From a virus, in the IMG/VR virus record IMGVR_UViG_3300005613_004609, positions 1-59,917 of that record: DNA of 59,917 nucleotides, one strand, 5' to 3'. The first letter of the stretch is position 1. Every line of letters starts with the position of its first letter. The position numbers were made by a program, and so were the translations under genes. Under the pieces are notes generated by a model, which was given only the letters and a program-made list of their open reading frames with translations, did not search any database and was not told the origin of the DNA. Positions 1 through 59,917 of the stretch are shown here, one piece after another.

Positions 1-52
1 ACAGCCAATATTTGAATCCCTTCAGCTTGATAGCAATATATTTTTTATCCAT
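1..52 (-). CDS. Start of a protein cut by the window edge
   Basis: An open frame begins with ATG at 52 and runs off the left edge after 17 codons (MDKKYIAIKLKGFKYWL). It starts one base after the stop of the DUF1737-like frame at 54-286, which suggests translational coupling. No clear Shine-Dalgarno sequence is visible. Too little is present to assign a function. Confidence 0.35.
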   Translation of the reverse strand, partial: MDKKYIAIKLKGFKYWL

Positions 53-53
53 T

Positions 54-286
54 TTAAAATACCGTCCCTAAAATATCTTTATAAAAGTGTTTCCCAATTT
101 TCCTTCTAACAAGAGCCTGGTAGAACATCGTCTCATTTTCTATGTAGCCCTTACGTTCGTTTTTTTCCATTGTCGATAAGAAACTTGAATACCACCCACA
201 GGAAACCACCAACCATTTTTTATCTTTTCATTCACTTTCGCAGTCAGTCCAGCACAAGACAAATCAGACATAATTATATATTCCAT
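54..286 (-). pseudogene. DUF1737-like small protein, interrupted by a frameshift
   Basis: From ATG 286 the frame reads MEYIIMSDLS..., then a VNEKIKNGWWFPVGG core typical of DUF1737, and stops at 140 after 48 residues. The next frame carries the expected family ending (ENETMFYQALVRRK) and stops at 54. One extra T in the short T run near 178-183 (minus strand) would join both into a protein of about 77 residues. An AGGG stands 8 bases before the ATG. DUF1737 proteins are small and of unknown function; a second, intact relative lies at 51019-51207. The break may be a sequencing indel or true decay. Confidence 0.55.
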
Positions 287-298
287 ATCACAACCCTC

Positions 299-327
299 AT
301 ATTACAACTAATAAGATTTTTTGTCAA
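299..327 (-). promoter_or_regulatory. Sigma-70-like promoter, low distance to next start
   Basis: Minus strand TTGACA (322-327), 17-base spacer, TAATAT (299-304). The -35 box lies inside the last codons of the gene at 308-523. The predicted start of transcription (about 292) leaves only about 6 bases before ATG 286, so it may give a near-leaderless message or mainly serve genes further left. Confidence 0.5.
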
Positions 328-523
328 GAATCATATCTATCCAAAAGAAATCACACATTTCAATGAGTCCATTCAGAGCAATACGACCATTTTCATCAAC
401 ATTAGGGTAAAAATTAACAAGGACCTTCTTCTGAGTTTCCAACAGATCAATGTCAATGTTAAAATCACCCGGCCCATCCTTAATTACCTTTAATTCTAAT
501 CTCCGCACCATTTTTTCAGGCAT
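308..523 (-). CDS. Small protein of unknown function (71 aa)
   Basis: ATG at 523 follows an excellent ribosome site (AAAGGAGG, 6 bases before the start). The protein is mixed charged and hydrophobic, with no signal peptide, membrane segment or cysteine cluster. The last seven codons (ILDKKSY) overlap the -35 element of the next promoter. I do not recognise a family. Confidence 0.6.
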   Translation of the reverse strand: MPEKMVRRLELKVIKDGPGDFNIDIDLLETQKKVLVNFYPNVDENGRIALNGLIEMCDFFWIDMILDKKSY

Positions 524-597
524 ATTATTCCTCCTTTAGAATTCCTTTTACTTTCCTAACTAAATAACTCTTTGTATAACAGTGGCAGGGGCAAGGA

Positions 598-783
598 TTA
601 GTCGACATTTTCCCCATATTGAGGAAGTTTCTTTGCCTCTCTTTTCCGTTTCTTATCAAAGTTTTTGAGCAATTTGTAACAGAAAATACACTGCCGTTTA
701 AAAGGGCAATAGTGACCTTGATCATTTGAGCCCAGTTCCAACCATTTTTTCAGGTTCTTTTTAAAAGGTTCTGGCAGTTTCAT
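598..783 (-). CDS. Small basic protein with Cys motif (61 aa)
   Basis: The start is set at ATG 783 because AAAAGGAG lies 5-6 bases upstream; a longer frame from 801 has no such signal. The lysine-rich protein has HYCPFKRQCIFCYKL at about residues 25-39, giving H and three C residues that could bind a metal, perhaps a small zinc-binding nucleic-acid protein. The dispersed palindrome at 797-810 lies directly upstream of its ribosome site. Function unknown. Confidence 0.55.
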   Translation of the reverse strand: MKLPEPFKKNLKKWLELGSNDQGHYCPFKRQCIFCYKLLKNFDKKRKREAKKLPQYGENVD

Positions 784-796
784 ACTACTCCTTTTC

Positions 797-810
797 TGCA
801 ATCGATTGCA
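797..810. repeat. Dispersed palindrome copy 1 (TGCAATCGATTGCA)
   Basis: Perfectly symmetric variant, in the gap directly upstream of the ribosome site of the gene at 598-783. Confidence 0.85.
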
Positions 811-833
811 ATCTTACGTATATAACAGCCCAA

Positions 834-1352
834 TCAATGCATATTTATTATCTGATAAGAATCCGATCTTGTTATCATAAACCCGAATTTAGTGTCATTA
901 TAAATGTACACTGTCCATCTATCATCGCCAGAAACAACATCCCTAAAGAAATCAAAGTTCAGAGTATATTTCTCTTTCAGGGTACGTATAATTTTAGCAT
1001 AGGGAGCAGACACATCACACGCGTTATTGTCCCATGGCCAGAGATCAAGGGTAATTGCATCATGAGTCGGAAAAATCTTCTCCCATTCAGGAAACTTAGC
1101 ATCCTCTTGCAGGGTCAGCCCAAGCTTATTTTTCTGATTAGTCACAACTTGATACACGCCATCCTGATATGGGTGAACAGCATCCAGGCAATGGATTCTA
1201 TTCCCGTCAGTCCCTACTATCAATTCCCCCTTAATCTGTACACAGTCAGTTCTGTACATCATCTGCATATTTTTCTTCTTAGTAGTGGCACTTATCACCC
1301 ATTTCATTGCATCAAAATAGGGATAATTCTTGCCAAGTTCTATATATTCCAT
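834..1352 (-). CDS. Possible sliding-clamp-like protein (172 aa)
   Basis: ATG 1352 follows AGAGGGG. The pattern VGTDGNRIHCLD (about residues 46-57), then DGVYQVV and FPEWEKIFP, resembles the ATDGHRLH ... FPDYERVIP pattern of the first domain of the beta sliding clamp (DnaN). At 172 residues it is far shorter than bacterial DnaN (about 370), so it would be a one- or two-domain phage derivative or a clamp-fold relative. A dedicated promoter lies at 1431-1459. Fold comparison would be needed; it could be an unrelated hypothetical protein. Confidence 0.45.
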   Translation of the reverse strand: MEYIELGKNYPYFDAMKWVISATTKKKNMQMMYRTDCVQIKGELIVGTDGNRIHCLDAVHPYQDGVYQVVTNQKNKLGLTLQEDAKFPEWEKIFPTHDAITLDLWPWDNNACDVSAPYAKIIRTLKEKYTLNFDFFRDVVSGDDRWTVYIYNDTKFGFMITRSDSYQIINMH

Positions 1353-1430
1353 GGTAGCCCCTCTTATATTGGTGTTTATTTACTATTTATTTTGTTTATT
1401 ATTCACAGATTATTATTATATTTCCCTTTT

Positions 1431-1459
1431 ATTTTATGATAACAACAATTTTTTGTCAA
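1431..1459 (-). promoter_or_regulatory. Sigma-70-like promoter for the clamp-like gene
   Basis: TTGACA (1454-1459), 17-base spacer starting with an A-tract, TAAAAT (1431-1436). It would start transcription near 1424, giving a leader of about 70 bases before ATG 1352. Confidence 0.65.
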
Positions 1460-1528
1460 GCATTTTCACTAAAAATTCCAGAAAATATTGCAGAGGGGAC
1501 CGAGCCACCCAAATTCCCTATCTATAAT

Positions 1529-1576
1529 TGGCATCAAGTGGCATCAAAGTATCCATCTATTAAACATCTTTGTCAA
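1529..1576 (-). promoter_or_regulatory. Second promoter with a 10-bp direct repeat at its start site
   Basis: TTGACA (1571-1576), 17-base spacer, GATACT (1548-1553). Two adjacent 10-bp copies of (plus strand) TGGCATCAAG/A at 1529-1548 cover the predicted start of transcription, the place where a repressor operator would sit. Upstream partner of the promoter at 1431-1459. Confidence 0.4.
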
Positions 1577-2534
1577 GGTATCCTAAATATCTCATACGAA
1601 ATATAGAGCTATAATACTATCGCGGCACTGCTACTATCTTGTAAAATTTGGAAATCCGTTTCTTCTATAGCTTATTGTGTCTGATAAGATAGATTATGTA
1701 AACCAGCTTTTCTCCCGTCACACAGCACAGAACAGTTAAGCATTTGCAGCTGCCATTTTCCTATATCAAATTGCAGATCAATGATGCACATACATATACT
1801 AACTTTATTTCCTTTCTATCTTGTATGAAAAGCCGTGCGGGTTAGGTTTTAATGATGTTTAATGACATTTCATTGTTATTCAGTCATTACTCTTTAGTAT
1901 CCCCTTCATATACACCCATGTTTAATACATATATCCATTCCTTTCTACACTTTCATTGCCCTTTAGCTTATTCAATATGTATTCATTGTTTATTATCCTA
2001 TATCATCTACACTTCTATACACTCCCACCACGCCAGGTGTCCATCCAGGCAGCCAGGCCACAGCCACCGCAACAGCCATAAAGCACAGTATAAACACATC
2101 TTTCACATATGCACAGTGATTAATGCAGATAAGCGATTGATATTATTATACATTGTACTTTTATAGCATCATTAACATATGATATTAATCACCCTTTATA
2201 GTTCATATACACAGACTGTATTATATACTTATTCATTCCCGCCAAGACACACTTGTCATAACAGTTGATTAGTTAATCATCCGGATATTATTGTCAGGCA
2301 ACACATGCAACCAACACATGATGCAACCATTAGAACCAGAACAGTATGTTACATTAGGTAGCTTTACAGAGGGTAGCTTTATAGGGATAGGGGCAGCTTT
2401 ACATAGGGGTACTTATAGAAGGGGGGCACAGCATAAAGGGGGTACTTATATACAGAGGGCACCATATACTCCCCCCAGGCAACCAGGCAACCAGGCAAAG
2501 GAGGCAAAGGAGGGAGGTTTACTACATGGAGATG
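1577..2534. other. Gene-free region with repeats and composition switch
   Basis: No frame here has a convincing ribosome site or protein-like composition on either strand. About 1840-2110 the plus strand is very poor in G; about 2340-2520 it becomes G-rich, opposite to the rest of the window. It holds short inverted repeats (for example TGATTA/TAATCA at 2266-2279), a possible minus-strand -10 TATAAT at 2220-2225, and repeated CAGGCA words near 2045-2060, 2295 and 2475-2500. Candidate control, origin or packaging region; the role is inferred only from layout. Confidence 0.5.
2340..2520 (+). repeat. G-rich degenerate tandem repeats
   Basis: Repeats of the form (T/C)AGCTTTA followed by AGGG or GGGG recur at roughly 16-25 base steps, twice followed by GGTACTTATA, then AGGCAACC three times and AGGCAAAGG twice. 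Several G runs of 3-6 are closely spaced and could fold as a G-quadruplex on the plus strand. Confidence 0.55.
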
Positions 2535-2768
2535 TTAGCTTTTTGCAATCGCTTGCACTTTTCTTCCTTCCCAGTGCACAGCATGCCATACAGTAGAGGC
2601 CCTTAGTTTCGTCAGGGCAACAGCAAGGTCAAGGTATTGCTCCTTTGTTAAACGGGCCGCCAAAATAGCGTTATCATCATCAATCAAGTTCCCAGTATCG
2701 GTATATCCAAGATCATGTAACGCATGCACAGTGTCACTTGTTATCTCCAGGTCAGATAGTTTTGGCAC
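2535..2768 (-). CDS. Small protein of unknown function (77 aa)
   Basis: GTG 2768 is preferred because AGAGGAG lies 6 bases upstream; a TTG at 2786 in the same frame has no signal. The protein is acidic and helical-looking (ITSDTVHALHDLGY ... RLTKEQYLDLAVALTKL). It ends in VQAIAKS, where CAA GCG ATT GCA belongs to the dispersed palindrome. It overlaps the end of the upstream gene by 17 bases and is the last gene before the 1 kb gap. Confidence 0.55.
   Translation of the reverse strand: MPKLSDLEITSDTVHALHDLGYTDTGNLIDDDNAILAARLTKEQYLDLAVALTKLRASTVWHAVHWEGRKVQAIAKS
2544..2557. repeat. Dispersed palindrome copy 2 (TGCAATCGCTTGCA)
   Basis: Lies in the last codons of the gene at 2535-2768, read there as QAIA. 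Confidence 0.85.
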
Positions 2769-3219
2769 AATGAACTCCTCTTTCAATGGGGTAGGGGGAT
2801 CGTTTTTCGAACTGGCATTTTTTAATTCTCTTTTTAGGGGTACTACCAGCCATTCGGATCACCCTAACATCCTGATTAACAGTAGCAGAGGGAGCACTAG
2901 CAATCGGTACTCTTGTTTCCTCTTCAACAAAGTGTAGCATAGTTCGAGTCAGGTAATCAAACAGGACAGGGGGACTCATATATTCTACATCGTCCATAGA
3001 AACTTCAACATATCCCTGTTGAACTGGTTTCCACACCTCTCGTGCCTTGTAGTTGAATATAAAGACCAGAGACCTTGTGAGCACGGATTCCTGTACCCTT
3101 TCCAGTGCAATGTGCCCTTGAGAGCCCTCAGAAATAGCCTTATTAAGAGTTTGAATAAGATGTTTTGAATATAATCCTCCTAACCTCGCAGCATCCACAA
3201 CAGTTCCTAACTGAGACAT
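2752..3219 (-). CDS. Hypothetical protein (155 aa)
   Basis: ATG 3219 lies 5 bases after AGGAGG (the ATG at 3222 is too close). It has no cysteine pattern or membrane segment and carries a basic C-terminal region (TPKKRIKKCQFEKRSPYP). It belongs to the operon that runs down from the terminase genes, with long overlaps on both sides, so it may be a virion or packaging accessory. Family not recognised. Confidence 0.55.
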   Translation of the reverse strand: MSQLGTVVDAARLGGLYSKHLIQTLNKAISEGSQGHIALERVQESVLTRSLVFIFNYKAREVWKPVQQGYVEVSMDDVEYMSPPVLFDYLTRTMLHFVEEETRVPIASAPSATVNQDVRVIRMAGSTPKKRIKKCQFEKRSPYPIERGVHCAKTI

Positions 3220-3700
3220 CATTTCCTCCTGTTTTAAACCTTATTATCCTTACATCACTCCTTAGTGGTGCATCCTTTTCAAGACACCTAAGAGCATCCC
3301 TTAGAGATTCCGCAGCAACCCCTGCAGATATACCAGTAGTACCCAGGGATCGCATAACCTCCATGAAGTCCTGATAGCTATCATTTGGAAAGTCCATGAA
3401 CATTTCAACCGTGTCTTCTTGACTCTCCTGTCCCCTTCGATGGCCCCTTATAACCCCCGTTCCTACCGAGCGGTCCCTTTCAAGTGCCAGGTCAAAGCCA
3501 GAGATAGGGGCATGTACCGAGGAAACCGCATTTTCGAATTCACTGAAGGCCTTCACAGACTTTGCAAAAGCAGAACCAACTTCACGCCACATAGAGAGGT
3601 GAGGAGAAATCATCTCTTTCAACTTTGCAGACAGGGCATCCATGGATACCGTTTTCACATTTAAAGGCCCCACCTGGGCTTCTATTTGGCATCCCCTCAC
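3143..3700 (-). CDS. Hypothetical protein (185 aa)
   Basis: The frame starts at GTG 3700, overlapping the stop of the preceding gene as GTGA, typical of translational coupling. It is predicted soluble, with amphipathic helices (residues about 20-60) and a cysteine-rich tail (NCCGCCEVRR). It overlaps the next gene by about 77 bases, longer than usual, so the real end of one of the two could differ. No family recognised. Confidence 0.5.
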   Translation of the reverse strand: MRGCQIEAQVGPLNVKTVSMDALSAKLKEMISPHLSMWREVGSAFAKSVKAFSEFENAVSSVHAPISGFDLALERDRSVGTGVIRGHRRGQESQEDTVEMFMDFPNDSYQDFMEVMRSLGTTGISAGVAAESLRDALRCLEKDAPLRSDVRIIRFKTGGNDVSVRNCCGCCEVRRIIFKTSYSNS

Positions 3701-3912
3701 CCTCTTTTCTTTTTTCTGGTTATTTTACCCCAGTGCACATTAGCAAAGTAGTCTTTTCGAATATCCTTTGGTATCCTCCTTAATCGATTCCGTTGCCTCC
3801 GTATCTCCCGGTCCTTCACGGCCTTTCTTGAGGCATAACTCGCCATTGCCATACGTAGCTTTTTTTCCCTTAGTTCCCTTCGTTTTTTCTTCTTACTTTC
3901 CCAGGGCATCAT
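3697..3912 (-). CDS. Very basic small protein (71 aa)
   Basis: ATG 3912/3909 follows GAGGTGTC. Nearly half of the residues are K or R (for example KKKKRRELREKKLR), so a nucleic-acid-binding or head-associated role is possible but not shown. Coupled to its downstream neighbour by a 4-base overlap. Confidence 0.55.
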   Translation of the reverse strand: MMPWESKKKKRRELREKKLRMAMASYASRKAVKDREIRRQRNRLRRIPKDIRKDYFANVHWGKITRKKKRG

Positions 3913-3918
3913 GACACC

Positions 3919-4110
3919 TCATATTTTATCCGTATGGAAGTTCAGCCAGGCCCAGTTAATCGGTTGATATCCACCACCTCGTTGCATAACTCTCCTTGTT
4001 TTGCAAGAGGTACAACTTAGATATCTCGTATGTCCGTTATCCTTAATAATGAACATCCTGTGCCAAGGCCTATGATTCTTATGACCACCTTTAGAAACTG
4101 TTTTAATCAT
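3919..4110 (-). CDS. Small basic protein with CxxC (63 aa)
   Basis: ATG 4110 follows GGGAGGG with good spacing; the frame is open to 4212 but lacks a better start. LSCTSCKTRR forms one CxxC pair and several histidines lie upstream (GGHKNHRPWH), a possible small zinc site. Function unknown. Confidence 0.55.
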   Translation of the reverse strand: MIKTVSKGGHKNHRPWHRMFIIKDNGHTRYLSCTSCKTRRVMQRGGGYQPINWAWLNFHTDKI

Positions 4111-4120
4111 TATACCCTCC

Positions 4121-4231
4121 CTAACACTTTTTAAAACGAATAACCCGAATCCTTTGTGGTTTCTTATAGGGCAAAACAGAGGAAGGTATTCTCCAGGGAT
4201 AACGATTCCCACCCTTACTTAGAAGATCCAC
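4121..4231 (-). CDS. Possible 36-residue basic peptide
   Basis: GTG 4231 lies a few bases after GGGGGAGG and the frame (VDLLSKGGNRYPWRIP...) ends at 4121, just before the next gene. Spacing is tight and the start is not ATG, so this is tentative. Otherwise 4111-4314 shows no gene. Confidence 0.3.
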   Translation of the reverse strand: MDLLSKGGNRYPWRIPSSVLPYKKPQRIRVIRFKKC

Positions 4232-4314
4232 ATAACCTCCCCCAGTCGAAATCACTCATAGATTCCATTTCAGTCAAAAGTATGCCATTTTTGCTAATTA
4301 ACGAGTTTCTTCCT

Positions 4315-5991
4315 TCATACAACACTTGCTCTCAACCTCCTTCCGTCCTGCCCCTTTCTATCAGCCCGCGTTATCCTCACCTTTCTAACTTCCATCGGTG
4401 TTGAGGTGGCAGGTTGTTCATCCACAGCAGAACTACGCCTTGCCCGTTTAAATCGTGCAACTTTAGAGTACAGAATAAAAACAAGTCCAGCAATTGCGTC
4501 AGCCACATCCTTTGAGCCAGCAGGTGGATGGTCGATCTTATTCTTCTCTTTGTCCCTTTCTATTTCCCTCAGTTCTTTAGCCAACGTCTCTTGTGAGGGC
4601 ATCAAGATACGCTCATCCTTCACAGCCAGTTTCACTTCAGTGTAGGGAGCAATAGAAGTGTCAACAGACAAGACACCGGATCGTATACGTGCCTTTCTGA
4701 ATGACTGATAGAATAAAGGAGCCTGGTAAGAGTCCATAGTGCACCATCCCAGGTTTATCCTACTTCTTAAGTGCATAACAAAGTCACGTACCATCTCTAA
4801 ATCTACTTCCTCCCCGGACCTCGACTGTATCCTTAACGCACCATCAATATGGTATATAGGAGCCAGGATATCAGTAACCTCAATAAATGAGTTAGCCCTA
4901 CTATCAAAGAAACGAGTGGAGGGGAGGTTTTTATATCCTGAAATATGACCAACACCAAGGCCAAGTGCGTCCCCAGTCAACCCAACATCAATATGTGCTG
5001 CAAAAACAGCTTGTTTATCCAGTAGAACATCTCTTATATAATCATCATTAATCAGATCATTCCACTCGTCAATTCGGTCGAAGAAGTCTGGTAGAAATAT
5101 ATCATCATTCACGAACAATTGATTACCGCCAGTCAGGGAGTTAAACTTATCCCGGGCCAGCTGCATAGCCTCTCTATAGGGAATGAAAGGTGACTTAGTT
5201 CCAGTTGCAATGCCTCCAAGGTCCTTTAGTGCAGCATCAATATCCCGCTCAAACTCAATCTGATACTCAGTAGGCACTTCTACCACGTCCTCAGCATCCA
5301 GGGCATCCTCAATATTAGCCAGAATACGTGATTGTTTCAGTTCATTACCAACCTCAATTAGGAATTTATCACCACAGAATCTATCAGCCGGTAAAGCCTC
5401 CCATTGAGAGTAGGACATAACAAATATGCTCTTATCCGTCTTAGCCTCCTCCATCTTCTTATCAGTGAAGTCGCCAGGATAGTTCCTTGAGGAAATGAGC
5501 ATCAATTTACCAGGGAGTTTCCCTTTCTGCATAAAACGTGACTTCATCCTTCTTATAATAGTGGAATAGAGTCTCTCAGCCTGGTCATACTCTTCCTCCC
5601 CAGTAAACCGAGTTTCAACAGAATCCCTTGTTCGAGCCATGAAGTTCAATTCATCAATAACACCTCCAAACACGTTCATTCCAAGGGCTGCAGTATCATT
5701 ACCACCAACAGGCAGGACAACTATCTGAGAAGGAAATCGTAACTCAGATCGTACTGCAGGATCAAAACGAAAGTTTTTCTGAAAATACGGACTTAACCGT
5801 AAACGTTCCGAGAATTGGTCAAAGACAACCTTCTTAGCCAGAGTCAAGGTTTTAGACTGTGCTATAAAGAATATGGTAGAGCCAGGGGCAAGATCGAACT
5901 CAACCTGTGGGTTATGATAACAAGACAGTTTATAAATCATATAAGCAAGCGCCATATCAGCAAAATAATTCTTTCCAATACCAATCGTCAA
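4315..5991 (-). CDS. terL: Terminase large subunit, C-terminal part
   Basis: This is the motor and nuclease of DNA packaging, lacking its first about 140 residues. It opens with IGIGKNYFADMALAY, the end of the P-loop and following helix. Then come LSCYHNPQVEFDLAPGS, a Walker B GVIDELNF near residue 110, and an RNase-H-like nuclease region with AHIDVGLTGDALGLG (first catalytic Asp). The first codon is TTG, overlapping the stop of the upstream frame as TTGA. The N-terminal extein plus an intein are in 5988-7502. Read together, the P-loop would be TGAIGIGKN, but an 8-base excess and a stop separate the halves. Confidence 0.85.
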   Translation of the reverse strand: MTIGIGKNYFADMALAYMIYKLSCYHNPQVEFDLAPGSTIFFIAQSKTLTLAKKVVFDQFSERLRLSPYFQKNFRFDPAVRSELRFPSQIVVLPVGGNDTAALGMNVFGGVIDELNFMARTRDSVETRFTGEEEYDQAERLYSTIIRRMKSRFMQKGKLPGKLMLISSRNYPGDFTDKKMEEAKTDKSIFVMSYSQWEALPADRFCGDKFLIEVGNELKQSRILANIEDALDAEDVVEVPTEYQIEFERDIDAALKDLGGIATGTKSPFIPYREAMQLARDKFNSLTGGNQLFVNDDIFLPDFFDRIDEWNDLINDDYIRDVLLDKQAVFAAHIDVGLTGDALGLGVGHISGYKNLPSTRFFDSRANSFIEVTDILAPIYHIDGALRIQSRSGEEVDLEMVRDFVMHLRSRINLGWCTMDSYQAPLFYQSFRKARIRSGVLSVDTSIAPYTEVKLAVKDERILMPSQETLAKELREIERDKEKNKIDHPPAGSKDVADAIAGLVFILYSKVARFKRARRSSAVDEQPATSTPMEVRKVRITRADRKGQDGRRLRASVV

Positions 5992-7502
5992 ATAGCGCCT
6001 GTATTTGAGCTAAGAATACAAGCGCCATCGGCATCACCTCCTTCCACTTCAACAAAAAATACTCCAGTTGAATCCACCGTTAAACAATAAACATCTTCCT
6101 TAACTCCAAGACACTCAATAGATTTTACCACATGATTTCTATGCTGCCTTGTATCATAACCCATAAACACATCACGAAATTCTATATAAGACATCCCTCC
6201 ATCATTTAATAAAGAATAAATCTTTGAAGCTGAGCAATCCAATTTACTACACAAATCTGCAAAAACTTTGCAATCGCTTGCAATCGCCAAAAGATCATTA
6301 AAATGCAGATCATCTCGTCTATTTGGATGTCTCAGATTTAAGACATGCATTCGCTCTGCACGAATATCTTTCTCTTCAGCTCCTTCCTCAGAATCCCAAA
6401 AATGTTTAGCTATAAATCCAGCCTCTCCATTAAGATTTCTCTTTCTCATTCTTTCAGAAGCTTCTATTCTTTGTTCAAAGTCGCACCACCTTAAGCTCTT
6501 TTTTGCATTCTTACTTGCATTCTCTGATCTTTCAGAAAAAGGCAGAAAGTTGTATTTCTCTATATTATTTATAGCAAGATTCCTATGTAAAAAAGAATGC
6601 TCTCTCCAAGATAGTAATTCTAAATTAGTAGGATCATTATTCATTTTATTAAAGTCTTTATGATGAACTACATTTCCTTTTCTCTCGCCAAATACAAAAT
6701 CAGCCACCATTCTATGAACAAATACCTCTTTCTCATCTTTCTGTTTTATTGTTTGATACTCTCCTCCTCTTCCTATCTTCCTCTTTCCAAGATACATACT
6801 TTCTATTCTATCACCAGTCTTTAAATGTTTAATCTGAACTTTCTCTCCAGAAGAAGTTAAAAATTGATGTCTCGCATTCCCTCTTGCTGAAGAACCATCT
6901 GTAAAATTAACTCGCCACAAGACATCAGTTCCAGTTTTATGTGGAAAGCGTGCTTGTGCCGGACATAAACCATCTTTTCCTCTTGTATATACCCAAAACT
7001 TTTCATCAGGAGCTTTCATTTTAGCAAGCTCCTCTATAGTTGGATTAGTGCCATCAAGTAAAGGCACTCTCATATCCTTAGCAAGGCATAATACACCCTC
7101 AACATAATTTGGATTTTCAAAGAACTCATTTAATTTACTCATTATTGCAGGACGTACAGAACCACCTTGCCTCATATATTCAGAGCTCATAACAAACTCT
7201 TCAACATCCACAACCCTCTCAACCTTAACCCCTCTTTTTTGGATCAGGAGGCTTGAATCCCTTCCCTCATAGGCCCGAGCAAAGTTATTCATGAAATCAC
7301 CAAAGTCAGACAGACGTAGATAATCAACACCATCAAGGTTAAAAGAAGGTAGAGACTTGGCAAGTATACGCATCAAGGCAGCATGTTCCTTGGACGCATG
7401 CATCTCATCGATAACACATTCAACTCTTAATTTGGCCTGCTCAACTGATACTATCGGCATCGCCACTGGGTTTTGGATCGGCAATTGAATATCCTCCATC
7501 AT
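5988..7502 (-). CDS. terL: Terminase large subunit N-terminal part carrying an intein
   Basis: Residues 1-138 are the N-terminal extein (ending NPNYVEGVL), 139-500 an intein, and 501-504 TGAI, the start of the P-loop, followed by TGA. ATG 7502 has no ribosome site; TTG 7484, eight bases after GGAGG, is a plausible start. It overlaps the small-subunit-like gene by about 60 bases. If splicing occurs, only N-extein plus TGAI is released from this frame; the motor would need reading past the stop with an 8-base correction. Sequencing error, programmed recoding, or a real lesion cannot be told apart here. Confidence 0.75.
   Translation of the reverse strand: MMEDIQLPIQNPVAMPIVSVEQAKLRVECVIDEMHASKEHAALMRILAKSLPSFNLDGVDYLRLSDFGDFMNNFARAYEGRDSSLLIQKRGVKVERVVDVEEFVMSSEYMRQGGSVRPAIMSKLNEFFENPNYVEGVLCLAKDMRVPLLDGTNPTIEELAKMKAPDEKFWVYTRGKDGLCPAQARFPHKTGTDVLWRVNFTDGSSARGNARHQFLTSSGEKVQIKHLKTGDRIESMYLGKRKIGRGGEYQTIKQKDEKEVFVHRMVADFVFGERKGNVVHHKDFNKMNNDPTNLELLSWREHSFLHRNLAINNIEKYNFLPFSERSENASKNAKKSLRWCDFEQRIEASERMRKRNLNGEAGFIAKHFWDSEEGAEEKDIRAERMHVLNLRHPNRRDDLHFNDLLAIASDCKVFADLCSKLDCSASKIYSLLNDGGMSYIEFRDVFMGYDTRQHRNHVVKSIECLGVKEDVYCLTVDSTGVFFVEVEGGDADGACILSSNTGAI
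6003..7088 (-). mobile_element. TerL intein with HNH endonuclease (362 residues)
   Basis: It begins with Cys (CLAKDMRVPLLDG, block A) and ends with ILSSN before Thr. Splicing blocks are visible: DGSSARGNARHQFLT, near block B, and DVYCLTVDSTGVFFV, near block F. A homing endonuclease of the HNH type is inserted (VVHHKDFNKMNNDPTNLELL). The usual penultimate His is replaced by Ser (SSN instead of HN), which in some inteins slows or blocks C-terminal cleavage. The insertion point lies in the P-loop, a classic intein site. Confidence 0.8.
6269..6282. repeat. Dispersed palindrome copy 3 (TGCAATCGCTTGCA)
   Basis: Inside the TerL intein, read as IASDCK, showing that even the mobile insert carries the word. 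Confidence 0.85.
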
Positions 7503-8229
7503 CGTTTATAGTCAGCAAAACAGCATCCTTTGAGACTTCCTCAAGCATCTTGTTAGCAGCAGATACCATCACATTCCCGCCAGAACCACCGGCATCTATT
7601 CCTTCTGGATCTACTTTACGTATGAGAGCATCAAAGTATCTCTTTACTGATGTATTCAACTCAGAAGGTTTAGCATCTCTGAGGCCCAAATCTATCTCAT
7701 ATCTTATTAGTTTATCGAGCAAGTTCCCCAGGACCTCAACAGTTTTCTCAGTCATTTTAAGGGGCAGATTAGCATTTTTCTCAGTCTCTCGTAATAGTTC
7801 CAAGCGTTCCGTTTGAACATTAATTACCCAACGTAACCTACCCAGGGAGTCCAGTTTTGCAATGGAACGTTCCCCCTTTTTAGTAGTGCGTTCCACAAAC
7901 TTCTTTCCCTCCTCCTTTGGTAGCCTCTGTGCTTCGAGTTTAAGTTCCCCAACAACTTTTTCTTTAAAGGCAAGAAGTCCCCTACCAAGGGAAGCTGGTT
8001 GAGATTTACGCATGATACCCCATTCAACCTGTACTATCTTTATTATATGATAGGATTTTTGGCCCATACGCAACCTGTGATACACCTCAGCAAGTTGCCG
8101 GTCATTCAACTTCCGCAACCATAGTCCCTTTTTACCAGGAGGATTCACAATGTCACGTAAACGCTTTAGCATCTGTGCGCCAGTGACCTGAACTTGATCC
8201 TTTATTCCAGTGGGAACATCATAACTCAT
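7441..8229 (-). CDS. Probable terminase small subunit (262 aa)
   Basis: It lies directly before TerL, the usual place of the DNA-recognition subunit. Residues about 35-75 (WLRKLNDRQLAEVYHRLRMG) look like a helix-turn-helix, followed by long charged helices (about 85-190) suited to oligomerisation and an acidic, glycine-containing tail. ATG 8229 overlaps the stop of the ParB-like gene and follows AGAGGA. The assignment rests mainly on position and architecture; no signature motif is seen. Confidence 0.5.
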   Translation of the reverse strand: MSYDVPTGIKDQVQVTGAQMLKRLRDIVNPPGKKGLWLRKLNDRQLAEVYHRLRMGQKSYHIIKIVQVEWGIMRKSQPASLGRGLLAFKEKVVGELKLEAQRLPKEEGKKFVERTTKKGERSIAKLDSLGRLRWVINVQTERLELLRETEKNANLPLKMTEKTVEVLGNLLDKLIRYEIDLGLRDAKPSELNTSVKRYFDALIRKVDPEGIDAGGSGGNVMVSAANKMLEEVSKDAVLLTINDDGGYSIADPKPSGDADSIS

Positions 8230-8977
8230 CTGCCAAATCCTCTATATTAGTTTCTTCTGTTTTCTCTGCCAGTTCCAGGAAATCCTTATGCTTTGCAACG
8301 AACTTCTCAATATCCATTAGTGACAAAACACGTGACAGGATAGAGTCAAAAGTATAACCCAACCCCATAGCATCTCTTGCAAGCTTCTTAGCAATGTTAA
8401 AATCCCTTGGAGACATACGTACCCATATATGATTCTTTCCACCGAAGTCGAGCAGCATGTAGTTATAGGGTAAAGTAGAACCATACTTAGTAAACAACCT
8501 GTTCAGGAGAAGGGAGAGATCATCGACAGTCTTTATATCCTCCTTGGCCGCGTCAAACTCCTTTCTCATATCAGGGTCTTCAGGCAGAGATTCCCTTGCA
8601 GATTCCACAAGCAATTGAAACTCATCCTCATTGACAAATCCAAACTCATGAGCCAGTTCACTAAATTTATATTCACCTGTCTTTACAAGTCTATTCACAA
8701 GATCATTGAATTTTCTCGTATTAAGGTGCCCTTTTATTTTATTCATTCTAACAGTCTGAAACATCTGTTTTGCTTCTGGTACTCTATCAGGGTCCGCAAT
8801 GATACAGGGGATTGTTTTAGAGTCACGTAATCTCTCATTCTCATAACGTTGTTCACCATCCACAATTCGAAAGATCTGTCTATCATCACGTATCTCTAAG
8901 GGTACAACCAGTACCGGTTGTAGAAAGTCCACATCTTCTATATTCTCAGACAACATATTAAATTCATCTGCCGTCAT
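8219..8977 (-). CDS. ParB/sulfiredoxin-like domain protein, main part
   Basis: Residues 20-60 (FLQPVLVVPLE ... RIVDGEQRYENERL ... IPCIIAD) match the ParB N-terminal (ParBc) fold with the GEQRY/GHRR-like box. The protein continues with helical segments. The first ParBc strand is missing here but is encoded just upstream in another frame (8988-9161); dropping one T at 8990 gives NPWNPELNEMTADEF, a textbook join. In phages, ParBc proteins near terminase may bind DNA or act as nucleases or CTPases. Its place next to terminase suggests a packaging or genome-handling role (inference). Confidence 0.65.
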   Translation of the reverse strand: MTADEFNMLSENIEDVDFLQPVLVVPLEIRDDRQIFRIVDGEQRYENERLRDSKTIPCIIADPDRVPEAKQMFQTVRMNKIKGHLNTRKFNDLVNRLVKTGEYKFSELAHEFGFVNEDEFQLLVESARESLPEDPDMRKEFDAAKEDIKTVDDLSLLLNRLFTKYGSTLPYNYMLLDFGGKNHIWVRMSPRDFNIAKKLARDAMGLGYTFDSILSRVLSLMDIEKFVAKHKDFLELAEKTEETNIEDLADEL

Positions 8978-8987
8978 TTCATTAAGC

Positions 8988-9161
8988 TCAAGGATTCCAG
9001 GGATTAGGCTCTATATCCTTTATTGGAATCTCACAATACTCACCATGCTTAATCTTCTGGAATCGTTTGGCATCACCTCCCTTCAAGTCAGTTTTCTTCT
9101 TTTGAAGGCTTGTGCCACCGCCTCCGGAGTCACTTCGTATTTTTTGCCCAGTTCTACCCAT
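8988..9161 (-). CDS. N-terminal segment of the ParB-like protein (frame +1 to its rest)
   Basis: ATG 9161 has the best ribosome site nearby (AAAAGGAGG). The 57-residue frame ends EIPIKDIEPNPWNP then TGA. The sequence CCT TGA G followed by the next frame fits either a one-base insertion or a +1 shifty stop of the kind used in prfB (CUU UGA) and in Listeria phage PSA (CCC UGA). It also overlaps the 3' end of the HNH gene in another frame. Confidence 0.55.
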   Translation of the reverse strand: MGRTGQKIRSDSGGGGTSLQKKKTDLKGGDAKRFQKIKHGEYCEIPIKDIEPNPWNP

Positions 9162-9539
9162 GACATACCTCCTTTTCTTAAAACTAAAGCCTCATTTATA
9201 TCCCAACACAAATGCCAGGAATCTTTCCTTGAGGGAGGAATCCTGCCAATCGCACGACTGCTCATAATGTTCTTTGATACTTCAGAATGTTTTTTTACCA
9301 TAAAAAGGATTCCTAACTCCAATTGAATAATATCTCATATGAGCACTTCGGGACATCTTTTCATAGTTTTCTATAACATCATTTAAACTATCACCATCCC
9401 TATGATGAACTACTTCACCCGACTTTAATTTATCACCTGGGTTACATTTATTCCAAAGTAAATCAGCATAGATATAATTCTTCTTCGATCTTTTATCATA
9501 AACATATCTTCTATTTCCTGATATAAAGACAGTTCCCAT
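9083..9539 (-). pseudogene. HNH homing endonuclease gene with a frameshift in an A7 run
   Basis: From ATG 9539 the frame encodes an HNH motif (GEVVHHRDGDSLNDVIENYE) and NPFYGKK, then stops at 9282. Dropping one A from the seven at 9290-9296 continues as KHSEVSKNIMSS, a NUMOD3-type DNA-binding motif, and then a helix-turn-helix (MSWVELGKKYEVTPEAVAQAF), ending at 9083. The joined protein is about 150 residues, normal for a free-standing or intron-borne HNH enzyme. It lies between two copies of the ParB-like N-terminus. Confidence 0.6.
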
Positions 9540-9542
9540 AAC

Positions 9543-9632
9543 TTAAAAGTTCCAAGGATTAGGCTCAATATCTCCTATTGGTATTTCCCGATACTCACCA
9601 TGAGTCCACGTCTTTTTCTTCTTCTTAGCCAT
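9543..9632 (-). pseudogene. Orphan copy of the ParB-like N-terminus (29 aa)
   Basis: ATG 9632 follows AAAGGAG. After a lysine run the peptide reads HGEYREIPIGDIEPNPWN, 16 of 18 residues identical to the copy at 8988-9161, then F and a stop, and the HNH gene begins three bases later. It looks like the 5' end of a ParB-like gene cut exactly after the NPWN codons by the HNH insertion. Confidence 0.6.
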
Positions 9633-11110
9633 CATTTACTCCTTTCAAATATACCCTTTAGAGGATCAATAAGAGTGATATAATTATGTAAGAACTTATA
9701 AATTTGAGTAAGATTGTACACACGAGGCCTTGAAGTCACAGATATACCATTTCGACCATAGAACCTTGCCAGAGTATCCCAGTTGAATCTCTCACCAATA
9801 CTATAACCATTGAGAAAGGTATCAAGCACCCTATCATGGGTAAGCATACACACCTTACGATGTACTTCAGAGACATCCACAACAGCCATTTGATAAAACT
9901 TCTCTGCCGTATCCTCCATCAATTCTATACAATTTTTATCATGCCTGCAAGCATTAAAGGAAGCAACGTCAGCATTTGATACTTTACCGTTCATAATCTG
10001 CTTCACCTTAGCTATCAGAACCTTTTCAGAGTCATAATAGAAGGGATACTTGTCTTTAAACATAGCCCGAGCCCATTTTCTGTCAGGCAATAAACAAGGT
10101 ACACCCATATAAATAACTTCCCGAGGAACCGAGGGATGGCCTTCACATTTCGAGGCATAAAGAACACATTGCAGGTTTTTCAGCACATTCTCTATATAAT
10201 ACTCCCTCCCTTTAACCCCTGCAGCATCTTGACCTTGAAGTAAGTTTCCCACATCCTCTCCAGTTACCCTTTTGCAGATAGGAGGATCAAAAGACGTCCC
10301 AGTAGTTGCCAACTCCATTTTTATACTATATCTTGCAAAGAGAGGAAACACAACATCCAGTATTTTATTCACGAGTTTATTAGAAGTCATACGACCAACA
10401 TATGACACTCTAAAATCCTTTGGCTTATTCTGCAAGCGATTGCAAACTTCACTATCCGATAGGATAGAGTCCTTTAACTGTGTCAAGATTCCACCACCAA
10501 TGAGTTTAGAGGCGTCTCTAACACCGCGTACCATGCTTGCACTGAGGTAGTGACGGCATATTGTGAGCCCTCTATCAACTTGTTCAGTTGTTGTAAACAC
10601 TGTCCTTGTGGCAGTCAGGTAAGCAGAGGCCTCAAGCCTTAAACGTTCATCAAATCGATCATTCAAGGCAGGATACCCCTCTACCCCAGTATAAAGAGGG
10701 AAGAAGTACGTTGGACTCTGATAACCATCTCTTGCGATCTCAATATTCATGGCAGAGGAGAGAGAAACAACAGCCTTCTTGTTAGTAAGAACAAAGTCTA
10801 TAGGACAAGTCCTACTATTAATATATTGATTAGCAATATGTGTTGGTATGGGTGCCGAGGTACGTTCTTGAGCAATTCTATCAGTCAGGTCATAAACAGC
10901 CTGGACACCCGTCTCTTTTGGGTCATTATACTTATCAAAGCGTTCCTTATATAAAGGATCAAGCAATATCAAACTTTGCAGACCATGGACTCTATGCATC
11001 TCAATGAAAGCATCATAGAGTAGCAGGAATCCACTGTCACTGAATAGAGATTTCGGCCCAAGGGCTATCCAAGGCCACCCAAAGGCCGTTTTTGGCTTTA
11101 TTAAACTCAT
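9632..11110 (-). CDS. GT-B glycosyltransferase (492 aa)
   Basis: The C-terminal half has the GT-B donor-site pattern: VSYVGRMTSNKLVNKILDV (about residue 235), then SKCEGHPSVPREVIYMGVPCLL (about 330-350), where the E of SVPRE matches the conserved glutamate of the GT1/GT4 group. The N-terminal half is divergent. Together with the neighbouring methyltransferase, deacetylase and epimerase it forms a sugar island that could glycosylate virion proteins, DNA or the host envelope. The palindrome at 10431 lies in codons CNRLQ. Confidence 0.65.
   Translation of the reverse strand: MSLIKPKTAFGWPWIALGPKSLFSDSGFLLLYDAFIEMHRVHGLQSLILLDPLYKERFDKYNDPKETGVQAVYDLTDRIAQERTSAPIPTHIANQYINSRTCPIDFVLTNKKAVVSLSSAMNIEIARDGYQSPTYFFPLYTGVEGYPALNDRFDERLRLEASAYLTATRTVFTTTEQVDRGLTICRHYLSASMVRGVRDASKLIGGGILTQLKDSILSDSEVCNRLQNKPKDFRVSYVGRMTSNKLVNKILDVVFPLFARYSIKMELATTGTSFDPPICKRVTGEDVGNLLQGQDAAGVKGREYYIENVLKNLQCVLYASKCEGHPSVPREVIYMGVPCLLPDRKWARAMFKDKYPFYYDSEKVLIAKVKQIMNGKVSNADVASFNACRHDKNCIELMEDTAEKFYQMAVVDVSEVHRKVCMLTHDRVLDTFLNGYSIGERFNWDTLARFYGRNGISVTSRPRVYNLTQIYKFLHNYITLIDPLKGIFERSK
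10431..10444. repeat. Dispersed palindrome copy 4 (TGCAAGCGATTGCA)
   Basis: Inside the glycosyltransferase gene, read as CNRLQ on the minus strand. Confidence 0.85.
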
Positions 11111-11129
11111 ATTCTTATTACCTCATACT

Positions 11130-11747
11130 TTACCTAAATAAACCAAAAGTAAACACGTGTGAAAGATAAGAATGATCCACAGCCCATCTCTTAAAAGGCA
11201 AGTGCTTAACCAAAGCGGGCAAAAGAGTGTACGGATTATACGCTTTATACCCGATAATATCGCTTGGCTCATAAGGACGTAGTTCAGAGAATAAGTCCAC
11301 TATTATTGCCTTTGGATCATAAACTGCAACCAGGAAATCAAGTTCCTTAAGAAGGTCCTGTTGCTCAAACCGAAAATTTCCATTAGCTATGACAGCATCA
11401 ACAGACCAATTCTTAGAAATAAGAGATTTTCGAACACTAACATCCACAGGCGTATTTTTAGCCACCGCCGTCAGTATCTTCCTTGCCTGCCTCCTTGCCT
11501 CCTCGCGGATTTCTATTCCTAAATAGTTTCCTAAAGCCATTCTTGCATATCCATAGAACGAGGCAGTGCCACACCCAAAATCCACAATATTCATTGGCGG
11601 CTCATATTCCATTAAGAGCATCCTCATAGTAGCAGCAAATCTCACCTTCTGTGAATGTCTTGTTGTCCAACCATTGAGTGACATTTCACCCTTTTCTATT
11701 CTATCACTATACCACTTTTTCATTCTCTCCATTTCGATACTTAACAT
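11130..11747 (-). CDS. SAM-dependent methyltransferase (205 aa)
   Basis: A class I methyltransferase fold is indicated by NIVDFGCGTASFYGYA (motif I, SAM loop) and the following acidic strand end LGIEIREEA. ATG 11747 follows GGAG with 6 bases; an ATG at 11759 in the same frame has no signal. The substrate is unknown; position between two glycosyltransferase genes suggests a sugar or glycan. A SAM loop alone cannot exclude a nucleic-acid substrate. Confidence 0.7.
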   Translation of the reverse strand: MLSIEMERMKKWYSDRIEKGEMSLNGWTTRHSQKVRFAATMRMLLMEYEPPMNIVDFGCGTASFYGYARMALGNYLGIEIREEARRQARKILTAVAKNTPVDVSVRKSLISKNWSVDAVIANGNFRFEQQDLLKELDFLVAVYDPKAIIVDLFSELRPYEPSDIIGYKAYNPYTLLPALVKHLPFKRWAVDHSYLSHVFTFGLFR

Positions 11748-11798
11748 AAAGCTCTCCATCTTTCATGAATTCAGAATAACCAAACCTCCGGCACATGT

Positions 11799-13169
11799 TC
11801 AAGAACCACACACGTGAATAAAACCAAATACTTTAGCCTTACCAGCATTGTTTAGAAATTTGAAAGCATCTTCAAATAAAATATCTTTTTTAGGCAATTT
11901 CTCAAATATTCCAGATACGCTCGAAAATTCCGAGTTATCAAAGCTTTCACGAGCATCAAGCAAGAGTCCATCCAGAACATCCGTTACTTTAGAAGCGAAG
12001 CATTCCATGGAATGTCTTCTCTCCACTTGTAAAGCCCACTCATAAGCCAACTCCGCAGCTTTATTATAAGTCTTAATTAGAGACAGCAGGACAGTAGCTA
12101 CATTCTCAGCATTACAACGCTCTACAACATAAGGCATCTTCTCCTCATTTATCCACCCCTTCTGATACTTAGTGCGCCACCATATAATGGGGATTCCACG
12201 CATCATCTGCTCTACAAGACTCATATTCACCCCATCATAAGGACGTAAATGTATAGAGACATGACATTCACCAACTTTCTCTCTGAACTCTTTGTTAGGT
12301 AATCCCCAATAAACTTCCACAAAGGCTGAAGTCCCTTCAAGCATCTCTTTATGCTCTTCTCCCTGTGGAGTATTAGTACAGACAATCAATTTTACTCTAT
12401 TATTGAATAAAGAAGCCAGTTTTTTAATAGCACCTATTGTTACAACGGCCTGCTCTCCTCTCTCCTCTACTCCTCTGCCAAAACCTCCAGCAATTAAAAC
12501 TTTGAAGGTCTCGCCCTTTCTTGGCTTCTTATGAAGATAGGGTTTGAATAGAGGATTAACAGGCCACCATATAAAGTGCGTATTCTTATGCGCCTCTCTT
12601 GCAACAGCGGGAGAAAAAATTCGTCTTATATTCTGTTTTAATATACCATAATCATAGGGATTCCCGGTCGAAACAGATTGAAACAAAGCCGCGCCAGACT
12701 CTAATAATTGTAAAGGTTTCTGCCACTCTCTATCCCCACAGGGCTGCCTTCTCCATTCATCATATGAAGCAATCATCTCACTTATTGTAAAGACTGGAAT
12801 CTTTAACCGTGACCAACCACATTCAACTAAAGGCCTCTGAATACCAACGGCAAGTGCAGGATTATTATTAACAACCACCTCAAAAGGAATTCGTGTGCCT
12901 CTAACAATCAATAATCTCAATAACTCTTTTGAAAATACTTGAGTTCCAGTCATTTGGTCTTTAACCATACTCAAGTACACCACTTTAATATTCTTGTTCT
13001 CAACAAGTTTTCCTTCATACTTAAAACCATCCTTCTCATTAGGCAAGACTAAATAAACAACATGTCCATAATCTGCAAGTGCCTTAGCCTGTATAACTCC
13101 CCATTTAAGAGCAGTATCATTATTAACTAATCTGAAATGATGATTAGGAAGGAATAGAACAACACTCAT
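11799..13169 (-). CDS. GT-B glycosyltransferase (456 aa)
   Basis: Features include KVLIAGGFGRGVEERGEQAV (start of the C-terminal Rossmann domain) and SIHLRPYDGVNMSLVEQMMRGIPIIWW, where NMSLVEQM matches the GT4 nucleotide-sugar box. Start at ATG 13169 (GAGG upstream), overlapping the deacetylase stop by 4 bases (ATGA). Acceptor unknown. Confidence 0.7.
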   Translation of the reverse strand: MSVVLFLPNHHFRLVNNDTALKWGVIQAKALADYGHVVYLVLPNEKDGFKYEGKLVENKNIKVVYLSMVKDQMTGTQVFSKELLRLLIVRGTRIPFEVVVNNNPALAVGIQRPLVECGWSRLKIPVFTISEMIASYDEWRRQPCGDREWQKPLQLLESGAALFQSVSTGNPYDYGILKQNIRRIFSPAVAREAHKNTHFIWWPVNPLFKPYLHKKPRKGETFKVLIAGGFGRGVEERGEQAVVTIGAIKKLASLFNNRVKLIVCTNTPQGEEHKEMLEGTSAFVEVYWGLPNKEFREKVGECHVSIHLRPYDGVNMSLVEQMMRGIPIIWWRTKYQKGWINEEKMPYVVERCNAENVATVLLSLIKTYNKAAELAYEWALQVERRHSMECFASKVTDVLDGLLLDARESFDNSEFSSVSGIFEKLPKKDILFEDAFKFLNNAGKAKVFGFIHVCGS

Positions 13170-13789
13170 ATCCAAAGCCTCACTACCTCAAAGGCCTCCG
13201 CAAAACTTTGATTTATATAAGCACCCCAAAACTTTGCCTGCACAAGCGATTGACTTGAGTTAAGATATTCCCTTCCAGGCACCATTTGACTTTTATACTT
13301 CTTGATAGCAAGAATCTTTCTCCGTAAGTCCTTCCCCGATATTCCAACAAAAAATGTCCGCTTTACTTGCGAGATATCATTATTTGGAAAGGAGCCACAC
13401 AGTATTGGAACTTTACCCTTAAAGGTCCTTATAACCTCCTCATAGATGGTCCTATGATCTTGATTAGTATCAGAGGATTGATGCGTAACAACGACAGTCG
13501 GAAGAGAGGAACTCAAGTAATACCTTAAATTTTCTGCAATACGTTCCCTACCTTTCTGAATAGAACCATCCACAGCATTAAAGTCTCTAACCTGCCAATT
13601 TACCTCCGGATAAACATCCTTACCCTCACGTACTTCCTTCCAAGGCATTGCAGTAAGTAGACCATCATGTTTCGAGAAAGTGATGCATAATGCCGAAGAA
13701 CTAAAACGTGATAAAGTTCCACCGGCGAATAGCTCGATGTCGTCAACATGAGCACCCACAAATAAAGGACGATCAAATAGATCATTCAT
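13166..13789 (-). CDS. PIG-L/LmbE-family deacetylase (207 aa)
   Basis: The zinc-site motif AHVDDIELFAGG (H14, D16, D17) and the second motif THQSSDTNQDHR (H103, D107, D111, H112) are intact, as in GlcNAc-deacetylases such as MshB, BshB and PIG-L. The length fits the family. It probably removes an acetyl group from an N-acetylated sugar made or used by the surrounding glycosyltransferases. ATG 13789 follows AAGGAGGAG and overlaps the epimerase stop. Confidence 0.85.
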   Translation of the reverse strand: MNDLFDRPLFVGAHVDDIELFAGGTLSRFSSSALCITFSKHDGLLTAMPWKEVREGKDVYPEVNWQVRDFNAVDGSIQKGRERIAENLRYYLSSSLPTVVVTHQSSDTNQDHRTIYEEVIRTFKGKVPILCGSFPNNDISQVKRTFFVGISGKDLRRKILAIKKYKSQMVPGREYLNSSQSLVQAKFWGAYINQSFAEAFEVVRLWI

Positions 13790-14748
13790 AGACTCCTCCT
13801 TATTTTACAAACGTCCATATACCACGAAAGAGACTTATTGAGCCCATCAGCAAGTTGGATCATACTATTAGCCACATCAGGAAATAATGCTCTGAACTTA
13901 TGAGTATCGCCAACCCTCCGCAAGGCATTATCCCAGTTCCTTGGTTCTTTGACCTCTACCTCAGAGGGAGAGCCAGTAAGTTTCACTATAAGGTCTGCAG
14001 CTGTTTTAATAAACACCTCGACTCCAGTTGCAATATTATAGATCAATGAAATCCTACCAGGCGCCTCCTCAATACGTTGTAGACCAGCCATAACACCATC
14101 AATGACATCATCTATATACGTAAAGTCCCTTGAGCATGTTTTACCAGTGACATTCAAAGTCATACCTGATAACGCTGACCTAAAGAACAGAGGAATCACA
14201 GACCTCCACTGCCCAGGTATGTCCCCTTTTCCATACACATTAAAGAAGCGCGGCGCTACATAAGAAATGTCATATATGTTACAGAATCCCTCACAAAGCA
14301 CCTCAGCAGAGTACTTTCCAACCTCATAAGGGGTCTGAGGCCCAGGCTTTGCGTCCTCAGAGTAAGCCACAACATCCATACCTCCATACACCCCCGAAGA
14401 GGAGGCATAAACAAGTCTCGGTACTGCATTATATCTACAGAAGTTCAAGACAGCTATTGTACCAAGCACATTAGTCTCAATACTTTTCAACGGTTCGGCA
14501 AGCGATCTTTCATTAGCATAATGAGCAGCAAAATGAAAGACTACATCTATTTTCGGTATACGTGTATTTGCCAAACGTGATATATCCCCAGGCAGTATTT
14601 CCACTATGGAACTGTCAGCTCTACTTTGCATGCGAATAACAGAATCCTCCATGGTATCAACCACCAAAACCTCCCATCCCTCATGTTGCAGTCTTGAGAC
14701 AAGGGCACTACCAATAAATCCAAGTCCACCGGTCACTAATGCTTTCAT
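13786..14748 (-). CDS. NAD-dependent sugar epimerase/dehydratase (SDR, 320 aa)
   Basis: An extended short-chain dehydrogenase: TGGLGFIGSALV nucleotide-binding loop, VFHFAAHYANE, YASSSGVYG, and catalytic YxxxK (TPYEVGKYSAE). It resembles UDP-glucose 4-epimerase/dTDP-glucose dehydratase types. Start at ATG 14748, six bases after AGGAG. Likely supplies a nucleotide sugar to the glycosyltransferases downstream; the exact sugar cannot be read from the sequence. Confidence 0.8.
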   Translation of the reverse strand: MKALVTGGLGFIGSALVSRLQHEGWEVLVVDTMEDSVIRMQSRADSSIVEILPGDISRLANTRIPKIDVVFHFAAHYANERSLAEPLKSIETNVLGTIAVLNFCRYNAVPRLVYASSSGVYGGMDVVAYSEDAKPGPQTPYEVGKYSAEVLCEGFCNIYDISYVAPRFFNVYGKGDIPGQWRSVIPLFFRSALSGMTLNVTGKTCSRDFTYIDDVIDGVMAGLQRIEEAPGRISLIYNIATGVEVFIKTAADLIVKLTGSPSEVEVKEPRNWDNALRRVGDTHKFRALFPDVANSMIQLADGLNKSLSWYMDVCKIRRSL

Positions 14749-14763
14749 AGACATCTCCTATTT

Positions 14764-15732
14764 TTAATATCCTCCATTTTCTCTCTTTTCCAAAACCCAT
14801 TCCACGATCCCCTTAAGCTCATCTCTTATGGTTCTTTTCCAAGAAAGTTTAACATCCTTCTCACCTCCCCCACCCTTTTTGATGGAGTACTCCTTAAATA
14901 AAGGCCACCATTTTTCCTCAAAAGCTGAAGGATTTTTCAGGTTCTCTTCACGCATAAATGAAGGCACGTGGCCAGATTCCAGATAAAACCAGACAGCGTG
15001 AAGGTCCTTTATTTGATACTTATGACTCTTGTTTTTACGCCAAATAGATACAGCAATCTTTCCAACTTGAGTATGAAAGTCAAAGACATACCAGGGCAAG
15101 TTTACTGTTTTAGGCTTCCTTTTTCCATGGGAATCAACCCACCTTTTCAGGCCAACCTCAACCAGGTCATCAATATATCCTTCCTCGATTCCTCTGTGGG
15201 TAAGGAGAAGGATCGCTGCAAGTGACATAATTCTATCACCGAACATTCCTCCCATTCTCGCTCTTCCTTTTAATACCTTCATAACAGAGGATTCATAAGG
15301 GGTCAGTTCCCTCACCTCATTGCAAGCGCTTGCAAGATCATCCGCCAGCCCTACTATATCACAAGTTGGATCATTTGTTTTAGGAATCCAATTTAACCGA
15401 TCAACAGCTTCAGGCTCAGCACTTTTATAAGTATCAGGCACATAGAATATTGCATCTGCATCCTTTACTTTCCTAATAAGAGTGAGTTCATACAGAAAAC
15501 GCAACCATTCATCGGGGTCCTCAGATTTTTTATCAGTGAATTCCTTTAGTCTCCCACTGAAGTACCAGGCTTCCTCGATCACAATGGAGGGGAGTCGCCA
15601 TTTCAACCAACTTTTATGTTTCTTTTCAGACCAAAGCAGATTAAAACATGTCTTGCATAAATCCAAATCTCCTCGCCTTACCGCCTTCTGGATTCCAGAA
15701 TGAGCACCGTATAACAGATCGTCTTCCTTCAT
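14764..15732 (-). CDS. Protein with MgsA/RarA C-terminal-like region (322 aa)
   Basis: The N-terminus (HSGIQKAVRRGDLDLCKTCF ... LPSIVIEEAW) recalls the C-terminal cluster domain of RarA/MgsA and clamp-loader subunits (S.LQKAIRRGD ... RRL...ASEDIG) but there is no P-loop, so it cannot be a full AAA+ ATPase. The remainder is unassigned. It is the first gene after its own promoter (15759-15788), heading the sugar island. The palindrome at 15321 lies in LASACNEV. Confidence 0.4.
   Translation of the reverse strand: MKEDDLLYGAHSGIQKAVRRGDLDLCKTCFNLLWSEKKHKSWLKWRLPSIVIEEAWYFSGRLKEFTDKKSEDPDEWLRFLYELTLIRKVKDADAIFYVPDTYKSAEPEAVDRLNWIPKTNDPTCDIVGLADDLASACNEVRELTPYESSVMKVLKGRARMGGMFGDRIMSLAAILLLTHRGIEEGYIDDLVEVGLKRWVDSHGKRKPKTVNLPWYVFDFHTQVGKIAVSIWRKNKSHKYQIKDLHAVWFYLESGHVPSFMREENLKNPSAFEEKWWPLFKEYSIKKGGGGEKDVKLSWKRTIRDELKGIVEWVLEKRENGGY
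15321..15334. repeat. Dispersed palindrome copy 5 (TGCAAGCGCTTGCA)
   Basis: Perfectly symmetric, extended to 16 bases (TTGCAAGCGCTTGCAA, 15320-15335). Inside the gene at 14764-15732. Confidence 0.85.
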
Positions 15733-15758
15733 TTTCCCTCCACTATTTGTTTATTTAC

Positions 15759-15788
15759 ATTATAATAATAAAGAGGGTTTTTTGTCAA
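15759..15788 (-). promoter_or_regulatory. Sigma-70-like promoter for the first sugar island
   Basis: TTGACA (15783-15788), 18-base spacer with A-tract, perfect TATAAT (15759-15764). Directly upstream of the gene at 14764-15732. Confidence 0.75.
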
Positions 15789-15808
15789 GTTTAATGTCTC
15801 AAAAGTAA

Positions 15809-15841
15809 AAGGCCAGACCACATAAAAAGTGGGCTGACCTT
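15809..15841 (-). terminator. Hairpin terminator after the acidic-tail gene
   Basis: On the minus strand AAGGTCAGCCCAC pairs with GTGGTCTGGCCTT (one mismatch, one G-T) around a short T-rich loop, followed by a TTTTA. It lies between the stop at 15863 and the next promoter, so it separates the replication operon from the sugar operon. Confidence 0.6.
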
Positions 15842-15862
15842 CTGGACTTTACACTATAATGA

Positions 15863-16747
15863 TTAATCTATACCAAGGATATCATCAATATCAACAGCGT
15901 CATCCGCACCATCGCCTTCATCATCGTCCTGCACTGCAGGATCATCATCATCGTCAAGAGAACCACCCTCAGCAGCTCCATTAACCTTATCTATCGTATC
16001 CTCAGCATCCTTCTTATTAGAGGATTTATCACCAACCTCTTTTTTGACTGACACCTTTACACCATAAAGTTTTTCGATGTAAGTTATGTAGTCTTTGAGG
16101 CTTGTCCGCTCAGGGGTAACACCCTTGGCAGTCAACCAATCTTGGCAGATCATTTCAACTGCAATGACCGCATTTGTGGAATCACACAGATTCTTTGCCT
16201 CCTCAATTGCTTCCAGAATCACATTAGCCTCAGCCTCAGTCATTCTCAAGGTAAGAGTAGTAATTGAGGGAACGTCAATTTCAGAGGTATCCTTCTTGCG
16301 AACAATTTTTGCAGCCTCAGCCAGTTCCCGAGAAGTCATTTTCTCAGCTTTATCCATCCAAGTTTTGGCATTTTTCTCTGTTATGACCGTGGCTATTTCC
16401 TTCATTTTTGTCCAGCCAAGGGCAGCAACTTTATCTTTAGGTAAATCAAGACTCTTGACCTTATCCCAAATATCAATGAAGTATCTCGCCTTCCTATATT
16501 TTATATCAAGCTCTTTATTGCAGTAGTCCTCAAAGGAATCAAACTTCCACTTTTCATGAAAGTCATTGTGATACGCCTCTGTGAGTAACCTGGCCATATC
16601 CAGATAGCCAGTCTCTATCTGTTCCTGAGCGTCCAGAATCTCTTGCCTGACAATTTCTTCCCGAGGCATTTTGACCTTGCTTTTCCCAACAGTTCCAGAG
16701 GCTGAATTCGATTTTGTTTTTGTTGTTGTTTTTTGTCCTTTAGCCAT
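15863..16747 (-). CDS. DUF3102-like protein with acidic tail (294 aa)
   Basis: Residues about 35-95 (ETGYLDMARLLTEAYHND, then SFEDYCNKELDIKYRKARYFI) match the pattern of phage DUF3102-like proteins thought to be DNA-binding. The middle is helical, and the end is strongly acidic (DDDDDP ... DDDEGDGADDAVDIDD), like the tails of phage SSBs that recruit partners or mimic DNA. ATG 16747 follows GGAGTAAAAA. The last gene before a terminator. Confidence 0.5.
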   Translation of the reverse strand: MAKGQKTTTKTKSNSASGTVGKSKVKMPREEIVRQEILDAQEQIETGYLDMARLLTEAYHNDFHEKWKFDSFEDYCNKELDIKYRKARYFIDIWDKVKSLDLPKDKVAALGWTKMKEIATVITEKNAKTWMDKAEKMTSRELAEAAKIVRKKDTSEIDVPSITTLTLRMTEAEANVILEAIEEAKNLCDSTNAVIAVEMICQDWLTAKGVTPERTSLKDYITYIEKLYGVKVSVKKEVGDKSSNKKDAEDTIDKVNGAAEGGSLDDDDDPAVQDDDEGDGADDAVDIDDILGID

Positions 16748-16750
16748 TTT

Positions 16751-19177
16751 TTACTCCTTTCGATTAACAGTTTTTATACGTCTAATTTTACCAGTGGAAG
16801 CCTTGTTTTTCCCACTGGACACAAGCCGCGCTTTGTTGGCAACCCATTCACGAATTACCCTTAATTCAACATCGTCCCTTACCGATTGAGGGATAGTCTC
16901 TCTGATCGCTCTTACAACATGTTTTGCTTCAACCTCTACACCCTGGTCAAAAGCAGTGAACATCGCATCCTCGATATCACCCTCAATTTCGGAGCCAGTG
17001 AAACCATCAGACAGAGACGCAAGGGCCTTGCAACCAAATTTTTCAGGTTTACGGCCCCTTTTCCTTAAGTGAATCTTAAAAATTTCTTCCCGTTCATCAG
17101 CACTTGGAAGATCAGTAGCCCAAACCTCGTCAAGGCGCCCCTTCCTATAAACCATTGAGGGAAGGGAGGTTACGTTATTAGCAGTCGCAACCAACATGAC
17201 AGGATAAGAGGTCTCTTGTCTCCAAGTTAGAATAGTTGAGACAACCCGAGCAGTGACTCCAGAATCAAGATCACCGGAACCAGCCATTCCAGCAAGTCCC
17301 TTCTCAATCTCATCCATCCATAACACCACAGGAGAGACAGCCTCTGCAACCATCAAAGCCATTCTGGTAGCTGCCTCACTCTCCCCAACCAGGGAACGAT
17401 AAATCTTCCCCATGTCCATACGAAGCAGTGGGAGTTTCAAGTAAGAAGCCACAGCCTTGGCAGTCAAAGACTTACCAGAATTATGTACTACAAAATCTTC
17501 CGCAAGATAGTTTCTATACGGTTCTTGCATTATAATATCATATGTATCTACTTCACCTTTAGAAACTATTGATACTATTTTTTCAGGAATTACAGTAGAA
17601 TATCTAAAATTCTGCATATTAGTATACCCATGTAAAGTATCATGCTCTACTTTTGTCATTACTTCAAGATTCTCTCTGACATCGTTTGTAAAATCCTCAT
17701 CTTTATGATGGATTGCAACTCCTCTTGGCAAATAAGATAAGTTACTTGCCTTTTTCTTATTTGTTTTCAATACAAAAATGAAGTCCTCTACTGTCATTCC
17801 ATTCATTTCTGCTTCCACAACTAATCTTGCAAAAGCTTGGCTTGAATGACTCTCATTGCTCCAAGCATACGGATGAAACATTAAACCATAAATAACCCTC
17901 CTTCCTTTTCTTGTATTCCTCTTTCTTCCATCTCCAGAGGAGACATCTCTCATCATTACCATATCACCAACAGATAAATCTGATAATTTTATAAAAGCTC
18001 CATCCTCTTCAACCTTGAAGGGGTGCTCAGAAGTGACTTTTATACTCCTTCCAGAATCGGTTGTGACTTCGTAAACCTCTTTAATGCCACTATACACAAT
18101 AGAATCTATATCGTGATACTTGAGGGTCCCATCCTCTGTTAAAGCTAAACATTGTGTATCTATTAAATTATCTACCCAAAGATAACGGTCACCTGAACGG
18201 TGTTTTCCCTGACCAAAACCATTCCTCGAAATTCGATTAAATTTATAGTAGGCATCCTCAATAGTATAAATTCTACCACTATTCCTTTTCCCCCTCCTAA
18301 ACCTAATTTTTGTATCACCAGAAGCACATCCGGCAGGGCCTACAATTAACATCCCTTTTGGGTAAGGGAGACCATATTCACGTGCCTCTTTCGTGAACAC
18401 CTTCTTTCGTCTATGCAACCAAACCTTGAAGGCATCAAATCCACCAACATCGTCCATAGTCTCCCTAACTGGAATGAATTCAAGAACATCAGATTTTCTC
18501 ACCTCTTGCTCTTTCTGAGATTGTATAACATTAAGATCAATCCCCGAAGTTGTGGCAAGAGACAGAGCCAGAGCATTCTCCGCCCCTATTGAATCCAAAC
18601 CGATGGCCGCTGCAGAGGCATCCTTTACAACTTCATCAAGGTCCTCTCCCTTTTTCAATGGTTTCAAATCATCACTATAGGCATTCAATATCTGTTTATA
18701 CCCCTCTGCTATCTGCTCCTGATTTGGCAGAGGACAGTCAATAAAAGTTACTATATTTTTCAACTCGACTGGTAAAGTGATATGTGGCCCAACGAATATA
18801 ATATGACTACCAACCAAACGTGCTGCATTAGCGGCATCAATAGTTTGTTGAATTATCAAGAAGTTCTCAACAAACTGCCTTACGTTGTGGAAAATTGCCA
18901 CAATCGGGGTATCTGAGACCTCAACATAAGCCAGAGCATCCCGTAAATCAGTGGCCACCTCATTTGCAGCGTCACCACTCTCTGAAATGTCTGAGACACG
19001 AAGCCCCTGTGTGATTTTCCAAACGCCCACTCTGATATCATTTATATTGAGTTCAGAGAGAGCATTCCGTACCATCTCCTCTGCCACAGATGGCTCCGTT
19101 GTTCTCATAAAGAGACAAGGATAGCCAGCCTGAATATACTCCCGGATGGTCGGTTCCTGTTTAACCTTTTCCTTCAT
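16751..19177 (-). CDS. AAA+ ATPase interrupted by an intein (808 aa precursor)
   Basis: The host protein (about 525 residues after splicing) has a divergent N-terminal domain (1-230) and a C-terminal AAA+ module like Ycf46/FtsH. Walker A is GPAG plus SGKS, split by the intein at residues 284-566. Walker B is VVLWMDEIEKG, sensor 1 VATANN and the arginine-finger region RKGRLDEVWATDLPS. It is the first gene after its promoter and leads a replication operon, so a remodelling role in replication is likely, though a protease-type partner cannot be excluded. Confidence 0.8.
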   Translation of the reverse strand: MKEKVKQEPTIREYIQAGYPCLFMRTTEPSVAEEMVRNALSELNINDIRVGVWKITQGLRVSDISESGDAANEVATDLRDALAYVEVSDTPIVAIFHNVRQFVENFLIIQQTIDAANAARLVGSHIIFVGPHITLPVELKNIVTFIDCPLPNQEQIAEGYKQILNAYSDDLKPLKKGEDLDEVVKDASAAAIGLDSIGAENALALSLATTSGIDLNVIQSQKEQEVRKSDVLEFIPVRETMDDVGGFDAFKVWLHRRKKVFTKEAREYGLPYPKGMLIVGPAGCASGDTKIRFRRGKRNSGRIYTIEDAYYKFNRISRNGFGQGKHRSGDRYLWVDNLIDTQCLALTEDGTLKYHDIDSIVYSGIKEVYEVTTDSGRSIKVTSEHPFKVEEDGAFIKLSDLSVGDMVMMRDVSSGDGRKRNTRKGRRVIYGLMFHPYAWSNESHSSQAFARLVVEAEMNGMTVEDFIFVLKTNKKKASNLSYLPRGVAIHHKDEDFTNDVRENLEVMTKVEHDTLHGYTNMQNFRYSTVIPEKIVSIVSKGEVDTYDIIMQEPYRNYLAEDFVVHNSGKSLTAKAVASYLKLPLLRMDMGKIYRSLVGESEAATRMALMVAEAVSPVVLWMDEIEKGLAGMAGSGDLDSGVTARVVSTILTWRQETSYPVMLVATANNVTSLPSMVYRKGRLDEVWATDLPSADEREEIFKIHLRKRGRKPEKFGCKALASLSDGFTGSEIEGDIEDAMFTAFDQGVEVEAKHVVRAIRETIPQSVRDDVELRVIREWVANKARLVSSGKNKASTGKIRRIKTVNRKE
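17480..18328 (-). mobile_element. Intein with HNH endonuclease in the AAA+ P-loop (283 residues)
   Basis: Starts CASGDTKIRFRRG (block A), has VTTDSGRSIKVTSEHPFKV (block B with TxxH-like SEHPF), an HNH region (AIHHKDEDFTNDVRENLEV), and ends DTYDIIMQEPYRNYLAEDFV then VHN before Ser. All splice residues (C1, penultimate H, N, +1 S) are present, so it should be active. Confidence 0.88.
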
Positions 19178-19227
19178 AAACTATACCTCCTTTCCAAAAA
19201 ATGTTAATAGTGTAAAGTGTTAAAATA

Positions 19228-19256
19228 AAGATATAATTATTATAATTTTTTGTCAA
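19228..19256 (-). promoter_or_regulatory. Sigma-70-like promoter for the AAA+ ATPase operon
   Basis: TTGACA (19251-19256), A-tract, 17-base spacer, TATCTT (19228-19233). The TGA stop of the gene at 19253-19537 is part of the -35 hexamer. Confidence 0.6.
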
Positions 19257-19537
19257 GGTTTTTTCTCGAATTTTCGGACACTATCATTTTTTTTCGTTGC
19301 AAGCGATTGCAATAAAGAAAGCCTATACATTTCACCTGACCACAGAACACCACTGGCAAGATATGCAATACAGGCCATCTCATCTGGCCTTAGATGAATA
19401 ATTTCTGGTTCTTCTCCATCTTTTTCAAAACTTAAATACATAGTATCTATTTCACTCCCCTTAACAAAACCGGCAGAAAAGACGCAATTATTGCCAGCAT
19501 ATTCTTGGCGTAAAACTTCATTGTAAACTCTTGTCAT
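19253..19537 (-). CDS. Hypothetical protein (94 aa)
   Basis: ATG 19537 follows AAGGA. It has alternating strands and helices (DTMYLSFEKDGEEPEIIHLRP) and a palindrome copy in LLQSLA. Its stop codon lies inside the next promoter. No family recognised. Confidence 0.55.
   Translation of the reverse strand: MTRVYNEVLRQEYAGNNCVFSAGFVKGSEIDTMYLSFEKDGEEPEIIHLRPDEMACIAYLASGVLWSGEMYRLSLLQSLATKKNDSVRKFEKKP
19298..19311. repeat. Dispersed palindrome copy 6 (TGCAAGCGATTGCA)
   Basis: Inside the gene at 19253-19537, read as LQSLA. Confidence 0.85.
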
Positions 19538-19538
19538 A

Positions 19539-19871
19539 TTAGGATTCCTTATCTCTTTGAATAACCTTCACATATTCATCAACAATTGCTTTAAAATCCT
19601 TCGAGTGGCACACCAGCCACCATCCCTCTTTTCCTTTCTCAACAAGGACACACATAGGTATTTTGTTTTCCGCTTTAGCCTTCTTTGCAGTATCCCTCCA
19701 CAAAGTAATTGCAGAGTGTTTTTCCCTAAGCTTTTGCTCCATGTACAGTTTGGCATGCAAAGAATCGCTTCTTGTATGTCTACTACCACCTCCAGACAGG
19801 GGTGTTCGTTCAGTGCCAAATTCCCGAGCAACTTTACGTTCCCGTGCTTTCCAAGTTCCACGTGCTGTCAT
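19539..19871 (-). CDS. Phage Holliday-junction-resolvase-like nuclease (110 aa)
   Basis: The pattern WKARERKVAREFGTERTPLS, GGGSRHTRSDSLH and LYMEQKLREKH, then IPMCVLVEKG and WWLV, is that of small PD-(D/E)xK proteins annotated as phage Holliday junction resolvases: D in RSD and ExK in MEQK would be the catalytic residues. The length (110) fits. It lies among RecA, Cas4-like and helicase genes, in keeping with a recombination role. Start at ATG 19871 after TTAGGGG. Confidence 0.6.
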   Translation of the reverse strand: MTARGTWKARERKVAREFGTERTPLSGGGSRHTRSDSLHAKLYMEQKLREKHSAITLWRDTAKKAKAENKIPMCVLVEKGKEGWWLVCHSKDFKAIVDEYVKVIQRDKES

Positions 19872-19902
19872 TTAATTACCCCTAACCTCTATATCATCCA
19901 GA

Positions 19903-20805
19903 TCAACCGTCAGTTGCATTACCACCGGCCTCCAGGCAGAGTTTCCTAACAGGACAAAATTTCGATTCATAGTTTGAGAAGTTACTCTTGAAACAACTGT
20001 TTTTCACCTTCGGAAGAGGTCCTCCTTCTATTCCAGTTTTATACTCCAGAAGCTTTCCTTTAACAACAGCCATAGTAGCAGGATTCCTTTTCACAGCGAA
20101 CATTTTGTATGGTAATTTTCCCTTACCAGCCTGCTTCTTTGAGATATATAACACATACCCAAGTTTAGAATCAACTTTTACCGGTAGCTTTCTATCATAT
20201 TGAAGGACAAGCAGATAGGACAAAACTTGCCACTCATGTTGAGCCAGAGGAGAACGTAAAGTGTCAAATTGAGCACCCGCCATGGACTTAATTTCAACAA
20301 CTCTTATTATGCCAGGAGCCACCTCTAAGAACATATCAGGGTGTCCTTGAATATAAAAAGGCTTTGTTATTTTACCAAAGAACTCATGATAAAGAGATGC
20401 TTCAGGATTAGCTCCACACTTAGGGCACTTTGTAGTGGGAGGTGCACCAAATTGTCGAATAGCTCCACAGGCCAGACACCTCCAGTATCCTCTACGTCTC
20501 TTCCCAAGAACGTCATTTGAATTCTGCACCCAAGTATGCATAGCCCTGCCGATACCATAGGTTACAAGATCACCGTTACTTAGAAAGTCTTTCTTCCTGA
20601 TTTTATTCTGAACGCCAAGAACCAGTTGCCGCATACAGGCATTATGTAAACCTGAAGCTCTCGGAGGACTTATAAACTGCGTCTCTGTTTGTGGCGCAAT
20701 GTTCAACCTCTCTACAGCCAGGAGGGAGGGATCATTACTTTTTTCGCCATCAGAGAGTTTATACGAAGGGCTTTGTATCCGAACAATTCTACTAACAAAT
20801 GACAT
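19903..20805 (-). CDS. Cas4/RecB-like PD-(D/E)xK nuclease with Fe-S type cysteines (300 aa)
   Basis: Catalytic residues GHPD (154-157), EIK (171-173) and QxxxY (193-197) are in order. Cys57 near the N-terminus plus Cys271, Cys284 and Cys290 near the end fit the 4Fe-4S pattern of Cas4, Dna2 and AddB. A CxxC...CxxC zinc ribbon (C110, C113, C127, C130) is inserted. Phage Cas4-like enzymes process DNA ends during recombination; no CRISPR array or cas1 is present here, so an adaptation role is not supported. ATG 20805 follows GGAAAGGAG. Confidence 0.75.
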   Translation of the reverse strand: MSFVSRIVRIQSPSYKLSDGEKSNDPSLLAVERLNIAPQTETQFISPPRASGLHNACMRQLVLGVQNKIRKKDFLSNGDLVTYGIGRAMHTWVQNSNDVLGKRRRGYWRCLACGAIRQFGAPPTTKCPKCGANPEASLYHEFFGKITKPFYIQGHPDMFLEVAPGIIRVVEIKSMAGAQFDTLRSPLAQHEWQVLSYLLVLQYDRKLPVKVDSKLGYVLYISKKQAGKGKLPYKMFAVKRNPATMAVVKGKLLEYKTGIEGGPLPKVKNSCFKSNFSNYESKFCPVRKLCLEAGGNATDG

Positions 20806-21295
20806 TATGCTCCTTTCCTCTATAAAAGTCTGATTTGATATTCCAGGGAATCACCAACAGAGGGACCTCCGGAAAATCATCACGAAATCTACGCATCTTC
20901 TTTTTTCCACCAACACCCCATTTGCCTTTAACCTCTATCAAGCAATGATCCAGTATGTAAAAGTCAGGCACATAATGAGCTAAGCCATCTCGCAACTGGA
21001 AACCAATCTCTTCGTACCTTACTCGAAAGCCAAAGTTGTATAATTCTTCAGCAACCAAAAGCTCATATCTTGACCGGAAGTACATTTTCATTTTTTGAGA
21101 ATATTCCTCATTGCCTCTGTCTCTACTAAGGTATTCCACATTTTGCAGTGCAGCCTTCGGCATCTTAGCATGTAGCACCCATTCAATAACACATTCCTTA
21201 GAGCAAACGAAATCACCGGAGTTGTCCAGATATCCCCATTGCTTGCTTGGGATTGTTTGCAAGCGATTGCATACAGAACAAAGTTTAGTAGGCAT
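20792..21295 (-). CDS. Zinc-ribbon endonuclease, PD-(D/E)xK type (167 aa)
   Basis: N-terminal CSVC (C6, C9) and CSKEC (C31, C35) could bind zinc. The C-terminal half has YVPDFYI (D110) and LIEVKGKWG (E120, K122), the nuclease signature, similar to phage proteins related to T7 endonuclease I or TnsA. It overlaps the Cas4-like gene by 14 bases and follows RecA, so likely a recombination or DNA-processing enzyme. The palindrome at 21258 lies in CNRLQ next to the first CxxC. Confidence 0.65.
   Translation of the reverse strand: MPTKLCSVCNRLQTIPSKQWGYLDNSGDFVCSKECVIEWVLHAKMPKAALQNVEYLSRDRGNEEYSQKMKMYFRSRYELLVAEELYNFGFRVRYEEIGFQLRDGLAHYVPDFYILDHCLIEVKGKWGVGGKKKMRRFRDDFPEVPLLVIPWNIKSDFYRGKEHNVIC
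21258..21271. repeat. Dispersed palindrome copy 7 (TGCAAGCGATTGCA)
   Basis: Inside the zinc-ribbon nuclease, read as CNRLQ, overlapping the second Cys of CSVC. Confidence 0.85.
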
Positions 21296-21296
21296 C

Positions 21297-23300
21297 TCAC
21301 TTCTCCATTCTTTTTTTCACATTCCGTATAATTTCTCGTTGTGCTCTAAGATACTGTATAGGATTCATCTTCCAATAAGTCTGTATCGCATCCAGGGTCC
21401 GCGCTTTGACATCAAAAAGGCGCCATTTACCTTTCTCTTTAAATACCACCCCATATTCCTTAGCATAGTTCATCACAGTATTGTAGTCATCAACCATTCC
21501 CTTTCTAAGGCCCAATTCAGGCATATTTTCACGTATTCTTACAAATTCACCAACACCGGCCAGAGTGAACACTTTCTCTTTACGAATAGCAAAAGAATGC
21601 CGTTGAGCCATATTAACCTTCCTCTGAGAATCGACATACTTCTTCTTATCAGAATCACCGGACATGGATTTTCTTACACATCTAAACAGTAACGAAAACT
21701 CATGTTTCATTCCAAAACCACCGGGCATAATCTCAGGGTCTCCAAATTGGACTCCAACCTTATGACGCATTTGATTAGTAAAGACAATTGCACAGGGGTG
21801 TCCTCTCTTCATTTCCCTAATAGCTCTCTGCTTTAATCTTCTCACAGCCCGAGTTATGAGTTTCGCCTGGTTTCCAATAAACTGATCCTCTGAGGGAGCC
21901 TCAAACTCAGACGAAGGCACAAGATTAGCCAAGGAGTCCACTACCAACAGGCCACAGTCATCAGCACGTAAAGCTGCTTCAGCCAAGTTGATATATTGCT
22001 CCCCATAGTCTGCAAGGCCAAGATAGTATTTATCAGGATCAGCCCCTACTGCTTGCGCCCATCCCTTATTAAAAGTGTTTTCCGTGTCAGCCCAAAATGC
22101 TCGCATCTCTAAGGACGGTTCTGAACAGGTGCAAAATTCCAGTAAGTTAAAACACCTCCAGCATATTCTCTGAGACATACTTAAAGCGGACATAGCAGCA
22201 GTCGTCTTACCTCCACTATTATGAACTACAATGCCATTTGCTATAAAATTATTATTTGGATATTTACATACAATGTCATAAGATTCTCTTTCTCCTACAT
22301 CTTCTATAGAAATAATCTCATCCGGCACAACCATAAATCTAAAATCATTATGCCTCTCAAGTGCATGCATTCTACCATGAGCTATAGAATCTAACACCTC
22401 CAAGTTTCCAGGTGCATTATTAGTAGGATCTCCATCTTTATGATGAACTTGTAAATCTCTTGGAAGGAATCGTAACCTTTCTATTAAAGCAGTATCGCCA
22501 GTATTCAACAATTTAATATACTCCTTATAACTCATAGAATTAAAGACTGCCTCTACTGTTGCACGACTTACACGGCCACGATAATAAACATATTTACCAA
22601 CTTTCTTTTTCTTCCAAAAAGGATGATATTTTACCATAACTGTGGGTCTCTTCTTTTCTAACTCCCTTCCACAATATCTTGTATTATTATGTATATATAC
22701 TCTCTCCCCAGGTCTGATATCCTCCAATCTCCTGAATCCCCTTAGTTCAGTAAGATATCGATGGTCTTTTGATGATATAACACTATACCCTTTTTTTGTA
22801 GTAACTTTAAAAGATACTTTAAGCCCAACATAAAGCACATCCAATACAAGATTCTGTAATACACCTAACTCTGAATTTATTGCTGCAACTGTATAATCAG
22901 AAGTAAGAGTTTCTTTCCTAACATAATGACCTTTACCCTTTCCAGACAAATTATGAAAATTTTCATATAATCGCTTTACAGTAGTCTTCTTATTTGATTG
23001 CCTTCTACCTGTTAGTTTTGACCATGTTGAGCAAGAAATCTCACTATCTCCAGCTAAACAGTCCGGGCCCCAAAAACAGACAGACTGCCACAGTGGAAGA
23101 CCTCCACCGGAGGCATAGTCAACTGCAAAGATTCCAGTTGGTATCCTCAGAGGGTCCTCTGCCCACATAGAGCCTTTTGAAACACTTCGAACACCATATT
23201 GCTGATTTTTCATCTCAAGCAAGGTGTCAAGAGTGTTCGGTTTAGCCAGAGCTTCAGCAGTGGACTCTGCATCCTTCGCCTTGACTTTCTTAGCCTTCAT
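21297..23300 (-). CDS. recA: RecA/UvsX-like recombinase interrupted by an intein (667 aa precursor)
   Basis: After splicing (about 386 residues) it is a RecA-family strand-exchange protein: PTGIFAVDYASGGGLP, Walker A GPD plus SGGKTT (split by the intein, residues 81-361), Walker B CGLLVVDSLANL, and IVFTNQMRHKVGV in the L2-like region. A CxxC-x4-CxC cluster (CWRCFNLLEFCTC) after the P-loop is unusual for RecA. ATG 23300 follows GAAGGAG. The neighbours (UvsW-like helicase, SSB, nucleases) make a complete phage recombination set. Confidence 0.88.
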   Translation of the reverse strand: MKAKKVKAKDAESTAEALAKPNTLDTLLEMKNQQYGVRSVSKGSMWAEDPLRIPTGIFAVDYASGGGLPLWQSVCFWGPDCLAGDSEISCSTWSKLTGRRQSNKKTTVKRLYENFHNLSGKGKGHYVRKETLTSDYTVAAINSELGVLQNLVLDVLYVGLKVSFKVTTKKGYSVISSKDHRYLTELRGFRRLEDIRPGERVYIHNNTRYCGRELEKKRPTVMVKYHPFWKKKKVGKYVYYRGRVSRATVEAVFNSMSYKEYIKLLNTGDTALIERLRFLPRDLQVHHKDGDPTNNAPGNLEVLDSIAHGRMHALERHNDFRFMVVPDEIISIEDVGERESYDIVCKYPNNNFIANGIVVHNSGGKTTAAMSALSMSQRICWRCFNLLEFCTCSEPSLEMRAFWADTENTFNKGWAQAVGADPDKYYLGLADYGEQYINLAEAALRADDCGLLVVDSLANLVPSSEFEAPSEDQFIGNQAKLITRAVRRLKQRAIREMKRGHPCAIVFTNQMRHKVGVQFGDPEIMPGGFGMKHEFSLLFRCVRKSMSGDSDKKKYVDSQRKVNMAQRHSFAIRKEKVFTLAGVGEFVRIRENMPELGLRKGMVDDYNTVMNYAKEYGVVFKEKGKWRLFDVKARTLDAIQTYWKMNPIQYLRAQREIIRNVKKRMEK
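22218..23060 (-). mobile_element. Intein with HNH endonuclease in the RecA P-loop (281 residues)
   Basis: Begins CLAGDSEISC (block A), block B VTTKKGYSVISSKDHRYL, HNH core LQVHHKDGDPTNNAPGNLEV, block F SYDIVCKYPNNNFIANGIVV, and ends VHN before Ser. Splicing residues are intact. Confidence 0.88.
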
Positions 23301-23613
23301 CTACTATCTCCTTCTCAATCTTTTTAGATTCTTTGTCAACCAAGGCCTCAACCAGATCACGTACCATTTTATATGTTGGCGCAATTTCCTCAACATAGCA
23401 GGGGCAAGCAATCATAACATCCGCTCTCGCACTTGCATATCCAGCCAGAGGAATAGTAACACCAAATTTCACACTCACCGTAGCAGTAGAGGTGACAAAT
23501 GGTCTTATTTTAATTTTCTTTGCTTCAGAAGTTGTCTGTTTCAGTACAGTCCTTGAAACAACAATGGTCGCCTCTGAGGCTTTCAGGTTTTCCATAGGTG
23601 CTTTTTTAGCCAT
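23290..23613 (-). CDS. Hypothetical protein before recA (107 aa)
   Basis: ATG 23613 follows GGGAGGAG with good spacing and shares its first bases with the upstream stop. Beta-rich middle (FVTSTATVSVKFGVTIPLAGYASARADVMIACP) and a charged helical end. It overlaps the RecA start by 11 bases. The position suggests a recombination accessory, but no motif supports it. Confidence 0.55.
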   Translation of the reverse strand: MAKKAPMENLKASEATIVVSRTVLKQTTSEAKKIKIRPFVTSTATVSVKFGVTIPLAGYASARADVMIACPCYVEEIAPTYKMVRDLVEALVDKESKKIEKEIVDEG

Positions 23614-24041
23614 CACTTCTCCTCCCATCCGTTTAGAATAAATTGTTTAACATCATTAAGCATTACCAACTCTCCACGATCAAACATCCCAAAGGCCTTC
23701 CTCAAGAGCATAGCTTGTTTTGGTGAGTATAATCTCCATCCTCTTTGATCGAACACAGTACAGGGAGGAATAACTTTGCTCGCATGATACCCACGAATAG
23801 TTTGTGTCTTCCTTCCAAGCATCTTAGAAAGTCTACCAATAGTAATAAAGTGCACGCCAGAATCATCACGTACAGACAACCGGTCATAAGGCACCCTGTC
23901 TTTAGTTCTATTCCTATAATGGTCTCTTGCCCTTTTTTTGACAGATTCCCTAAAGATTTTATCCTGTCTGTATTTAGCCTTTCTTTTTTTGGAAAGTGCT
24001 TTTCTATTTGTTTTATACCAGTCGTTAAAAGTCCAGGTCAT
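23613..24041 (-). CDS. MerR-type helix-turn-helix DNA-binding protein (142 aa)
   Basis: The first 50 residues are very basic (KKRKAKYRQDKIFRESVKKR). Residues about 64-112 (FITIGRLSKMLGRKTQTIR, then GWRLYSPKQAMLL) match a winged MerR/HTH_17 DNA-reading head with the wing before RLYS. No effector domain is present, as in excisionase-like or phage regulatory proteins. It is one of the few candidate DNA-word readers in the window, so a possible partner of the dispersed palindrome (inference). Confidence 0.6.
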   Translation of the reverse strand: MTWTFNDWYKTNRKALSKKRKAKYRQDKIFRESVKKRARDHYRNRTKDRVPYDRLSVRDDSGVHFITIGRLSKMLGRKTQTIRGYHASKVIPPCTVFDQRGWRLYSPKQAMLLRKAFGMFDRGELVMLNDVKQFILNGWEEK

Positions 24042-24050
24042 AGTAACCTC

Positions 24051-25433
24051 CTATATTATCTTCCTAATCTTAAGTCCCTCTCGTATATATTGACGTTCCC
24101 GAGCAATCGCCCAGTTTTTACTATCTTTATAAAATTCATCCACAATATCAACCAGGATAGGCGCCTTTTTACCAAGAAGGAATCTTTCAACCCTTCCTTT
24201 CGATTGGATTATATCAGTGTGAGGAGTGGCATATATTAACCCTGATAAACTTGGAATATCTGTACCAAGAGCCATCATTTGATAAGTCCCAAGAATCACA
24301 CTACAGTCGCTTGCAACACGTTCTCTCTCAGATGCAGAGATGTTTCTATACTTCTGTTTTTTACCAGAGGTCTCAATAGGAATACGTCTCACGAATAAAC
24401 CAACCTCCGAGACAAGATTAAAATGGTAAATGAGAATCTTCTTAATATCCAAAAGTTGTTGAGTCCTGTCAGACATTACAACACAACGCCTGCCAGATTT
24501 ACTCATAAGATGTATATACCTTGCTATTATCTTATTCCTCGCAATATTCTGTGATATTCTTGAAAGTAGCATGCCTCTTCGGTTTAAAGCAGAGCTTTTC
24601 GAGTGCACATATCCAGAGGAGCCCTGAAAGTGGTGCATAATTACTATTGGCTTTAATCTACCCTGAACAGAGGTTTTTAGTAAGCACTCTCCAACATGTT
24701 TCTCGAATACTTTACTCAACCCATCCTTTCTTTTCAGAGTAGCAGACAGGCCAAGACGATATTTTGCAGAGAACATACTAACAACCGCTGCAAAAGTCCT
24801 TGGAGGGACCGAACGGTCAACCTCGTCATATATAACACACCCAAAATTACGTTTAAAGTCAATCCCACATCTATCCAGTGTCACAGAATGAACAAGGCCC
24901 ACAACAATCTTCTTTGCAATCCAGGAAGCCTTCCCGCCAGATACAACTCCTATCTCTCTGGACTTTATATTCGTATACTGTAAGATTCTCTCTTTCCACT
25001 GAGAAACCAAGTTCGACCTTGGAACTATAACAAGAGTTTTCACGTTCAAAAGTGCCATTATTTTCAAAGCAATGACTGTTTTTCCACTACCTGGTGGCAA
25101 GCCAAGAAGGAATCCAGTGTAACCTTTCTGCAAGCGATTGCAGAAATCATCAATCACAACCTCTTGCTGTTTCCACATTTTACCATTAAACACCAAGCCT
25201 ATAGCTTCCCCAGTAACCCTTCGATCAAAAACATTATCAGTGTTAGTAGGGGAAAGAGAATACCTTGGATAACCAAACCACCCGTTCTTTGATATGTCAT
25301 ACAAGGCCAGAACGAGATCTTTATCGTAAGAAGATTTGGCTACCAAGGCTCTCTTCTCAGCCGCCAGATTTTTCACTTCATTAAGTTCAACATAAGTATA
25401 ATTCGAAAGGACTATTTTACTAAAATCAGGCAC
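24051..25433 (-). CDS. Superfamily 2 helicase, UvsW-like (460 aa)
   Basis: Helicase motifs are complete: I GLPPGSGKT, Ia VPRSNLVSQW, II YDEVDR, III LSATL, V MALGTDIPS, VI QSKGRVERF. DEVD-type SF2 enzymes such as T4 UvsW and UvrB/XPB-like phage helicases remodel forks and recombination intermediates. Start at GTG 25433, overlapping the SSB stop (TAGTG), with AGAGGA upstream. Palindrome copy 8 lies in CNRLQ before motif I. Confidence 0.8.
   Translation of the reverse strand: MPDFSKIVLSNYTYVELNEVKNLAAEKRALVAKSSYDKDLVLALYDISKNGWFGYPRYSLSPTNTDNVFDRRVTGEAIGLVFNGKMWKQQEVVIDDFCNRLQKGYTGFLLGLPPGSGKTVIALKIMALLNVKTLVIVPRSNLVSQWKERILQYTNIKSREIGVVSGGKASWIAKKIVVGLVHSVTLDRCGIDFKRNFGCVIYDEVDRSVPPRTFAAVVSMFSAKYRLGLSATLKRKDGLSKVFEKHVGECLLKTSVQGRLKPIVIMHHFQGSSGYVHSKSSALNRRGMLLSRISQNIARNKIIARYIHLMSKSGRRCVVMSDRTQQLLDIKKILIYHFNLVSEVGLFVRRIPIETSGKKQKYRNISASERERVASDCSVILGTYQMMALGTDIPSLSGLIYATPHTDIIQSKGRVERFLLGKKAPILVDIVDEFYKDSKNWAIARERQYIREGLKIRKII
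25129..25142. repeat. Dispersed palindrome copy 8 (TGCAAGCGATTGCA)
   Basis: Inside the UvsW-like helicase, read as CNRLQ. Confidence 0.85.
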
Positions 25434-26233
25434 TATATCAAGTCCTCTATAGATGCAACGTCATCCTCAAAAAGATCATCGTCATCGTCCGGTTGGTCTC
25501 CACCATTGTCCAGGACATCATCGTCAGGCTCATCTCCTACATTGTCATCCTCAGCACTCGAACCAATAGGATCAGCTTGGCCAATTATCTTACGCAGTTC
25601 CTCAGCACTTTTAGGGGCAAGTAGAGTTGGATAGTCAAAGGGCTTCAACCATTCCTTCTTCTTTTCAACAGAATCACCCTGAGCAAATTTCAACAGGGTT
25701 TTTGCATCAAGTCGTTTTACAAATTCAAAGTCTTCTCCCACAGAGGATTCCGTTTGACCAGTACCTCTTGACATTTCAAAGACACATCCCTTCAGATTGC
25801 CCTCACGTCTCTCAATCTGTTTCAACAACCGCTGCCTTGCACGCCCTTTTGCCACAAATAATTGTTTCTGATTTGTATGAGTCTTCCCATCCTTATCAGT
25901 GAATTTTTTGTGGCTTATAACAGTTCCAGCAAGAACATAACTTGCTCGACTTTGTTGGTCATCCTCACAAAGAGGGCAAGTGTCGAAGTCCTGAAGGCAA
26001 GTAAAGAAATTAAAATACTTTCCGCCAAGTTTCAAATTATGCTCATAGTAAAAGAAGCTCGGGGTGTCAAGAAAAGTCACCATTGCAGAACTGTCAGATT
26101 CCAGCCAGAATCGCATGATCTCACTACCCCCCTGTTCTCTCTTCTTCTTATTCTCGGCATCAATTTTTTTTGCTTTTGTAGCACCGGTTTTACCAGTTTG
26201 ATACCAACTTGCCTTTGTCACTTTTTTTGCCAT
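25433..26233 (-). CDS. Single-stranded DNA-binding protein, T4 gp32-like (266 aa)
   Basis: It has a basic N-terminus (AKKVTKASWYQTGKTGATKA), an OB-like core with FFTCLQDFDTCPLCED (Cys/zinc region as in gp32-like phage SSBs), YVLAGTVISHKKF, and a long acidic tail (DDNVGDEPDDDVLDN ... DDDDDLFEDD) typical of SSBs that recruit replication proteins. ATG 26233 follows GGAGGAG and has its own promoter at 26269-26297. Coupled to the helicase. Confidence 0.75.
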   Translation of the reverse strand: MAKKVTKASWYQTGKTGATKAKKIDAENKKKREQGGSEIMRFWLESDSSAMVTFLDTPSFFYYEHNLKLGGKYFNFFTCLQDFDTCPLCEDDQQSRASYVLAGTVISHKKFTDKDGKTHTNQKQLFVAKGRARQRLLKQIERREGNLKGCVFEMSRGTGQTESSVGEDFEFVKRLDAKTLLKFAQGDSVEKKKEWLKPFDYPTLLAPKSAEELRKIIGQADPIGSSAEDDNVGDEPDDDVLDNGGDQPDDDDDLFEDDVASIEDLI

Positions 26234-26268
26234 AATACTCCTCCTGTTAGATTATTAATTTTTATTAT

Positions 26269-26297
26269 ATCGTACAATAAATCACAATTTTTGTCAA
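26269..26297 (-). promoter_or_regulatory. Sigma-70-like promoter for SSB, helicase and recA
   Basis: TTGACA (26292-26297), 17-base spacer with A-tract, TACGAT (26269-26274). The TGA stop of the primase gene lies inside the -35 hexamer. Confidence 0.55.
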
Positions 26298-28279
26298 GAT
26301 AAACTCTTTTTACGGCTTAAAACTTTTCCAAGCTCATCGCTATTTTTTAAGGCGCCTCCATCATTCCTTCCCACAGAATTCCAGTCAAGTTCATAAATAG
26401 GAACCTTTCCCCGTAGTCTATCATATATTCTCTTATGTGCTTGCTCTCCCGCCTTATCCGCATCATATCCAAGAAAGACAGCACTACTCCTCAAAGGAAT
26501 CGCAGTAATCTGTTCATCAGTAACAGAGGAGGTAGCCGAAGCAATCGTATTATAGAATCCCAGGGACATAATACGCATAGCATCCAGCTCTCCCTCGGTC
26601 AGTAGTAAAGGCATTTCCCAGTCAGCAAAACCCATCCCGAACCATACCCCAACATCCTTAAGCTTTGGAAATTCTACATCATAGAAGCCAGTGGTATCAC
26701 TTGAGGCTGTCCAAATATTTTTCTTCTTCCGTGACCGTAATCTCAAAACGAATATGTTTCCAGTAGTATCAGTCAGGGGAAACACAGCAGCGCAATCATC
26801 TCGTGAGAATCTCACTCTGCACATATTATAAATCAGAGGGAGTATACCACGCTCTTTCACCAACCACTCCGCTATTTTCTTATCCTCATAAAATTTCTGT
26901 TTTACAAGAAGTTCAGGGTAAAGATTCATTACCTTGATCGGCAAGGGTCTGATAATTTTTCTCTCTTCTACCCAGGGCTCTATGAAAGTTGTTTTCCTCT
27001 TTTTATTCAGAGCATGTATTTCCTCATGTAGAAATATCTTAGCTGCCTGCTCTGGATATCGACCAGAAGCTACCCACAGAGTATGAAGGAGTCTACCCAG
27101 TCTCTTACCTATAGGACTACAACCAAAACAATTTCCTGTTAAAATAAAGTCATCTAAGGTAAAAGAGTGTGTTTCAGGCACCTCACAACAATATACCTCC
27201 TCTACTTTATCCATTTTTTTTACTGAGACTATCTTCCATCGTAATCTATAATACCTTGCTTGTGCTTTTTCATCAAAAATCATTCTATGTTTTGGATTCA
27301 ATAATAAATCTGCTGGAAAATCCTTTCTCGCAAAATTTATTCTAAAAATAGAAGAAGGCTCTGTCTGTCCTATCCCAACTCTTAATTGTCTTCCTACTTC
27401 AAAAGTTACTATTCCCAAACGTGTAGCCAAATCTCTTACTTTTTCCAAATTCTCTTCTTTACATGAAGTTAAGTTAACAAGTCCATCTGAATCTACACAA
27501 CCATCAGCTGCTAAATAACCAGCTAAGAATGACGCCAAATAATTAGAATCATATAGAGCGATGTTAGGAAAGTCAGTCTTCCAAGAAGTTTCAAAACCTC
27601 TAAAAGTAACACGCTCAAACCCTTCTGTTTTATAATAATACTCCGCACATCCACAATTCTCAAAATAGGGCCTCATAAAAACTATCTTCTTATCATACAA
27701 ATCTGCTTGCGCTACCCGTACATTGGACCGTCCACTAATTGTACCATCCCCAAAGATAAACCCTCTTCTTATTGCATCTATATTCATAGTATCAAAAGTA
27801 AAAGGGGCAGGCACACAAGATAAGAAACGCTCCCCTGGCTCCAAACTACTTGTAATTTTTTCTAAAACTGTTGAAGAACTTCTTTTTGTAACAAACCACC
27901 TATGTTGAGCCACAGACTCTATAACCTTCTTTTTACCATTCCTCTCTAATAAAATTTCATAAAGTCTCTGTTTTCCGTAAGAATAAAAAGGCGCTTCAAC
28001 CCACAAACCACCGGTAGTTAAAATTGTATAGACTCCACCTACCATATCCCCTATTTTCATCCTGCCATTTATTGTAAGTACGACAGTATTCTTTCCCAAA
28101 CAGTAATAAACAGATTCACTCTCTGGAGATATAGAGACTCCAAAACTGGGCCTTGTATCTATCCCGCCTCCGTGAGTATAAGGAGCAAGAGGACAAGTTG
28201 CTTTTACCCACTCTCCTTTTGTTTCTATATTCTCACAATCCAGGGAGAACAGAAATTTCTTTATGGAACGTTCCCTCAT
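26294..28279 (-). CDS. DNA primase interrupted by an intein (661 aa precursor)
   Basis: The spliced product (about 337 residues) is a DnaG-type primase: an N-terminal zinc-binding region with C29, H36 and, after splicing, VYYCFGC; and a Toprim fold with LLLTEGELDAMRI and VFLGYDADKAGEQ. The intein (residues 60-383) interrupts the zinc knuckle. ATG 28279 follows GGAGGAG. It is followed upstream in the operon by DnaB-like helicase and loader-like genes, giving a phage primosome. Confidence 0.82.
   Translation of the reverse strand: MRERSIKKFLFSLDCENIETKGEWVKATCPLAPYTHGGGIDTRPSFGVSISPESESVYYCLGKNTVVLTINGRMKIGDMVGGVYTILTTGGLWVEAPFYSYGKQRLYEILLERNGKKKVIESVAQHRWFVTKRSSSTVLEKITSSLEPGERFLSCVPAPFTFDTMNIDAIRRGFIFGDGTISGRSNVRVAQADLYDKKIVFMRPYFENCGCAEYYYKTEGFERVTFRGFETSWKTDFPNIALYDSNYLASFLAGYLAADGCVDSDGLVNLTSCKEENLEKVRDLATRLGIVTFEVGRQLRVGIGQTEPSSIFRINFARKDFPADLLLNPKHRMIFDEKAQARYYRLRWKIVSVKKMDKVEEVYCCEVPETHSFTLDDFILTGNCFGCSPIGKRLGRLLHTLWVASGRYPEQAAKIFLHEEIHALNKKRKTTFIEPWVEERKIIRPLPIKVMNLYPELLVKQKFYEDKKIAEWLVKERGILPLIYNMCRVRFSRDDCAAVFPLTDTTGNIFVLRLRSRKKKNIWTASSDTTGFYDVEFPKLKDVGVWFGMGFADWEMPLLLTEGELDAMRIMSLGFYNTIASATSSVTDEQITAIPLRSSAVFLGYDADKAGEQAHKRIYDRLRGKVPIYELDWNSVGRNDGGALKNSDELGKVLSRKKSLS
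27131..28102 (-). mobile_element. LAGLIDADG intein in the primase zinc knuckle (324 residues)
   Basis: Starts with Cys (CLGKNTVVLTINGRMKIGDM) and ends DDFILTGN before Cys. Two LAGLIDADG-type helices are visible: RRGFIFGDGTI (about residue 171) and LASFLAGYLAADGCVDSDG (about 248). The penultimate residue is Gly, not His. It differs in endonuclease class from the three HNH inteins nearby. Confidence 0.85.
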
Positions 28280-28470
28280 CTCACTCCTCCTTTATCAAAT
28301 GCATCATTCACAATAACAGCCACTTCATCGTCAGTCACCTCTATATTCTCTATATCACAGATCATTTTCAGAAGGGTAGAGTACTCATCCTTAGATACAC
28401 CACATTTAATAGCAACATCAACCACCTGAGTAGCTACCTCACGTACCTTTCTTACAGAACATTCTCTCAT
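28276..28470 (-). CDS. Small protein of unknown function (64 aa)
   Basis: ATG 28470; its stop overlaps the primase start by 4 bases (ATGA). The protein is helical with two cysteines. It follows AAGGA at longer spacing. Function unknown. Confidence 0.55.
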   Translation of the reverse strand: MRECSVRKVREVATQVVDVAIKCGVSKDEYSTLLKMICDIENIEVTDDEVAVIVNDAFDKGGVR

Positions 28471-28471
28471 T

Positions 28472-28765
28472 TCATTTTTTCCTTTCTAAAAATCGTATCA
28501 TCCTTAATGCTAAGGTGCCTTTTTTGTTTTTGTTCCGATCAGCCAAATTAACCTTTAACTCAGTGCACTCAACCTGCAAAGAAGTTTCAGAGCCAAGGCA
28601 CACACTCTCTCTAAATTTAGTTCTACTACCACGTAGCGATCTATAGAAATCAATATATTCTTCTGAGTGTTCTATCACTGCATTAGAGGAGAATACCCTC
28701 ATAGTTGAGCCATCCTCAAAGTCAAAATATAATCTCGCATCACCCAGTATATAAGTTTCATTCAT
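28472..28765 (-). CDS. Paralogue A of a small beta-rich protein (97 aa)
   Basis: ATG 28765 follows GAGAGGG; a longer TTG frame would start inside the palindrome and is less likely. YILGDARLYFDFEDGSTMRV matches YNLGNAKLTIVSKDGSVLKT of the next gene (28797-29042), so the two are duplicates. Both lie between primase and helicase. Role unknown. Confidence 0.6.
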   Translation of the reverse strand: MNETYILGDARLYFDFEDGSTMRVFSSNAVIEHSEEYIDFYRSLRGSRTKFRESVCLGSETSLQVECTELKVNLADRNKNKKGTLALRMIRFLERKK

Positions 28766-28778
28766 TTTTCCCTCTCTC

Positions 28779-28792
28779 TGCAATCGCTTGCA
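28779..28792. repeat. Dispersed palindrome copy 9 (TGCAATCGCTTGCA)
   Basis: In the gap between the two paralogous small genes, directly before a ribosome site. Confidence 0.85.
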
Positions 28793-28796
28793 AACC

Positions 28797-29042
28797 TTAT
28801 AATCCTAACAACGGCATCATCCTTTTACCTGTACTAACTTTGGTAACTTCTATGTTATCCAATTTAGCAGTAAGTTCAGGACTACCACTACCATCTTGCG
28901 CAAAGTCAACATTCATCACATTAAAGTGAACATGTGTTGCGTCTGTTTTTAAAACTGAGCCATCCTTACTCACTATTGTAAGTTTGGCATTGCCAAGATT
29001 ATAATAATCACTCCACTTCTTCATCTCCGGCATCTCCGTCAT
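28797..29042 (-). CDS. Paralogue B of a small beta-rich protein (up to 81 aa)
   Basis: The frame opens at ATG 29042, 29033 or 29024; the last, MKKWSDYYNLGNAKL, follows GGAG best. It overlaps the helicase 3' end. The LGxAxLxxxxxDGS pattern is shared with its neighbour at 28472-28765. Confidence 0.5.
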   Translation of the reverse strand: MTEMPEMKKWSDYYNLGNAKLTIVSKDGSVLKTDATHVHFNVMNVDFAQDGSGSPELTAKLDNIEVTKVSTGKRMMPLLGL

Positions 29043-30267
29043 ATATATCCACCTCCCTTATACCTATATTTGTTGTCAAACTAAAATCCAGATCAATCAA
29101 CATATTTTCACCCTCTCTCCCCTTAATAACTTCTAAATGTTTAGTCCTGTTTGAACAGTCAGACATAGCCCTACCTCTTGAATCAATTTTCGTAGAACAA
29201 GCTAAACTCAACACAATACTTGCGAGTTGGCCCACAACATCAGAACCACCAATATGCGCTAAACTACCAGCTCCCTTTCTGTTAAACTGGTATGTACCCA
29301 CAACAGGAATAGAAAGAGACATAGCCAAATCTTTCATACCCTCTGCAGTGGAAGCAATTCTTTCCCATCTTGCACCGGTCCGTTCTCTCGTCTTTAATAG
29401 ATAGGCACCATCAACATATAAAATGTCAGGTCGAACCTCTTGTACCTTCATGAGGAGGTCCTCAAATGTTGTGTTCAGAGTTCCCTCATAAATGTAAAAG
29501 TCTGCATCATTCAATTCTCGCGCAGTCTGTTTCAGTTTATTTTCAGCCCACCAACTTAAGCGTCCTTTTCGTATCCCGTGCACAGGGATGTTACCATGCA
29601 GCCCATATAGTCGTGCCATACATTGCTCCGCTGGCATTTCCAAAGTCTCCACCATTACTCTATATCCAGCATTGACACCATTCAATGCAGCGTTTAATAG
29701 TAGGTAACTCTTTCCGGAAGAAGGTCTCCCAATTATTGCCACAGTATCCCCTGGCTGTGCACCTGAACTTATATTGTCCAAAGTGGGAATACCAAAAGGA
29801 ACGCCAAAAATATCCTTTCCTGAACGTTGTATTGCTCTATATCTGTCCATCACGGGTTTATAAAGAGAACGCAAAAGATACAACTTTTCCCTTTGCCCAG
29901 TAGAGGTTAAGTCAACATACAACTGTCTGATTTTCTCCGTGGCTTCCTTAAGCTTGCCGTCTGCTATATCACTGCCGGTTTCTTCCACAGCCTTTTGTGC
30001 CAGGGATAACTGGTGTCTCTTTTTTACGTGATCAATCCAGTATTTTAAGGGCTCATCCGTAAAGTCAGGGAATTTAAAACCAAGCTCCTCTTCAACAGTC
30101 CGGATCTTCGGCAACTGATTATAATCAACAAAATATTCAGATATAAAGTCAAAGGCCTTTCTCTCATTCCTAACAAAGAAAGTACAATCCAGTCCTTGTT
30201 CAGTCAGAATAGACATTGCTCTATTTTCTTCTATCAACTTTTTTAATACCCCAAGTCCAGCAGACAT
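29008..30267 (-). CDS. dnaB: DnaB-like replicative helicase (419 aa)
   Basis: A RecA-fold ring helicase: GVPFGIPTLDNISSGAQPGD, Walker A GRPSSGKS, VETLEMPAEQCMARL, Walker B PDILYVDGAYLL, and VVGTYQFNRKG for the helicase H4-like region. An N-terminal domain of about 150 residues precedes it. ATG 30267 overlaps the loader-like gene (TAATG), with GGAGGAG upstream. Works with primase and the loader at the fork. Confidence 0.85.
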   Translation of the reverse strand: MSAGLGVLKKLIEENRAMSILTEQGLDCTFFVRNERKAFDFISEYFVDYNQLPKIRTVEEELGFKFPDFTDEPLKYWIDHVKKRHQLSLAQKAVEETGSDIADGKLKEATEKIRQLYVDLTSTGQREKLYLLRSLYKPVMDRYRAIQRSGKDIFGVPFGIPTLDNISSGAQPGDTVAIIGRPSSGKSYLLLNAALNGVNAGYRVMVETLEMPAEQCMARLYGLHGNIPVHGIRKGRLSWWAENKLKQTARELNDADFYIYEGTLNTTFEDLLMKVQEVRPDILYVDGAYLLKTRERTGARWERIASTAEGMKDLAMSLSIPVVGTYQFNRKGAGSLAHIGGSDVVGQLASIVLSLACSTKIDSRGRAMSDCSNRTKHLEVIKGREGENMLIDLDFSLTTNIGIREVDIYDGDAGDEEVE

Positions 30268-31085
30268 TATATCTCCTCCTTAGCATTTGTCGTTAGGCCT
30301 TTCGATAAGACTGTCTTTCTTTTCAGGACAACCTCGTTATTCCCCCCAGGTGAGACAGTTTGTTTAGATGCGTCTGCAGGTACAAATACTCCCTCTACCT
30401 CAATCAAGTCAGCAATTCCCTGGCCCATAGATACCGCTATCCTTTCCAGAATTGCATCCTTCCAAAGTTTCTTGATCTTTCTACTCTGTCTATTTTCATT
30501 ATAGCTAACAGTGCAGAGCATGCCAGTTCCAATCCTATGTTCTATCACCTCAGAAAATAATCCCGAGTGACTGTTTGCATAGGGTACTTTTCTATCCAAG
30601 CCTCTCCAAAGAAGTATATTTTCATAAAGCTTTTGCCGATAAAGCATAAATTCATCGTCCATATCAAATTCTGAACTTATCCTCTTGTACATTTGGATAA
30701 ATTCCTCAGTGTCTGTCATAACTATGGTCTCCCCTGTGGTTAAGTAGTGAGTCATAAGTGCCATGGTTACTAATTTCTGAACTGGGAGGGTCCTGCCATA
30801 GATTATTACCATTTTCTTCTTAAGATAAAGTTTCTCAACCCTCGATACTTGCAGGGCAATTTTAGTCTCAGGTGTAGGAATTGGTATTTCCACATCAAAG
30901 ACTCTTTTCAGATAGTACTTTTCACGGTTTCTTTTTTCTATCTCCTGTCTCAATAATTCAGGTGGAAAGCCAGCATCCTTCCAAACTAAGTTTCCATTCC
31001 TTCTCGAATCAAAAGAGTTCCAGGGGTACGTCAGCACATTTTTCTCTTTAAAATAATATCTCTGCATCTCTGTAAGACTACTCAT
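30267..31085 (-). CDS. Helicase-loader-like protein with degenerate P-loop (272 aa)
   Basis: The layout VFDVEIPIPT, then IALQVSRVEKLYLKKKMVIIYGR, recalls DnaC/DnaI-type loaders, where an amphipathic stretch precedes the P-loop. Here the loop reads YGRTLPVQKLVT, lacking GKT/S, so ATP binding is probably lost. VMTDTEEFIQMY and the following sequence keep the fold's rhythm. Its place between initiator-like protein and helicase supports a loader function. The assignment is by pattern and context only. Confidence 0.45.
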   Translation of the reverse strand: MSSLTEMQRYYFKEKNVLTYPWNSFDSRRNGNLVWKDAGFPPELLRQEIEKRNREKYYLKRVFDVEIPIPTPETKIALQVSRVEKLYLKKKMVIIYGRTLPVQKLVTMALMTHYLTTGETIVMTDTEEFIQMYKRISSEFDMDDEFMLYRQKLYENILLWRGLDRKVPYANSHSGLFSEVIEHRIGTGMLCTVSYNENRQSRKIKKLWKDAILERIAVSMGQGIADLIEVEGVFVPADASKQTVSPGGNNEVVLKRKTVLSKGLTTNAKEEI

Positions 31086-31962
31086 GTTTCAGCGCCTCCA
31101 TAATTTTAGATCGATTAGAGTAAAACATAGTAAAATTAACTTGCTGCCCGCCATATCCAAGTTCTTTTATGTTTCTACGCAACCAGGATAGTTCGGCATA
31201 TATCAAGTCTACCAGTTTTGCAAGATCAGTGTTATTAGCCTCACATTCCTTCACCCAATTTCCAGCCATACCAAGACCTCTACCCTTGTCATGTTCAAAG
31301 TCCTCAGTGCTATACGGTATACGATACTCCGCTGCCAGCACTTGAAATAATCTATGAACTTTTGAAGGTGTCAAAGGAGAAGTTTTCAGTTTATCAATTT
31401 TCCTCTCAATAATTTTATCATTTTCTTCGATAGCCTGTTTCAGTGATTCTTCAAGTTTCATTATTCTCTCCTTCTTGCAAGCGATTGCAGGGATTACCCA
31501 GTCATTTTGACAAAAGATTCCATTTAATTTTCGGTTTATAAATATTAGCTCTCTTATGTTATCCTTAAATTTTGATTCTGGCAACTTTCTTAATCCTGTA
31601 GCGTGAGTAACAGCATCAAAATAAACTTTAAGCATGCCAGGCACATTCAACCTATAATACTTTCCAGACCTCTCTGCGTGAATAACCAATATACGACTAA
31701 TTTCCAGTTGAGCCATAGCCTTGAATACCTGCGCTTTACTTTTAAGTGTTCCAGAGTAACAAAAGATATTAGGACAACCAGCATAGAGATGCCTCACTTT
31801 TATTCTCTCTTCAAATTTCCTAAAGTTCAAAGTTCTATCTGTCACATGATTTAAGATAGCGCACTGTGTTCTTGAGTATTCAAAAAGGTGTAAATGATTC
31901 CACACAAAATGCCTTAGAAACATCCATTGTTTATCAGTCAAAAATCTATCAGATTCGGTCAT
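31078..31962 (-). CDS. Possible replication initiator, winged-helix type (294 aa)
   Basis: First gene of the helicase-primase operon, after repeats at 31992-32060. The N-terminal third (QWMFLRHFVWNHLHLFEYS, then KSKAQVFKAMAQLEISRILVI and SGKYYRLN) looks like a winged helix (helices then a beta wing). The middle is a charged coiled region (RIMKLEESLKQAIEENDKII), and the end is helical. DnaD/RepO-like initiators have similar architecture. ATG 31962 follows GGAGG. Palindrome copy 10 is in IPAIACKK. Confidence 0.4.
   Translation of the reverse strand: MTESDRFLTDKQWMFLRHFVWNHLHLFEYSRTQCAILNHVTDRTLNFRKFEERIKVRHLYAGCPNIFCYSGTLKSKAQVFKAMAQLEISRILVIHAERSGKYYRLNVPGMLKVYFDAVTHATGLRKLPESKFKDNIRELIFINRKLNGIFCQNDWVIPAIACKKERIMKLEESLKQAIEENDKIIERKIDKLKTSPLTPSKVHRLFQVLAAEYRIPYSTEDFEHDKGRGLGMAGNWVKECEANNTDLAKLVDLIYAELSWLRRNIKELGYGGQQVNFTMFYSNRSKIMEALKHE
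31476..31489. repeat. Dispersed palindrome copy 10 (TGCAAGCGATTGCA)
   Basis: Inside the putative initiator gene, read as PAIACK. Confidence 0.85.
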
Positions 31963-31991
31963 AGTTTCAATACCTCCAAAAAGGTTAAAAA

Positions 31992-32060
31992 GTCTCAGTA
32001 AGTGAGACCACTTCGATAAAAAAGTCTCAGTAAGTGAGACCAGGGTGTCTCAGTAAGTGC
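31992..32060. repeat. Three spaced copies of an inverted repeat (operator or iterons)
   Basis: GTCTCAGTAAGTGAGAC (arms GTCTCA/TGAGAC) occurs at 31992-32008 and 32024-32040, and GTCTCAGTAAGTG again at 32047-32059. They lie 30-100 bases before the start of the putative initiator and just downstream (minus strand) of AT-rich -10-like TATAAT near 32078-32083. Confidence 0.8.
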
Positions 32061-32284
32061 GTGTTCATATATAAGATGATTATATAAGAAGATTTTTTGA
32101 AAGAGGTTAAAAGAAGCAAGCAAGTTGCATTCCTTAAAATCTGAAAACTACAAAAGGCAAAAACCTCCCCTTGGAAAATAGGGAAGGCTGCAAAATGATT
32201 TATTTGTGGATTTTCTGTTGCTACTGAATTAATCAGAAATTTTTTACTTGACTTCTTTTTGGAAGTGTTGTACCTTGTATTCAC
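32027..32284 (-). CDS. Doubtful 85-residue frame in the initiator leader
   Basis: GTG 32284 is preceded by AAAGGAG at 6 bases, a good signal, and the frame is open for 85 codons. But the composition (many C, L, F, S; SSYIIILYMNTHLL) is unlike its neighbours and its 3' end covers the GTCTCA repeats. An overlapping 15-codon frame (VKGEYKVQHFQKEVK) starts near the same place. It could be a leader peptide or non-coding. Confidence 0.25.
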   Translation of the reverse strand: MNTRYNTSKKKSSKKFLINSVATENPQINHFAAFPIFQGEVFAFCSFQILRNATCLLLLTSFKKSSYIIILYMNTHLLRHPGLTY

Positions 32285-32355
32285 CTTTCACTCCTTTCCT
32301 GTTTGACTGCCGGTTAGGGAGCTTATTACATCCTGGTAAGCTCCCTTTCCTTTTT
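32248..32355 (+). ncRNA. Candidate small antisense RNA
   Basis: On the plus strand TTGACT (32248-32253), 17 bases, TACCTT (32271-32276) is followed about 40 bases later by a perfect 9-bp hairpin and a T-rich run ending at 32355. A transcript of about 70 bases would be antisense to the leader of the putative initiator operon. The -10 box is weak, so this is tentative. Confidence 0.3.
32317..32355 (+). terminator. Rho-independent terminator (plus strand)
   Basis: GGGAGCTTA (32317-32325) and TAAGCTCCC (32337-32345) form a perfect 9-bp stem with an 11-base loop, followed by TTTCCTTTTT. The T-run is on the plus strand although the genes are on the minus strand; the stem could also slow minus-strand transcripts after the stop at 32369. 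Confidence 0.6.
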
Positions 32356-32368
32356 AATACCCAACAAG

Positions 32369-32584
32369 TTATATTTCAACCACAGATACAGAAAGAATAT
32401 TATTACAGTTTGTAGGAATCTCAACAATGTTCTCAGCTATAACAATTTCTGGAAAAGAAAAGCGGCAACCAATCCCAGGAATGTCTTGGGCAAGGAAAGC
32501 CGCCTTTACTACAATTTTAACTTTACTCTTTTCAGGTGGAGCAAAGATCAATAATTCCGATTCTAAATAGTTTTGTTCTCCCAT
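32369..32584 (-). CDS. Small protein of unknown function (71 aa)
   Basis: ATG 32584 follows AGGAG. Beta-rich and hydrophobic (KSKVKIVVKAAFLAQDIPGIG). Last gene before the initiator leader. No family recognised. Confidence 0.55.
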   Translation of the reverse strand: MGEQNYLESELLIFAPPEKSKVKIVVKAAFLAQDIPGIGCRFSFPEIVIAENIVEIPTNCNNILSVSVVEI

Positions 32585-32803
32585 TTAGTTCTCCTCGTAT
32601 GGAAAATTTTCTAAGTCTTTTCTAATTCTGTCACACACAGCACAACGAAATCTGTTTCCCCGAGAGAAGTTAAGACCATCAGTTTGTATTTCTACTACTC
32701 TACCAAACTCGTCAAATTGTTCCACACACCAACCAAAGGCTCTAACATGTCTATAAACTTCATTCGTCTTTCCACAGTGTGGGCAAGTAGGAACTACTTT
32801 CAT
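32585..32803 (-). CDS. Small zinc-ribbon protein (72 aa)
   Basis: CPHC (residues 7-10) and CAVC (about 54-57) form a two-knuckle zinc ribbon. ATG 32803 follows AAGGAG. Possibly a nucleic-acid or protein adaptor; function unknown. Confidence 0.6.
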   Translation of the reverse strand: MKVVPTCPHCGKTNEVYRHVRAFGWCVEQFDEFGRVVEIQTDGLNFSRGNRFRCAVCDRIRKDLENFPYEEN

Positions 32804-32820
32804 TTGAAACTCCTTAGTGA

Positions 32821-33105
32821 TTACACGAAATCCGGTTTAGGCATTGAAGCATCAATCAAGTAACCTTCCAGTATGTTTATCTCATGTTGGATAGCGTCCC
32901 CACGTCTATCAAATCCAGTGGTTGAGAGTAGTCTATCCCCTGCAGGATCATGAACATACCAGAGGCCATTTTTATTATTAAATTTTACATTTGATGCTCT
33001 GGCTATTTTCTTAGTTGTAGCAACTTCCTCAAAAGGGTTATTATCATGATACAGGCACAGGGTTTCTGTTCCGTCAGCCGATATTTTAATCATAGTTTCT
33101 TTCAT
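32821..33105 (-). CDS. Hypothetical protein (94 aa)
   Basis: ATG 33105 follows GGAGACAAAAG; it overlaps the zinc-ribbon gene upstream by 4 bases. NNKNGLWYVHDPAGDRLL suggests a beta-hairpin fold. Family not recognised. Confidence 0.55.
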   Translation of the reverse strand: MKETMIKISADGTETLCLYHDNNPFEEVATTKKIARASNVKFNNKNGLWYVHDPAGDRLLSTTGFDRRGDAIQHEINILEGYLIDASMPKPDFV

Positions 33106-33281
33106 CTTTTGTCTCCATAAGTTGAAAGGTGAGAACGATCACCGATTACCCCATTCTTCCTAAGATACCCAAAGAACATAGCTCCACATTCAGGACACCT
33201 AACAACAACTGCAATGTCTTGATGCTTCTCACTATAGGTATCACCTATTTTCATTTTCTTACCACAATCAGGACACTTCAT
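33102..33281 (-). CDS. Small zinc-ribbon protein (59 aa)
   Basis: ATG 33281 follows GGAG at 6 bases; the frame is open to 33293. CPDC (3-6) and CPEC (about 30-33) give a rubredoxin-like ribbon. It directly follows the structured leader at 33282-33472, whose 3' stem ends one base before AUGGAG of its ribosome site, so its translation may be controlled by that leader. Confidence 0.6.
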   Translation of the reverse strand: MKCPDCGKKMKIGDTYSEKHQDIAVVVRCPECGAMFFGYLRKNGVIGDRSHLSTYGDKR

Positions 33282-33472
33282 TTTATTCTCCATTGGAACA
33301 TATCGAACATATCGAACAGTAGATCAGTATTGAGTTTCCTAAACTCTGTTCTTTATGTTCCATTAGTGTTCCATTAGTGTTCCATATTAAAAGTCGGTAG
33401 GGGCACCCAGGAAAGGAGGCTCTTAGGGAAACTCCGATAACCCTTGAGAGCAAGGAACCTGAACCCCCTACC
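33282..33472 (-). ncRNA. Structured leader RNA upstream of a zinc-ribbon gene
   Basis: On the minus strand GGTAGGGG and CCCCTACC (33465-33472 / 33396-33403) close a 77-base element that contains CCTTG-CTCT-CAAGG and a CAGG/CCTG helix. Downstream come three ATGGAACA repeats at 11-base steps, then a long hairpin with arms TGGAACATA/TATGTTCCA (33354-33362 / 33294-33302), GAACAG/CTGTTC and GAGTTT/AAACTC. The outer stem ends next to the ribosome site of 33102-33281. No known riboswitch consensus was recognised. Confidence 0.45.
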
Positions 33473-33480
33473 TTAAACAT

Positions 33481-33672
33481 TTAGCCTATTCCTGTATTAA
33501 CGGTACTTCCAGTATGAGCAAAATATTCAGGCTTTTTCTTCTCTTCCTCAATAGTTCCCAAGGCCTGAATTGTTTTGTTCATGAATTCCTTACACAGGCC
33601 ACCAGTGAAACCAACAGCATCGATCTCAACCTTCTGCCCGTCTTTGGATACTTTTATTTCTACTTCTTTCAT
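33481..33672 (-). CDS. DUF2997-like protein (63 aa)
   Basis: MKEVEIKVSKDGQKVEIDAV followed by GFTGGLCKEFMNKTIQALGT matches the small DUF2997 family, usually found next to DUF1257 (Ycf35-like), which is exactly the next gene here. ATG 33672 follows GGAGGGG. Biochemical role of the pair is unknown. Confidence 0.7.
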   Translation of the reverse strand: MKEVEIKVSKDGQKVEIDAVGFTGGLCKEFMNKTIQALGTIEEEKKKPEYFAHTGSTVNTGIG

Positions 33673-33687
33673 TACCCCTCCAGTTAA

Positions 33688-34074
33688 TTACATAGTAGAA
33701 ACACGCATAAGCATGCTTCCGTCCGGTTGTTCAGTTACCATATTTACCATGCCTCCACTGGCACCAACCTGTTTTTTAATGACACCAACAGAGTAGTCCC
33801 GAGTGAGACGCCCACCGTTTGCACCTATTTTATTGGAGAATCTACTGTAATTCGTATCATTATCCATGTGAAGTTTAAAGCCACCACCTTCACGGGTTAA
33901 ATAGGCACCAACACCACTAACACCTTTCAGGGATAGAGTTGCTTCAACAGGAGCCCCTCTAAATTTGAAGTTGGAATCCTGATTCGCGTGATATTCAATA
34001 TCCTGATTTCTGCAGGTATTTTTGAATACTGCTAAGTCAGATATTTCTATCCCTAATTTCATCCAGAATGACAT
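33688..34074 (-). CDS. DUF1257 (Ycf35-like) protein (128 aa)
   Basis: A beta-rich protein starting SFWMKLGIEISDLAVFKNTC with GVGAYLTREGGGFKLHMDND, the pattern of DUF1257/Ycf35. Known partners in phages and cyanobacteria are DUF2997 and sometimes AAA ATPases. ATG 34074 follows GGAGGAA. The 16-base gap to DUF2997 suggests co-translation. Confidence 0.7.
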   Translation of the reverse strand: MSFWMKLGIEISDLAVFKNTCRNQDIEYHANQDSNFKFRGAPVEATLSLKGVSGVGAYLTREGGGFKLHMDNDTNYSRFSNKIGANGGRLTRDYSVGVIKKQVGASGGMVNMVTEQPDGSMLMRVSTM

Positions 34075-34123
34075 ATTAATTCCTCCTAAATTTAAAAGTT
34101 AAAAGTTAATATCCAAAATAAAC

Positions 34124-34636
34124 TCACCTCCTTTTCTTTATTTGTTTTTTCTTGCCATACAGTCTAACATGTCTGATATTTTTCCGGATTTCTGATCTGT
34201 CAATTGTGATCATTTTCCGGAGAGTCTGCAGAGGTAACATTTCCTGTTTTCTCATAAAAGACCATGATACAGATTCCTTATCAAGAAGATCAAGAACCTC
34301 TTTCTTTTTTAAGAAGTGGCCCTTTGCTTTGAAGTAAAAATTCGTCTTCTGTGTAAATGGACGAATTGTGATCATAGGAGCAACCCCGTCTTCCATTTCA
34401 AAGTAAAAACTGAAAAATAAAGTTGCTTCCCCAAAGCCCTGACTACTAACAAAGACTTTCACCACAGAAGCATTCGTAAAATACTCTGGATAGTCACGTC
34501 TTTTCTGCATGACTACACCCTCTTTACGAAGTTGGTAGAAAGGGACCTCTTTCCCATCTATCAGAAAGAACAACAAAAATTTTTCCTGGGAATGCGTCCC
34601 AGTTCGTATTGCGCCACCGTCAAATTCTAAATCCAT
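34124..34636 (-). CDS. Hypothetical protein (170 aa)
   Basis: ATG 34636 follows GGAGG at 6 bases; a longer frame from 34675 would overlap the promoter. Soluble, ending in a basic tail (YGKKKQIKKRR). It heads the small operon 34124-31078. No motif recognised. Confidence 0.55.
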   Translation of the reverse strand: MDLEFDGGAIRTGTHSQEKFLLFFLIDGKEVPFYQLRKEGVVMQKRRDYPEYFTNASVVKVFVSSQGFGEATLFFSFYFEMEDGVAPMITIRPFTQKTNFYFKAKGHFLKKKEVLDLLDKESVSWSFMRKQEMLPLQTLRKMITIDRSEIRKNIRHVRLYGKKKQIKKRR

Positions 34637-34665
34637 TATGTCCTCCATTTTTAATAATTGATTGG

Positions 34666-34694
34666 ACAGTACCACAATTAAAAAGTTTTGTCAA
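34666..34694 (-). promoter_or_regulatory. Sigma-70-like promoter
   Basis: TTGACA (34689-34694), 17-base spacer, TACTGT (34666-34671). A palindrome copy lies just upstream at 34717-34730, where an activator or repressor could act. Confidence 0.5.
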
Positions 34695-34716
34695 GGTTTT
34701 GAAAAAAAAAAAAGAT

Positions 34717-34730
34717 TGCAAGCGCCTGCA
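34717..34730. repeat. Dispersed palindrome variant copy 11 (TGCAAGCGCCTGCA)
   Basis: One-arm variant in the gap upstream of the promoter at 34666-34694, next to an A12 tract. Confidence 0.7.
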
Positions 34731-34753
34731 ATTAAGAGACGCTTACAATTATG

Positions 34754-35161
34754 TCAGGGTAGTTTGAATAGTTCTTCGTCCTCGCCAGGATAGAGACCTC
34801 CTGGTTTTAGCGATTCAGGTAATTCCATTTCATCCAATTCTGGATAGCCTCCTGCAAGTGCAGCATGCCAACCAAGTTCAGTGTTTCCAGTTTGTGCCCG
34901 AACTTTAGGCGGATATTTAGAATAGTCTTTAGATTCATCCTCAACAATATCCTCTTCAGCCTCTTCGGGTATAGTGTCATTCCAGGAGCCACTCGAACCA
35001 AGAAGGTACTCTTCTTTCTTTGTACCTTTCTCCCATTGAGAATAACAGGCAGCAACACGAGCATCCGCTTTCAGACTTGAGTTTTCATCAACCAAGAATT
35101 GGATGCACCTTGAGACAAATTTACTTTGTGTCTCTCCTTTATTTGGAGTTGGAAGTGGCAT
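34754..35161 (-). CDS. Phage structural-region protein (135 aa)
   Basis: The opening MPLPTPNKGETQSKFVSRCI, then DENSSLKADARVAACYSQW, is a recurring pattern in phage proteins near portal and head genes (MPLPTPKKGE ... SRCM ... AICYSQW). The rest is acidic and proline-rich, likely disordered. ATG 35161 follows GGAG. Precise role unknown. Confidence 0.55.
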   Translation of the reverse strand: MPLPTPNKGETQSKFVSRCIQFLVDENSSLKADARVAACYSQWEKGTKKEEYLLGSSGSWNDTIPEEAEEDIVEDESKDYSKYPPKVRAQTGNTELGWHAALAGGYPELDEMELPESLKPGGLYPGEDEELFKLP

Positions 35162-35163
35162 AA

Positions 35164-35346
35164 TTATCTCCTTCTACCACGGCCTCTATTTGTCCCATGT
35201 CCAGGCCTTGTAACAGGGTTAGCCGGAGGAGTACCAACAGGACCGGCTCCATTACCAGTTCCCAGGCCACGTCCAGTGCCACCACTCCTAATTTTTTTAC
35301 CTCCAGGGCAACCTTTATTTCCCCAGGGCACACCATTATTTGCCAT
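35164..35346 (-). CDS. Glycine-rich small protein (60 aa)
   Basis: ATG 35346 follows AAAGGAGG. After MANNGVPWGNKGCPGGKK, the chain is G, P and R-rich (GRGLGTGNGAGPVGTPP) and ends RGRGRRR. Low complexity; perhaps a DNA-binding or assembly peptide. Unassigned. Confidence 0.5.
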   Translation of the reverse strand: MANNGVPWGNKGCPGGKKIRSGGTGRGLGTGNGAGPVGTPPANPVTRPGHGTNRGRGRRR

Positions 35347-35362
35347 TTCTACATCACCTCCT

Positions 35363-35623
35363 TTATTTATTAACGCTTTTATGTCTCTTTTTCCAATACC
35401 GAGGAAACACTTCCCAAGGTTTTTGAATAAAATAACATTCACAGGCCCTGAATCTTGCCATTTTATACTCTCTAATCAAATGCCAACGTTTATACCAGGG
35501 CAGTCCAAACATTGAATTAAAACTTGCCCACCATTCGTTATTTACTCCAAACCGATACGTTCGAAATAGTAGGTGGATTATAAGTTTCCAATTTTTCAGC
35601 AACTTCCTCCTTATTATGGACAC
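35363..35623 (-). CDS. Hypothetical aromatic, basic protein (up to 86 aa)
   Basis: The start is unclear: GTG 35623 lacks a site, whereas an AGGAGG lies inside the frame before TTG/CTG codons (about 35600). Rich in W, Y, R and K (WYKRWHLIREYKMARFRACECYF). Real coding is probable from neighbour spacing, but not certain. Confidence 0.4.
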   Translation of the reverse strand: MSIIRRKLLKNWKLIIHLLFRTYRFGVNNEWWASFNSMFGLPWYKRWHLIREYKMARFRACECYFIQKPWEVFPRYWKKRHKSVNK

Positions 35624-35629
35624 TCAAAT

Positions 35630-35971
35630 TTACTCACCGCGCTGTGCTTTCTCTTCCTCGCAGAAAATACAAAATGTGGGATTCCACATCGGCCTTCCAC
35701 ATTCAGGGCAGATATTATCAATATTCATCGAATTGCCTTGTTGGATCATCCCGACTTTTCTGAGACGTTCGATCCATTCCTCGGGTGAATTAAAGACAAT
35801 ACGTTTCCCACCATCATATTGATTAAGTATAGTTGCATAATGACTCTGCAACTTTAAACTCTCTTTAAGCGCAATTTCTATCTCTTTTATGATCCTCCAA
35901 CACCAGAGCTCAAGGTGGAGCAACTCCTCCTTTAACTCCGTAGCAGTAAAACTTTTCAAACGGTCAGCCAT
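35630..35971 (-). CDS. Coiled-coil protein with C-terminal zinc ribbon (113 aa)
   Basis: ATG 35971 follows GGAGGACATT. Residues 8-50 (TATELKEELLHLELWCWRII) are helical; CPEC and CIFC near the end form a zinc ribbon. It may be an adaptor; no family recognised. Confidence 0.55.
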   Translation of the reverse strand: MADRLKSFTATELKEELLHLELWCWRIIKEIEIALKESLKLQSHYATILNQYDGGKRIVFNSPEEWIERLRKVGMIQQGNSMNIDNICPECGRPMWNPTFCIFCEEEKAQRGE

Positions 35972-36108
35972 AATGTCCTCCATATTTAAATTATTCTTTA
36001 TATCTAAACCAGCGTTTTCCTGGTGATTTCCAGAATGGTAATTTACAAGTTCTTCCCGTCTCTTCATGCTGCCAAGATTTCCAGAACCAACCAGTCAATT
36101 TCATACAA

Positions 36109-36366
36109 TTAAGAATTTTTCGATTCTTCATTACTTATTTCCGTCCATATTATGTCACTCAGAACACTCTCGAAAAGACTGTTGTTAGAAGTTGGGAGAG
36201 CCTTAAACAGGTATTCCCCATCAACAAAGTCTCTCGGAGTGGTCAAAAGTCTTCTAACTTCTTCTATAAGTCTCGGATTTCCTTTAACTCTAAATTTTGC
36301 CAGTCTCTTTTTATTCCAACTAACCTCACCCTTACCACCCTTATAGAATATAGTTACCCGTTTCAT
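36109..36366 (-). CDS. Hypothetical protein (85 aa)
   Basis: ATG 36366 follows AGGAGAGGG and its promoter lies at 36410-36438. Beta start (MKRVTIFYKGGKGEVSWNKK), then helices. First gene of a short operon (36366 to about 34754). Function unknown. Confidence 0.55.
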   Translation of the reverse strand: MKRVTIFYKGGKGEVSWNKKRLAKFRVKGNPRLIEEVRRLLTTPRDFVDGEYLFKALPTSNNSLFESVLSDIIWTEISNEESKNS

Positions 36367-36409
36367 ATTGTAAATCCCTCTCCTATGTTTATTAAATCAC
36401 CACAATACA

Positions 36410-36438
36410 AGTTTAATATATAGTTTATTTTTTGTCAA
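36410..36438 (-). promoter_or_regulatory. Sigma-70-like promoter
   Basis: TTGACA (36433-36438), 17-base spacer with A-tract, TAAACT (36410-36415). Upstream of the gene at 36109-36366. Confidence 0.6.
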
Positions 36439-36476
36439 GGTTTTTCTTCGTTTCTTTGTATGGGATCATTTCACTT

Positions 36477-36530
36477 TTATTCATCCTTTTTCAGCCAAGA
36501 AGCTTCGCTTTTCCAGAATATATCAATCAT
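36477..36530 (-). CDS. Possible 17-residue peptide
   Basis: ATG 36530 is preceded by GGAGGGATAAA, a good site, and encodes MIDIFWKSEASWLKKDE. Coupled to the stop of 36532-36726. Too short to be sure. Confidence 0.3.
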   Translation of the reverse strand: MIDIFWKSEASWLKKDE

Positions 36531-36531
36531 T

Positions 36532-36726
36532 TTATCCCTCCATTAATTTTTTCAGTTCTTTCTCGCCTTGCTTAATCATATTTTGGTCTTTTTTATTTAG
36601 TTCCTTAAAATGAGTTTTACTTTGAACCCGTTTAACAAAGGCAAATCTGCTCTCTAAACTCATATCTGTAATAGTCGGCATTGCCATTATTCTACCAACC
36701 TTTCTACTTAAACTTGGAGTCATCAT
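36532..36726 (-). CDS. Small basic protein (64 aa)
   Basis: ATG 36726/36723 follows AGGGGG of the upstream gene end. Helical, with many K and Q in the second half (KKDQNMIKQGEKELKKL). Function unknown; directly after the MuF/ART gene, so perhaps its immunity or accessory partner (guess by position). Confidence 0.45.
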   Translation of the reverse strand: MMTPSLSRKVGRIMAMPTITDMSLESRFAFVKRVQSKTHFKELNKKDQNMIKQGEKELKKLMEG

Positions 36727-36728
36727 TA

Positions 36729-37583
36729 TTAATCCCCCTGTACTAAAACTGCACCTCTATTCAATATCACCATTTGTTTATCACTTGCCACCCTAATAGC
36801 ATCATACCCTCTAAGCATAGCATAATGTCCAGGGTCCTTTGTCATATTCCGCAATAAATCCAAATAAGCAAGAGACTCGTTACTATCAACTCTCTCCCAT
36901 AAATTCTCTAAGAATTGTTTCGAGCCAGTATCCTCTACCATTAGCTTCTGCAGATCATCATAATCTACCACCCTCGCACCCTTTTTTAATTGCATTCTTA
37001 ATAAAGCATCCTTACCCCCAGTACAGTATAATTCACCCATACCCTTTGCACCGGCACCGTATCCAACGTAAGCTCCTCCATCTCCATAAATTCCTGTACC
37101 ACAATAAAAATCCCCAGTTTTAAACTGTTCCGCGAATTTAGGATCACCGAGACCTCTCCATAGTTCTGGAAATTCTTCCTTACTATTTTTTAATTCAGAT
37201 TCAAAGACCTTCTTCGATACCACAGTAGGTTTAGCGTCATACTTTTTTATATTTGAAAGTTTTTTCCCAATAAGGTCTTGTCCTGTACTATCAGCACGTT
37301 TATATCTGAAACCCAAATATCTCTCTTCTAAATGCTTAAAATCATTTGGCTTTAATCTTGACAAGCCCTTCTCTGCAGATGTCTCTATTTTCGGGATTTC
37401 TGATGGAGGTGTAGTAAAAGTCTCTGTCCTTATCTTTTTCCAGAGCATAACCAGGTCGCATCGGCATTTCGGGTGAAAGGGTGGTAACAGTCCCATAGCT
37501 CTTATTTCATCAAGAGTCTTATTATCAAGATCACCTACCCTTGGAAAGGCTCCCATTTTAGAAATAGAATCAGCAACAGCCAT
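36729..37583 (-). CDS. MuF C-terminal piece fused to an ADP-ribosyltransferase-like domain (284 aa)
   Basis: Residues 1-50 contain the end of a MuF/SPP1-gp7 head domain (MGLLPPFHPKCRCDL, with the HPxCRC signature). From about residue 138 a putative ADP-ribosyltransferase fold follows: LWRGLGDPKF (R143 as NAD-binding R), CGTGIYGDGGAYVGYG (aromatic loop) and GELYC, then DAIRVAS...MVILN. Such MuF-ART proteins may be ejected with DNA and modify host proteins. The MuF N-terminal half lies separately at 38173-39090, with about 0.6 kb of small genes between. ART identity is from pattern, not confirmed catalytic residues. Confidence 0.6.
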   Translation of the reverse strand: MAVADSISKMGAFPRVGDLDNKTLDEIRAMGLLPPFHPKCRCDLVMLWKKIRTETFTTPPSEIPKIETSAEKGLSRLKPNDFKHLEERYLGFRYKRADSTGQDLIGKKLSNIKKYDAKPTVVSKKVFESELKNSKEEFPELWRGLGDPKFAEQFKTGDFYCGTGIYGDGGAYVGYGAGAKGMGELYCTGGKDALLRMQLKKGARVVDYDDLQKLMVEDTGSKQFLENLWERVDSNESLAYLDLLRNMTKDPGHYAMLRGYDAIRVASDKQMVILNRGAVLVQGD

Positions 37584-37584
37584 A

Positions 37585-37911
37585 TTATTTGAGCCTCTTA
37601 TTAATCCTCTCTTGAACTCTCTTCTTAGATTCCCTTAATCTTTCGTATTCCTCAACTAGAGTATAATCATCTGGATTTTCTCGCATCAAGCGCCGGTAGA
37701 CAATTAGCTCTTGATTAATCCTTTCCAGGAGAGTCATATCGAATTGAATAAATATCTTCTTTTGAAAGGAATCAAGTGTTGTCACGACTTTAGCTTCCAG
37801 GTGTACCAGGTCCTTGCTTGAAGCTATATGTTCCTCACAAGTTGTTATTCCTGCAGCCAGTCCAACCAGGATACCAGCTGTTACTAATCCTTTCCAGAAT
37901 ACATCAGTCAT
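37585..37911 (-). CDS. Membrane-anchored coiled-coil protein (108 aa)
   Basis: An N-terminal hydrophobic segment (FWKGLVTAGILVGLAAGITTC, with a Cys after it) is followed by a charged helical region (ERLRESKKRVQERINKRL). This resembles Rz-like or spanin-type anchors, but could be any single-pass protein. It sits between the two MuF halves; start overlaps upstream TGA (ATGA). Confidence 0.45.
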   Translation of the reverse strand: MTDVFWKGLVTAGILVGLAAGITTCEEHIASSKDLVHLEAKVVTTLDSFQKKIFIQFDMTLLERINQELIVYRRLMRENPDDYTLVEEYERLRESKKRVQERINKRLK

Positions 37912-38012
37912 TTTTTCTTCCCCTTTTTTATAACAGTAATAAAATCAGTTTCCTTATCAGCAAATCTCGATAAGAATTTTCTCTCCTTAGTTGTAACTTT
38001 TTTCTTCGCCAT
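37908..38012 (-). CDS. Very basic 34-residue protein
   Basis: ATG 38012 follows GGGAGGTG. MAKKKVTTKERKFLSRFADK then a K-rich end. The stop overlaps the next start (ATGA). Too short for standard tables but with clear signals. Confidence 0.5.
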   Translation of the reverse strand: MAKKKVTTKERKFLSRFADKETDFITVIKKGKKK

Positions 38013-38014
38013 TA

Positions 38015-38128
38015 TCACCTCCCGCATCGACCAATTTCTTTCAGATCGACAACTAACATTTCCTTAGCTTTGTCTGATTGATATAAATTAATCATTTGTT
38101 TCTTTGTACCAACAACCTCAAGTTGCAT
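38015..38128 (-). CDS. Small 37-residue protein
   Basis: ATG 38128 follows AGGGAGAGC; the frame reads MQLEVVGTKKQMINLYQSDK and ends at 38015, 2 bases before the next gene's span. Possible fragment of the DNA that separates the MuF halves. Confidence 0.45.
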   Translation of the reverse strand: MQLEVVGTKKQMINLYQSDKAKEMLVVDLKEIGRCGR

Positions 38129-38172
38129 TTCTTGCTCTCCCTGACTTCTTGGGTGTCTTTGGCAGATGGACT

Positions 38173-39090
38173 TTATCCTGAGAAATAATCACAATATTCA
38201 GGAGTTTCAGCTTTTCCATGAGGGCACAGAGTTGTAAAGAATTTATTCATATTGTCATATGCTTGCTGGACACTAAAAGTTTTACCATCCAGAATAGAAC
38301 AGACCTTACACGTTCTACGGTCATTTTGTGCTATAACCTGATACTCAGTAACACCATGAGTATGCGCCATTTGTATTCCAGTGTAAGCCCATGCTCTTCC
38401 TGCATAAACGTCAGAGACATTTTCAAAGTACTTTTCCGGAAGGTCCTTTATACCACGGATACGTTCCTTGAGAGCATGTTTTGTCAAGAGCCTTTCTTTC
38501 TCATCCATTTCTGTAATCTTAATCATTCGTTGTACTTCAGGGTGGAGAATCCTGTCAGGATATTCCTTTGTAAACGCAGCCACATGATCAGACAAGGCCT
38601 CAGTAGAATACTTATGCCAGGCATCCGTGGTTATCCCGTCAGCTTTCTTTTTCGCCTCTCGTATTTGTTTTTTCTGTTGTCTCCCAAAATAGTTCGAGGC
38701 CCTCTCTTGCGTTATTGCAAGCAATTGCAGAATTTTATCTTGCACGTCCTCCCAAACTTTAGTGCCAGAATTCCTATATTTTTTAAAGGCCTTTTCAATT
38801 TTCTTCGGATTAACAGAGATGTTACCAGTGAGAGTGAAAGAACTTATAATTTCTTTTGTGAGTTTTGAGAAGTGTTTTTTGAGTGCTTTCCTGAATATTC
38901 CAGTCATTAATTCAACTTCTGGATCATACATTGCCTGTCCCTTGACAGCCTTCAGAACATCAAAGGCCAGATCAAAATTATCTACCATCTTGACATGTCC
39001 GGTAAGTATCAAAAATGATAAATCAAAGGAATCCAGATCAAGAAGTTCCTCTTCTGTTGGTATAGTATCATTTAGACTTGTTTCAACCAT
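38173..39090 (-). CDS. MuF/SPP1-gp7-like minor head protein, N-terminal part (305 aa)
   Basis: After helices, residues about 240-290 show GIQMAHTHGVTEYQVIAQND, RRTCKVCSILDGKTFSV, the core of the MuF head domain (metal-binding Cys pair), followed by TLCPHGKAETPEYC. The usual PPxHPNCRC end is absent here and found in 36729-37583. ATG 39090 follows GAGGG. It is next to the portal, where MuF proteins belong. Palindrome variant copy 12 lies inside. Confidence 0.65.
   Translation of the reverse strand: MVETSLNDTIPTEEELLDLDSFDLSFLILTGHVKMVDNFDLAFDVLKAVKGQAMYDPEVELMTGIFRKALKKHFSKLTKEIISSFTLTGNISVNPKKIEKAFKKYRNSGTKVWEDVQDKILQLLAITQERASNYFGRQQKKQIREAKKKADGITTDAWHKYSTEALSDHVAAFTKEYPDRILHPEVQRMIKITEMDEKERLLTKHALKERIRGIKDLPEKYFENVSDVYAGRAWAYTGIQMAHTHGVTEYQVIAQNDRRTCKVCSILDGKTFSVQQAYDNMNKFFTTLCPHGKAETPEYCDYFSG
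38716..38729. repeat. Dispersed palindrome variant copy 12 (TGCAAGCAATTGCA)
   Basis: Centre altered (GCA instead of GCG); inside the MuF N-terminal gene, read as LQLLAI. Confidence 0.7.
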
Positions 39091-39192
39091 CAAAATCCCT
39101 CGCCAGGCTACAAAAACAAGGCCAAGGCTGTCAGTTAGTATTCCTGGTATGGTTATATGTAGGTCAGTATAAGAAAATCGTAAGCAGGGCCT

Positions 39193-40929
39193 TTATAACT
39201 CCTCACCTACCCCATCCTCTCGCTCTACAGCGCTCTGAATTAACAACAATTTCTTATAAAGTTTCTTCTCTTCATCAGAGAACAGATTATTCCGGAGAAT
39301 CTTTTGAGGAAAGTATGGCACAGTGGCACCTTTCATTGCTACCGGTTTAGATTCCAAAAATTCTCCTTTAATAGGCTCGGGCTCAGGAGGCACTGCTGGT
39401 TTTTCAGCAATTTCCTCCAATCCCTTTACAGTTACACCAGACTCTAAGAGCTTAATAACAAGAGGCAGAGGATAATTCGCCCACACATTATCGTACTTAC
39501 TCATAGACATACCAAAGGATTCATTAGCCATATCTATTGCGTGATTTACTGTAAAAGCTCCAGATTTTGCGAAAGTCTCTACACCCTTAGCAACCTCCTC
39601 GGAGCCTACGATTCTTGGACCTTTAGATACAAAAGACCAGAGGTCAACCCCAAGTTCCGGTTTAACAATTCGGTTTTGAATTACCTCGTCAAATTCGCCT
39701 CTCTCAGGAATGAAAACCTGCTCTTCTCCGACACTTTTAGCAGCCTTACTTGTAGCAAGTGTAAATGTTTCAGTGGAGCCAACATATAAAGGAGGTAATC
39801 TAAATCTATGTCTGACATTCTTTTCAGTGGAGCCACTATATTTGTCAAACATCATATCCTCTTTTCGGAAGTCAGTAAGGTTTTTCAGTTCAACTTTTGC
39901 CCCACCTTTCTCTTCCAGGCCCAGGGATGCTGCCTCAGATTCAAGAATCAGAACTCGATTCCATTTACCGGCTCCACGAAGATCACGAATAATTTGTTTC
40001 AATTCTTTCATTGAGTCGTCAGTCAATTGTCCATTAGAGACAGTAACAGCCATTGGCGGGATTCCTTGACTCTCAAATAAATCCCAGTTTATATATCCTG
40101 CAGATCGTCTCCCAAGAACTTCCAGAATTGCTCCAATCCACCTTGGCAAGCCATAAGTCATACCACCAAAATTATACTTAAAATGTAGAATCTCGGAGGC
40201 ATCCCTACTTGTCCCCTTGACTGATTCAATGAACTTTCCAGTGGTAGAATCCATACCACGAGGATCACCAAACTCTTTAAACCATCGTAGTTTCTTACCG
40301 CCAGAGCTGATCTGACAAAATTTGTGAAAACGCTTGGCTACCTTAACATTTATTTCTTTCCCATCACGCATGAGCTTATAAGGAACAGTGGTAGCCGATT
40401 GATCGAGCAACGTCATTCTTATTTGCTTCATTGGCAAATAGTACATCATTTGTATTTCACCCTTACGATTTCGTACTACCTCCAAGACTCCGTTCCCTAA
40501 TACCTCATAGTCTTCACGCATCCTCTTTCTTATAGTAGTCAGGGATTCCCCATTTTCATTTACCTGGTCAAAGAGATTAGTTACTTTATTATACTGAGCT
40601 TTTGCCTCTTTTGTTTCTTTGCCTTTTATATCGTCACCAAGGAAGTTCAGAGTATAACCAAAACCATCGATATTTTGTTGCATAGCTTCAACGCACCCTT
40701 GTAATACATCACTCTCCTCATAGGCAAGATATAGTTGATTAAAGTTATACGGCGGTTCTAACAAGTTTTCGGCAGAGTAAAACCCAGTAAATGGGTCCTC
40801 CTCAACTCTCCTACTTCCAGCAAGAACTTCACCTGTAGAAGTACCAGATTCAATTTTAAAGACATTTGCTAACTCTGCCCGTAATCGCTCATGAGATTCC
40901 TTTTTAGTTTCATCTCTTTTAGTAGCCAT
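39193..40929 (-). CDS. Portal protein (PBSX-like, 578 aa)
   Basis: A typical siphophage or myophage portal: NFNQLYLAYEESDVLQGCVEAM, REDYEVLGNGVLEVVRNRKG, EILHFKYNFGGMTYGLPRW, and RHRFRLPPLYVG near the end of the core, where it lines the DNA channel. ATG 40929 follows GGAGGAACTT. It is downstream of the polymerase and upstream of MuF. The C-terminal end is proline-rich, likely disordered. Confidence 0.8.
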   Translation of the reverse strand: MATKRDETKKESHERLRAELANVFKIESGTSTGEVLAGSRRVEEDPFTGFYSAENLLEPPYNFNQLYLAYEESDVLQGCVEAMQQNIDGFGYTLNFLGDDIKGKETKEAKAQYNKVTNLFDQVNENGESLTTIRKRMREDYEVLGNGVLEVVRNRKGEIQMMYYLPMKQIRMTLLDQSATTVPYKLMRDGKEINVKVAKRFHKFCQISSGGKKLRWFKEFGDPRGMDSTTGKFIESVKGTSRDASEILHFKYNFGGMTYGLPRWIGAILEVLGRRSAGYINWDLFESQGIPPMAVTVSNGQLTDDSMKELKQIIRDLRGAGKWNRVLILESEAASLGLEEKGGAKVELKNLTDFRKEDMMFDKYSGSTEKNVRHRFRLPPLYVGSTETFTLATSKAAKSVGEEQVFIPERGEFDEVIQNRIVKPELGVDLWSFVSKGPRIVGSEEVAKGVETFAKSGAFTVNHAIDMANESFGMSMSKYDNVWANYPLPLVIKLLESGVTVKGLEEIAEKPAVPPEPEPIKGEFLESKPVAMKGATVPYFPQKILRNNLFSDEEKKLYKKLLLIQSAVEREDGVGEEL

Positions 40930-40938
40930 AAGTTCCTC

Positions 40939-43488
40939 CTAAATTTCCAATACTTTCATTTCAGCAAGATTCTTACCGATCTTCGCATCTGATTTAAAAG
41001 GCACCTTAAATTTAATTCCAAAGTGTTTTTCCAGTGGGGGATTCTCCAGTTCGTGCCTAATTATTTTATCATACTTTTTTATAATTTTTTTATCATCCTT
41101 TATCTCAAAAACAAGTTCATCATGAATAAACAGACACATTGCAATCTCTCCAGGTACAAGCTTCTTCTTTCGGATCAATTCACTACCTGAGAGTAGAGTT
41201 GCGTCAGAGCTCGGAGAAGAAATCGGGTGATTCATAGCCTGTTTTTCCGCTCTTGCTTTCAATCCACCATCATGAGATGTAATTTCAGGCAGTCGTCTTC
41301 TTCGACCAAGTTGACTTTCAACGTAACCTTTTTTCTCACAAAAGTCAATTACTCTCCTGTGATACCTACGCAATGCAGGATAGGTATTAAAGAAGCTATC
41401 AATCCAGAAACCAGCTTCTCCGTCAGATAATTCTATACCATAATCCTTTTTTGCATACTTAATAAACCCCGGAAGAGTCATTCCATAGATCAGGCCAAAA
41501 TCCGCGACTTTTGCATTCCTACGTGCAATATCTCTCTCTTCCTTAGTCAATTTATCCCAGTTCTTTTGAACCAAAGACTTTGCAGTGTTAAGATGGATAT
41601 CCTCGTCATTTTTATACACTGCAATCATCGCCTTGTCTTGGGATTCATGAGCCATCCAACGAAGTTCCGCTTGACTCATATCATAAGCCACCAAGACGTT
41701 TCCCTCTGAAGCACGTATCAGAGAACGTACAATTGCTGCTCCAGTGGACCTCTTAGGATTATTCTGCATATTAGGACTACTTGAAGATGATCTACCATTT
41801 ACAGCCGTGGTCAGAGAATAAGAGGAATGGATTCTGCCATCCGACCGAACATGTTTTGCGAATCCTTTTAGATAACGAGTAAAGAGTGTGTGTAGTTCCA
41901 TCCATTTCCCATATTCCTCCAGGAAGGCATAGGCCTTTTTAGGAATACGGCTCTCCATAAGAGCGGACCTTGACTCAGCATCAACGCTTGGCCGTTTGGC
42001 CTTTGACATTTTCACAGGTTTAAGATTAAACCATTTCTCCCCAAAAAGAGCGTCCTGAACAATAGCTTCTCTTCGTGTGAGTGCTATTTTCCCAGTATGT
42101 TCAGTTTTGAAGGTACGTGGCAGACAGGCAAAAGCCGCCCTCTCATGTATCTTCATTTTCTTCTCAACTTCGTCCGAAGCAGAGGGGAGCCTCCCAAGAT
42201 CAACTTCGACTCCATTTTTTTCCAGAGTGTACAAGGTATTTTTCAATGCTGGCATAACATATCTAACAAAATATCGAGCCAGTGTTTTCTCCTCAAGTAA
42301 TTTCCTTCCTAATACTTCACCTATTGCATATGTAACCATTGCATCCTTTGCTGCATAAGGAGTCAGCGCATCGTCAGGTAATCCCAGGATACCTTCATAT
42401 CCAAAGTTCTTAATAAATTCACTTTTATAGTTAGGGTCAAAGTTTGTAAAGGCAGACTGTAATTCCTCAAGGCTTGCCATTTTAAAAACATTCTCCTCCA
42501 GGACATGAGCTGCAGCTTGTATATCCATAATATAGTTTCTAACAGGGACTTCCTCTCCAAGTTCCCTCATAAATAAAGAGTCGAATGCATGCAGATCATA
42601 GTTACCATTCATCATGACTATTTTAGTTTTACCCTCAAGCAGATGTTTCAGGTCCTTCAATTTTTTCTTGAAGTTGGAATCACGTTTCACATACACCACT
42701 TCCTTCTCAGGATTCAGAATGGTAAAGTCATGATCTTCCTCAGTTCCTGTCCTATAAAGTCTAACCTGATAACCCTTTTTATCACTTGCGGCCACAGAGT
42801 ACGACACCAAGACAAAGTGAGGAGACACCCAGTCTAACCCTTGTGTTTCAGTATCAATAGCAACCTTTCTTGGAATTACACCCAGGGAGGCTTTAATGTC
42901 GTCAGTCTGAATACATTCCACAGAGTCAGATTCATGTGACTCCTGTTCATACCCATTATCACAGAAGGACTTAACTTTTTGCAGGTCTCTAAGTAGGACT
43001 TCCTCAAGTGCCATATTTCTGCATATATATCCTGGGTGGTAAGTTGGAAACACCCAACAATTAAACTCTTTACTCCAAACCCATTTTCCTCTTGCCTTTT
43101 TGATACCGCTTTTCCTCAAGATTTGTCGAAGTGCAAGATCACCCAGTACCACAACAACCTTCGGTTTTACCAGATTGATTGCAGCAACCACTTTTGGTCT
43201 ACAACTGGCAAGGATAGAAGTAATTTGTTTTCCGGATAGTTTTTTCTTATCTATCATACATCTTGCGGCGTTCATCAGAAATAAAGAATCCCACTGAATA
43301 CCAGAAAGAGAGGTGACTTTCCTTAATTCACTTCCTGCGGGAGCATGGGAATAGAACGGAGTACGTTTCTTAAGCTCTTGAGCTCCAGGACTTTCCCCCA
43401 CATAAATAACCTCAGCTTCAGTATTACCAGCATAAGGCAATTCTCTCTTTCCATTCAAGAGACAATTTTTATTAGAACATTTTTTCAT
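40939..43488 (-). CDS. polA: DNA polymerase A fused to a uracil-DNA-glycosylase-like domain (849 aa)
   Basis: N-terminal about 180 residues look like a family-4-type UDG: Cys4, Cys9, Cys77 and Cys96 (Fe-S pattern), VIYVGESPGAQE and TYHPGYICRN (HPS-like). Then a 3'-5' exonuclease (VAIDTETQGL, D212/E214) and a polymerase palm with motif A VAYDMSQAELRWMA, motif B RRNAKVADFGLIYG, and motif C FIHDELVFEI. SPO1-type phage polymerases carry a UDG-like domain too. The fusion could hold the fork at uracil; this is inference. Confidence 0.88.
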   Translation of the reverse strand: MKKCSNKNCLLNGKRELPYAGNTEAEVIYVGESPGAQELKKRTPFYSHAPAGSELRKVTSLSGIQWDSLFLMNAARCMIDKKKLSGKQITSILASCRPKVVAAINLVKPKVVVVLGDLALRQILRKSGIKKARGKWVWSKEFNCWVFPTYHPGYICRNMALEEVLLRDLQKVKSFCDNGYEQESHESDSVECIQTDDIKASLGVIPRKVAIDTETQGLDWVSPHFVLVSYSVAASDKKGYQVRLYRTGTEEDHDFTILNPEKEVVYVKRDSNFKKKLKDLKHLLEGKTKIVMMNGNYDLHAFDSLFMRELGEEVPVRNYIMDIQAAAHVLEENVFKMASLEELQSAFTNFDPNYKSEFIKNFGYEGILGLPDDALTPYAAKDAMVTYAIGEVLGRKLLEEKTLARYFVRYVMPALKNTLYTLEKNGVEVDLGRLPSASDEVEKKMKIHERAAFACLPRTFKTEHTGKIALTRREAIVQDALFGEKWFNLKPVKMSKAKRPSVDAESRSALMESRIPKKAYAFLEEYGKWMELHTLFTRYLKGFAKHVRSDGRIHSSYSLTTAVNGRSSSSSPNMQNNPKRSTGAAIVRSLIRASEGNVLVAYDMSQAELRWMAHESQDKAMIAVYKNDEDIHLNTAKSLVQKNWDKLTKEERDIARRNAKVADFGLIYGMTLPGFIKYAKKDYGIELSDGEAGFWIDSFFNTYPALRRYHRRVIDFCEKKGYVESQLGRRRRLPEITSHDGGLKARAEKQAMNHPISSPSSDATLLSGSELIRKKKLVPGEIAMCLFIHDELVFEIKDDKKIIKKYDKIIRHELENPPLEKHFGIKFKVPFKSDAKIGKNLAEMKVLEI

Positions 43489-44197
43489 ATATAGCCTCCG
43501 GTTCTTGATTAGCAGGAACTCTAAAAGGCATCACAAATGCCTTGGTATTCTTTTTCTCATAAGGTTCTTCTCGCACATGAATTAAGTTTCCCGAGGATTG
43601 AGTAAAGAATTTTGGCTCCTTGACAACATAAAGTATAAAGTCATAATACATTTCTTGGATAGTCGTATGAGAGCCGTCCTCATTTTTGAGCCAGATTAGG
43701 CCAGGCTTGATCATACTAATAAGTTGATATACAACAGGGGAAGCTTCCTGAAAGTCACCCGAGAGCCACTCTCTCATAATATCCTGTAATAAAGTTTTGC
43801 CTCTTTTTGACTCGGGATCAGCAAAGGGAAGAAATGTAATACCAGGCACAGGCTTTCTCAGAAAAACTGCCAGGTCTTTATTAGTGTACAGTTTTCTCTT
43901 ACCGTTAATTACATACCATTGTTTATGAGGGAATTTATTAAAGATAGCTGAGTGGTCTGTGTGGGTACGTCTTTCCACAGGGATGCCTTTTGAAAGAACT
44001 TTCAAACGCTCATTTATTATCTCGATGCTTTTAAGCCCTTTAGCAGTAAGCACACCTGTGGAAGTTGTAAGTTTAGCTTTTACAAGTCGATCTCTTGAGG
44101 TGGCATCCTCCATAATACGCCAACTGTTGAAATCTAAGCGGTTAGTTGTCGGGTCATATTGAGACAGAGCCACAAGGTCTTGATATTCTACCAGCAT
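43472..44197 (-). CDS. Hypothetical protein (241 aa)
   Basis: First gene after the promoter at 44230-44258, coupled to the polymerase by a 17-base overlap. It has a basic, winged-helix-like N-terminal half (TSTGVLTAKGLKSIEIINERL). ATG 44197 follows GAGGTAAT. A replication accessory is plausible from position; no motif recognised. Confidence 0.5.
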   Translation of the reverse strand: MLVEYQDLVALSQYDPTTNRLDFNSWRIMEDATSRDRLVKAKLTTSTGVLTAKGLKSIEIINERLKVLSKGIPVERRTHTDHSAIFNKFPHKQWYVINGKRKLYTNKDLAVFLRKPVPGITFLPFADPESKRGKTLLQDIMREWLSGDFQEASPVVYQLISMIKPGLIWLKNEDGSHTTIQEMYYDFILYVVKEPKFFTQSSGNLIHVREEPYEKKNTKAFVMPFRVPANQEPEAIYEKMF

Positions 44198-44229
44198 ATT
44201 ACCTCCTATGTTTGTTAATAGATAAGAGT

Positions 44230-44258
44230 ATAATATAACAGGGCAGATTTTTTGTCAA
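44230..44258 (-). promoter_or_regulatory. Sigma-70-like promoter for polymerase and portal genes
   Basis: TTGACA (44253-44258), 17-base spacer with A-tract, TATTAT (44230-44235). Ends right at the stop of the holin gene. Confidence 0.7.
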
Positions 44259-44260
44259 GT

Positions 44261-44812
44261 TTACTCCTTTGGATTCATAGCCATAAGTTTCGTCTTATCA
44301 TTTGAACTTTTAGAGGAGCCAAAGAAATACTGTATCACAGCGCCAAAAGCTGTCGCTAAAGTTCCAAATAACATAAACAAAATTTGATTCTGGCTGGTTG
44401 GAACTGGACGAACCATCAAGACACCACATAAAGCAAAGAAGCCGAGCACCATAAGCCAGGCCAACAGGTACAAATTAACATCCCTTTTACCTGTAACCTT
44501 TGCAATCTCAATCTCTCTGCTTCGAGCAGATGCTCTATCCTGCAGATATGCTTGCTCCTGAGTCAACAATAGTTTCTGTAACTCAACAGAATTATTAGAT
44601 TCGAGTTCCCTTAAAGCCATTACAGCTTGTGGGTCCGCTATGACCTCCATCATCTTATCAGGGGTAAGATCACCATCACCTATATTTAGAGCGGAAGATA
44701 ATAAAGAACTAACCCCCACGGCTAAAGTTCCACCGGCAGGACCTCCAACAATCGCTCCAAGGAGAGGGAGGCCTTTACTGATAAGAGTTGAACCTATATT
44801 TTTCCAGTCCAT
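44261..44812 (-). CDS. Three-segment holin-like protein (183 aa)
   Basis: The order is a glycine-rich hydrophobic start (LPLLGAIVGGPAGGTLAVGV), a charged middle with RASARSREIEIAKVTG, then two membrane helices (LYLLAWLMVLGFFALCGV and FMLFGTLATAFGAVIQYFFG). This matches the three-TM holin family found in gene transfer agents and phages. ATG 44812 follows TGGAGGG. Makes the lesion in the inner membrane for lysis. Confidence 0.7.
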   Translation of the reverse strand: MDWKNIGSTLISKGLPLLGAIVGGPAGGTLAVGVSSLLSSALNIGDGDLTPDKMMEVIADPQAVMALRELESNNSVELQKLLLTQEQAYLQDRASARSREIEIAKVTGKRDVNLYLLAWLMVLGFFALCGVLMVRPVPTSQNQILFMLFGTLATAFGAVIQYFFGSSKSSNDKTKLMAMNPKE

Positions 44813-44818
44813 ATTATA

Positions 44819-45025
44819 TTACCCTCCATCTATAATATTCTTGGCCTTCTCAATAATTTCGCCGGCTTCTGCCTTTGTAATTTTTCCGTCCTTTAAGGAC
44901 TTGCCAACAGTGGACAGAGTATCCTTTAGGTTAGCCATAACCTTTCTCTTTTTAAGCCACTTGTAAATTGTGACTATAGCATAGAGCACCAAGATTGCTA
45001 TGATTATATTAGTTGTCGTGATCAT
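44819..45025 (-). CDS. Small single-pass membrane protein (68 aa)
   Basis: ATG 45025 follows GGAGGG; the frame is open to 45097 without a better site. One N-terminal membrane helix (TTNIIIAILVLYAIVTIYKW) and a basic cytoplasmic-type tail (KKRK). It directly precedes the holin, probably a lysis partner or antiholin. The palindrome at 45055 lies in the gap upstream. Confidence 0.6.
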   Translation of the reverse strand: MITTTNIIIAILVLYAIVTIYKWLKKRKVMANLKDTLSTVGKSLKDGKITKAEAGEIIEKAKNIIDGG

Positions 45026-45054
45026 GTTTCCCTCCATTGTAAAAGATTTAAAAT

Positions 45055-45068
45055 TGCAAGCGATTGCA
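45055..45068. repeat. Dispersed palindrome copy 13 (TGCAAGCGATTGCA)
   Basis: In the gap between the sugar island end and the small membrane-protein gene. Confidence 0.85.
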
Positions 45069-45072
45069 GAAT

Positions 45073-46038
45073 TTATCTTGATTGCTGCGCTATCCAATCT
45101 TCGATACTTATAACTTGTTTTTCTTCAATAAGATTCCTATGAGTCTCACAGGTGTCAAGCACATCATTCAAGATATTATAAAGCACACGCTTACTGCCCT
45201 TTCTATTATCGATAAATCTTCGTGCTAAGTCAACCCCTCCAAAGATATAATTTGCAATAGTTCGATTCCTTACATAGTCATCTCCATTCCAGTGATACCC
45301 TCTCTTATCTCCATGGTGACAAAGTTGTTTCCCAGGAAATATATTTACAGTCTTTCCAAGGACAGCCAACGTAAAGTTTATGAAATTCTCTCCACCTCCA
45401 TATATACCTAACTGTACCGGCCAACCTCCAAGTTCAATAAAAAGATCTCGTGTCATCATCATACCACAAGTAGACATACAAGGAACCCTGTAGGGCTCTT
45501 CAGCCACCCTATACCCAGTAAAGGAATAGTGAACCTCTCCTCTTTCCAAAGCAGTCACCAATTTATAAATTAATCGATGCGACTCCATTATATGATAAGA
45601 GAGAGGCAGGTGTAACGTCCCATTCAACTCCTCATAATGTTCCTTATAATAATTATACATATTGAATAAAGAATCACGTCTTACTGCAACGTGTGCATCA
45701 CAAAACCACAAAAATTTACCGGTAGAGTGAGCCACAGCATAATTCTTAGACTGCCAATGTGAAAGTTTCTCCTCATAGTGTAAAGATCTAAGCCAAGGAT
45801 ATCCTTTCTGAAGTGCATCGAGATGTTCTCCGGTACGATCCCTCCTTGCACCACTCTTCTTAATTTGTTCTTCCAGTTCAGGGCACCAATTATCAACAGC
45901 CAATATTTCATAGTCGACTCTCCCCTCCAACTCCTCCATTACCGACCGGATAGTAAAGACCGACATCGGCCACTCCTGAGCGTAAGGAATGATCACAGAC
46001 AATCTCTCATTTTTTTCAGTAACACCATCCTGACTCAT
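45073..46038 (-). CDS. GT-A glycosyltransferase, family 2-like (321 aa)
   Basis: LSVIIPYAQEWPMSVFTIRS (start of the GT-A fold), EILAVDNWCP, and LWFCDAHVAV in the DXD region, then GGGENFINFTLAVLG near the catalytic end. First product in the 3' part of the sugar island; the start overlaps the gene at 46035 by 4 bases. Sugar and acceptor unknown. Confidence 0.7.
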   Translation of the reverse strand: MSQDGVTEKNERLSVIIPYAQEWPMSVFTIRSVMEELEGRVDYEILAVDNWCPELEEQIKKSGARRDRTGEHLDALQKGYPWLRSLHYEEKLSHWQSKNYAVAHSTGKFLWFCDAHVAVRRDSLFNMYNYYKEHYEELNGTLHLPLSYHIMESHRLIYKLVTALERGEVHYSFTGYRVAEEPYRVPCMSTCGMMMTRDLFIELGGWPVQLGIYGGGENFINFTLAVLGKTVNIFPGKQLCHHGDKRGYHWNGDDYVRNRTIANYIFGGVDLARRFIDNRKGSKRVLYNILNDVLDTCETHRNLIEEKQVISIEDWIAQQSR

Positions 46039-46433
46039 ATTACACCTCCCTTAAAACCTCTAACTTTTAATAATATGTCTTTAAAAGTGGGAAAATCAGC
46101 CACAAGTTCCGGAGCACCGGCAGCTACATCCTCCATTTTTATAGACGCAAAATATACCAGGCCAGCAGTGATAGTTCTAACTTGTTTACCTCTGCAGGCC
46201 GCCCTTATTCTAAACAGTTCCTCAACGAATCCAGTAGACATTTTATTATAGCCGTAGTAGTCAATAACCATTATTCTCTCAGCCTTGAAAGTGAGACCAA
46301 GCAGTTCAGCAAATTTAGTTTTCGACAACCTGCCAGACCTCACCGGAATTTCCGCAGTCCTGCAGAGAGTAGAACAGGCATTAACAATAAATTTCTGTTC
46401 AAAGGAAACAAGATATTCCTTAAAATCAACCAT
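46035..46433 (-). CDS. Hypothetical protein in the sugar island (132 aa)
   Basis: ATG 46433 (in frame from GTG 46445) overlaps its upstream neighbour. The core (IVNACSTLCRTAEIPVRS, ERIMVIDYYGYNK, ACRGKQVRTITAGLVYFASI) suggests an alpha/beta Rossmann-like fold. Possibly a sugar enzyme by company; unassigned. Confidence 0.45.
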   Translation of the reverse strand: MVDFKEYLVSFEQKFIVNACSTLCRTAEIPVRSGRLSKTKFAELLGLTFKAERIMVIDYYGYNKMSTGFVEELFRIRAACRGKQVRTITAGLVYFASIKMEDVAAGAPELVADFPTFKDILLKVRGFKGGVI

Positions 46434-47424
46434 TCGAAAACTCACTATATACCTGTTTCCAAAGTCTATTAGCTGTAGCTGCCATACTATGATTATTAAC
46501 CACCCATTCCCTCGTCTCTCTTTTAGTCCTTTCTATCTGAGAGTCAGACATTTTAAGAAGGGTGCGCAAGGTATGAAACAATTGTTTAGGATTATTTGCT
46601 ATCCTTAAAGCATTCGCGCCATACTCTTCTTCATAAGTTCTCTTAGCGAGAGAGTTGGTAACTACAATCTTCCCCAGGGCAGCCGATTCCAGAGCAGAAT
46701 TTCCCCATTCTCCAAAAACCTTTGTTCCTTGCCAGGCATTACATGTTTCAATAATAATATCGCAATTCCTGATCCTATGAAGATGTTTTTCCCAGGGCAA
46801 AGTCTCTGCAGTGTCAGAATTGCATCCCACATATTCAAAACGGTCTCGAAGTTCAGAAATCCCTTGAAGTCTCTGAATAGTATCACGTATTGCTTGAGTC
46901 CCTTTCACCGTTGTATTAGAGGGAAAGTGTCCTACCAATAACTTGTTACTTCTCCTCCCAAAATCAGGAGTCAATTTTTTAGTATCAACCGGATAATAAA
47001 TCAGCTTTTCGTTTTTGGCGCCAAGCTTTAACAGGTCCGGGCATTGAATAATCGTCTTATCAACAATAGGATTAAAAAAGTTGTTTAATTCGATAAAGTT
47101 TTGCCGGTACAAACTTCCACCATGCTGAACTATGACTCTTTTACCATGCAACCAAACACCAGAGTCCACAAAGGTACTCGCAATGAAATGGATCACATCA
47201 GCTTTTTCAACCTCTCTTTGCAGAGCAGGTGCATAAACAGTCTGTACTTTACCATACATTTTCCTATGATATAAAGACGGGTGAAGTTGCCCTTGCTCAG
47301 GATAAGAGAAGTGATGCCTTCTTCCTTTATAATAAGTGACATCAAGACCTAACATCTCAAGACACTTTGAGAACCGCCATCCAGTATTAGCCCAGTCTGC
47401 CCAGGCAAGCATAAGAACTTTCAT
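46426..47424 (-). CDS. GT-B glycosyltransferase (332 aa)
   Basis: VIHFIASTFVDSG and HGGSLYRQN in the acceptor half; VGHFPSNTTVKGTQAI (donor half start) and EWGNSALESAALGKIVVTN, the GT4-type E-box. ATG 47424 follows GGAGGGG. Sugar transfer to unknown glycan. Confidence 0.7.
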   Translation of the reverse strand: MKVLMLAWADWANTGWRFSKCLEMLGLDVTYYKGRRHHFSYPEQGQLHPSLYHRKMYGKVQTVYAPALQREVEKADVIHFIASTFVDSGVWLHGKRVIVQHGGSLYRQNFIELNNFFNPIVDKTIIQCPDLLKLGAKNEKLIYYPVDTKKLTPDFGRRSNKLLVGHFPSNTTVKGTQAIRDTIQRLQGISELRDRFEYVGCNSDTAETLPWEKHLHRIRNCDIIIETCNAWQGTKVFGEWGNSALESAALGKIVVTNSLAKRTYEEEYGANALRIANNPKQLFHTLRTLLKMSDSQIERTKRETREWVVNNHSMAATANRLWKQVYSEFSNG

Positions 47425-47684
47425 CGGCCCCTCCTTCGCATTTCTTGTTTCTCACTCATATTTTTATTCTTCTTGAACATTCCATCAGCCCATTTTCTAT
47501 TATACTCAAACAGTTTGTCATTCATTCTTTTGGCCATATTATAGGCCTCCTCTAACAATGAAATCATTTTATCTCTATCCTTACTAAAGTCTTCTTTTCT
47601 TAAGTGGTCAAGTATCTCACGATGGACCTCACAAATAGTCCTCTTTCCACTTACATAAGGAGTTTTTAAATCGGGATGCGCCAT
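47421..47684 (-). CDS. Small hypothetical protein in the sugar island (87 aa)
   Basis: Charged and helical (REILDHLRKEDFSKDRDKMI ... MNDKLFEYNRKW). ATG 47684 after GAGGTAATT. Possibly a regulator or helper of the neighbouring epimerase and transferase; unassigned. Confidence 0.5.
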   Translation of the reverse strand: MAHPDLKTPYVSGKRTICEVHREILDHLRKEDFSKDRDKMISLLEEAYNMAKRMNDKLFEYNRKWADGMFKKNKNMSEKQEMRRRGR

Positions 47685-47686
47685 AA

Positions 47687-48577
47687 TTACCTCATAAGTT
47701 TTGCCACACCATCTTCGATGCTTACATCAAATACAAATCCTAACTTCTCTATTTCATCACTATTAGTATAAAATTCATAAATTTCTCCAGGCTTCTCCGG
47801 AAGGTGTATCTTCTTTTCTTCTCTGCCCATTATTCTGTGCATCATAACAGACAATTCATTAATAGAGATACAACGTTTAGGAATTATGTTATATATTTTT
47901 CTGCTCATGCTTTCATTTTCTGCAGCCATTAAATTGACTTTTACTATATCATCAACACTCGTAAAGTGTCTAAGTTGCTTTCCATTGCCATATATAGTAG
48001 TAGGCCTATTCTCTAAGATCTGTTTCATAAATATTGGTATAACTCCACCACGTAGACTATTATCTTGTCTTGATCCGTAGACGTGATAATATCGTAAAGT
48101 TACGTAATCAAAGGCAGGATAATAAAGATTCATAAGTCTTAAATAACTTTCACCTGCATACTTACTCAGTCCATAATAGGATTTAGGAATACCACCAAGA
48201 ACAGAACCAGAGGAAGCGTGAATTACCCGCCGTACCCTTGCAGAATAAGCGCACTCAAATACATTCAAGGCACCCCATCCATTAACCATCAAGTCTTTCT
48301 TAGGGTCTATTCTACAGACAGTAAATTTTGAGGCCGCCTCATGAAATACTACATCCACACCTTCGAAATTTCTTGGATATAAATCGCGTATATCAATCTT
48401 AAGAAAAGAGAATTTTGGATCATGAAGATGTCTCTCTATATTCTCCATTTTACCATTCACCAAATTATCTACACAAACTACCTCTTTATCTTGAGCTATC
48501 AAAGCATCACATATGTGACTGCCAATAAATCCCGCTCCCCCAGTTACCAGAAATTTATTCCCCTTTAGTTTTATCAT
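47687..48577 (-). CDS. NAD-dependent sugar epimerase/dehydratase (296 aa)
   Basis: Extended SDR: TGGAGFIGSHICDAL, VFHEAASKFTV, HASSGSVLGG, and YxxxK (SYYGLSKYAGE), then RYYHVYG. ATG 48577 follows GGAGGG. Related in type to the epimerase at 13786-14748 but divergent in sequence. Makes a nucleotide sugar for the island. Confidence 0.8.
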   Translation of the reverse strand: MIKLKGNKFLVTGGAGFIGSHICDALIAQDKEVVCVDNLVNGKMENIERHLHDPKFSFLKIDIRDLYPRNFEGVDVVFHEAASKFTVCRIDPKKDLMVNGWGALNVFECAYSARVRRVIHASSGSVLGGIPKSYYGLSKYAGESYLRLMNLYYPAFDYVTLRYYHVYGSRQDNSLRGGVIPIFMKQILENRPTTIYGNGKQLRHFTSVDDIVKVNLMAAENESMSRKIYNIIPKRCISINELSVMMHRIMGREEKKIHLPEKPGEIYEFYTNSDEIEKLGFVFDVSIEDGVAKLMR

Positions 48578-48582
48578 TTTCT

Positions 48583-49341
48583 TTACCCTCCAGTTTTCTC
48601 CCAAGTCATAAAGAAGGCTTTATTGCCTTGTTTTTTAAATCCCTTATCTATCATCCATCTCCTACCTAAGTCCCTGATGAAAGGAGGTAGAGAGGGTTCT
48701 CCATAAACTCCATATCGCCACTTAAGTACCTCTCCCACAACCTTCGTGTTATTATGATGAAATTGTTTTTCAGGATTAGACTCTGCAGATAAGAAGGGCG
48801 CAATCCTCCTAACATACTCAGCCTTAATAAGAGAGGGGTGTCCACAAAACCCAACTGCTTGCTTTAGTTCTTCAGGGCACTCATAATATTTACCGTTCCA
48901 AGGGAAGAATTTATTCCAGTTTTTCATTCTATCACGTCCTGAATAAAAGTTAGGCAATCTTAGAAGCGCCAAGTCCTTTTCACTTTCCAGAATTTCCAAC
49001 AATACAGACAAGTCAATAGGCCTTAAGAGCTCCCAGTCATCCTCAAGGTGGAATACATAGTCAGCGTCAGAACTTACATGCCTCCAACCCCATTGAAAAG
49101 CTCCGGCAAAATTAGGAAGCGGTGGACTTCTCCATATCACATTAGGAAAGTAATCCAGAGCAACTTTCAAGACCTCATGTGAATTGCAATGCATACCAAC
49201 TGGATCTATATTCAAGAGGACAGTCGTATCAATAGCGCCAAACAAATTCTTCCTGAATGAATACAGAGTTTTATCTAATAAGTCAGGCCTTCGTGTGGCC
49301 GTTATCACTATCTCGATATTTACTGCCTCAGTATCTAACAT
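48583..49341 (-). CDS. GT-A glycosyltransferase (252 aa)
   Basis: VITATRRPDLLDKTLYSF (GT2-type start), DYVFHLEDDWELL with a DD pair at the metal site, and GFCGHPSLIKAEYVRRI. ATG 49341 follows AAAGAG, three bases after the stop of the methyltransferase. Sugar unknown. Confidence 0.65.
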   Translation of the reverse strand: MLDTEAVNIEIVITATRRPDLLDKTLYSFRKNLFGAIDTTVLLNIDPVGMHCNSHEVLKVALDYFPNVIWRSPPLPNFAGAFQWGWRHVSSDADYVFHLEDDWELLRPIDLSVLLEILESEKDLALLRLPNFYSGRDRMKNWNKFFPWNGKYYECPEELKQAVGFCGHPSLIKAEYVRRIAPFLSAESNPEKQFHHNNTKVVGEVLKWRYGVYGEPSLPPFIRDLGRRWMIDKGFKKQGNKAFFMTWEKTGG

Positions 49342-49343
49342 TT

Positions 49344-49940
49344 TTAACACTCTTTAAAATATAACAAGTGATCATAATAAGAACGTATTTCTCTCTTATT
49401 CCTCACATCCTCCCAAAAGGACTTTATCTCATTGGCAGTTTCCATATCAAAGATATATCCTCTTGCTGCCATCTTTCCTATCCAGTATGGAGCCTCCTGA
49501 CAATTAAAATGACCATGGCCTTCCTGCCCAGGAGGAGCAAAAGACATGACCACCTTATCAGACAATCCACACAAATTATCTAAAAAGACCTCTACAAAAT
49601 CCTCCTCAATATGTTCTGCAACCTCAAGGCACAATACCAGATCATATTTAACATTCTTGACATCACCACACAGAGGTTCTCTTAAATCCTGTATAAAAAC
49701 GAGTTCCGAAGGAACTTGCAGGTAAGGTTTACAATTCTCTGAGCCTTCAATTCCGTAGGCATCAACACCAAGCAACTGCATTCCTTCAACGTAATCAGCA
49801 ATACCACAACCCACATCGATAAAAGTTTTCGGGTGAAACACTTTCATCATAGCATTACAGATATAAGGCACCCTCCACATGAGCCTATCTCTCTTAGAAA
49901 AGAAACTTCCTTTATATAAATCCTTAAGATTGTTTTTCAC
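49344..49940 (-). CDS. SAM-dependent methyltransferase (198 aa)
   Basis: Motif I FIDVGCGIADYVEG, acidic E in YGIEGSENCK, and the motif IV region YDLVLCLEVAEHI. The fold is Methyltransf_11/23-like, often acting on sugars or small acids. Start at GTG 49940 after GTGGAGGAG, overlapping the upstream gene end. Likely caps a glycan made here. Confidence 0.7.
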   Translation of the reverse strand: MKNNLKDLYKGSFFSKRDRLMWRVPYICNAMMKVFHPKTFIDVGCGIADYVEGMQLLGVDAYGIEGSENCKPYLQVPSELVFIQDLREPLCGDVKNVKYDLVLCLEVAEHIEEDFVEVFLDNLCGLSDKVVMSFAPPGQEGHGHFNCQEAPYWIGKMAARGYIFDMETANEIKSFWEDVRNKREIRSYYDHLLYFKEC

Positions 49941-51006
49941 GAAACTCCTCCACTAAGGTAAATGGCGCTGGAGGCCTATTTGCCTTTATTACATTAAAAA
50001 GTTTTTCCATATCAGGCAGGATTTTTGCTATAGGATCACAATAATAGTTAAAGAAGTTATTAGCGCTACGTCTGAAAGGCGTGGCCCAACAGGTAAGCAT
50101 GTCGTGGATATCATCAGCAATAGCTTCAGGGCTCGCACCATCCTTTGCAATTCGTACTGTACTTGGTGCCTTGCGTAAGAAAGGTGCATGCCTTTTAGGC
50201 GACTCAATCATCACAACACACCCACACACAAGTGCTTCAAGAGGTCCTCGATCATTCTGGCCACCTCCACCAAGGTGAATATACATCTTAGAGGAGTTAT
50301 AAAGTTCATTCAGTGCAGTCCTGCTAATCATTCCAGGAAAGTCTATATCCAGACCATACGACTGAATTTTATAAGGTATACGATTAGTCTTGACTCCATG
50401 TCTAAAGACTCCAGGCATAACACATTTCAGAGATGTCTTATATTTTGATAGATAAACAGTAAGCGCATCTATAACTTTCCACTGTGCTTTTTTGTCATGA
50501 ATATATGAGGAGCCTATGCAAAGATCATAAGAGGTCTTTACGTCCTCTTTGAGGAAGAACTGTACCGGTGAGATTGGTTTTATCCATGCCAGATTAAACC
50601 TGCCGCGTCCATCCAGGACAGACTCCTCTATCAAGTCATTAAATATAACATCCCAAAATAACCAACGTTCTCTACCTGTATTCGCGGCATAAGCAATTAA
50701 CCAGTGCCCCTTTTTCCCCCAGGCCTTAAGGGTGTCATGCCAACTTCTGAAACCACCTCTACACCAAATAGCATCGTCATCTCGTAGTGCAAGCGATTGC
50801 AGATCATTTATAAGAAGTCCGGAAACGCCAGAATGCGGATACATGATAGAACGAGTAGGTCCTGGAGTCTCGATAACTATCAAAACCTCGTCAACTATTT
50901 TGTACCTAACAAGCAATTGGAGAAGATGGTAATAGCCTTCCTCTTTTATCCTATTTGCATAGAATACCCCACTTTTGTGTTGAACATACAAAAATATAAG
51001 ACGCAT
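49924..51006 (-). CDS. GT-B-like glycosyltransferase (360 aa)
   Basis: The donor half has IHLGGGGQNDRGPLEALVCG, a clear GT4-type box (E in LEAL). The first half is divergent. ATG 51006 follows GGAGGTCG. Palindrome copy 14 is in DLQSLALR. Confidence 0.6.
   Translation of the reverse strand: MRLIFLYVQHKSGVFYANRIKEEGYYHLLQLLVRYKIVDEVLIVIETPGPTRSIMYPHSGVSGLLINDLQSLALRDDDAIWCRGGFRSWHDTLKAWGKKGHWLIAYAANTGRERWLFWDVIFNDLIEESVLDGRGRFNLAWIKPISPVQFFLKEDVKTSYDLCIGSSYIHDKKAQWKVIDALTVYLSKYKTSLKCVMPGVFRHGVKTNRIPYKIQSYGLDIDFPGMISRTALNELYNSSKMYIHLGGGGQNDRGPLEALVCGCVVMIESPKRHAPFLRKAPSTVRIAKDGASPEAIADDIHDMLTCWATPFRRSANNFFNYYCDPIAKILPDMEKLFNVIKANRPPAPFTLVEEFREKQS
50788..50801. repeat. Dispersed palindrome copy 14 (TGCAAGCGATTGCA)
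   Basis: Inside the glycosyltransferase gene, read as LQSLA. Confidence 0.85.
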
Positions 51007-51018
51007 TCACGACCTCCA

Positions 51019-51207
51019 TTATTCTTCAATAGTTAATACTTGATAAAAAGTTGTAAATTCCTCCATGTATCCTTCACGATCATTCATAATGAAATTAGTT
51101 GTAACTTGTAACTCCCCATAAGGTTTCCATCCACGTTTCAATTCTATATTCACGTCAGTTACCAGAGAGGGCAAGTGTCCTTCAGACTTAATCACATTAT
51201 ATCTCAT
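51019..51207 (-). CDS. DUF1737-like small protein (62 aa)
   Basis: RYNVIKSEGHLPSLVTDVNI, GWKPYGELQVT, and the FYQVL end match DUF1737 (sequence of the form YKVI...VNELI..GWQPIGGI...YYQAM). Second member in the window besides the broken one at 54-286. It lies between glycosyltransferase genes and overlaps the upstream one by 4 bases. Function unknown. Confidence 0.65.
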   Translation of the reverse strand: MRYNVIKSEGHLPSLVTDVNIELKRGWKPYGELQVTTNFIMNDREGYMEEFTTFYQVLTIEE

Positions 51208-52106
51208 ACCATCTCCTTAATTTTATCCAGCATTTGAGCAACTCGCACTTTATTCGAATGGTGCCCATGAACAAAGTCACGACCAGCTTTCGCTATAGTC
51301 GCAAGTTCTTTTTGATGGCGAAGGTAATACTCGATCAACCTCCTCAGTTCACTCACTTTGTCATAAGTAACCAAATGTTTCCCAGGTACAAAACCTTGAG
51401 CCCCGAGTTCCTTTGGAATATCACTCATAAGCAAGGCACCGCATGCCATAGCCTCAGTAAATCTCTGATTCAAAACACCAAAAGAATTTATACTATTCAC
51501 TACTATCCTACTCTGTTGGAGTCTCCTAACATACTCATGATGAAACACCTTACCCACAAAGACTTTATTTGTAGCAAGAGAAGTACACATATTCTTTATA
51601 CTTGTTCTCTTTGGATAGCCACTACCTCTATTCCAAATTATACTTGCGTCCACATCCCGTGCCGTTCCAGGATCGTTATAGAGATTAGTATCAACAGAGT
51701 AAGGCAGATAAGCCACATGTTCTTTTCTTCGTTTCCTCAAGTGACGTAATTCATAACCTGTACGAGCAAAGAGGAGACTATAGTTTGTTTTATTAAAGAT
51801 ATTATCGTGCATATCATCCCATTTCTTTAAAGGAACGTAGTCAACCACAATATGGACCTTTGGAATATTTATCTTCTCCAATCCCCTAACCCAGTGAATT
51901 AGTCTTTTCATCATATAAGTTATTATGACATCATATTCTTTGCAGTCGCCCAGGATATGATATAAGTCTTTCTTCTTACCCTGATAACCAGGATATCCCT
52001 GGCCATAATACGTTGCACAACATTGACGTCCAATCTCATCTCTAAAGAGTTGATGTCCCCAGTTGTGCCTCTCATGCTCGTCATTACCTATTATTAGAAC
52101 TTTCAC
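51204..52106 (-). CDS. GT-B glycosyltransferase, CgeB-like (300 aa)
   Basis: HERHNWGHQLFRDEIGRQ, VVDYVPLKKWDD, LPYSVDTNLY, and SFGVLNQRFTEAMACGALLMSD (GT4/CgeB donor motif). Starts at GTG 52106, overlapping its paralogue. Both share the NWGHQLFRDEI/NHGHQLFRDEI opening and the G(F)VPGKHLV ... YYLRHQKE end, so they arose by duplication. Confidence 0.7.
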   Translation of the reverse strand: MKVLIIGNDEHERHNWGHQLFRDEIGRQCCATYYGQGYPGYQGKKKDLYHILGDCKEYDVIITYMMKRLIHWVRGLEKINIPKVHIVVDYVPLKKWDDMHDNIFNKTNYSLLFARTGYELRHLRKRRKEHVAYLPYSVDTNLYNDPGTARDVDASIIWNRGSGYPKRTSIKNMCTSLATNKVFVGKVFHHEYVRRLQQSRIVVNSINSFGVLNQRFTEAMACGALLMSDIPKELGAQGFVPGKHLVTYDKVSELRRLIEYYLRHQKELATIAKAGRDFVHGHHSNKVRVAQMLDKIKEMV

Positions 52107-53052
52107 GATCTATATACCCATCAATTACATAAGTTAAATATTTAACCCTCAAATAATTCGTATGCCTACTATGCACAAATTTCATACCAGTTTCAGCAAT
52201 CCACTCTCTTTCCTCTGCATGTTTCAAGTAATAAAACACCTTCTCTTTCAAGTCAGCCATTCCCGAGTAAAGCACCAAATGCTTACCATCTACAAAACCC
52301 TGTTCATCGAATCCTTCTGGCTTATCAGCAAGTAAGAAAGTTCCACAAGACATCACCTCCGTATATTTCATCGACATAACTTTATAGATGTTATTTGATG
52401 TAATAAAAATTTTCGATCTGTTGATCAAGTCAACATAGTCCTTATGCCATACTCTCTGCCCAGGGGTAGTGCCACCAACCACCACTCTCTTAAGTCCCCA
52501 TTCCTGAACTTCTACTTGAATTTTCCTTCTATTTTTATAACACCAAGGAATGTCGGAATAGACAGCCATAACATCTACATTTTTTCTATAGAGAGGCCCA
52601 CGAATTTTCCGGAAGTAGGAAGTATCAACAGAGAATGGTAGCCAATGCACCTCGATGCGCGCAGGGATAACTCCTCTTCTTTGCATCTTTCTGAAGTGTC
52701 TCAGACTATAAAGACAATTGACAAATACTATATCTAAGTCATTTTCAATCAGAAACTTATGATACTGCTCAATATAAGGAGGTACATAGTCCATGAATAA
52801 ACTTACTTTTACCCCTGGGAGTTCAGCTACTCCAGTCACGTGACCGGCATACTTGGGTCCTTCGATTAAAATCACATCAAAAGGGTCAAGAGTTTTAACA
52901 AGATCAGGAATATGCGTATTATTAGGCGGATTAGTTTTCGGCCAATGCCCATAACTGACGCACTCGTGCTGTCTTGTTATTTCATCTCTAAATAGTTGAT
53001 GACCGTGATTATACTTTGTATGCTGGTCTGGAGCCAGAATCAAAAATCTCAT
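52084..53052 (-). CDS. GT-B glycosyltransferase, CgeB-like paralogue (322 aa)
   Basis: YNHGHQLFRDEITRQ, FMDYVPPYIEQ, LPFSVDTSYF, and MKYTEVMSCGTFLLADKPEG, the same order of motifs as the downstream paralogue. ATG 53052, with a weak site. Probably the two act in order on one glycan. Confidence 0.7.
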   Translation of the reverse strand: MRFLILAPDQHTKYNHGHQLFRDEITRQHECVSYGHWPKTNPPNNTHIPDLVKTLDPFDVILIEGPKYAGHVTGVAELPGVKVSLFMDYVPPYIEQYHKFLIENDLDIVFVNCLYSLRHFRKMQRRGVIPARIEVHWLPFSVDTSYFRKIRGPLYRKNVDVMAVYSDIPWCYKNRRKIQVEVQEWGLKRVVVGGTTPGQRVWHKDYVDLINRSKIFITSNNIYKVMSMKYTEVMSCGTFLLADKPEGFDEQGFVDGKHLVLYSGMADLKEKVFYYLKHAEEREWIAETGMKFVHSRHTNYLRVKYLTYVIDGYIDRESSNNR

Positions 53053-54305
53053 TACCACGTCCTACTTTCAGCCAGGACAGGAGCATATTCAGTATTATAA
53101 ATATTATCGTAATTATATTTCTGCCTTGTGAAACTTTTACTACAGATAGCCTCATTTTCTCGCATACGGCCAAGAATTATCTGAGCAACTCCTTTAAAGT
53201 AGTCAGCTTCGTTCTCAGGTGTAAAGTTATTATGAAAAGAGCCAAAGTCGAAATAAAGACCTTGATACCCATTAACTTCAAACTGCATCTGAAGTGATTT
53301 ATTCAACACCATCAATACACCGGAGAGAGCTGCCTCCAGCGCAACTAATCCAAAAGATTCTTCCCGAGTTGGAAACACAAATAGATTAGAGCACAGAAAT
53401 AACTCCCTCAGTATATCTTTAGGAATACCAGTTGCATATTCAGGGCGCCATTCAGAGGTAAAAATGACCTCCTCATTTATTTTCAGACCATTTCTCGAAG
53501 CTATCTCTGTATACTTAGTAACATCCTCTTTTCTCTGGCGACCAGTGGCCCACTGATTAGCGAGAACCAGGCAGACAGAGAATCCCTTAGCCTTTATCTC
53601 CTTAAAAATGAGCATTACCTCCTTAACCCTTTTACTCAATAATCGATCAGTAGAGGCAGGATATATTTGCACAACATCTGCTCTCATCACACCAGGAAAG
53701 TCATCTATAAAATCCATGGTCTCTTGTTTAAAGTCGTACCAGGTCCTCAAGTCCTTGATATGATGTAATACACGAACATCTTCTAAGGAGCCACGAAAGG
53801 CTTCCGCGACTCGAATAGCATCGGTCTTATTTGGATAGGCTATTTTGTGGTTTTTCCCAAATTCTCTTATACTCCACCAATCACTGCCAGACGTAGGGAC
53901 TGAGTGTATCCAGTGAAGCCATCGCAAGTTAGGCAGCTTCGGAGAGGCTTGTTTGCATGCTAAACCATAAGGCATGAACCAGCCAGTAAAGATAAAATCA
54001 TGCGTAAAAGCAAAATCAAAGTCTGCAAGCTCATTCTCCAGAATTAACGCAGTTTCATTTACCAGCATTTTATGATCGGGGGTCAGCTGATTTTTTGACT
54101 TATAATCTTTTAGGTGAGAGAAAGGAATTTTCTTCTCCAGGATAACATCCTCAGAGAACTCCTCTCCATTGTATTGAGTATTTACAAAAAGATGCACTTC
54201 ATGACCATGTCTCGATAACATTTTTGCTTGATCTTTAGCTATCCCAGTTAAGGAGTAACCAGGAGAGAATTCTTGAAAATTAGTCAGTATAGCAATTTTA
54301 CTCAT
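53052..54305 (-). CDS. GT-B glycosyltransferase, GT4-like (417 aa)
   Basis: PGYSLTGIAKDQAKMLSRHG (acceptor half), WLHWIHSVPTSG, VQIYPASTDRLLSKRVKEV, and VFPTREESFGLVALEAALSG, the classic E(x7)E donor motif. ATG 54305 follows GGAGGAAAAA. First gene after the promoter at 54380-54408, so it leads the second sugar island. Confidence 0.78.
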   Translation of the reverse strand: MSKIAILTNFQEFSPGYSLTGIAKDQAKMLSRHGHEVHLFVNTQYNGEEFSEDVILEKKIPFSHLKDYKSKNQLTPDHKMLVNETALILENELADFDFAFTHDFIFTGWFMPYGLACKQASPKLPNLRWLHWIHSVPTSGSDWWSIREFGKNHKIAYPNKTDAIRVAEAFRGSLEDVRVLHHIKDLRTWYDFKQETMDFIDDFPGVMRADVVQIYPASTDRLLSKRVKEVMLIFKEIKAKGFSVCLVLANQWATGRQRKEDVTKYTEIASRNGLKINEEVIFTSEWRPEYATGIPKDILRELFLCSNLFVFPTREESFGLVALEAALSGVLMVLNKSLQMQFEVNGYQGLYFDFGSFHNNFTPENEADYFKGVAQIILGRMRENEAICSKSFTRQKYNYDNIYNTEYAPVLAESRTW

Positions 54306-54379
54306 TTTTTCCTCCTCACTGATAATTCTACTTTCGTAGTTATCATTATGAATTAAGAAATTTATGAACTTGTTAGAGA

Positions 54380-54408
54380 ATCATACATTAACAAAGTTGT
54401 TTTATCAA
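54380..54408 (-). promoter_or_regulatory. Sigma-70-like promoter for the second sugar island
   Basis: TTGATA (54403-54408), 17-base spacer, TATGAT (54380-54385). A small CTAC-GAAA-GTAG hairpin stands in the leader before ATG 54305. Confidence 0.65.
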
Positions 54409-54413
54409 GTATA

Positions 54414-55034
54414 CTACCCTACTATCCATAAATCCCACAAATTAAATCCTGCAACAGGTTTCATTCCTTTGGATCTAACAGGATCAGCAAATAACTCACT
54501 TGCAAGAACTATTTCTGTTGTAAGATACCCATTATCTATAACATATGCGTCAGTTTCTGAAATTTGATAGATAGCTACCATATGACCTTGATCATTCCCA
54601 GTCAGGCACCACATCCCTATTTTATCATCGTTAAAGCCAGCATTCCGCATCTTCTTCCAAATGGCGACTGCCTGGCCGTCACAGTCATCCTTCTTTCTCA
54701 TAAGAACTTCATCAGAGGTGGCCCAAAAATCCTCCCTCCCATAAATGAGTTGGTCAGGATTCCATTCGATATTACTCACTACCCAAGAACGAATATCTTT
54801 AGCCACCGCCAGACTAAAAAGCTTCTGAGGGTAGTTATATTTCAGAGTAGGGGTAGCAATTAACTCTCTCGCTTGCCAAGATAAAATCCTGGTATCATAT
54901 GCAGAACGTCCTTCTTTCCTTCCATATTTAGGGGTTTTTTTGATTACTTTTTCTGCAACCACATTCCACCAACGTCTCACATTACCACCAAAAATGGACC
55001 TCTTCTTTGTACTATTAACTCTCCTCCAAAACAT
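54414..55034 (-). CDS. Transglutaminase-like cysteine protease (206 aa)
   Basis: Catalytic order fits: C118 in KKDDCDGQAV, H151 in DQGHMVAIY, D167 in YVIDNGY, as in the bacterial transglutaminase-like cysteine proteinases. ATG 55034 follows GGAGGAAG; a longer frame would start in the palindrome. It may cut or link cell-wall or virion proteins; not shown. No signal peptide. Confidence 0.65.
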   Translation of the reverse strand: MFWRRVNSTKKRSIFGGNVRRWWNVVAEKVIKKTPKYGRKEGRSAYDTRILSWQARELIATPTLKYNYPQKLFSLAVAKDIRSWVVSNIEWNPDQLIYGREDFWATSDEVLMRKKDDCDGQAVAIWKKMRNAGFNDDKIGMWCLTGNDQGHMVAIYQISETDAYVIDNGYLTTEIVLASELFADPVRSKGMKPVAGFNLWDLWIVG

Positions 55035-55049
55035 AATCTTCCTCCAATT

Positions 55050-55063
55050 TGCAAGCGATTGCA
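55050..55063. repeat. Dispersed palindrome copy 15 (TGCAAGCGATTGCA)
   Basis: In the short gap before the transglutaminase-like gene, next to its ribosome site. Confidence 0.85.
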
Positions 55064-55079
55064 ATTATGATACTACTAT

Positions 55080-55814
55080 TTAGGGAGTCCAGGGATTCAA
55101 AGTTGGCTGTTCGTCAGCACAGAGCACAAAAGGGTCAAAAAATGGCTGGTCCGGAAGTGAAGCTGTGCAAACTTTAGCATCAACATTCACGTTAAGGCCA
55201 TTATAAAGACCATTCAGAACAACAGAATCCTTATGATAACTATTCGTATATACTGTATCAGTAGTAGGATCATCAGTACCTTCTGCCGCGCTTTCATAGG
55301 TAGTCTCATCCATAGCCCTATAAATTGAAGCTACTTCAATACGTCCGTCTCCTTGAGGACTAATTACACCAAAATTGACTCCACAACAAGAACCAACACC
55401 ACCAGGGGAGAAGTCAGACTCATACTCCATGGCTTTCATCGTATATTGAGAACCAGCTGCAGCACCACAGCAATACATACCATTAGAACCAGCCACAGTT
55501 TCAACACTCCCAACTTCCTTCCCTGAGATATACATTCCAGAAACACCCTTAACTTTTGTATTCACCCCATCAGGACCGAAAGTTTTTGAAAAAGACAAAT
55601 CAGCTTGATGAGCTCTAAAATTAGACTGATAACTATCTTTTATATGCACATCATTATTAGTTATAGAGTGCTCCGAGAAGAGGGTCTCTTGCCTAATGCT
55701 CCCACTCACAACATCTATTTTTAGGGTTACTCCTTGAGCATGCACATTGCCAGGAAAGGCAACTGCTACAAAGAATAACAAGATTAACCAGAGTAAACCT
55801 TTACTTTTTCTCAT
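55080..55814 (-). CDS. Secreted protein with signal peptide (244 aa)
   Basis: MRKSKGLLWLILLFFVAVAF ends with a signal-peptidase-I-like VHA then QG. The mature part is beta-rich with CCG pairs (YCCGAAAG, SCCGVNF) and ends in a proline-rich stretch. An exported phage protein is unusual; it might alter the host surface or take part in superinfection exclusion (guess). ATG 55814 follows AAGGAGGG. Confidence 0.6.
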   Translation of the reverse strand: MRKSKGLLWLILLFFVAVAFPGNVHAQGVTLKIDVVSGSIRQETLFSEHSITNNDVHIKDSYQSNFRAHQADLSFSKTFGPDGVNTKVKGVSGMYISGKEVGSVETVAGSNGMYCCGAAAGSQYTMKAMEYESDFSPGGVGSCCGVNFGVISPQGDGRIEVASIYRAMDETTYESAAEGTDDPTTDTVYTNSYHKDSVVLNGLYNGLNVNVDAKVCTASLPDQPFFDPFVLCADEQPTLNPWTP

Positions 55815-55833
55815 AATCCCTCCTTGTTATAGT

Positions 55834-55956
55834 TTATAAGTCTCGTAAGAAACAATACCACAATAAGGCCAAGATAACAAGAGCGGACACCACTCCTATT
55901 CCAAGGCCCAGGAAAAAGCGGAGGAGAACACTTATAATAACCCCCGTATAATCCAT
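55834..55956 (-). CDS. Small single-pass membrane protein (40 aa)
   Basis: ATG 55956 follows GGTGGG, overlapping the XhlA-like gene in another frame. One long hydrophobic helix (FLGLGIGVVSALVILALLWY), then CFLRDL. Next to an XhlA-like protein, in the way of small lysis proteins. Below the usual length cutoff. Confidence 0.45.
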   Translation of the reverse strand: MDYTGVIISVLLRFFLGLGIGVVSALVILALLWYCFLRDL

Positions 55957-56135
55957 CCTAAAAGCCCACCCATAGACATAGCGAATATCCCAACCAACGT
56001 AAATTTCAGATTCAAGACCTTTCGCGTGCCCTCACAGAGTATCTCTTGTTTACGTACTCTCTCTTCAATGGAATCAAGTTCATCAAATATTCTCGATATA
56101 ACCTCATTCCAATATTCTGCGTACCTTGCTGTCAT
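55932..56135 (-). CDS. XhlA-like membrane protein (67 aa)
   Basis: An N-terminal acidic coiled coil (WNEVISRIFDELDSIEERVR) followed by one membrane helix (LVGIFAMSMGGLLGWIIRGL), the layout of the XhlA/haemolysin family that works with holin and endolysin. ATG 56135 with AAAGGG upstream, overlapping the cupin gene. Confidence 0.5.
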   Translation of the reverse strand: MTARYAEYWNEVISRIFDELDSIEERVRKQEILCEGTRKVLNLKFTLVGIFAMSMGGLLGWIIRGLL

Positions 56136-56517
56136 TCATAAAACCCTTTGCAGTTGGAATGGTAACAGCCCACATTACACTATCTTCGAGAGCGTGCATC
56201 GAGTGTATAATATTACTCTCTATGCAATGATGTTCTCCAGGTAATAACATCTTCTCATCTTCTACTACATATAGTAATACTGAGCCAGTGATAACATAAA
56301 TTAGTTCCATAGTTTCGTGCTTATGTACCGGAAAGTCAGTTCCCTCAGATATATAAAGTTTGACAACCGATATTTCTGGCAGAGAAAGAAGGGCGTCACC
56401 ATAACTCTCTCCCCCAACTACATCAAATACTACGCTATGCTCCCCATTCTCAGGTGGTCTCGCAAAACTATTCAGGAGTTTAGCAAGTTCACCAATTCTT
56501 GCAAGATTCTCGTTCAA
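56104..56517 (-). CDS. Cupin-domain protein (137 aa)
   Basis: The motif FPVHKHETMELIYVITGSVL gives the cupin box (HxHxxxE...G), then PGEHHCIESNIIHSMHAL. Such folds bind a metal and often a sugar or small ligand. TTG 56517 overlaps the response-regulator stop (TTGA) and has GGAG 8 bases before. Function unknown; a ligand-sensing partner of the response regulator is possible. Confidence 0.65.
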   Translation of the reverse strand: MNENLARIGELAKLLNSFARPPENGEHSVVFDVVGGESYGDALLSLPEISVVKLYISEGTDFPVHKHETMELIYVITGSVLLYVVEDEKMLLPGEHHCIESNIIHSMHALEDSVMWAVTIPTAKGFMNDSKVRRILE

Positions 56518-56849
56518 AGCTTTAACTCCTTCCCGAGTGCAGACATCAAGAAGGGTTTTTCCAACAGAGGAATCCCCTTTTCATGTAAGTCTCGTTTTAG
56601 TATTGGCGTAATATATCCCGAGGTGGCAACTATTATTATTTTGTTGCATTTACTTAACATGTAATCAATCACATCAAGCCCTGAACTTTCCAAGAGATTT
56701 ATATCAACAATAGCCGCATCAAAATGTGTATGCTCGAATTTCGTTATAGCCTTCTCTGCTGTACTAAAAGCATCAACAGTATGTATCTTCAGGTAATCCT
56801 TAATCGCACTTACTACCATCGGGTTATCTTCTGCTAATAAAATTCTCAT
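56514..56849 (-). CDS. Single-domain response regulator (111 aa)
   Basis: A CheY-like receiver domain with all key residues: E7/D8 in LLAEDNP, phosphoacceptor D49 in AIVDINLL, T76/S77 in VATSGY, K98 in LEKPF. No output domain. Phages rarely carry one; it could tap a host two-component pathway. ATG 56849 after GGAG; overlaps the cupin gene by 4 bases. Confidence 0.75.
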   Translation of the reverse strand: MRILLAEDNPMVVSAIKDYLKIHTVDAFSTAEKAITKFEHTHFDAAIVDINLLESSGLDVIDYMLSKCNKIIIVATSGYITPILKRDLHEKGIPLLEKPFLMSALGKELKL

Positions 56850-56857
56850 AGAGTCTC

Positions 56858-59917: not shown

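Follow-up and report, generated by a model that had tools for sequence, protein, structure and literature searches.

A gene-free gap follows the terminase genes

The window, as we call the whole stretch of DNA analysed here, is a linear virus record of 59,917 nt (IMGVR_UViG_3300005613_004609, positions 1 to 59,917) and belongs to a tailed phage, of whose genome it is very probably a fragment. Practically all of its genes lie on the minus strand, and a search of the window for tRNAs found none. Reading leftwards along this strand, the DNA polymerase gene (40.9-43.5 kb) and the portal gene (39.2-40.9 kb) are followed by the replication genes (about 19.9-31 kb; exonuclease, resolvase, RecA-like, helicase, SSB-like, primase and DnaB-like), by a ParB-like gene (8219-8977, minus strand) and, close downstream of it, by the terminase large subunit gene (4315-7502, minus strand). 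The terminase is read in two open reading frames (ORFs), 5988-7502, which carries an intein/HNH-like insert, and 4315-5991. The frame changes at 5988-5991, where the intein-like insert ends; this may reflect a programmed frameshift, disruption of the gene or a mistake in the assembly. Intein/HNH-type insertions are present in three genes of the window, the other two being those for the AAA ATPase (16751-19177) and the RecA-like recombinase (21297-23300).

The best cultured matches of the terminase, in Vibrio, Rhodobacter and Rhizobium phages, are 35-39% identical, while about 16 uncultured relatives reach 47-65%. These relatives were located through the terminase; the clamp-like, ParB-like and DNA polymerase genes gave nothing useful as queries. 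A sequence comparison with cultured phages gave no match, even at distant sensitivity, and a genome scan for the host returned a single contig in a Candidatus Binatia MAG, which is insufficient for naming a host.

Past the terminase, the last ORF is 2535-2786 (minus strand, 83 aa, weakly coding-like), and the next gene is ORF 834-1352 (minus strand, 172 aa). Between these co-directional genes lies a gap of 1182 nt (1353-2534). The initial annotation had described a gene-free region at 1577-2534; its end at 2534 stands, while the true start is 1353, so that the promoter described below had been cut off. The absence of genes was borne out when the larger ORFs in the gap were scored for their fit to the phage's own codon usage: their values are negative or near zero, as for non-coding sequence, and the two plus-strand candidates for a hidden gene, 1852-2166 and 2291-2596, were rejected at scores of -23.7 and -1.8. 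The label 'clamp-like' for ORF 834-1352 found no support in Pfam, PHROGs or PDB sequence searches and is used here as a name only. A search of Rfam returned no RNA family.

The gap is rich in direct repeats and contains a zone of reversed skew

The direct and tandem repeats that had been noted in this region occur far above the level in shuffled sequence. Repeated 10-mers cover 203 nt of the gap versus 42 nt in dinucleotide shuffles (maximum 115), a coverage matched by just 1% of equal-sized windows in the contig, and at 2340-2520 there are 26 repeated 8-mers versus 2.5 in shuffles, with none of 500 shuffles having as many. The tandem units on the plus strand are CCAGGCAA, in three copies at 2475-2498, and AGGCAAAGG, in 2.3 copies at 2493-2513; a 17-nt repeat beginning GGYAGCTTTAYA has three copies in the gap. 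The zone at 2340-2520 is C-rich and G-poor on the minus strand (G-rich on the plus strand) and carries the degenerate repeats TATAAGTACCCC, TATAAAGCTACCC and GTAAAGCTGCCC at a spacing of about 15-33 nt. Inverted repeats, which had also been claimed, are at chance level (seven 9-mers, 4.5 expected, P = 0.21). The TATAAGTA repeats were considered as T4-type late promoters and rejected, as exact copies are confined to the gap and absent before late genes.

The strand composition had been described as inverted in two places, and one of them is. At 2340-2520 the plus-strand skew is +0.27 against a window average of about -0.2, and this zone has the densest G-runs of the window (eight runs of at least three in 180 nt). 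The G-poor stretch at 1840-2110 is no reversal: at -0.43, its skew points the way it does elsewhere in the window, where several coding stretches go further (to -0.53 over 270 nt). Outside the gap, the strongest reversed skew is found in a repetitive gene at 58.0-58.4 kb. The repetitive stretch at 57476-58633, with exact 96-nt repeats and a skew of up to +0.51, is the strongest composition outlier of all; reading frames of 385 aa (minus strand) and 131 aa (plus strand) are open along it.

The G-runs do not form canonical G-quadruplex motifs (four G-runs, loops of 1-7 nt), of which the window contains none; most loops in the gap are 10-14 nt, and only long-loop forms (up to 12 nt) are found. 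The G-rich strand folds worse than its shuffles. The C-rich RNA is predicted to be weakly structured as well: in the window, the one genome covered by this comparison, 184 of 200 shuffles are at least equally stable (z +1.44).

Relatives keep the layout of the gap and not its sequence

A gap of 0.8-2 kb, situated 0.3-3.9 kb downstream of the terminase and before the next co-directional block, is present in the window and in five uncultured relatives: G005 (L017; 8191-9414), G004 (L005; 8677-9850), G008 (L020; 22675-23810), G017 (L052; 6491-7294) and G011 (L023), whose contig breaks inside the gap, so that it is represented by the contig's gene-free tail and head. Edges in the relatives are approximate, as the genes were called with a simple codon-usage caller. 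G018 (55% terminase identity), which lacks palindromes, a ParB-like match and a clearly gene-free gap near the terminase, was excluded from the comparison. In each genome compared, few non-coding stretches or none are longer than the gap, and the coding density of these phages is 0.82-0.93.

The base sequences of the gaps do not align at terminase identities of 55-62%; common to them are only a palindrome and short C-runs. Most of the gaps are rich in direct repeats, which differ entirely between relatives. What recurs is position, size range, a flanking palindrome, in part a promoter, and a switch in composition. The initial annotation had named an absence of conservation in relatives as a sign against it; in these features the relatives do show conservation. 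On the coding strand, five of the six gaps change from C-rich to G-rich (P ≤ 0.03), and four change from A/C to G/T; the G004 gap starts G-rich and shows no switch (P = 0.28). The zone in which C exceeds G reaches z 3.2-4.9 in five genomes (100- and 200-nt windows), with z 4.4 in the window and 3.3-4.9 in four relatives at 100 nt. We noticed the same context, TGCAATAAATTGCACGAAAATAAC, near either end of the G011 (L023) contig, where it flanks the broken gap on each side.

Two near-complete contigs (95-100 kb) are broken inside the gap. For one of them, G006, the joint can be read, because the contigs G005 and G006 come from a single phage and are 99.7-100% identical in their overlap around the gap. 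G006 (99,832 nt) is apparently a complete circle except for 693 nt missing midway through the gap, and G005 contains the missing part, so that in part of the population, at the least, continuous DNA crosses the gap. The tandem-repeat copy number is unequal between these two contigs, and no terminal repeats were found in G006. Its break arose in assembly, with repeats on one side, and is not a clean cos end. This fits the headful packaging reported for the cultured phages RcZahn, which is circularly permuted and has 147 genes that all point one way, and RcTiptonus, which packages by a P1-type headful mechanism (PMC8601537).

Predicted promoters begin at the downstream edge of the gap

A sigma-70-type promoter, TTGACA-17-TAAAAT (11 of 12 consensus positions), is predicted on the minus strand at 1431-1459, at the downstream edge of the gap and about 80 nt before the ATG of the clamp-like gene. 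A weaker promoter-like site, TTGACA-17-GATACT (10 of 12), lies at 1548-1576 on the same strand. In the same place, G005 and G004 have TTGACA promoters with normal spacing (TTGACA-16-TATAAT and TTGACA-17-TATCAT), G008 has a TTGACA-15-GATAAT match that is off spacing (15 nt), and no clear promoter was found at the gap edge in G017 and G011. The promoter assignment comes from the consensus match together with the position in relatives, from which its activity and timing would follow. With the layout kept in relatives, this strong promoter supports the 'large control region' of the initial annotation.

Further promoters cluster downstream of the gap. In intervals picked after inspection of the data, five of six perfect 12/12 promoters of the ~100-kb G006 fall in the first 20.5 kb after the gap (P = 0.002), nine of 17 promoter-like sites of G011 fall within the first 22 kb (P = 0.007), and the leftmost 1.6 kb of the window holds four of its 21 sites (P = 0.002). 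Since perfect sigma-70 promoters cluster in about 20 kb there, the block downstream of the gap is likely an early region. Antisense promoters were considered as a source of the inverted skew and rejected, as five of the six gaps contain none.

Evenly spaced palindromes and a ParB-like protein

The palindrome TGCAATCGCTTGCA, an exact copy of TGCAAKCGMTTGCA, lies at 2544-2557 at the upstream gap edge, within the last codons of ORF 2535-2786, and a second palindrome, TGCAATCGATTGCA, lies at 797-810, just downstream of the first gene past the gap. Across the window, TGCAAKCGMTTGCA has 17 matches with at most two mismatches (14 exact), compared with 0.47 expected. With up to one mismatch, the positions are 797, 2544, 6269, 10431, 15321, 19298, 21258, 25129, 28779, 31476, 34717, 38716, 45055, 50788, 55050 and 59185, that is, about every 3.9 kb and mostly within genes. 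The form TGCAANNNNTTGCA occurs 15 times at strikingly regular intervals (CV 0.35, P = 0.0005). A TGCAANNNNTTGCA palindrome is found in or at the edge of all six gaps, and in four (the window, G005, G008 and G017) its distance from the upstream edge is at most 60 nt, a limit that was set after inspection of the data.

Throughout the phage family the palindromes are dispersed, at 4-32 per record. At least twelve related phages, among them cultured ones of Rhodobacter, Rhizobium and Vibrio, carry variants with other centres or arms. Related forms number 16 in G006, 29 in G011, 18 in G008 (mostly TGCAAACGTTTGCA), 10 in G002 (TGCACACGTGTGCA), 32 in G014 (TGAAATNNATTTCA) and 20 in G016 (CGCAAACGTTTGCG); the cultured phages RcTiptonus, RHph_TM16 (TM16), vB_VpS_PG28 (PG28) and RcZahn have 27, 17, 10 and 9, respectively.

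The product of the ParB-like gene is a candidate reader of these sites. It matches phrog_26387 (2e-51), scores 23.3 bits against the Pfam ParB_N profile, below the cut-off of 26.3, and has a putative helix-turn-helix, judged by eye. Genes near the terminase are annotated as ParB-like in RcTiptonus, RcZahn and TM16 and as 'nucleoid occlusion protein' in PG28. Homologues are present in most palindrome-bearing genomes, and G018 has neither homologue nor palindromes; G002 has palindromes and no recognised homologue, and L021 and L025 have the gene and hardly any such palindromes. The ParB-like protein may bind the palindromes. The open-access literature yielded no description of such a palindrome/ParB-like system, an absence that is no proof of novelty. 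The palindromes bordering the gap point to a candidate phage-wide DNA-binding system, and the palindrome set is a wider feature than the gap and possibly the more interesting one.

A proposed junction between late and early transcription

The gap looks functional, with its layout kept and its letters changed completely; for the repeat-rich middle, a role can be proposed. Our preferred reading, held tentatively and at slightly less than an even chance, is that the gap is a junction at which the late transcript ends, probably in a Rho-type zone where C exceeds G, and the early promoters begin. The 57 kb of genes to the right of the gap would be transcribed leftwards into it, the terminase block last. 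Past the last gene, the C-rich, G-poor, repetitive and weakly structured RNA would most likely serve as a Rho-utilisation zone at which the late transcript stops, and at the far end the near-consensus sigma-70 promoter would restart transcription, by the host RNA polymerase, of the likely early block. The sequence in between would drift freely while composition and spacing are selected, as the dissimilarity of the relatives' gaps suggests.

All 148 genes called in G006 have one orientation, which requires late transcription to be halted or overridden ahead of the promoters. An intrinsic terminator (hairpin and U-tract) was sought at the gap and none was found. Published rut sites are G-poor, unstructured RNA with more C than G (PMC9160355). 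Because the RNA of the gap has more C than G, is poorly folded and lacks an intrinsic terminator, a Rho-type zone followed by a promoter is the most economical reading. The gap transcript, following the last gene, resembles in these respects the Rho-dependent terminators of E. coli (PMC9160355); it differs from them in its much greater length, its degenerate repeats and its switch to G-rich sequence before the promoter, and the use of Rho here is our proposal. As in lytic tailed phages whose early promoter regions rely on the host sigma-70 polymerase, a near-consensus promoter precedes a block of small genes with further promoters downstream, whereas the long repeat-rich non-coding stretch and the inverted-skew zone before it are unlike those regions.

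Several observations argue against a junction of this kind. A rut zone and a promoter need some hundreds of nucleotides, and the gaps measure 800-2000. Zones of C over G as strong or stronger occur elsewhere in four of five genomes. One gap (G004) lacks the switch, the G008 promoter is off spacing, and G017 and G011 have no clear promoter. The C-to-G switch was also rejected as a general intergenic signature, being present in just 101 of 197 large intergenic gaps of the phage family, and it may therefore not mark a terminator. A Rho-type zone with a promoter explains neither the length of the gap nor the lack of this switch in other large gaps. If a junction of late and early transcription is correct, the gap would be the defined start of the transcription programme in a large, mostly uncultured and nearly one-directional phage family. 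It shows that a non-coding region can be kept in place and composition without conserved sequence, and it accounts for the assembly breaks of related phages at the same spot.

Alternative roles of the gap

The main rival is a replication origin, proposed in the initial annotation and in our view possible without being probable. The repeats would bind an initiator, the composition change would mark leading-strand divergence, and the palindrome at the edge would load the ParB-like protein. The exceptional length of the gap in each genome, its rapid sequence evolution, the local C-to-G and A/C-to-G/T switches and the presence of a palindrome inside or next to each of the six gaps (about 1e-4 by chance for all jointly) are in its favour. 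So are the gene-free direct repeats at 15-20 nt spacing, which resemble those of iteron-type origins of phages and plasmids; unlike such origins, the gap has no adjoining recognised initiator gene, DnaA-box cluster, sequence shared with relatives or genome-scale skew. The gap contains at most one exact DnaA box in any genome, the relatives have no common motif and entirely different repeats, and skew, DnaA boxes and shared sequence lend the origin no specific support. No genome-scale change in GC skew occurs at the gap (not every phage origin shows one): third-position skew is unchanged there across G006 and merely raised in the neighbouring genes of G008 and G011. Moreover, the replication genes are at least 17 kb away and have a repeat-bearing upstream region of their own (31.99-32.07 kb). 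The repeat there, of the GTCTCAGTAAGTGAGAC type, has three copies at 31987-32065, of which two have the complete dyad; it directly precedes the replication gene block and is a candidate operator or alternative origin.

It is unlikely that the gap is a mostly unselected spacer between two transcription blocks, where repeats and other non-coding DNA build up and function is limited to the promoter and perhaps the palindrome. Such a spacer would agree with the dissimilar gap sequences of relatives and with the copy-number difference between two contigs of one phage, and it is at odds with the retention of a 0.8-2 kb gap in place in six lineages of such high coding density and with the recurrence of one composition switch in five of the six.

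A further reading, which we consider distinctly unlikely, makes the gap a nucleation centre (an origin together with the first centromere-like site), from which the ParB-like protein, bound to palindromes genome-wide, would organise the phage DNA. Such a system might keep or compact replicating phage DNA or hand it to packaging. Dispersed palindromic sites, one of them at the gap edge, and a ParB-like protein are reminiscent of ParB-parS centromeres; in contrast to these, the sites are spread genome-wide in a phage, no ParA was recognised beside the gene, and binding is putative.

Least probable is a packaging initiation site (pac), also suggested initially, or else a physical end of the genome: the gap adjoins the terminase block, two near-complete contigs terminate in it and many relatives' contigs stop within 5 kb downstream of the terminase, but the only readable joint is no clean end (G005 crosses it with 693 nt between the ends of G006, which lacks terminal repeats), the repeats account for the breaks, and the distant cultured relatives have a circularly permuted genome (RcZahn) or package by a P1-type headful mechanism (RcTiptonus) (PMC8601537).

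Cultured relatives

RcZahn and RcTiptonus (Rhodobacter), RHph_TM16 (Rhizobium) and vB_VpS_PG28 (Vibrio) resemble the window in their terminase (35-39%), the ParB-like gene beside it and the dispersed TGCAANNNNTTGCA palindromes; they differ in having another gene order just past the terminase and no 1-kb gap there. In RcZahn (MW677529.1), the annotated gene-free gaps at 81758-82333 and 85175-85746 show the same switch from C-rich to G-rich sequence.
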